Part shown: piece after piece, positions 1 through 23,002 of the stretch | Layout of the letters: each line of letters begins with the position of its first letter | Position numbering within the stretch: position 1 is the stretch's first letter | Source of the DNA: a virus | Strand: one strand, 5' to 3' | DNA length: 23,002 bases | Virus record (IMG/VR): IMGVR_UViG_3300031578_004418 | Span: 1-23,002 of that record | Program-made: the position numbers and the translations under genes | The notes under the pieces: model-generated | Seen by the model: the letters and a program-made list of their open reading frames with translations, nothing else | The model's database searches: none | Told to the model about the DNA's origin: nothing

Positions 1-598
1 GTAACTGCATCGCGTTGATTTCGTCGGCGCCCGCGTAGTAATTAAGTCCCAGGGCCTCCGCCGCCGCCAGCCACAGTTCCTCTTCCGTTACGTCGGCCTT
101 CTCTTCGGCGATGCCGGTTATATAAAAAATGTAATTCTTCAGCTTTTCGGCCCGGGCGGAGAACTCGGCGTACCGGGGTATAATCTGTTTTATTAGTTTC
201 CCCTCCGGCCCCATCAAAAGGCTCTGTGGAAGCATCGTCCCCTCCGGGAATATTCTGGCCAGGGGGATACGCCACTGCTGCCCGTTGATTGTCACCTCGT
301 GTCCTGCTATCTGTTCGGGCCTCTGCAGCTCGGCCGCCGTCGGCGGCCTGTCGCTATAGAAGCCGATATGATATTTGCCGCTGAGGGCCTTCGCCCACGT
401 CTGCTCGTCGGGCTTATAGTAGAGTTCTTTAGTCTCTTCGCCGATTGAAAGCAGCGTGCAGGGTCTGCCCCCTGGCCCCGTCATGCAGCCCCGCTGGGCG
501 ACTGTCGCCCCGCCGATGAGGTCCGTCAGTCCGGCGTCTTCGAGGCTTTTTTTCAGGTTGCCCTTTGCCGCGTCGATTGCATATATGAATCTGCTCAT
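1..598 (-). CDS. Tail-region protein of unknown function, 3' end outside window
   Basis: An open frame starts at the ATG at 598-596 and stays open to the left edge, giving about 199 residues with no stop. It is therefore a partial gene. The start follows the TGA of the upstream gene by one base, which suggests translational coupling; no strong ribosome site is close. The protein starts MSRFIYAIDAAKGNLKKSL and looks soluble and mixed alpha/beta, with no membrane segment or signal peptide. A segment reading HIGFYSDRPPTAAELQRPE is followed by a short basic stretch and a helical, acidic C-terminal part. I do not recognise the family. It follows the tail-terminator-like and tail-tube-like genes, where lambda-type phages keep tail assembly chaperone and tail genes, so a role in tail assembly is a positional inference only. 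Confidence 0.7.
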   Translation of the reverse strand, partial: MSRFIYAIDAAKGNLKKSLEDAGLTDLIGGATVAQRGCMTGPGGRPCTLLSIGEETKELYYKPDEQTWAKALSGKYHIGFYSDRPPTAAELQRPEQIAGHEVTINGQQWRIPLARIFPEGTMLPQSLLMGPEGKLIKQIIPRYAEFSARAEKLKNYIFYITGIAEEKADVTEEELWLAAAEALGLNYYAGADEINAMQL

Positions 599-599
599 A

Positions 600-845
600 T
601 CAGTACGCCGCCTCTCTTACCTCTTTTCTATCGGGCGGCGTGCGCCCGAGCGCAAGCGCCTCGACAACGCCCGCCGCGTACCGCTTGTCTGCCAGCGCCT
701 TGCGGCACGCCTTTTGATGTTCCGCCCGCTCGTCGTCCGTCATTTGTCCGGTCGTTTTTTTAACGACCTTTCCGTATTCGGCCTGCGCCTTTTTCAATTC
801 TTCCCTGGCCTCTGCAAGGGGGCTTGTCTTCTTTTCCTTTGCCAT
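600..845 (-). CDS. Small charged helical protein, tail region
   Basis: An 81-residue protein, MAKEKKTSPLAEAREELKKA at its start. A longer reading from a TTG at 851 is possible, but the ATG at 845 has an AGGA ribosome site seven bases upstream and is preferred. The protein is rich in Lys, Glu, Arg and Ala, is probably almost all helix with coiled-coil tendency, and has no Cys or membrane segment. It sits between the tail-tube-like gene and the partial tail-region gene, and its TGA is one base from the next ATG. In lambda-like phages a small gene here often encodes a tail assembly chaperone; that is a position-based guess and no family motif is visible. Confidence 0.7.
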   Translation of the reverse strand: MAKEKKTSPLAEAREELKKAQAEYGKVVKKTTGQMTDDERAEHQKACRKALADKRYAAGVVEALALGRTPPDRKEVREAAY

Positions 846-865
846 AATCAAATCCTTTCTATCAA

Positions 866-893
866 CTGAACTCTGACCTCTGATATCTGACTA
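866..893. repeat. Short TCAGA-type tandem repeat between genes
   Basis: On the minus strand this gap reads as imperfect units of about 7-8 bases built on GTCAGA, with variants TATCAGAG and TTCAG. It begins with the TAG stop of the tail-tube-like gene and ends just before the ribosome site of the next gene. It resembles low-complexity intergenic repeats and has no coding content. The two flanking genes are in the same frame, separated only by the TAG and this repeat. Confidence 0.5.
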
Positions 894-1778
894 CGTTATT
901 CCGGTGATTGCTATAATATTGGCAACGCCGTCGGCTATCGGCGTAATCGTCACCTGTCCGACCGCCCTGTTGCCCTGGCCTGCGCCGACGGTATTAAAGT
1001 GCGCCATTCCCGCGTCGATGGTGAATGTAATCGGCGATGAGCCCCGCACGCCGCTTTCGGCCTGGTCCTGCAGCTCCACGGTCGAATCGGTGTCCCCCTG
1101 CGGCGTTCCTATCTCCGTCCAGGCGACGAACTTGGCTATATCGAAGGTGCTTATGGTAAAAGACGGCGTAATCGATATCACGCCCGTAAATGTCGGGTAC
1201 ACATGCCCCGAACCCCATACTATATCGGGGGTGACGCCGAAATTCAGCGTCCAGGTATCCACCCCCTCCAGTTCGGAACCGTTCAGGGTTACGGCGCCCA
1301 GCACGTAGCATTCGGTATCGAAGTCCTGCAGCGCCTCTAATGAGGTTGTTGCCGATAGCGCGATAGGCGACGCCGAGCCGTCGGCGCTTCGCGGCGTTGC
1401 CAGGCAGCTTATCGTTGCCGGTGCAGGCAGGGACGGCGCCGTCAGCGTTACCGGTATGAGCAGCCCGTTGGCCATTGTAACGCATATATGCAGGCTTGCC
1501 CCCGACCTGGTCCCGTCGGCCAGCATTTGCTGCAGGAACATCTTGTCCGCTGCCATTGCCGCACCGTCATAGTCCAGGGCGGCGAGGATGGTCTTTATGG
1601 CGGTCGATGTAAAGCTCACCTGCGGCTGCAGCCGTCCGACGCCCGCGAACGAGGGGCTCACCGCCCCCGAGGCCGCCATGATTATCTGCTGCATCCCTGC
1701 ACTGAGCGAGGAGTCCTGTACGCCCTTAATAAGCGTGGCGGTGGAGTGTAAGTACGCCCCTAATGTATATATATTCAT
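891..1778 (-). CDS. Probable tail tube / major tail structural protein
   Basis: A 295-residue protein starting at the ATG at 1778, with an AAGGA ribosome site five to six bases upstream; it ends at TAG. Composition is typical of a beta-rich phage structural protein: many Thr, Ser, Ala, Gly and Ile, few charged residues, only a few Cys, no signal peptide or membrane helix. The N-terminus begins MNIYTLGAYLHSTATLIKGV and is followed by long alternating beta-like segments. It follows the tail-terminator-like gene and precedes small tail genes, which is the place of the tail tube protein (gpV) in lambda-type gene order. The assignment rests on position and composition; I see no diagnostic motif. 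A baseplate or other virion protein is the main alternative. Confidence 0.6.
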   Translation of the reverse strand: MNIYTLGAYLHSTATLIKGVQDSSLSAGMQQIIMAASGAVSPSFAGVGRLQPQVSFTSTAIKTILAALDYDGAAMAADKMFLQQMLADGTRSGASLHICVTMANGLLIPVTLTAPSLPAPATISCLATPRSADGSASPIALSATTSLEALQDFDTECYVLGAVTLNGSELEGVDTWTLNFGVTPDIVWGSGHVYPTFTGVISITPSFTISTFDIAKFVAWTEIGTPQGDTDSTVELQDQAESGVRGSSPITFTIDAGMAHFNTVGAGQGNRAVGQVTITPIADGVANIIAITGIT

Positions 1779-1803
1779 TTCAATTCCTTTCGATTATATT
1801 CAA

Positions 1804-3174
1804 TTAAATTATTCCCCAGTTAATCATTATTCTTACGCCGTATATATGCTCTTCGCTGCTGTTGTCGCCCAGCAGGCCCGGGCCGTCGATTACGTCCCAG
1901 CTATTGATTGCGAAGTGACCGGGCAGCCCGGAAAGTTCCATCGCGTCCTGCATCGTTTTTTCGTAGAAGTTCTTGAAGTATTTTTCGGCGTTGGCCTCCT
2001 GCCCCGCCGGCCGGTACTGCACGGGTACTTCCTGCTCGAACCGCAGCTCGAGGTCCCCGCCGTAGCCGGTGGTTTGCGACGTGCCGATGGTCTGCGCCTT
2101 GTCGGAACCCATGTGCATAATCATCGCAAAAGGATGCTTAAATCCCGCCTCCTCGTCGGCCGACAGCGCCGTAAGATGTATTCTCAGTTTTGCCGCCGCT
2201 ATTTTTTCGGCGGTGGTTCCCGCCGCCCCGATTGCCGTCTGGAACGTCCGGCACTCGGCCAATAGATCTCTAAGGTTCGATAATGCCCTGGCAATATTGC
2301 TCGTCGATTCCAGCGCCGCCGGATAATTGAGGTATGGGTAAGACTTGCCCTCGTCGATGTTCCAGACGTCGGTAAAGTCCCAGCCGCTGTAATTGGCCTG
2401 CGCCTTCATTTGCGCTGTTGTCAGGGCGTCTATACCATCCTCGTCGCCGTCTTTGCTGTCGTCGAGTGTCGGGTTTATGTCGGAGTCCCAGTAGCAGGCA
2501 GTAAAAGTCCCGGCATCCACTATACCCGCAAATCCGCCCTTATCGCCTGCTCCGTTTATCGCCCCGGCGCTGTAACAGTTGGTTACGGTGCCGCTGCTCG
2601 CCTGGCCCACGGCCCCGCCTGCGTAAGTCGCCGCTGAAACAAGCGCCCGCGAATATGAGTCTGTTATTGCGCCGTCGTTTACCCCCGCTATTCCGCCGGC
2701 CGAGCCGCCCGATATATTACCTATTGCGAAGCAGCCGGTTATTGTCCCGTCGTTTTGGCCGGCGACCGCCCCCGTCGCCGTGCCGCTCGATATCTCGCAG
2801 TCCGCCATACCGACGTTGTTTACGACGCCCGCCGCCCCGATAACGCCGAAAAGGCCCGAATGGAGGATTGCCCTGTCGATATACAGATACGATATGACGA
2901 ATTGTTTGCCGTCCAACTGTCCCGTGAACTTGCCGTCGGCGTCGCCTATGGGCAGAAAGCCCGCCCCGCCGTTCCAGTTTTCCGTCTCGCGGGCGTCTAT
3001 ATCGCAGCCTAATTCGTAGTAGGCCGTCAGGTCGTCGTCCATCGACTGCAGCTGCGCCGACGTGGTTATGATATAGGGGTCGATTTCGGTGCCGGTGCCC
3101 TTCATTGAATCTTCGTCCGGCCCGTTGTAAAACGCCGGCTGGGGTATATGCCTGCCTATCGCGACTATGAACAT
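1804..3174 (-). CDS. GLUG-repeat protein fused to a tail-terminator-like domain
   Basis: A 456-residue protein. Its ATG overlaps the TAA of the upstream gene by one base (TAATG). Residues ~24-110 look like the start of a GLUG-type extracellular beta domain: GTGTEIDPYIITTSAQLQ, then YYELGCDIDA, then FTGQLDGKQFVISYLYI and GLFG. Residues ~115-235 hold several ~25-residue repeats with the pattern G-x-V/I-A-G-x-N-x-G-x-I-T-x-C/S-(F/Y) (AGQNDGTITGCFAIGNISGG is one). The block closes with WNIDEGKSYPYLNYP near 271-285, as GLUG proteins usually do. Residues ~286-456 are a different domain: helical LRDLLAECRTFQTAIGA, then RPFA-like HPFAMIMH, ending in GVRIMINWG, which resembles phage tail terminator or tail completion proteins (inferred from pattern). 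Position just before the tail-tube-like gene fits that. The GLUG part has no obvious place in a terminator ring and may be displayed at the head-tail junction. Confidence 0.7.
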   Translation of the reverse strand: MFIVAIGRHIPQPAFYNGPDEDSMKGTGTEIDPYIITTSAQLQSMDDDLTAYYELGCDIDARETENWNGGAGFLPIGDADGKFTGQLDGKQFVISYLYIDRAILHSGLFGVIGAAGVVNNVGMADCEISSGTATGAVAGQNDGTITGCFAIGNISGGSAGGIAGVNDGAITDSYSRALVSAATYAGGAVGQASSGTVTNCYSAGAINGAGDKGGFAGIVDAGTFTACYWDSDINPTLDDSKDGDEDGIDALTTAQMKAQANYSGWDFTDVWNIDEGKSYPYLNYPAALESTSNIARALSNLRDLLAECRTFQTAIGAAGTTAEKIAAAKLRIHLTALSADEEAGFKHPFAMIMHMGSDKAQTIGTSQTTGYGGDLELRFEQEVPVQYRPAGQEANAEKYFKNFYEKTMQDAMELSGLPGHFAINSWDVIDGPGLLGDNSSEEHIYGVRIMINWGII

Positions 3175-3665
3175 TACGCGGGTTCCTCCATACTGCCGAT
3201 TACCGTATTGATATTTGTTATATCGTTGCCGTCGATGTCTTTGAGGTCCTTGCGGATGAGCTCCGCCTCTGTCGTCTTATGTGTTACCACTCTCTGATAC
3301 GGCGCGGCGCCGGTATCGATTGCCTCGTCGCCTTCGAGGATGTCCTTGATTGTTACCAAATCATCGCTCGTTATTTCCGTTGAATCTCTCGTTTGTAAAA
3401 TTCCTGTTCCCAAAGGTTCATCTGTAACCGCTGGTGTTGCATTTTGAAAAACCGGTACTGCAAATTGACCCGTTCCTATTGTTGGTATATCAACGGAATA
3501 ATGTCCTGGACTATGTTCGGTTAAGGCCACAGCGTAATTGCCTATATTTCCAGCAACATATACTTCAAGAGCAGAACCATTCCAGATATAATCATCTGTA
3601 GTTCCGATAATCCTGACATAAAGATTGCTTTCAGCAGGTATCCAGTCAAATGATATTTTAGCCAT
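3174..3665 (-). CDS. Tailspike companion protein, two-part composition
   Basis: A 163-residue protein beginning MAKISFDWIPAESNLYVRII. A TTG six bases further up is possible, but the ATG at 3665 is used here; GGA lies about ten bases upstream. The N-terminal ~100 residues look like an all-beta domain (many aromatic and Val/Ile strands, no Cys). The C-terminal ~60 residues are a conserved-looking helical module with VTHKTTEAELIRKDLKDIDG, a pattern I associate with phage structural proteins but cannot name. The DNA changes by eye from AT-richer (first half of the gene) to GC-richer (second half) near 3360, so the N-terminal domain may have been exchanged together with the tailspike. Its stop overlaps the next start. 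Likely a tail or fibre accessory protein; function unknown. Confidence 0.65.
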   Translation of the reverse strand: MAKISFDWIPAESNLYVRIIGTTDDYIWNGSALEVYVAGNIGNYAVALTEHSPGHYSVDIPTIGTGQFAVPVFQNATPAVTDEPLGTGILQTRDSTEITSDDLVTIKDILEGDEAIDTGAAPYQRVVTHKTTEAELIRKDLKDIDGNDITNINTVIGSMEEPA

Positions 3666-3678
3666 AATCAATCATCCA

Positions 3679-4953
3679 TTAAACAAAAGTGCAGGTATTG
3701 GCAATAGTAGTCCAATCCGTCCCGTTCCACTCCAGTTCCAGATATTCATAATCTGCGTCAAAAGTAGCCACTTCGGGGTCAGATGTTGCGTGGTTAGCAA
3801 TAGTAACCGTACTTGAATTAACAGTACTTGAATTGTGCATATAAATTATCTTCCTATCTCCGATATTAACACCATCAGCCAAAATTGCCGTAATTGCCCC
3901 TGTAGTTGAATTGAGCCTTGTTATACCTTTTGTTATCAAGGCCGGAGAGCCTGTCGTAACCACCTCACGAGGCCCCGTAGTTCCATCATCATCTCTCACA
4001 GTTCCTACTCCGGCATCATAAATATTCCCTACCCCGGTTGCCATATAGCAATTATTTTTCACTATGTTACCGACCGCACCGGTAGACACATAAACCCCAT
4101 ATCCCGTACCTTTACTTAAAATTATATTTCCTGTTATCACATTACAATAATTGAACATGGCACCGTTTAGTTTGATTCCACCCCAGTTTGACAGGACCGT
4201 TCCGCCAGATGTGTTTATCTGGCAATTACTAATAAGGTTGTTATAAGCTGAAATCTCGACGGCATATTTGCTTTCCGCCGTATTGGAAGGGCCAAGCCTG
4301 CAATTTACAACTGAGGTGTTGGTGAAAAGTTTAAGATTGTTTTCTCCATTAGACATAATCTTGCAGTTTGATACTAAGCCATCATTACCAACTAAATCCA
4401 CACCAAAATCATCACAATACTCAACTACGCAGTTATGCAACTCCCAGCCCCAGCAGTTTGCCGAATAAACCCCTTTTCCGGTAAAGGCATTTATAAACAA
4501 ATCCTTTAAATGTACATCCTGCAAATAATATCCTCCACTGGATGGACAATTTATACATCCACCACTTGATATATCTTTCCTGCCGTACAAGTGCATTTTT
4601 TCCATCTGCAGGAATAAATTACTTGATCCTCCTGCCCAGGTAAACATATCGCAGTCGGCCCCGGCTGACATATAAAGGGCTGTTGCATAAACCCCCTGAC
4701 CCGAAATCAACATTGCTCCCCGAAGGTTTATAGTCGCAGCAATATTAAACCTTCCGGCCGTCAAGATAACAGAACCACCACCCCCGGTGGGTGCATAAGC
4801 AGGCAAAGCGTCTATCGCCGCCTGTATCTGGACATTATCGGCTGTTCCGTCGCATACATAATCGGCACCTGCTTTAACCTTGGAAGGAGCGTCGGATGAG
4901 GCAATAATAAAAGTACCACTTCTTCTCGAATGTGTTATTGGTATTAATAACAT
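3679..4953 (-). CDS. Tailspike, right-handed beta-helix (pectate-lyase-3-like)
   Basis: A 424-residue protein. Residues ~20-75 carry the typical opening of the pectate lyase 3 superfamily: ADYVCDGTADNVQIQAAIDA, then GGGGSVILTAGRFNI. Residues ~80-310 are beta-helix coils with regular Asn/Cys ladders such as WELHNCVVEYCDDFGVDLVG and LISNCQINTSGG. From ~330 a separate C-terminal beta domain begins (ITRLNSTTGAITAILADGVN), ending ELEWNGTDWTTIANTCTFV. Such proteins bind and often cleave surface polysaccharide; the active site cannot be assigned from sequence alone. No signal peptide is seen, as expected for a phage particle protein. The gene is clearly AT-richer than the head genes, which suggests horizontal exchange. 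It lies between a holin-like gene and its companion protein, outside the usual position after the tape measure. Confidence 0.8.
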   Translation of the reverse strand: MLLIPITHSRRSGTFIIASSDAPSKVKAGADYVCDGTADNVQIQAAIDALPAYAPTGGGGSVILTAGRFNIAATINLRGAMLISGQGVYATALYMSAGADCDMFTWAGGSSNLFLQMEKMHLYGRKDISSGGCINCPSSGGYYLQDVHLKDLFINAFTGKGVYSANCWGWELHNCVVEYCDDFGVDLVGNDGLVSNCKIMSNGENNLKLFTNTSVVNCRLGPSNTAESKYAVEISAYNNLISNCQINTSGGTVLSNWGGIKLNGAMFNYCNVITGNIILSKGTGYGVYVSTGAVGNIVKNNCYMATGVGNIYDAGVGTVRDDDGTTGPREVVTTGSPALITKGITRLNSTTGAITAILADGVNIGDRKIIYMHNSSTVNSSTVTIANHATSDPEVATFDADYEYLELEWNGTDWTTIANTCTFV

Positions 4954-4975
4954 CTATTTTCTCATTTACCTCTTT
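4951..4975 (-). promoter_or_regulatory. Ribosome site with three-codon mini-cistron before tailspike
   Basis: The strongest ribosome site upstream of the tailspike (AAAGAGGT, 4968-4975) is placed for an ATG at 4965, not for the tailspike ATG at 4953. The 4965 ATG opens ATG AGA AAA TAG, and the TAG directly abuts the tailspike ATG in the same frame. Either ribosomes reinitiate after a tiny leader, or the tailspike uses the site at a long spacing. Seen directly; the regulatory meaning is inference. Confidence 0.4.
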
Positions 4976-5015
4976 ATTGTTGATTCACGTGACATTATTC
5001 TTTGCCTTTGTTTTG

Positions 5016-5357
5016 CTATTCCTCTTCCTCCGCCGGGCATACGTGCCTGTAAATCTTGTCCACCTTTTTATCTATGTTTTCCGTCTTGTCCTCCAGGTTT
5101 TTCATCTTCAGGACACAGAGCTGCGACTGCCGGTCGACGCGGTCGTCGGCTATTTCCTCGGCCTCCTTGCCGTGCCTTACCAGGTGGTTGATTAGCGTAG
5201 TAAACATTATTCCTACCATCAGGGTGACTAATCCGCAAAGGACGACCACCACTTTTACCCACACCGTGTCGGTCGGCGCCGTCGCCCCCACCGCCATTGT
5301 CCCTATCCCCGTCGCCGCCAGAATCCATTTGCATATCGGAATCAGATTTACCAGCAT
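5016..5357 (-). CDS. Small membrane protein with C-terminal coiled coil, holin-like
   Basis: A 113-residue protein with an AGGGGA ribosome site about six bases before its ATG. Two hydrophobic segments are visible, roughly residues 5-27 (around ICKWILAATGIGTMAVGA) and 33-57 (VWVKVVVVLCGLVTLMVGI). A charged helical region follows from ~60, with heptad-like spacing around LKMKNLEDKTENIDKKVDKI, and the end is acidic (AEEEE). Two helices with a short turn plus a charged tail match class II holins and haemolysin-XhlA-like phage proteins, so it may help to release virions by permeabilising the inner membrane. No endolysin is seen beside it, so the role is unproven. It sits between the head-tail connector and tailspike genes and ends in TAG. 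Confidence 0.65.
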   Translation of the reverse strand: MLVNLIPICKWILAATGIGTMAVGATAPTDTVWVKVVVVLCGLVTLMVGIMFTTLINHLVRHGKEAEEIADDRVDRQSQLCVLKMKNLEDKTENIDKKVDKIYRHVCPAEEEE

Positions 5358-5384
5358 TGCTTTCCCCTTATGTTAAACCTATTT

Positions 5385-5762
5385 TTACTCGATTTTTCTT
5401 TTATGCGATTCATAGTGTCTGCTCTTCGGCGTGTCGGACACAACTGTTAATACCGCATGGTTCGGTCTCTTATTGTCAATCGCCGTTACCTTCCACTGTA
5501 TTGATTCCAGGGTCAGTTCCGCCCGAATCTCCGGCGTCGTTTCGCCGGTGTCCATAATCACCCGCCGCCGCCTGATTTGCGTCGCCCCCTGCTCGTCGTC
5601 TGCGGCCTCGATATCTTCCGGCAGTACAATTACCGTTACTGTGACCCCATCGCCCCCGGGCGGGGTGTAAGTCGCCTCTTCGGACGGCGATTCGGCGGCT
5701 TCGGTGTCGAAGGCCGTCGCCGCCATATCAGCCGCTATTATGTCGTTGATATTGGCCGCCAT
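5385..5762 (-). CDS. Probable head-tail connector (lambda gpFII-like position)
   Basis: A 125-residue protein starting MAANINDIIAADMAATAFDT. The first ~40 residues are Ala-, Glu- and Thr-rich and likely flexible. From ~40 to the end it looks beta-rich: VTVTVIVLPEDIEAAD, then IRRRRVIMDTGETTPEIRAE, then IQWKVTAIDNKRPNHAVLTV. This matches in layout (about 117-125 residues, flexible N-terminus, small beta barrel) the lambda gpFII family that joins head to tail, and it lies just after the capsid gene as gpFI/FII do. Sequence identity to gpFII is not evident by eye, so the call is structural and positional. A different small head protein is the alternative. A strong hairpin lies in its leader. Confidence 0.55.
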   Translation of the reverse strand: MAANINDIIAADMAATAFDTEAAESPSEEATYTPPGGDGVTVTVIVLPEDIEAADDEQGATQIRRRRVIMDTGETTPEIRAELTLESIQWKVTAIDNKRPNHAVLTVVSDTPKSRHYESHKRKIE

Positions 5763-5789
5763 TGTATACCTCGTTTGCCGGTCCGCGTA

Positions 5790-5815
5790 CCGGCCGGGCC
5801 TCCATGCCCGGCCGG
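5790..5815. other. GC-rich hairpin between capsid and connector genes
   Basis: A perfect 10-base inverted repeat (CCGGCCGGGC at 5790-5799 with GCCCGGCCGG at 5806-5815) and a 6-base loop. There is no T-run after it on the minus strand, so it does not look like a terminator. In the mRNA it would sit between the capsid stop and the connector start and could slow 3' exonuclease or lower read-through. It shares the CGGCCGG core with the palindromes on both sides of the decoration gene. Confidence 0.6.
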
Positions 5816-5829
5816 TTATTGCAGACTAT

Positions 5830-5860
5830 AAAAAGCGGTTAAGCGATTGTCGCCCAATCG
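5830..5860 (-). terminator. Weak terminator-like hairpin after the capsid gene
   Basis: Directly after the capsid stop on the minus strand there is a 6-base stem (CGATTG/CAATCG, 5844-5849 with 5855-5860, loop of 5), followed after nine bases by CTTTTT. The gap between stem and T-run makes it a poor intrinsic terminator; partial attenuation is possible. Confidence 0.3.
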
Positions 5861-5861
5861 A

Positions 5862-6824
5862 TTAGGTGTTCGTCAGCTTGTAGGCGAACAGATCCTTCTC
5901 GCCTATAAGCACCTCGTCGGTGTCCATTCTGGCGCGTACGATATCGGATTTGACCTTCTCTTCACGGTAACTTTCGATTACCGGCAGTTCCGGCGCGTTG
6001 ACGTCCCACATCATCGTTCTCGCCGCCGACGGCTCTTCCAGCGGGGCCCCTTCATCGGCCAAGACGGCGATATAAATAACCCCCGCCGTCCATATCTGGC
6101 TTATGCTCTCGGCGACGCCCTCTTCTTTGATGTCGTAGCCGCTGCGTGCAACCAGTACCTGTTTGACGCCTAACATGGCCGCCACCTGTAGCGGCTGCAA
6201 AAGCGAAGGCTGCATACCCGGGTAGGTGTACTTGATCTTGTCGGTCACCTGCGTTACCCGCATAAACTCGCGGAAGTCCGTCCGGGGCATGACAATCGAG
6301 ATGTCCTCGGGGCCAACGCCGCACTTGTCTTCCAGCGCCTCGACGCCCGATGCGATATCGTCGAGTGGGGCGGCCGTGGCTACGGTGGTCCATGCCGTCG
6401 TTACATTATGGTTCGTAAAGCCTCCGCCGGAGAACAGGGCCGCCACCCTTATCTCATGGCCCATCAGGAGCTGGTACCACAGCACCCTCGAGGCCGCGGC
6501 CTCTGCGTCGATAAGGTTGCGGAACCTTCTGCGCCTTCGGTCGTCGATGGGGTATTCCAGCCCGTTTTCCTCGCAGTCGAATGTCCCCTTGCCGAATTCC
6601 CCTGTGATGCGGTTAAAGCTTGCGCCTTCGGCCCGCTTCTGCGTCGCCGGCTTCCTGAAGTTCTCGCGACTCATTATCGGAAAACCCCCCGACGCCTCCG
6701 GCACGGTAAATATGGGCGCCGCCCTCCGCCCTATGAACCGGGCGGCGGCCTTTTCGGCGTCATACTCGTTAACCAGTGCCGACAGGTCGGGCCGGTATGT
6801 TACGCTTGTACTTTCTGGTCTCAT
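5862..6824 (-). CDS. Major capsid protein (lambda gpE-like)
   Basis: A 320-residue protein with ribosome site AAAGGAG about eight bases before the ATG at 6824. Length and layout fit lambda-type (HK97-fold) capsid proteins of 310-350 residues. It begins MRPESTSVTYRPDLSALVNE and, as in this group, the N-terminal part covers a domain that loads the shell (AAARFIGRRAAPIFTVPEAS) and a conserved basic/aromatic stretch (IDDRRRRRFRNLIDAEAAA). The P-domain-like region follows with a helix around ASRVLWYQLLMGHEIRVAAL. The middle contains PEDISIVMPRTDFREFMR and the late part ends in short strands (TMMWDVNAPELPVIESYREE). The gene lies downstream of protease/scaffold and decoration genes, in the lambda C-Nu3-D-E order. 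Hairpins on both sides suggest expression tuning of an abundant product. Confidence 0.82.
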   Translation of the reverse strand: MRPESTSVTYRPDLSALVNEYDAEKAAARFIGRRAAPIFTVPEASGGFPIMSRENFRKPATQKRAEGASFNRITGEFGKGTFDCEENGLEYPIDDRRRRRFRNLIDAEAAASRVLWYQLLMGHEIRVAALFSGGGFTNHNVTTAWTTVATAAPLDDIASGVEALEDKCGVGPEDISIVMPRTDFREFMRVTQVTDKIKYTYPGMQPSLLQPLQVAAMLGVKQVLVARSGYDIKEEGVAESISQIWTAGVIYIAVLADEGAPLEEPSAARTMMWDVNAPELPVIESYREEKVKSDIVRARMDTDEVLIGEKDLFAYKLTNT

Positions 6825-6866
6825 CTGTTGACTCCTTTCAACTTAAAATTTTGTTATTCGGGCAAC

Positions 6867-6907
6867 AAAAAAGCGGCTTCGAGTGTTCGGGCACCCGAAT
6901 GCCGCTT
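6867..6907 (-). terminator. Terminator-like hairpin, copy 1, upstream of capsid
   Basis: On the minus strand: stem AAGCGGC/GCCGCTT (6871-6877 with 6901-6907), an internal TTCGGG/CCCGAA pair in the loop, then a run of T. This has the shape of an intrinsic terminator and sits between the decoration and capsid genes. The 41 bases from 6867 to 6907 are identical to 8051-8091. As capsid must be made in large amounts, it is more likely an attenuator or processing site than a full stop. Confidence 0.65.
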
Positions 6908-6921
6908 TAATGTTTTTTAGC

Positions 6922-6949
6922 CGTCCGTCCGCCGGCCGGCGGACGGACG
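6922..6949. other. Perfect 28-base palindrome, copy 1
   Basis: All 14 base pairs of the palindrome centred on GCCGGCCGGC match. Outer arms are CGTCCGTCC and GGACGGACG. It lies between the decoration gene and the terminator-like hairpin. Compared with the copy at 8108-8133 the core is the same but the arms are different and still pair, which favours a function at the RNA or cruciform level over chance. Confidence 0.7.
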
Positions 6950-6970
6950 AAACCCGTTCTTTACTTTTTA

Positions 6971-8002
6971 TTAACGCTCGGTTACGACGTGAACGTAATC
7001 CACCAGCAGGGCCTCTTCGTTTCCGCCGCCCGCCTTGACGCCCAGCAGGATATGCATCTCGGCAAGTCCCGCTATTGTCAGGCTGACCGCCGTACCCGCC
7101 ACGCCGTCAACGTAAGGCGTAATCGTCGCGGTGACGCCGTCGTTGTAATCGTAGAGGAACCCCAGGGTCTGCCACGCTCCGTCGCTGAAAGCCCCGATAC
7201 TCGCCTCGGTGTCCTGCACTGCCGCGTTGGACGCCTCGAACTGCCATACAGCTTCGTCTAATACCTTGAAGAACACGGCCCCGTCGTAGCTTTGCATCGG
7301 CCCTGCTCCGGCGTCGCGGAGCGAATCGGCCGCCACGGTGTCGGAAAGGCCCACGATGATATTGGCGTCGTCCGTATTGGCCTCGGTAAGCTTTACGCGG
7401 GCCTCGAAGAACAACTTTTTCGTGGTTGAAAACAGCCAGTTTTCTGCCACACTCGATATGTAGCATTCGTCCTCAGCGTCGCCGTCGCAGCCTATTTGCA
7501 GAACGCCGTTTGCTGCGTCCAGAAGCTTATCGGCCTCGGTTGCCCCCGCGTCCTCCACTACCGTCCAGTCGATGGTAGTATCGTAGGTGAAGAAGTCATC
7601 GAAGAACTCGACGATACTTTTGTGCGAGCTGAAAAGGTCGTTGCCGCCCCGCGGTCCCCACATGATTGCGGCCGCCTTGCCGCCGTCTGCGGTAATCGCC
7701 TCTAATAGTATTCCGAGCTGCTTACCCACCGCGGCGTCGGAAACCTTGCCGTCGGTGGTGGCGTAGATTGCCGCCCCCGCCGATATCGCCTTGCTTCCCG
7801 TCACCTTGCGTATGCAGCCGTTAAGCGGCTGGCAGTTGACGGACGTTGTTATGGCCACGTTGTCCTGTGTAAGGCCGATAGGCTCCTCGCCGCCGTCGCT
7901 GTACATCGCCGTTGATGCCGACAGCAGGACCAGCCTGTCGGCTGCCAGGGCCTCGCCGCTTGTCAGGGTAAACGGGCCGTCGTTTTCATAAGCTAATGCC
8001 AT
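6971..8002 (-). CDS. Capsid decoration protein with lectin-like C-terminal domain
   Basis: A 343-residue protein with ribosome site AAAGGAG before its ATG at 8002. Residues ~1-118 resemble small capsid-decoration/cement proteins: a Gly/Ala-rich beta domain with AGAAIYATTDGKVSDAAVG and GILLEAITADGGKAAAIMWG, of gpD/DUF2190 style. From ~130 a second domain begins (EFFDDFFTYDTTIDWTVVED) that looks like a concanavalin/LamG-type beta sandwich: FFEARVKLTEANTDDANIIV, then the GFLYDYNDGVTATITPYVDG strands, ending LLVDYVHVVTE. It lies between scaffold and capsid, as lambda gpD does, but lambda gpD is only about 110 residues. The fusion would present a carbohydrate-binding-like fold on the head surface. 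Domain names are from pattern memory; ligand unknown. Confidence 0.65.
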   Translation of the reverse strand: MALAYENDGPFTLTSGEALAADRLVLLSASTAMYSDGGEEPIGLTQDNVAITTSVNCQPLNGCIRKVTGSKAISAGAAIYATTDGKVSDAAVGKQLGILLEAITADGGKAAAIMWGPRGGNDLFSSHKSIVEFFDDFFTYDTTIDWTVVEDAGATEADKLLDAANGVLQIGCDGDAEDECYISSVAENWLFSTTKKLFFEARVKLTEANTDDANIIVGLSDTVAADSLRDAGAGPMQSYDGAVFFKVLDEAVWQFEASNAAVQDTEASIGAFSDGAWQTLGFLYDYNDGVTATITPYVDGVAGTAVSLTIAGLAEMHILLGVKAGGGNEEALLVDYVHVVTER

Positions 8003-8049
8003 TTTAGTGCTCCTTTACTTTTTTGAATTTTTGTTTCCGTCCGGGCAAT

Positions 8050-8091
8050 AAAAAAAGCGGCTTCGAGTGTTCGGGCACCCGAATGCCGCTT
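8050..8091 (-). terminator. Terminator-like hairpin, copy 2, upstream of decoration gene
   Basis: Minus strand stem AAGCGGC/GCCGCTT (8055-8061 with 8085-8091) followed by seven T. The 41 bases 8051-8091 are identical to 6867-6907, and a short CGGGCAA motif next to it is also shared. It sits between the protease/scaffold gene and the decoration gene. Confidence 0.65.
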
Positions 8092-8107
8092 GATTATTCT
8101 TTAAGCC

Positions 8108-8133
8108 GTTTTCCCGCCGGCCGGCGGAAAAAC
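8108..8133. other. 26-base palindrome, copy 2, one mismatch
   Basis: Centred on GCCGGCCGGC, with outer arms GTTTT and AAAAC that pair and a single C/A mismatch at 8113/8128. Its position relative to the adjacent terminator-like hairpin is the same as for the 28-base palindrome at 6922-6949. The arm sequences differ from that copy while pairing is kept. Confidence 0.65.
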
Positions 8134-8175
8134 AGGCCCGTTATTAACTTTTTAATTGTTTACTTGCCGATCTTC

Positions 8176-8682
8176 TTACGCACCGATTGTCGGCTGCTTG
8201 TCCTTCCATGCAGCGTGGCTCTTGGGGAACTGCTTTGCCGCCGCCAGCATGGCCTTGCCCTTCGAGAGTCCGCCGCCTTCTTTCGTCTGAAGCTGCTCGA
8301 CGGCTGCCGTATAGGTCTCGGCCTTCCCGTCGTCGCCTGCAGCCGGTCCCGTCTCTTCGTCGGCGTCGGTGGGCGCGGCCGCCGTGGCGTCGCTGCCTCC
8401 CGCTGCTATGGCGGTCAGTTTCTCATTGGCGACGGCCAGGTCGCTCTTAACATTCGCCATCTCGGCGGTATGAATCTTAACAGCGGCGTCGAAGGCCGCT
8501 GCCTTCGCCTCGGTGAGGCTTTTGCCTTCGGCGATTGCCTTATTACGGCAGTCGGTAAATGCCTCGCCCGCCAGGGCAGAGCTTATCGACGCAATCCGCT
8601 GGCGCTCTGCGGCGGTGGCGGCCTCTTTGATCTCGTCGCCGTTGACAGCCGCGGCGCCATCCTGTGTCTGTTCTTTAGCCAT
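8176..8682 (-). CDS. Nested in-frame scaffold protein (Nu3-like)
   Basis: Inside the protease gene an ATG at 8682-8680 is preceded by AAGGAG at a spacing of six to seven bases, a much better ribosome site than expected by chance inside a coding region. It would give a 168-residue protein starting MAKEQTQDGAAAVNGDEIKE, equal to residues 316-483 of the protease. The product is helical and acidic, with likely coiled coil, then a Thr/Ala/Asp-rich linker and a short basic C-terminus, which suits a scaffold that binds capsid protein. This is the arrangement of lambda C and Nu3, where the scaffold is read from an internal start in the same frame. Sequence shows the start and site; use in vivo is inferred. 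Confidence 0.75.
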   Translation of the reverse strand: MAKEQTQDGAAAVNGDEIKEAATAAERQRIASISSALAGEAFTDCRNKAIAEGKSLTEAKAAAFDAAVKIHTAEMANVKSDLAVANEKLTAIAAGGSDATAAAPTDADEETGPAAGDDGKAETYTAAVEQLQTKEGGGLSKGKAMLAAAKQFPKSHAAWKDKQPTIGA

Positions 8683-9627
8683 GTCAGTCTCCTTATTAAA
8701 TCGATTATAATTTTTTCCGACCGACGCTCCGGTCGCTGCGGTCGTGTAACTGTCCCTTAATGCGGGAGGTCCCGCCGCAAAAGCCTGCCGCAGCGAATAC
8801 ACCCCGTCTATCAGCTTTTTCTCCGCGGCGTCTGCTCCGATATATGTCCTGCCGTCGGCCAGTTCCCGCAGGTTCTCTTCGGTAAGCCCCGCCTGTCCCC
8901 TGCCCCTCAGGACCGCCGCTATGAAGATATCATAAAAGGTGTCGATCCTTGTCTGTATGGCAGCAAGGTTGGCTTCGGTGATCTCGACGCCCGCCGAGCC
9001 CACTCCTTTATTGGGTCCTGAACGGACGATATGAAATTTAAGCCCCAATTGCTCCGCCCTTGCGGACGAGTCCACGTACAGCGTATAGACGCCTATGGAG
9101 CCGACGTCCGCCGTCTGGTTGGCGTAGAAGGCGTTCGCCTGGCTGCCGAGCCAGTAAGCCGCCGAAGCCGCTAAATCGTCGGCGTAGGCGGTTATGGGCT
9201 TCTCGAAGCTCGCCTCGTATATGTCCTCTGCGAAATCGGCCAGGCCGTCGTTGTTGCCTCCCGGCGATTCGATGTGCAGGAAGATGCCTTTGACCCGGTT
9301 GTCGGTCATCGCCTCGTCGAACTGCCCCCGCAGCGTCTCGATGGACGTACCCCGCGGCTTGCTGGAGCCGTTGACCAGGCGGCTGTACTTGGCGATTATA
9401 CCCGATACAGGGATAACGGCCATACCTCCGGGCGTTATCTCGAACGTCCTTTTATCGCTGCCCTTGATTGTCCTGGCGGCGGTCAGTTCCTTTATCTCAT
9501 CGTCGCTGATACGGTCGCCGCGGACGTGTCTCTCGACGATTTCCACCATTTGCTGCAGCGTCGCCGGCTGCATCGCCCAGTTCTGCCCGCTTATATATTC
9601 CAGAAGGATTGGTAGCGCCCTGCTCAT
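8176..9627 (-). CDS. S49 family prohead protease fused to scaffold (lambda C/Nu3-like)
   Basis: A 483-residue protein. The frame is open up to 9774, but the ATG at 9627 overlaps the portal TGA by four bases (ATGA), and the longer N-terminus is only basic antisense-like residues, so 9627 is chosen. Residues ~65-285 form an SppA/S49 serine peptidase: VIPVSGIIAKYSRL, then IFLHIESPGGNNDGLADFAE, then LAASAAYWLGSQA with the likely nucleophile Ser155, and GPNKGVGSAG with the likely general-base Lys207. In this family the enzyme clips head proteins during maturation. From ~316 a helical, Ala/Glu/Lys-rich scaffold region follows, with KGKAMLAAAKQFPKSHAAW near the C-terminus. A second start inside the frame makes the scaffold alone. 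Neighbours are portal upstream and decoration downstream, exactly as in lambda. Confidence 0.85.
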   Translation of the reverse strand: MSRALPILLEYISGQNWAMQPATLQQMVEIVERHVRGDRISDDEIKELTAARTIKGSDKRTFEITPGGMAVIPVSGIIAKYSRLVNGSSKPRGTSIETLRGQFDEAMTDNRVKGIFLHIESPGGNNDGLADFAEDIYEASFEKPITAYADDLAASAAYWLGSQANAFYANQTADVGSIGVYTLYVDSSARAEQLGLKFHIVRSGPNKGVGSAGVEITEANLAAIQTRIDTFYDIFIAAVLRGRGQAGLTEENLRELADGRTYIGADAAEKKLIDGVYSLRQAFAAGPPALRDSYTTAATGASVGKNYNRFNKETDMAKEQTQDGAAAVNGDEIKEAATAAERQRIASISSALAGEAFTDCRNKAIAEGKSLTEAKAAAFDAAVKIHTAEMANVKSDLAVANEKLTAIAAGGSDATAAAPTDADEETGPAAGDDGKAETYTAAVEQLQTKEGGGLSKGKAMLAAAKQFPKSHAAWKDKQPTIGA

Positions 9628-11081
9628 TGCTCTTCCTCGTCTTCCTTTTTGCCTGTCTCGTTTTTTGTTTTTTCCGGTTTCGGGTACTCTAACCCGATTG
9701 CTTCCAGTTTTTCCTTGTCGGTTCGGATCTCCTCGAACACCTCGTCGGGTTCGCCGCCTCTTTCGCGGATGCACTCGCTCGGCGTCTTTGTGAAGTTGCT
9801 TATATCCAGTTTATTGCCTTCGGCCTCTTTTTTCGGGTCGATATATTCCCACGCCGGCCACTGGCACCGGGCCTTAAACAGTTCCGGCCTCGCCGGCAGT
9901 GTCCCCGCCGCTATGGCGCGGGACATCTGCCACCGGTACCACGGCATGCAGATTTGTTTTTCCGAGAATTTCTGCCATCCGCGAAACATCCTGCGGGCCT
10001 CGCCCAAAGACGCCCTGGCCGATGAGTAATTGGTCTTTGAAAAATCCAGCATCATAAGTTCCAGGGGAAAGCCCACCGCCACGCCTATTATGCGGCAGCA
10101 TGTAACTATGTACGGCTCGAACTGCTCCCCCGGCCTGTTGGCCGCTATCATATCGACGTCCTCGCCGGGCTTGAGCTCGAATATCATCCCGGCCACCATT
10201 TTCTGCAGCTTGTCGTATGTATCGGCGGTATCGGGGTTGTCAATGCTGCCGGCGGGGGCGGCCTCGGTCGGCTGTTTTGTTATTTTTAATCCCATCATTG
10301 AGTTGAGTTCGGCGGCCAGCGATTCGTAGTCGAGGTAGTTATTGGTGCGGTCGTAGAAGGACAGGGCCGCGGCGAAAAACGGAATCCCCCTTGTCTGGCC
10401 GAACCGCTTGCGGTAGGCGGGCATCCACGCGTACTGCACGGGTATGCGCATCGAGTTCCCCGCCGCCGCCATCCCGTAATCGCCCTTTGTCGTTCTCTGC
10501 CTTACCCAGTAGGCGGTGTGGCGGTTGACCTCGTTCATCTCGACGCCTAGGACTATCCGTTTATTGTCTTTACTTACCCCCGACGGCGTCTCAATCTGGT
10601 CGGCCTCGAAGGCCAATACCGAGCCGTCCTTTCTTTTGGTAAGCAGGTCGTCCCCGTCGTTCCATATGGCGCGGATGGTAAGTTTTGCCATATCGGTAAA
10701 ATCGTTTATGCCGCAGGCGTCGCACCTTTCCCTCTCCATACGGGCGGTGATATGTTCTTTTGCCTTTTTATTGAGCTCGGTATCTCCGGTATTGGGTATG
10801 AAGTCGAAGTTCGCCCCGAATATATTGTCGACGGCCCTGTCCAAAATCCCCGAGAAAAGAGACGACTGCCTGTCGTGCATCCTGCACAGCTCGCGGAGCC
10901 GGCCGAGGTTGAGCTTTGTCATGTGCCTGTCGGCCGATGCCATAATGCCGGCCAAAAGGCCGTACGCCCGCCTTGTCCTGTCCGATGCGACCGCGTCGTA
11001 TCCGACGCCGGAGGCCGCTTTTGTCTCCGGCGGTTTCTGTGAGATGCGTTTAATCTCGATTTTTGTAAATGGTATCTTCAT
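9624..11081 (-). CDS. Portal protein (lambda gpB-like)
   Basis: A 485-residue protein, close to the ~500-530 of lambda-type portals. Visible features are an early DRTRRAYGLLAGIMASADRH, then the region LCRMHDRQSSLFSGILDRAV that leads into the portal core, a domain rich in Asp/aromatic residues with AIWNDGDDLLTKRKDGSVLA, then YDRTNNYLDYESLAAELNSM and the late motif FPLELMMLDFSKTNYSSARA, which is characteristic of this portal family. The C-terminus is long, charged and probably disordered (EKTKNETGKKEDEEEQ). The portal forms the dodecameric DNA entry ring at one capsid vertex and docks the terminase. The stop overlaps the protease start (ATGA), and gpW-like lies directly upstream, as in lambda W-B-C. 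Confidence 0.87.
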   Translation of the reverse strand: MKIPFTKIEIKRISQKPPETKAASGVGYDAVASDRTRRAYGLLAGIMASADRHMTKLNLGRLRELCRMHDRQSSLFSGILDRAVDNIFGANFDFIPNTGDTELNKKAKEHITARMERERCDACGINDFTDMAKLTIRAIWNDGDDLLTKRKDGSVLAFEADQIETPSGVSKDNKRIVLGVEMNEVNRHTAYWVRQRTTKGDYGMAAAGNSMRIPVQYAWMPAYRKRFGQTRGIPFFAAALSFYDRTNNYLDYESLAAELNSMMGLKITKQPTEAAPAGSIDNPDTADTYDKLQKMVAGMIFELKPGEDVDMIAANRPGEQFEPYIVTCCRIIGVAVGFPLELMMLDFSKTNYSSARASLGEARRMFRGWQKFSEKQICMPWYRWQMSRAIAAGTLPARPELFKARCQWPAWEYIDPKKEAEGNKLDISNFTKTPSECIRERGGEPDEVFEEIRTDKEKLEAIGLEYPKPEKTKNETGKKEDEEEQ

Positions 11082-11085
11082 TTTT

Positions 11086-11289
11086 TTAAGCGTCCGAGAC
11101 GTCCGCTAAGCGGATGGTGCCTCCCGTCGTCCTGCATTCGGCCTGCAGTTCTTTGCGCATCGTACGCAGTTTATCCAGGTCGAAGTACGTGTAGCTTACC
11201 CCCTCGACTTCGTACGACTGGACCTTATTGGTAATCAAGGCCCGTATCGCCTCGTTAACGGCGGTCAGTAATTCGCTTGCTGTAGCCAT
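11086..11289 (-). CDS. gpW-like head completion protein
   Basis: A 67-residue protein starting at the ATG at 11289, close to the 68 residues of lambda gpW. The open frame extends further to 11439, but the extra part is low-complexity AT-rich sequence and not protein-like, so the short start is used even though its ribosome site is weak. The pattern fits gpW: a first helix (ASELLTAVNEAIRALIT), a short beta pair (QSYEVEGVSYTYFDLD) and a second helix (KLRTMRKELQAECR). gpW acts after DNA packaging to stabilise the head and to make it ready for the tail connector. It lies between terminase and portal, as in lambda A-W-B, with a 190-base non-coding gap upstream. Confidence 0.75.
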   Translation of the reverse strand: MATASELLTAVNEAIRALITNKVQSYEVEGVSYTYFDLDKLRTMRKELQAECRTTGGTIRLADVSDA

Positions 11290-11479
11290 AATTAGAAAAT
11301 ACACTATATGTAGTGTGTCGCAAGATAGCAGACTCCATATCTGGAGAGTACTTGAAAAATTTTTATAAACCCCTGTAGATAAGGCATTTACAAAACGACT
11401 TTTTTGCGTTTTGTGGCGCAGAGAAATTTTGAGGAACAAATCGGGTTTCTTTTTTTTAAATTTTTACAAAAACGGCCTT
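11290..11479. other. AT-rich intergenic gap with small hairpins
   Basis: About 190 bases without a credible gene. Three short inverted repeats are visible: ACACTA/TAGTGT (11301-11316, loop 4), CTCCA/TGGAG (11333-11346, loop 4) and CAAAACG/CGTTTTG (11391-11413, loop 9). Minus-strand TTGCGA and TATTTT hexamers 16 bases apart occur near 11295-11322 and could be a weak promoter for gpW and the genes after it. This is by-eye pattern only. A long frame reads through from 11439 but its residues do not look like a protein. Confidence 0.35.
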
Positions 11480-11830
11480 TTATTTTGCCGCCGGCTCTTC
11501 CGCCGTCAGCAATTCTTTAATAGGGTAGGTATGCTTGTTTTTACCGAGGCATCTGACGTTTCTTACAACGAGCGTCCTGCCGTCGTCGAGGGTCCTGCTG
11601 TCCGTCCCCTTTACGATTACCCTTGCGCCGCATACCCGGCAGCTCGTAAGCCGGCCCGCGTATTTGTCGTTTACCCCCGTCTTTTTAACGAGCAGCCTGT
11701 CGATAAGTTCTTTCTTCGAGCCGCCGACTTTCAGCCCTTCGATTCTGCAAAGCTCTCTTAATTGGTTGGTTTTCATTGTGCCGATGTCCCCGGCCTTTAC
11801 GTCGTCTAACCTGGTTTGCATTTCTTCCAT
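11480..11830 (-). CDS. SAP-domain plus zinc-ribbon small protein
   Basis: A 116-residue protein. The frame is open into the terminase gene, but the ATG at 11830 has AAAGGA upstream and lies just after the terminase stop. Residues ~19-46 read like a SAP motif: KTNQLRELCRIEGLKVGGSK followed by KELIDRLL, a small helix-turn-helix that usually binds nucleic acid. Residues ~64-105 look like a single zinc-binding unit: CRVCGAR, a ~25-residue basic spacer, then CLGKNKHTYP, so the ligands would be C-C-C-H. In similar phages a small DNA-binding protein can lie next to the large terminase. A role in packaging, transcription or nucleoid handling is possible but unproven. I do not recognise a named family for the whole protein. 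Confidence 0.7.
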   Translation of the reverse strand: MEEMQTRLDDVKAGDIGTMKTNQLRELCRIEGLKVGGSKKELIDRLLVKKTGVNDKYAGRLTSCRVCGARVIVKGTDSRTLDDGRTLVVRNVRCLGKNKHTYPIKELLTAEEPAAK

Positions 11831-11856
11831 TTGTCGAGTCCTTTCATTATAAATTT

Positions 11857-13782
11857 TTACCTGTTGAACCGGTCCATTTGTCCTATTCTTCTCTGCGCCG
11901 CCGCAATCTTCTTTTCCGGGTCCCTCAGCATCGTCGCCCCGGCGATCTGCCCGGCGAAGTGCGCGTACACCGTGCAGTCCCACAGGTGGACCGGCGTACT
12001 GTGCCAGCTCTTTGTCTTCGGCCTCCATATCATTTTGCCCTTGTTTTTCCCCCTGGACTCCCTGACCTGCTCTTCGCCCGTCAATTGCGCCAGTACCTCT
12101 TTACTGGTTTTTGAGTGCAGGTGAAAGTACCCGGGACCGGTTTCTTTTTTCTCGAACATCATCCGCCACAGCGTGTCCTTGATTGCATTGACGTTAAGGT
12201 CGTATCGAATCATTACGCCGTCCGGCTCTTTGACCGCGTTATAAATCCGGGCCTTTACCGTATCGCTTCCCCGCACGGGGACAAGCGGCAGTCCGGGATA
12301 TTTGCGTATGAAATCTTTCACCACTTCCGGCCTGTACCCGCAGTCTATTGCGCCTTTTCGCAGCAGTAAAAACTGCTCGCTGTCTGCGGCCGTCGGCCAC
12401 TTCTGGGACAGGTAATCGGCGACTATATCGAGGTTGGCCAGGTCCTTCGTGTCCCCCGTCTCCAATCGTCTCTCGTCAATGAGCCACAGCTCGCTGAGCC
12501 ACCCCCAGCCGAGTATGGCTATCCACACATGGTCGATTTGAACGTCGCCGCCCGCCGACAGCATCTGCACTCCTTTAGGGACAACCTCCGGCTCGTATCC
12601 GGAAATATGCATGGCGAGCCTGGTTTCATCGGTCTCTTTTTCCCGCTCTTCCCACGGCTGGCCTATTCGCGAGTTTATGAAGTTCTGCAGGGGTTTGATA
12701 TTGCCCGTTCTTTTGGCCCTCTGCGCCGACGCCCATTCGGCGGCCAGCATATTCATCGTCACAAACCCGGGATACAGCATGAAGCTCGATATCTGGTAGC
12801 CCCTGCGGGGATTGCTGAAAATCTTACCGACAATCCTGCCGTCCGGCCCGACCGTGCATCCGGCGGGGGCCCAGCGCCCCGCCGCCGACCCCGCCCACCT
12901 TACCTCTTCCGTCCACCGCTTCTCGCATTTGGGGCATATATACCGCGCACAGTTGCCCTTGATATAATCCTTTGCGCTCAGAAGCTGCCCGGCCGAGTCC
13001 TTATCGAGTTCCACGTACTGCCAGTCGGGTATGTGCCTTTGATTGCAGTACGGGCATTTGACCCAGTATTCCCGCATATCTGTTTCCGTATATTCCCTGT
13101 CGTGCTCATCGCCCACGAGGATGGGTGTACATGGTGCGTACAGCTTCGATACCGTCCGCCAGGCGATTGTACGGTCCCTTGCAAGGTCCACTGAGCCCGC
13201 CTCTGCGCCGACGGCGTCCTTGTACTTGGCCACCTCGTCGAGCCATATCCGGGCGATGGGCGTATCGGCTAAAGCCGCCGCGCTTCCGGCCCATGCAAGG
13301 TACAGGAACATATTATCCAGCTCCGTCTCCTGCCCGATTCGCAGGCGGTTGATATCGCGGGCGGGCAGGTGTCTCAGCAGCGACGGTGTCGCCTCGAACA
13401 TCGGCTTTATGCGCGTTCTGAACCTCTTTTTAACGTCCGCCTCCGTCGGCATAATTGAGGAAAAGGGCATAGGCTCGTCGTCTATTGTCTGGCCCAGGAA
13501 GTTCAGCCCGATTTCCGTCTTGCTGGATTGTGCCGGGGCGCGTACCCACACCTCGCGGGTCGTAAGGTCCGACAGTGCGTCCATAATCTCGACGGCGAAG
13601 GGGACAATATCGTTGCTCCATTTACCGGAATAGAACGTCGTCTTTTTACTTAATACCCTTTCCTGCTCAGCCCACTGGCTGACGGTCCGCTTGTCCCGCG
13701 GCGTCAGCATCTCCCTTTCCTCATCCTGGAGCGCCAAAGGAACAGGCAGTTTGAAATCAGCTTTATCCGGTCTCTGTGTCAT
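11857..13782 (-). CDS. Terminase large subunit (GpA/TerL family)
   Basis: A 641-residue protein, the expected length for lambda gpA-type terminases. The ATPase domain has a Walker A-like segment APAQSSKTE at 82-90 (an atypical P-loop with AQSSKT), and a Walker B RIWLDE at ~178-183. Cys pairs CPYC (243-246) and CPKC (283-286) suggest a zinc ribbon between ATPase and nuclease, as is common in this family. The nuclease part starts near GGDVQIDHVW, with D413 as a likely metal ligand, and continues with GAIDCGYRPEVV and WDCTVYAHFA. The enzyme cuts concatemers and pumps DNA into the capsid with ATP. Its start overlaps the 46-residue upstream gene (ATGA), so it may be translationally coupled. The ribosome site is weak, in line with coupling. 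Confidence 0.9.
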   Translation of the reverse strand: MTQRPDKADFKLPVPLALQDEEREMLTPRDKRTVSQWAEQERVLSKKTTFYSGKWSNDIVPFAVEIMDALSDLTTREVWVRAPAQSSKTEIGLNFLGQTIDDEPMPFSSIMPTEADVKKRFRTRIKPMFEATPSLLRHLPARDINRLRIGQETELDNMFLYLAWAGSAAALADTPIARIWLDEVAKYKDAVGAEAGSVDLARDRTIAWRTVSKLYAPCTPILVGDEHDREYTETDMREYWVKCPYCNQRHIPDWQYVELDKDSAGQLLSAKDYIKGNCARYICPKCEKRWTEEVRWAGSAAGRWAPAGCTVGPDGRIVGKIFSNPRRGYQISSFMLYPGFVTMNMLAAEWASAQRAKRTGNIKPLQNFINSRIGQPWEEREKETDETRLAMHISGYEPEVVPKGVQMLSAGGDVQIDHVWIAILGWGWLSELWLIDERRLETGDTKDLANLDIVADYLSQKWPTAADSEQFLLLRKGAIDCGYRPEVVKDFIRKYPGLPLVPVRGSDTVKARIYNAVKEPDGVMIRYDLNVNAIKDTLWRMMFEKKETGPGYFHLHSKTSKEVLAQLTGEEQVRESRGKNKGKMIWRPKTKSWHSTPVHLWDCTVYAHFAGQIAGATMLRDPEKKIAAAQRRIGQMDRFNR

Positions 13783-13919
13783 TGTAACTTTTCACTGTAT
13801 TCTTTTAAATCTTCCAAATATTTTTGAGTCTGTTGTTTCGATTCTTTTGTTTCACCGAAGCAGTCCCAAACATCTCTATTGGGCGGCGCCGGTGGTGGTT
13901 TTGTAATATCAAAGCTCAT
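13779..13919 (-). CDS. 46-residue protein overlapping the large terminase
   Basis: A short gene starting at the ATG at 13919 with GAGG six bases upstream, ending in a TGA that shares the sequence ATGA with the terminase start. The product begins MSFDITKPPPAPPNRDVWDC and continues with a Lys/Glu-rich helix (QKYLEDLKEYSEKLQ at the C-terminus). The good ribosome site and the four-base overlap are strong signs of a real gene; no family is recognised. Its leader contains a copy of the dispersed ACACGAAG repeat, which appears to provide part of the ribosome site. A possible role is to couple terminase translation to an upstream gene. Confidence 0.6.
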   Translation of the reverse strand: MSFDITKPPPAPPNRDVWDCFGETKESKQQTQKYLEDLKEYSEKLQ

Positions 13920-13924
13920 TTTTT

Positions 13925-13952
13925 GCCTCGTGACCTTCGTGTTTCAAAATAC
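13925..13952. repeat. Dispersed repeat, short copy at a gene start
   Basis: Minus strand reads GTTTTGAAACACGAAGG-type sequence (here ATTTTGAAACACGAAGGTCACGAGG) directly before the 46-residue gene. The TTTTGAAACACGAA part is shared with repeat copies at 16289-16384 and 19540-19604. Confidence 0.5.
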
Positions 13953-13953
13953 T

Positions 13954-14163
13954 TTAGTTTTGGCTGTCGGGCTTCTTCGGTTTTCTCAGGATATTTATGG
14001 TCTTAATAAGTTCGGCCCGCTCGAAGAGCAGCCTCGCCTTATCGATAATCAGGTTGTGTATCTGCCGGTTATTGTCGCCGTTCATGGTGTTTGCGGCCGC
14101 CTTGATCCTCTTTTGGAGCTGCCCGCCCGTTAAAATATGGATATTAGTATACGGTATTCTCAT
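13954..14163 (-). CDS. Small helical protein, unknown
   Basis: A 69-residue protein starting at the ATG at 14163, with AAGG about eight bases upstream. It starts MRIPYTNIHILTGGQLQKRI and is mainly one or two helices, with a basic end (LRKPKKPDSQN). No Cys, no membrane segment. It lies in a row of small genes between the zinc-ribbon protein and the terminase, separated from the former by 11 bases, so it is probably in the same transcript. Function unknown; a DNA-binding or packaging accessory role would fit the position and charge but is not shown by any motif. Confidence 0.6.
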   Translation of the reverse strand: MRIPYTNIHILTGGQLQKRIKAAANTMNGDNNRQIHNLIIDKARLLFERAELIKTINILRKPKKPDSQN

Positions 14164-14174
14164 AATCGCACCTT

Positions 14175-14480
14175 TTATTCTATTCTCCTTGAGGAGTCTT
14201 TAAGACGGCTGCTCATGGTTACATGCCAGTTGCCGCATCCGGGACACCTGGCCGCCTTTTCGTCGCATTCCCAGAACTGCCCGCAGTGCTCGCATGTGTG
14301 CATAAACAATAGTATATCGTCCCTTTGCTTTTGCAGTTCCATAGCCTCACTATAGACTGCCGGGTAATCGCGCTGCACCTCCGGCATTTTGAGGACGGCG
14401 TCCACCACCTCCGCCGGCGGCTCTTCGCCCGTCTTTGTCAGCCCCCCCATGTTCATCTCGTTTATAGGTTCAATGTCCAT
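14175..14480 (-). CDS. Small zinc-ribbon protein
   Basis: A 101-residue protein. The N-terminal two thirds are helical and acidic (EVVDAVLKMPEVQRDYPAVY, then AMELQKQRDDILLFMH). Near the end two Cys pairs stand out: CEHCGQFWECDEKAARCPGC, followed by GNWHVTM, which is a compact four-Cys zinc ribbon. The start has AAGGA upstream, and this leader overlaps a copy of the ACACGAAGA repeat. Zinc ribbons of this size often bind nucleic acid or act as small adaptors. The gene lies in the run of small genes between small and large terminase; no known family is recognised. Confidence 0.65.
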   Translation of the reverse strand: MDIEPINEMNMGGLTKTGEEPPAEVVDAVLKMPEVQRDYPAVYSEAMELQKQRDDILLFMHTCEHCGQFWECDEKAARCPGCGNWHVTMSSRLKDSSRRIE

Positions 14481-14625
14481 CTCTTCGTGTCCTTAAATTT
14501 TCCCGCCCGCCTGGGGTTGCCCCCTGTGCCCCAGGGCCCCAGGGCCCGTGGTATCGACGGGCGGGTTTATTGCTTTCACATAACTTTCTTAGAGTCACTT
14601 AGCTTGGATTTTAGGCCCTATCCCG
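14481..14625. other. GC-rich nested hairpin region between genes
   Basis: This gap holds an outer stem CCCGCCCG/CGGGCGGG (14502-14509 with 14558-14565) that encloses an inner stem CCTGGGG/CCCCAGG (14510-14516 with 14529-14535) and the direct repeat CCCCAGGG. No T-run follows on the minus strand. The CCCCTGTGCCCC part and CTCTTCGTGTCC next to the start of the zinc-ribbon gene look like a degenerate copy of the dispersed repeat. Function could be mRNA structure or partial attenuation; no gene is seen here. Confidence 0.45.
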
Positions 14626-14823
14626 CTAAGTAAACCCCGACCAGTATTCACTGGGCCGTTTGTCCATAGACCGGGCCGGTTGACATTCATATCTGCAAAT
14701 AAACGCCGTAAGTGTAAAACGTATGGTTCTTAACGCCCTTCCATTCGGCAGGTAATCTACGATCCGTTCGATGAGCAAAATCATAAGCCCGTCGACTGTC
14801 AGTTTTTTAATCTTCTTTTTCAA
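14626..14823 (-). CDS. Small basic protein, unknown
   Basis: A 65-residue protein starting with a Lys-rich segment (MKKKIKKLTVDGLMILLIER), then a moderately hydrophobic helix and a basic C-terminal half with two Cys (FICRYECQPARSMDKRP). It ends at TAG. The ATG overlaps the stop of the ASCH gene by four bases (ATGA), which supports a real, translationally coupled gene. Amphipathic helix rather than clear membrane span. No known family is recognised; position between the ASCH protein and the zinc-ribbon gene gives no firm clue. Confidence 0.55.
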   Translation of the reverse strand: MKKKIKKLTVDGLMILLIERIVDYLPNGRALRTIRFTLTAFICRYECQPARSMDKRPSEYWSGFT

Positions 14824-15308
14824 CTTCCATTTTTTCCTGTTAATTTTGTTATCCTGTCCACCTCAATCTCGACCTCGTAAATCCCCAATTGTCCCTTGAC
14901 GTCGAAGGGCCTCTCTATCGCCCTGATGTCCTCCAGCACCCACGCCCACGCCCCGTCGTACCAGCCGCACCGGGCCGCTGGTTCATCTGTCGGAGTCATC
15001 GGCCTGCAGTCCGCCAGGCGGGCCGTTGCAAGGGCCTTGCCGTACGGCAGGCCGCTTAACTGCCTGCATATAGGCCCCTTGGATGAGCATATAAGCAGCT
15101 CTCCGCGGTACCTGGTCGGCCATGTTCGGGTCTCTATTGTTTTGTCGCCCGCCGCTATCATGGACGCCCACGGCTGGCGTATGCTTACGGCCTTTATCTT
15201 TCTTTTTTGTACCGGCTTTGCGGCGACCGCAAATCTCTTTTCAATTTCGTCCGCCGCCCGAATCGCCCTTGCCTGTTTAATTGCTTTCATTTTTCCGTTC
15301 GTGTTCAT
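14820..15308 (-). CDS. ASCH-domain protein
   Basis: A 162-residue protein. A basic leader of about 38 residues precedes an ASCH domain: KAVSIRQPWASMIAAGDKTI, then ETRTWPTRYRGELLICSSK with the Glu-Thr-Arg pattern typical of the fold, later WAWVLEDIRAIERPFDVKG and YEVEIEVDRI. ASCH proteins are a PUA-like beta barrel that binds RNA or modified nucleosides; some hydrolyse N4-acetylcytidine. In phages their role is not settled. The GAGG ribosome site is far (about 13 bases) from the first ATG; a second ATG six codons in (15290) with GGA close by may be the real start. It lies between the small terminase and the small basic protein, probably one transcript. Confidence 0.75.
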   Translation of the reverse strand: MNTNGKMKAIKQARAIRAADEIEKRFAVAAKPVQKRKIKAVSIRQPWASMIAAGDKTIETRTWPTRYRGELLICSSKGPICRQLSGLPYGKALATARLADCRPMTPTDEPAARCGWYDGAWAWVLEDIRAIERPFDVKGQLGIYEVEIEVDRITKLTGKNGS

Positions 15309-15314
15309 TCGCGA

Positions 15315-16517
15315 TTAATCTTCCTCTGCTTTCAGGCCGTCTAAAAGCTGTGTAAACCTCTCCGCATCTGAAGGCGATAGTCTCAGCATTTCCGGCACAT
15401 GGCACATCTCGCGCCTTATCTCGGCAAGTCCCGCCGCCACGAGTTCCTTGCTCTTCTCGAAGGGCTGGTTGAGGCACAGGCGGGCCAATTCTTCTGTTTT
15501 TCTCTGGTGCGCCGCTAACATGACCTGATGCCGGGCCAATAGTCCGGCCATTACCGCGTCGCGTTCCAGAAGCTCGCCCTGCTGGCGTTGGAGATCCAGT
15601 TTCATTATCTGGGCCCGGATCGCCCGCTGGTCGTATTCTTTGACCGCCTTTCCCGCCCCCCTGACGTCCCTTGCCGCGCAGTATCTGCCGTACCAGTCGA
15701 CAAACACCCTCAAATCGAACGTACCGTTCGTATTCCTGTCAAGTCCCTGCTTATTCACCCAGTTGGACAGGTTCATCCGGTTAATGCCTAATTCCTTCTC
15801 CATCTGCGATGTTGTTACCTTGTGAAAGTCGGTATGCGATTTACCCGACATCTCGTTTCTGTGCATTGTGATAATTTTATTAATGGCGGTAATATTGCCG
15901 GCTTCGGCCTTGGTTTCTATGATTTTTTTCAGTCTCTTCAGGTAGCTTAGTCTTTTTTGGTGCCATATATCGGCGGCCTCTGCATCTTCCGCCAGGAGCT
16001 TTTCTAATCCTCCCGTATCCAGACCCAGTTCACTTTCCGCCTCTGCTATCGAAGCCCCGCTGTCCGCCTGCTGTCCGATATTGAAAAGCAGCCTGCCTCT
16101 TTCCCACGCCTTTTTCAGCGAGGGATGGTCTTTTATGCAGTCGGTCAGTGGGACCTTCGTTCGTATTTTCACATCGGCGGCCGTGAAATCCAGTCCCTCG
16201 ACCGCCAATTTCTTCAGGAGCGCGGCAGATACCGGCAGCCGCTGCGCTTTTTTGCGTTTTTTCTGTTTGCCTTTTTTCTTTTGCTTTTTCTTCGTGTGCC
16301 CTGTACCCAAGGTATTCGTGCTCTTCGTGTTTCGAATAGTCTTTTTTGTAGTCGTTTTTCTTTCGCCGTCTTCGTGTTTCAAAACCGTCTTTGTCATTTT
16401 TTCGTATTCTCGAAGTTCTTTCAGCTCGCCTTTTCGCAGCGTTTCGCTGTTTTTGACCTTATTCAGCAGGTGCAGGTATCTTTGTTTTGCTGCTATTTCG
16501 GCCGCCGAGCTTTCCAA
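15315..16517 (-). CDS. Probable terminase small subunit with repeat-derived insert
   Basis: A 400-residue protein, long for this role. It can start only at a TTG (16517) after a TAA in the same frame; the ribosome site is poor, so the true start is uncertain. Residues ~45-90 are low-complexity and basic, and are encoded by a copy of the dispersed repeat (for example STNTLGTGHTKKK). Residues ~153-190 look like a helix-turn-helix that resembles small terminases (GASIAEAESELGLDTGGLEK), followed by a helical segment with AEAGNITAINKIITMHR. A second motif at ~236-277 (TSQMEKELGINRMNLSNWVN) is like the DNA-binding winged helix of lambda Nu1. The C-terminus contains KLDLQRQQGELLERDAVMAG, also typical for Nu1-like proteins. 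It would recognise the packaging site and hand it to the large subunit. Five small genes separate it from the large terminase, unlike lambda. Confidence 0.6.
   Translation of the reverse strand: MESSAAEIAAKQRYLHLLNKVKNSETLRKGELKELREYEKMTKTVLKHEDGERKTTTKKTIRNTKSTNTLGTGHTKKKQKKKGKQKKRKKAQRLPVSAALLKKLAVEGLDFTAADVKIRTKVPLTDCIKDHPSLKKAWERGRLLFNIGQQADSGASIAEAESELGLDTGGLEKLLAEDAEAADIWHQKRLSYLKRLKKIIETKAEAGNITAINKIITMHRNEMSGKSHTDFHKVTTSQMEKELGINRMNLSNWVNKQGLDRNTNGTFDLRVFVDWYGRYCAARDVRGAGKAVKEYDQRAIRAQIMKLDLQRQQGELLERDAVMAGLLARHQVMLAAHQRKTEELARLCLNQPFEKSKELVAAGLAEIRREMCHVPEMLRLSPSDAERFTQLLDGLKAEED
16289..16384. repeat. Dispersed repeat copy inside the small terminase gene
   Basis: Minus-strand sequence has ACACGAA units spread over ~95 bases, with CACGAATACCTTGGGTACAG in common with 19046-19135 and 19540-19604, and GTTTTGAAACACGAA at its upstream end. 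It is translated here as KHEDGERKTT and STNTLGTGHTKKK, i.e. a low-complexity, basic insert with no conserved fold. Confidence 0.6.
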
Positions 16518-16668
16518 TTATTAACTGTCCATTTCTCCGACGTTTTTTTATAATCTCACTTTCGAACTTAGCCGACGCGAAAAAATGCCCCGATAGCTTC
16601 TCCTGTCGCGGCAGGCGGTCAACCCGACGTTTACCGCCCGCGTCGGTCTTTTTTTATGTTTCAAATAT
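16518..16668. other. Intergenic structured region, plus-strand terminator-like hairpin
   Basis: No credible gene. A stem CCGACG/CGTCGG (16624-16629 with 16641-16646, loop 11) followed by TCTTTTTTT has the shape of an intrinsic terminator on the plus strand, against the direction of all genes here. An overlapping alternative stem is GGCGGT/ACCGCC around 16613-16637. CCGACG occurs four times in these 150 bases, in both orientations, and the minus strand also has A/T runs near the small-terminase start. It may hold a promoter or a small RNA, but I see no convincing consensus. Confidence 0.4.
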
Positions 16669-17469
16669 TTAACTAAACAGCGACGTCGTCCCCGCCTTTT
16701 TCGTCGGCTGCCGTTTGACTTTCCTGTTATCGATGCTGAGGTAATTGAAGTCTTTCAGGTGCACCGCTAATTCCGATTTTATATAGTAGTCCGTCCGGTA
16801 TTTGCGGCACGTCGCAATCGCTTTTTTTGCAAACTGTCTCCAGTCGGTTTCGTTTTGCTGGTAGTTTAGTTTGCCTATTTTATACAGGTCGACGAACTTA
16901 TGCGTCGCCTCGATAATCCTGATGCTGGCCTCGGCGTTTATAACCGGCTCCAGGGACACCCACGTGGATATCCCCCGGGCCTTTGCGAACTGCAGGGCGC
17001 GGATTCTATCTTCCGGCAGCGCGGCCTTTGGTTCGTACCGAACCGCAATCTCCCAGTCTAAGAAGGTCAGTGTTGTCGCGTAGAGGTCATTTGGACCGTA
17101 CAGGTCGAAGTCCCTGGCGGCCAGGGTCCCGCCCTTGCTGAGGACCGTAAACGGTATATCGAACTCCCTGAAGACCTCGAGTGCCGCCCTGGTAATCTTA
17201 TAAGTGGCCTCCAGCGGGCAGTACGGGTCGCACGCGAAGCACAATAGCAGCCTCTCGTCGGTATGGGCGTATTTCGGGGCCTCTTTACGCAGCCGCTCGA
17301 TTACGTCTTTTCGCGGCGCCGCCGGGGTCGCATAGAAGTCGCGGTCCCGCCATTGCGGCATCTTAGCGACATAGCAGTAGGTACACTTATGGTCGCATCC
17401 GTCGTACAGGTTGGCTGCCAGATGTGCGTATCCCGCCGCCTTTCCCTTTGGTTTGTAGATTATAGGCAT
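16669..17469 (-). CDS. SPL-like radical SAM protein
   Basis: A 266-residue protein with the radical SAM cluster motif CDHKCTYCYV near residues 25-34 (CxxxCxxC), which binds the 4Fe-4S centre and S-adenosylmethionine. It continues with LLLCFACDPYCPLEATYKIT, where the DPYxPxE pattern is typical of the spore-photoproduct-lyase (SPL) and Rv2578c-like group, then FTVLSKGGTLAARDFDLYG. The C-terminal half has WVSLEPVINAEASIRIIE, a usual ending strand for the TIM-like barrel, and a basic tail. SPL repairs a thymine photoproduct, but phage members may do other radical chemistry. The gene overlaps the methyltransferase stop by ten bases, so the two are probably made together. Substrate and DNA link are inference. 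Confidence 0.75.
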   Translation of the reverse strand: MPIIYKPKGKAAGYAHLAANLYDGCDHKCTYCYVAKMPQWRDRDFYATPAAPRKDVIERLRKEAPKYAHTDERLLLCFACDPYCPLEATYKITRAALEVFREFDIPFTVLSKGGTLAARDFDLYGPNDLYATTLTFLDWEIAVRYEPKAALPEDRIRALQFAKARGISTWVSLEPVINAEASIRIIEATHKFVDLYKIGKLNYQQNETDWRQFAKKAIATCRKYRTDYYIKSELAVHLKDFNYLSIDNRKVKRQPTKKAGTTSLFS

Positions 17470-19037
17470 TCGAATAGTCCTTTCTGCCCTTTCCTTTGCT
17501 CTTGTGGGGTTAGCCCCGTTTCACCTTCGGCCACACGATAGACAGCTTGGTTTTCGATGTATTCTGGATTTATCTCGACGCCCGTATAATTGCGGTTTAA
17601 CCTTGCCGCTACTGCCAGTGTCGTACCCGAACCGGCAAACATATCACATACCACAGACGGCACAGGCTCAAGCCCACAGTTGCAGGTGGCACGCCAGTCG
17701 AGAGTGATTTGCTCGTAATGGAAATTTGGGTGGCCTTGTGTTTCACCTGCTGGAGTCATAGCAAGCTTTATCATTGCATCCGGCTTTTTACGGCCTCTTG
17801 GTTTATAGCTTGGGTTGTCTGGTTTTAACTCTCCCCTGTCCACCACCCTTGCCCATTGACTCCCGCATTTCGGGCAGCAGCCCTTCTCGCTGGTGGCTAC
17901 CTTTATTACAGGCTCAATTAGCTTTTCAGCAAAAGTTGCATAGTGGACACCTTTGTATGCCTGCGGATTTATACACCATACATTGCGCAGATTGCGGCCA
18001 GAAGGATTGTAAATGCGCATATCGTATTTGCCTCGCCCAAAACCACCCTGAACCATTTGTTCGTTTGTTGGTATATTTGGACTCCACATTTTTTCTTTTT
18101 TCCCACTTCTTTCCGGTTCTAAGTGTGCCTCTCTCACTGCCTCCATATCACAAAAATAATTCATCTGCTTTGTGAAAATTAATAAATGCTCGTGCGCAGA
18201 AGTCGGCCTCCACGACCCTTTTCTCAGTACCAAGCCATCGTTGGGGCTGCATTGGGGACAGCCTGGACAGTCACGCCATTTAATATTATGATTTGTGTTC
18301 ATACCTTTGGGAATTTGCCCCCAACGTGAAACGTCCCCCTTTTTCACCTTCACCTTATGCCGTTCCCACCGCCAGCCATTTATTGACTCCGGCATTGTCG
18401 AGCCGCTTTTCTTGTGGTTTATTATCTCAGGCTCGATGCAATCGCCAAATAAATCCTCTCCGCCGCCGAGACTCTGGTATAAAGCCTTGCCGCAATGAGG
18501 GCACTCGTGTGCACCAAAACTTATTGCCTTAGCCCAAATAGTATCAGACCTTAAAATCCAGCCGTCTTTCTGAAGGGCAAAGGCTAAGAGCCAAGGGAGG
18601 CCGATGAGGTCGCCTTGTTGTAAATTGTTTACTTGTAAAGGTTCTCTTCGGCTACCAATATTGGTATATTGTTTTTCTCCGGGATTACCACCTGTTCCGT
18701 GGCTTCCATTGTACTTATCCCCATAATTCACAACCAGAACGCCATCGTCTCTCAACACCCGCTTAAACTCCCTGAATATCTCTACCAGCTTTTCAATATG
18801 AGCCTCCGGTGTATCTTCCAGACCCAAAATCGGGGCTTTCATACCGCACTTCTCACAGGTCATTATCGGGTCAGCTCTGTCCCACTTGTGCTTGCAGGTG
18901 GACTTGCCGCCCCAGCCGTACAGCCTTTGTCCCCAATAAGGCGGCGACGTACATCCTAAATGTATACTGCCACGAGGCAGGGTCTTAATCACGCTCAATG
19001 CCTCCCCGCATATAATTTGATTAACTGGTAAATCCAT
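17460..19037 (-). CDS. Beta-class DNA amino-methyltransferase with Cys-rich knuckles
   Basis: A 525-residue protein, longer than usual (300-400). Motif IV, TSPPYW at 30-35, precedes motif I, MFAGSGTTLAVAARL near 466-480 followed by GVEINPEYI; this order defines the beta class. SPPY favours N4-cytosine, though N6-adenine enzymes also use it. Between the motifs several Cys pairs occur: MTCEKCGMK, CPHCGK, CPGCPQCS, CCPKCGSQW and a final CNCG, which could bind zinc and help to read the target. It begins MDLPVNQIICGEALSVIKTL. No restriction endonuclease is nearby, so it is likely an orphan enzyme that protects phage DNA. Its leader is a tandem copy of the dispersed repeat, which gives only a weak ribosome site (AAGAAAAG). 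Confidence 0.85.
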   Translation of the reverse strand: MDLPVNQIICGEALSVIKTLPRGSIHLGCTSPPYWGQRLYGWGGKSTCKHKWDRADPIMTCEKCGMKAPILGLEDTPEAHIEKLVEIFREFKRVLRDDGVLVVNYGDKYNGSHGTGGNPGEKQYTNIGSRREPLQVNNLQQGDLIGLPWLLAFALQKDGWILRSDTIWAKAISFGAHECPHCGKALYQSLGGGEDLFGDCIEPEIINHKKSGSTMPESINGWRWERHKVKVKKGDVSRWGQIPKGMNTNHNIKWRDCPGCPQCSPNDGLVLRKGSWRPTSAHEHLLIFTKQMNYFCDMEAVREAHLEPERSGKKEKMWSPNIPTNEQMVQGGFGRGKYDMRIYNPSGRNLRNVWCINPQAYKGVHYATFAEKLIEPVIKVATSEKGCCPKCGSQWARVVDRGELKPDNPSYKPRGRKKPDAMIKLAMTPAGETQGHPNFHYEQITLDWRATCNCGLEPVPSVVCDMFAGSGTTLAVAARLNRNYTGVEINPEYIENQAVYRVAEGETGLTPQEQRKGQKGLFECL

Positions 19038-19045
19038 TTACTTTT

Positions 19046-19135
19046 CTTCGTGTCCCCTGTGCCCAAGGTATTCGTGTCCCCTGTGCCCCTGTGCCCAAGG
19101 TATTGGGTATTCGTGGCTTGTGCCATAGGTATTCA
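19046..19135. repeat. Tandem copy of the dispersed repeat upstream of the methyltransferase
   Basis: On the minus strand the unit ACACGAATACCTTGGGCACAGGGG occurs twice, once with an extra GCACAGGG, and a degenerate third unit follows the sequence CACGAATACCCAATACC. It ends ACACGAAGAAAAG just before the ATG of the methyltransferase. No gene is present between 19038 and 19143. Confidence 0.7.
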
Positions 19136-19143
19136 AAATCAAT

Positions 19144-19530
19144 TTATTCTTCCTCCCGGCTTTGCAAAATCCTGACGACCTCGCGCAGTGCCGCCTTGTC
19201 CCCGCGTTTTAGCTTCACCTCGTTGCCCTTCTGCCAGGCGACCCTTCGGCATATTTCCAAAAGTTTCAGGGGCATCCGCGTAATAGTTTGCCCCATTGAG
19301 TGGGCCAGCCACTCGGCGAGTCTCGCCGCCTGTATGGGCGTAAGTAGTATGGGTACGGGTTCGGTTTGTTCCGTCGGGTGCGACAGTTCAAGGTACACGC
19401 CCAGCTGTTCCCCGAAATCAATTGTTTTTAATGTCCTTCCCTGCGTAATCTCGACGGTCGAGTACCCGACGTGTTTTTTTGTGTCCGGCCGGTAAGGCTC
19501 ATTGTCTTTTTTACTGGTTTCGTTTTTCAT
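19144..19530 (-). CDS. Hypothetical phage protein
   Basis: A 128-residue protein if read from the ATG at 19530; an ATG at 19560 adds ten residues encoded by the dispersed repeat. The shorter form is chosen because it overlaps the upstream gene less, although the ribosome site is poor for both. It starts MKNETSKKDNEPYRPDTKKH, then a beta-like segment (VGYSTVEITQGRTLKTIDFG and LGVYLELSHPTEQTEP), then a helical half with LTPIQAARLAEWLAHSM and a basic tail with KGNEVKLKRGDKAALREVVR. No Cys cluster apart from single residues, and no membrane span. No known family is recognised. The gene overlaps the end of the next upstream gene by 20 bases, indicating a shared transcript. Confidence 0.6.
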   Translation of the reverse strand: MKNETSKKDNEPYRPDTKKHVGYSTVEITQGRTLKTIDFGEQLGVYLELSHPTEQTEPVPILLTPIQAARLAEWLAHSMGQTITRMPLKLLEICRRVAWQKGNEVKLKRGDKAALREVVRILQSREEE

Positions 19531-20293
19531 TTTCTTTTTCTTCGTGTTCCCTGTACCCAAGGTATTCGTGTCCCCTGTGCCCTGGGTATTCGTGTTTCAA
19601 AACGTCCTTTTCATCCTCTTCGCGATTTTTTTCGACCGTAACATGACCGTATTTTTTCTCGGATTCGTGTTCACACAAAAGATACTCCTCTCTCGGCCTG
19701 CAGCCTGCCTCCCTTCCCGCCTGGCACACCCAGCAGCGGCATGCGGCCATGTCCCAGTGCTGCGTCATAATCCGTTCGACAATCTCTTCCAGCTTTTCTT
19801 CGCGTTCATTCGTGTTTCGTAGTTTGTGGTTCAAATAATCTTTTTCTTTTTCATCCCTGGACTCAGCCGCCTGGTAATAATCGAAGTCTGCCGGCTTATC
19901 GTTGACATAAATCCCTATAAGAGGCCCTACAGAATCCCATTTTCGGTGAATGCCTATTTTTATGACAGGGTCGAGCAGCCTTAATTCCTGCCACTCCTGC
20001 CTTTCTTCGCTACCCGTTTTTATAAGCTTAAGAACGGCCTCAACAACATTTCCAACATCCACCCCGGCGGCAAATTGCAGAGGGGCGTCTTTGAGTACGT
20101 GAGATAAGGGATTATTTAGAGTCGTATTTCCGCCTCCGAACGTCCTGAACTTTTTGCTGATAGCTTCAACAATATCCTCTTTTTCTCTGCGTCTCTGCGC
20201 CTCTGCGGGATTTAAGTTGTTTTTCTCTCTTTCTTCGCTTTTATCCGTGCAATCTGTATCATCTGCGGTTGCTTTTTCCTCGTTTTCTTCCAT
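19511..20293 (-). CDS. Repeat-rich hypothetical protein with Cys cluster
   Basis: A 260-residue protein from the ATG at 20293 (GGAG about nine bases upstream); an ATG at 20329 with no ribosome site would add 12 residues. The frame is open still further up to a TAG at 20446. The N-terminus is acidic and looks built from host-type dispersed repeats (ATADDTDCTDKSEER, then NLNPAEAQRRREKED). The middle (~45-150) looks like a real domain, with FGGGNTTLNNPLSHVLKDAP and VIKIGIHRKWDSVGPLIGIY. A Cys group follows (CRCWVCQAGREAGC, then LLCEHE), possibly zinc-binding. The C-terminus is again repeat-derived (LKHEYPGHRGHEYLGYREHE). It is therefore a mosaic of a domain and repeat sequence. Function unknown. 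Confidence 0.6.
   Translation of the reverse strand: MEENEEKATADDTDCTDKSEEREKNNLNPAEAQRRREKEDIVEAISKKFRTFGGGNTTLNNPLSHVLKDAPLQFAAGVDVGNVVEAVLKLIKTGSEERQEWQELRLLDPVIKIGIHRKWDSVGPLIGIYVNDKPADFDYYQAAESRDEKEKDYLNHKLRNTNEREEKLEEIVERIMTQHWDMAACRCWVCQAGREAGCRPREEYLLCEHESEKKYGHVTVEKNREEDEKDVLKHEYPGHRGHEYLGYREHEEKENEKRNQ
19540..19604. repeat. Dispersed repeat copy at a gene junction
   Basis: Minus strand: GTTTTGAAACACGAATACCC, then AGGGCACAGGGGACACGAATACCTTGGGTACAGGGAACACGAAGA-type units. It lies across the end of the repeat-rich gene and runs to within ten bases of the next ATG (19530). It encodes the C-terminal LKHEYPGHRGHEYLGYREHE of the upstream protein. Confidence 0.65.
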
Positions 20294-20331
20294 AATTTCT
20301 CTCTCCGACTTGACGCCGCTTTTCAGCATCG

Positions 20332-20401
20332 TTGATATAGCTTCTGCTTTTCCTTTGTGTGCAAAGACTTCTAAAATCGGTACTCCAGTGCTTATGGCTT
20401 C
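20332..20401. repeat. 70-base direct repeat, copy 1
   Basis: All 70 bases are identical to 21075-21144; nine further bases on the left side match with two changes. In the minus-strand frame of the repeat-rich protein it reads EAISTGVPILEVFAHKGKAEAIS, the same peptide as in the glycosylase gene. This copy is upstream of the likely start of that protein and follows a TAG, so it may not be translated. Confidence 0.85.
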
Positions 20402-20443
20402 GTCCCTCTCGTCAATGAGCTTCGTAACCAGTTCCAGTGGGTC

Positions 20444-20776
20444 CTAAAGATAGTCTATCCGCACATCCGGCCACGCCTGGTTTATGGCCTTGAAGAATTT
20501 ATCATAATGGACGTAGTAGCCGTCGAAGTTCTGTATTCCCTCTTCCTTCAATTCCGGTTCCTCGCGATAAATCCCGTCTAAGACTTCGCGCTCCGCCTTA
20601 GAGATCTCAAAAACAGCGGCCTGAGTTTTTAACTTCTCCAGGGTTTCTTTTAAGCCGCTGATTTTCTCTACCAACTCATTAAATTTTTCGGGAGGTTTTG
20701 CCGCTATCAGTTCCCATCCCACGGTATTAACAACATCTTTGACCAGCTCTTCGAGTTTTTCAATCGCTTCCTTCAT
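20444..20776 (-). CDS. Coiled-coil protein, unknown
   Basis: A 110-residue protein from the ATG at 20776, with AAGGG about ten bases upstream; a TTG at 20794 overlapping the previous stop would add six residues. Residues ~1-65 have Leu/Ile/Val heptads and many Lys and Glu (IEKLEELVKDVVNTVGW, then LVEKISGLKETLEKLKTQ), which predicts a coiled coil. The C-terminal part is more globular, with FDGYYVHYDKFFKAINQAWP and DVRIDYL. It lies between the glycosylase and the repeat-rich gene, in the same frame as the latter, separated by its TAG stop. It may be a partner for one of its neighbours; no family is recognised. Confidence 0.6.
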   Translation of the reverse strand: MKEAIEKLEELVKDVVNTVGWELIAAKPPEKFNELVEKISGLKETLEKLKTQAAVFEISKAEREVLDGIYREEPELKEEGIQNFDGYYVHYDKFFKAINQAWPDVRIDYL

Positions 20777-20790
20777 TTTTATTTTTCCCT

Positions 20791-21333
20791 TCAAATAAAG
20801 CCCAAATTAGCCGCTCGCCATATTACCAGGTCTATTGTTGCTAATTTGTCGCCGGTTTCGTCTGATAATTTTTTACACATATCAAAACACGTAACTCCGT
20901 AATCTTTCGCAATCCTGACAAGGTGGCGGTCGGGCTTGATACCATCAATCCCGAGATTTTTTGCAAGATGATATTTCGTAACTTTGCCTATGTACGGCAG
21001 CGTCTCTAAATATGCCATCTTGTCTGTCGCTTTTTGATAATCATTAAATATTTGATTGTAAGAAGTCAGCATTTTTGATATAGCTTCTGCTTTTCCTTTG
21101 TGTGCAAAGACTTCTAAAATCGGTACTCCAGTGCTTATGGCTTCCTGTATTTTCCTAAATATCCCCCTTGCCACTTGTTCTTTCATCCCGGCGTTCAAAA
21201 CCACCCATATATATTCGTCCAGAAAGTTTTTCGGTGACATACATGGGTAGATAGATCCGGCCCAGGCAACCTCCTTTTCGTAGCCGTTCTGTATAATTTG
21301 GGCTTTTAGATGTAAATATGTTTCCGGTTTCAT
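20791..21333 (-). CDS. Helix-hairpin-helix DNA glycosylase-like protein (HhH-GPD)
   Basis: A 180-residue protein. The telling segment is residues ~111-141: TLPYIGKVTKYHLAKNLGID then GIKPDRHLVRIAKDYG. The LPxIGxxT part is a helix-hairpin-helix, and PDRHLVR matches the end of the HhH-GPD motif, with D135 as the likely catalytic Asp and K117 or K120 as the possible catalytic Lys. The rest is helical. The family removes damaged or mismatched bases from DNA. The gene lies directly after a C5-cytosine methyltransferase, the same pairing as for the thymine-glycosylase Mig next to its methyltransferase in a methanogen plasmid, so repair of T:G mismatches is a reasonable inference. Residues 64-86 are the peptide encoded by the 70-base direct repeat. 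Confidence 0.7.
   Translation of the reverse strand: MKPETYLHLKAQIIQNGYEKEVAWAGSIYPCMSPKNFLDEYIWVVLNAGMKEQVARGIFRKIQEAISTGVPILEVFAHKGKAEAISKMLTSYNQIFNDYQKATDKMAYLETLPYIGKVTKYHLAKNLGIDGIKPDRHLVRIAKDYGVTCFDMCKKLSDETGDKLATIDLVIWRAANLGFI
21075..21144. repeat. 70-base direct repeat, copy 2, within glycosylase gene
   Basis: Identical to 20332-20401 over 70 bases, in the same orientation, 743 bases apart. It encodes EAISTGVPILEVFAHKGKAEAIS in the glycosylase, where it fits a helical region before the HhH motif, so this is probably the parental copy. Confidence 0.85.
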
Positions 21334-21359
21334 TTTATCTCTATTTTCGCCTTCCCTTT

Positions 21360-22160
21360 TTATTTTTTATTTGCACCGTCACAAACAGCCTCCAGTAAAA
21401 TTTTATGAACGGCCAAATCTATTTGAGCGGCGGCTGTTTTTTTATTCATCAGGATTTGTAACTTGGGATTAAACCATACGTCGTTCACCTCGCTTCGGGA
21501 AAACCCGTGTTCTGCGAAACACTTGACTGCGACAAGCCATGAAGGTATGTCAATCTTACCTTCTTTTTTCTTTTCGCGGTCAAAATGGGTTGGAGGCGGA
21601 AAAACCGGCAGGATATTCAGGTCGCTGCGGGCACCGTCGATAAACACCCTCAGCCGCCGCTGCGGGACGCCGTAGCTTGCCGCGTTAAGCAGGTTGAACC
21701 TGACGGCATATCCGCACTTCTCCAGGGTCTTTAATAATAGCTGAAAGAATTTCTTAAAGCTCAAAAGGCCCTGGATGTTCTCTATTACAAAATACCGGGG
21801 CCGGATTTCTTCGACCATCCGAATAAACTGCCACATCATCTTGGAGCGGGGGTCATTTACAGAACGCCTTGAGCTGGCATAGCTAAACCCCTGGCACGGC
21901 GGACCGCCGCTTAAAATGTCGAGCTGGCCCCTGGCCAAACCAACCTGTTTCAAAAGAGATTCTCCGCTCAGCGAGGTAATATCGGCCTGGATTATTTTCA
22001 TTTTCGGGAAAGCGGCTGCCTTGTTCGCTTCCAACGTCTCAACGCACCACTTGTCGATTTCAACGGCCGCAACGACGTCTATCCCGGCCTGCTGAAGGCC
22101 CAGCGCCATCCCGCCGGCGCCGGCGAACAACTCTATGGCTTTTAATTTGCGTTTTTTCAT
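21360..22160 (-). CDS. C5-cytosine DNA methyltransferase, shortened C-terminus
   Basis: A 266-residue protein; typical stand-alone enzymes have 320-420. Motif I is LFAGAGGMALGLQQAG (from 11), motif IV GGPPCQGFSY with catalytic Cys89, motif VI VIENIQG (125-131), motif VIII QRRLRVF (167-173), and PPPTHFD near 188. After that only ~75 residues remain; I see neither motif IX nor the GNxV of motif X. The target-recognition region must be very short, or needs a partner. The enzyme adds a methyl group to C5 of cytosine and would protect phage DNA or mark it. It lies between a DUF1643 gene and the glycosylase-like gene. No restriction enzyme is seen. The ribosome site is close to the ATG (AAGG), unusually short spacing. 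Confidence 0.85.
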   Translation of the reverse strand: MKKRKLKAIELFAGAGGMALGLQQAGIDVVAAVEIDKWCVETLEANKAAAFPKMKIIQADITSLSGESLLKQVGLARGQLDILSGGPPCQGFSYASSRRSVNDPRSKMMWQFIRMVEEIRPRYFVIENIQGLLSFKKFFQLLLKTLEKCGYAVRFNLLNAASYGVPQRRLRVFIDGARSDLNILPVFPPPTHFDREKKKEGKIDIPSWLVAVKCFAEHGFSRSEVNDVWFNPKLQILMNKKTAAAQIDLAVHKILLEAVCDGANKK

Positions 22161-22169
22161 ACCTTTATT

Positions 22170-22655
22170 TCAATTACTCATAAATAACGATAAACCTGAA
22201 GTTTTTGTGTCCCTTTTGAGGTACAGCGGATGTAGCGGCTGGTTGTTTTTTGTGAGGCCAAAGCATGATAGATTTTCTCTGCCTAACCACTCAATTACTC
22301 TCTCTCCCCTATTTAGATACTTCCCCAATACTCCCCAACAGGCGATGTTAAGCCCTGGTGGGTCAAGATACATTTTTAGAAAATCGTCATTTTCTTTGCC
22401 GATAGGGTCATCAGCCTTAAACAAGTCTTTCGGATTAGTTGCCCTGAAAGCAAACAGATTCAGCATATGAATGCCCCCAAACCCCCAGGCTTTGGCAAAT
22501 CCGACGCATCGTCTTACTGTAGGATCGTCCTTTATTTCGTCGGCGGTAGAGGGATTGAGGCCGATAAACATTACATGCCCGTCACCTTCCCGCCAGGTCC
22601 GCCACAGGGTGTACCTGTATTTGCGGCAGTCTGAAAACTGAGCCCCTTTTTGCAT
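22170..22655 (-). CDS. DUF1643 family protein
   Basis: A 161-residue protein that matches the DUF1643 pattern along almost its whole length: RYTLWRTW (14-21), VMFIGLNPSTADE (28-40), DDPTVRRCVGFAKAWGFGG (43-61), LNLFAFRATNPKDL (65-78) and ADDPIGKENDDFL, ending LGLT-like CFGLTKNNQPLHPLYLK. The family is small, soluble and uncharacterised; it is common in phages and mobile elements, often next to DNA-modification genes. The start has an AAAGG ribosome site six bases upstream. The gene lies between the truncated radical-SAM-like gene (12-base gap) and the C5 methyltransferase (9-base gap), so all three probably share a transcript. No catalytic residues are established. Confidence 0.85.
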   Translation of the reverse strand: MQKGAQFSDCRKYRYTLWRTWREGDGHVMFIGLNPSTADEIKDDPTVRRCVGFAKAWGFGGIHMLNLFAFRATNPKDLFKADDPIGKENDDFLKMYLDPPGLNIACWGVLGKYLNRGERVIEWLGRENLSCFGLTKNNQPLHPLYLKRDTKTSGLSLFMSN

Positions 22656-22667
22656 AACCTGCCTTTC

Positions 22668-23002
22668 TTAATAATATCTGCCAAAATGTAACTTGTTTGT
22701 AAAATGCAGGCCCCTTGCCCGGGGCATAAAGCCGCTGTAGTAGCCGAGCAGCCTTTTTATACCGGACATCACCGCCTCCTCGTCTTTGGGCCTGTCCCAT
22801 GCGAATTTAAGCTGTTTATGGAATCTAAGCGTTATCAAGGCCCTGCCTTGCTCTCCCGTTATTCTTCTGATATCAATCCCCTGAAAATCAACCGGCTGCC
22901 CCCATTTTTGAAGTTGCATAATGGCCCCCGGCCAGCATGGATTTGCAAAGAAGCTATTGTCCTGGACCGTAATATACCTGCCGTTCGGATTGAGGTTTTT
23001 CG
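22668..23002 (-). CDS. Radical-SAM-like protein, partial, 5' end outside window
   Basis: The frame is open from the right edge of the window to TAA at 22668, so the gene starts beyond it. An internal ATG at 22919 is not needed as a start. The visible 110 residues contain NPNGRYITVQDNSFFANPCW, then GQPVDFQGIDIRRITGEQGR and LKFAWDRPKDEEAVMSGIKR. These match, from pattern, the second half of a phage radical SAM protein family (xDNxFFxN, then DFQxGxDIRxxT, then AWDxPKxE). The cluster-binding CxxxCxxC would lie upstream of the window. The end (GYYSGFMPRARGLHFTNKLHFGRYY-like, last residues 83 on) is shorter than I expect for this family, where more barrel strands should follow, so the C-terminus may be truncated. 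Substrate unknown. Confidence 0.6.
   Translation of the reverse strand, partial: KNLNPNGRYITVQDNSFFANPCWPGAIMQLQKWGQPVDFQGIDIRRITGEQGRALITLRFHKQLKFAWDRPKDEEAVMSGIKRLLGYYSGFMPRARGLHFTNKLHFGRYY

Follow-up and report, generated by a model that had tools for sequence, protein, structure and literature searches.

In lambdoid phages, the late genes are preceded by the terminator tR', which is read through with Q, while phage T7 carries many intercistronic RNase III sites per genome in the form of conserved hairpins between co-directional genes. Riboswitch platforms are known to form terminators by strand displacement, a process tuned by wobbles and bulges of the invading strand (PMC10085676). The put RNA of phage HK022, of ~70 nt, is found in early operons, has no U tract and suppresses termination (PMC9378689). 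Comparative screens have also used covariation to propose structured RNA candidates, some of them near phage genes or associated with terminators, and the main text of the corresponding report names no candidate near terminase, portal or capsid genes (PMC8040213).

The element described here was found in an IMG/VR virus record of 23 kb (23,002 nucleotides, hereafter the window) whose head genes lie on the minus strand. It is a three-way junction of ~105 nt made of an outer stem (P1), a first hairpin (P2), a linker and a second hairpin (P3) ending in a U-rich tract, after which come the ribosome-binding site and start codon of the next gene. As with tR', a terminator-like structure stands ahead of head genes, and the parallel is plausible for the copies located before terminase; it differs in that many copies lie inside the head cluster and that no Q-like common gene was seen in the 38 carriers. 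The T7 RNase III sites likewise are conserved hairpins between co-directional phage genes, and we know of no three-strand complementarity in them comparable to the one reported below. The ZTP pfl, fluoride and yxjA platforms offer a closer likeness, a short early hairpin being invaded by a downstream strand with wobbles and bulges to give an intrinsic terminator, as we propose for the element; unlike these platforms, it matches no riboswitch model, stands between phage head genes and possesses an outer stem that closes beyond its U tract (PMC10085676). Regarding HK022 put, both are two-hairpin phage RNAs thought to act in cis and co-transcriptionally, but the element is ~105 nt long, possesses P1 and a terminator-like arm of its own, and resides mostly in head-gene clusters (PMC9378689). 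The element does not correspond to put, from which its length, its U-rich arm, its P1 and its late-gene surroundings set it apart. While the proposed mechanism resembles known attenuators, the RNA family and its link with phage head genes appear to be new, as judged from Rfam 15 and the main text of the comparative report (PMC8040213), an unnamed earlier listing being possible, for instance in the 2017 screen of 224 candidate RNAs.

Two copies of one element in the head-gene cluster

The head genes of the window encode a GpA-type large terminase (11857-13782), a lambda-type portal (9624-11081), an S49 head maturation protease (8176-9774; PF01343, 1.2e-29; phrog_53, 2.8e-71), a presumed decoration protein of 343 aa (6971-8002) and a major capsid protein (5862-6824; phrog_1005, E 9.2e-37), all on the minus strand. 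Copy A of the element (8040-8143, minus strand, model positions 1-105) sits between the protease gene upstream and the presumed decoration gene, and copy B (6857-6958, minus strand) between the latter and the major capsid gene. The covariance model R2 recognizes them with 91.6 bits (E 3.4e-22) and 86.7 bits (E 8e-21), respectively, such E-values being rough and both copies being among the sequences used to build R2, which match by construction. Copy A ends 37 nt ahead of gene 6971-8002, whose ribosome-binding site GGAG can be read at 8010-8013, and copy B 32 nt ahead of the capsid gene, served by a GGAG at 6832-6835. The name "decoration" reflects position, since no family model matched the 6971-8002 product at threshold. 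Below threshold, this protein matches DUF6645 and SO2946-like_C, and its relative on contig L038 a polysaccharide lyase family, which may hint at a sugar-binding-type domain.

The first-pass annotation had recognized the same two-part element on both sides of the decoration gene, and this holds: 41 bases are identical (6867-6907 and 8051-8091) inside a 53-nt direct repeat at 92%, and the palindromes at 6922-6949 and 8108-8133 have a common core, CCGCCGGCCGGCGG, with changed arms, CGTCCGTC/GACGGACG versus GTTTTCC/GGAAAAAC. These arms pair fully on the minus strand, the single apparent mismatch being a G-U pair. The flanking of the decoration gene is also true; on the minus strand, each copy in fact immediately precedes the start of a gene. 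The description as a terminator-like hairpin plus palindrome was incomplete: both parts are present, but it missed the outer stem CGGG/CCCG and the three-strand nature of the hairpin. The element is accordingly larger than noted (~102-104 nt), since it comprises the outer stem and since A-rich and U-rich segments prolong the terminator-like stem. Both copies fold more stably than dinucleotide shuffles, the minus strand giving z = -7.6 and -4.4 and the plus strand z = -5.8 and -2.7, and in RNAfold predictions the CGGG ahead of the palindrome pairs with the CCCG behind the U tract to form a three-way junction of ~103 nt.

In copy A, all parts being on the minus strand, the P1 5' strand CGGGC (8136-8140) pairs with GCCCG (8042-8046), located downstream of the U tract. 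Hairpin 1 (8108-8133) is palindromic with a GGCC loop, the linker GGCTTAAA (8100-8107) reads CGNAAG in many relatives, and hairpin 2 (8050-8091) ends in a U7 tract at 8050-8056. Three strands can be distinguished within hairpin 2: S1, TTCGGG (8078-8083); S2, CCCGAA (8070-8075), which is complementary to S1 and occupies the apical loop in the final fold; and S3, CACTCGAA (8062-8069), the invader, whose CA faces the UG at 8076-8077. Copy B is similarly organized on the same strand, with P1 strands CGGG (6953-6956) and CCCG (6859-6862), hairpin 1 at 6922-6949, the linker GGCTAAAAA at 6913-6921 and hairpin 2 at 6867-6907 with a U6 tract at 6867-6872, S1 (TTCGGG), S2 (CCCGAA) and S3 (CACTCGAA) being at 6894-6899, 6886-6891 and 6878-6885. 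Both copies thus contain TTCGGG-TG-CCCGAA-CAC, both show the P1/P2/P3 junction with the covarying helices of R2, and in both a GC-rich hairpin is directly followed by a U run, as in intrinsic terminators.

A covarying RNA family in phage genomes

An exact search with 22 bases of hairpin 2 retrieved two other phage contigs, and a search for CGGGTGCCCGAACAC followed by T5 retrieved six, in each of which the match is preceded by another hairpin and followed by the start of a gene; a model built from those six contigs brought further copies with a different core. Broader scans with the free positions set as N, together with one scan without T requirement, were filtered with covariance models. In total, the IMG/VR motif scans and covariance models gave 51 matches corresponding to 49 distinct members, with one or two copies per record and usually one. 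Some 12 pattern hits reading as coding or unrelated sequence had no model match in the same search and therefore constitute a useful internal control. Two diverged second copies (L068, 4844-4938, minus strand; L076, 8139-8234, plus strand) were found by the model alone with weak scores; read by eye, they keep the S1/S2/S3 complementarity with other letters and a different core. Their weak scores imply that the family may extend beyond the members retrieved by scanning.

Rfam 15 gave no match in the window at gathering level and nothing credible at a relaxed E-value in the window and 24 other loci, and the ZTP and other riboswitch models likewise had no match. Searching isolated phages and plasmids by blastn returned short weak matches only, such as one to Arthrobacter phage Shoya (E 6) that we take as chance. 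An exact-motif scan of 84,980 genomes, run with a motif narrower than R2, gave two matches among the matches listed, which lie inside coding sequence and were judged fortuitous, and a model search of 398 Pseudomonadota genomes produced two weak matches, both without the core. When terminase relatives were used as a host guide, all were below 60% identity and their hosts diverse, so that no host is assignable.

Across the 49 distinct members, 91% of cells are paired and 372 double changes were observed, versus 121 after shuffling and 58-93 with slid partners. P1 (consensus YGGG/GCCC) is paired at 92.7%, and in each of its 4 pairs both partners have changed. Because G-U far exceeds A-C at paired positions (107 versus 2 for P1 and P3 in an earlier 32-sequence alignment), the working strand is the minus strand, which is that of the head genes. 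The fold hence exists in the RNA of the head-gene strand, its structure being demonstrated by covariation. The earlier proposal that compensatory arms reflect selection on the folded RNA is strongly supported by these members, and the further covarying copies that the first-pass annotation had suggested searching for, and on which it staked this reading, do exist. The hairpin 1 loop is GGCC in 29 of the 49 members, with 11.6 expected by shuffling, and the linker is often CGNAAG. Since GGCC is self-complementary, loop-loop dimers are conceivable.

The most unusual part is hairpin 2, which follows the pattern GGCA-X1-UC-X2-GG-UG-CC-X2'-GA-X1'-CA-(C/U)-...-UGCC-U tract. S1 (X1UCX2GG) is complementary to the loop strand S2 (CCX2'GAX1') and also to S3, and all three co-vary. 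Between S1 and S2, X2 is Watson-Crick paired in 50 of 51 aligned rows (12 GC, 11 AU, 20 UA and 7 CG), the exception, L081, pairing in a shifted register, and X1 in 44 of 51. Between S1 and S3, X2 is paired in 49/49, with many wobbles, such as G-U in 20/49 at each of two neighbouring pairs. The free positions being N in the scans, S1:S2 complementarity was not imposed by the search; in the scan without T requirement, all 33 matches followed by TTTT were Watson-Crick at both free pairs. The UG and the facing CA that starts S3 are nearly invariant across members and look like a toehold. Median energies are ~-4.4 kcal/mol for the S1:S2 hairpin and ~-28 kcal/mol for the whole of hairpin 2. On folding truncated transcripts, an equilibrium calculation from which kinetics are only inferred, S1:S2 forms first in most members and gives way to S1:S3 by the time of the U tract, the S1:S2 probability being only ~0.2 for the window copies.

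Regarding the U tract, the longest U run is at least 5 in 39 of 46 scored members, a count to be read knowing that most scans required T5. Nine extra members from the scan without T requirement have longest runs of 3-6 and keep the helix by G-C pairs, and L131 has UUCUUU only; some copies may therefore terminate poorly. The U residues of the 3' side are better conserved than their A partners. A U-rich 3' arm is thus general and clean terminator sequences are common, termination itself being putative.

Neighbouring genes of the element

All elements lie between genes, mostly 9-60 nt ahead of a start with a good ribosome-binding site, and most stand before terminase, portal, protease, scaffold or capsid genes as assigned by PHROGs. 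A large or small terminase gene is downstream in L047, L059, L066, L068, L076 and L080, both in L077, and terminase is the second downstream gene in L051. Portal follows in L043, L067 and L083, and in L131 as connector/portal, with other connectors in L044 and L045, protease in L040, L041 and L074, and scaffold in L050, L073 and L116. The major capsid gene is downstream of window copy B and in L012, L062, L120 and L118, and is the second gene in L042, L046, L085 and L134, while L009 has a major tail gene and L081 a virion protein gene. An extra copy before a helicase gene (L011, 941-1045; L013, 6654-6758) is the one clear case outside head and tail genes. Upstream genes are also portal or terminase in many carriers, and neighbours without assignment include those in L008, L049, L054, L064, L086 and L088. 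In L046 and L042, an apparent large gap upstream of the element is filled by a small gene. In L068, L074, L076 and L086, an ATG comes directly after the U tract, where others have the P1 3' strand, and the hairpin foot may act there in translation start.

The head modules of the carriers are unrelated (lambda-like, T7-like and Mu gpT-like), and none of their protein families occurs in every one of the 38 carriers, the widest being portal (10/38) and large terminase (7/38). A single phage protein as regulator was consequently rejected; an intrinsic function, or else a ligand or host factor, is indicated instead. The decoration and capsid proteins of the window each have one close IMG/VR relative (L006 and L007), on contigs that are both devoid of the element; L007, whose capsid is 65% identical, carries a counterpart of the decoration gene in the same place. 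On this contig (L038), different GC hairpins without the core occupy the same two gaps around that counterpart, at 7830-7860 and 8950-9010.

A candidate attenuator and its alternatives

We tentatively favour, at slightly under an even chance, that each copy is a cis-acting strand-displacement transcription attenuator tuning head-gene expression. During transcription, S1 would pair first with S2 (~-4.4 kcal/mol); as S3 emerges, its CA would pair with the loop UG as a toehold and S3 would displace S2 from S1, closing the long GC hairpin beside the U-rich tract and causing some of the polymerases to stop there. Those reading through would transcribe GCCC, allowing P1 to close into the three-way junction ahead of the next ribosome-binding site, and the read-through fraction would set the output of the downstream head genes. 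We infer the folding order, real termination and output tuning from the design, since a strict early hairpin, a wobble-bearing toehold invader, a GC stem and a U tract are together the architecture of riboswitch platforms. The role in head-protein expression advanced in the first-pass annotation fits the gene context, and mRNA processing, another of its suggestions, is a lesser candidate. Counting against the attenuator, the GC pairs at the base of the stem might form while S1 is still bound to S2. Moreover, P1 has been conserved even with its 3' strand beyond the U tract, and part of the function therefore requires read-through RNA, and simple attenuation leaves the conserved GGCC loop and CGNAAG linker unexplained. 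Together, P1, loop and linker suggest either a binding partner or an additional function once the mRNA is mature, for instance processing.

Several other explanations address these features. An element of processing or stability, in which hairpin 2 (~20 bp) and the junction would either be cleaved by RNase III, as at the T7 sites, or shield mRNA ends, thereby giving separate stable head-gene mRNAs, is doubtful, even if it would suit an intergenic position between co-directional head genes, a P1 that forms in read-through RNA only and a long uninterrupted helix that persists in members with a poor U run (L131, L133). Indeed, it leaves unexplained the strict S1:S2 complementarity, the near-invariant UG/CA and the U-rich tract of nearly all members, and there is usually one copy per record, not one per gene. 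The conserved unpaired GGCC loop and CGNAAG linker do look like a binding surface, and the consistent context of head and packaging genes would agree with a leader whose three-way junction is bound by a phage or host protein controlling head-gene transcription or translation; we consider this unlikely, as the lack of a family common to all carriers makes self-regulation by one virion protein improbable and the ribosome-binding site is outside the fold in most members. Still related to attenuation, hairpin 1 and the linker might constitute, with the S1:S2 hairpin, an aptamer recognizing some small molecule or host factor that signals assembly readiness, whose binding would block S3 invasion and switch capsid and packaging genes on or off in unrelated phages of one host group. 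The element does have conserved nucleotides outside its helices and pairings that exclude one another, and no riboswitch model matches; such a sensor seems to us quite unlikely.

That the copies are ordinary intrinsic terminators or insulators, alike by chance, is very unlikely: hairpin and U tract do score as a terminator in the window, but an ordinary terminator would not have the core GGCANTCNGGTGCCNGANCAY, the three-strand co-variation, a covarying P1 past the U tract or hairpin 1, the two weak matches in the Pseudomonadota genomes were without the core, and covariation with 33/33 complementary free pairs already disfavours it. A self-contained fold with a terminator, and a palindromic GGCC loop that could permit dimers, would be compatible with a trans-acting small RNA made from the element, which we regard as highly improbable given its fixed place before head genes, arguing for cis action, and the absence of an upstream promoter signal (5/6 TATAAT matches in 17 of 44, versus 12.8 in shuffles, maximum 21). 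No third copy of S1 or S2, as pseudoknot or antisense partner, was found in the flanks. The suggestion that a mobile intergenic unit brought in the decoration gene, inspired by the two similar copies either side of one gene, is barely tenable: most carriers have a single copy, in contrast to the many dispersed copies per genome expected of such repeats, all copies occupy oriented intergenic gaps, their downstream genes are many and different, and L007 has the decoration-gene counterpart without the element.

The occurrence of one RNA, absent from Rfam 15, before the head genes of many unrelated uncultivated phages suggests that head assembly is under a shared control at the RNA level. With regard to the favoured attenuator, the three-strand hairpin is easy to mutate and would make it possible to test directly whether co-transcriptional strand displacement serves as a natural control of dosage, and the opposition between a strict early hairpin and a wobbly invader provides evolutionary evidence for a mechanism studied mostly in riboswitches. 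Finally, should a ligand or host factor take part, the element would reveal what a phage senses before building its particles.
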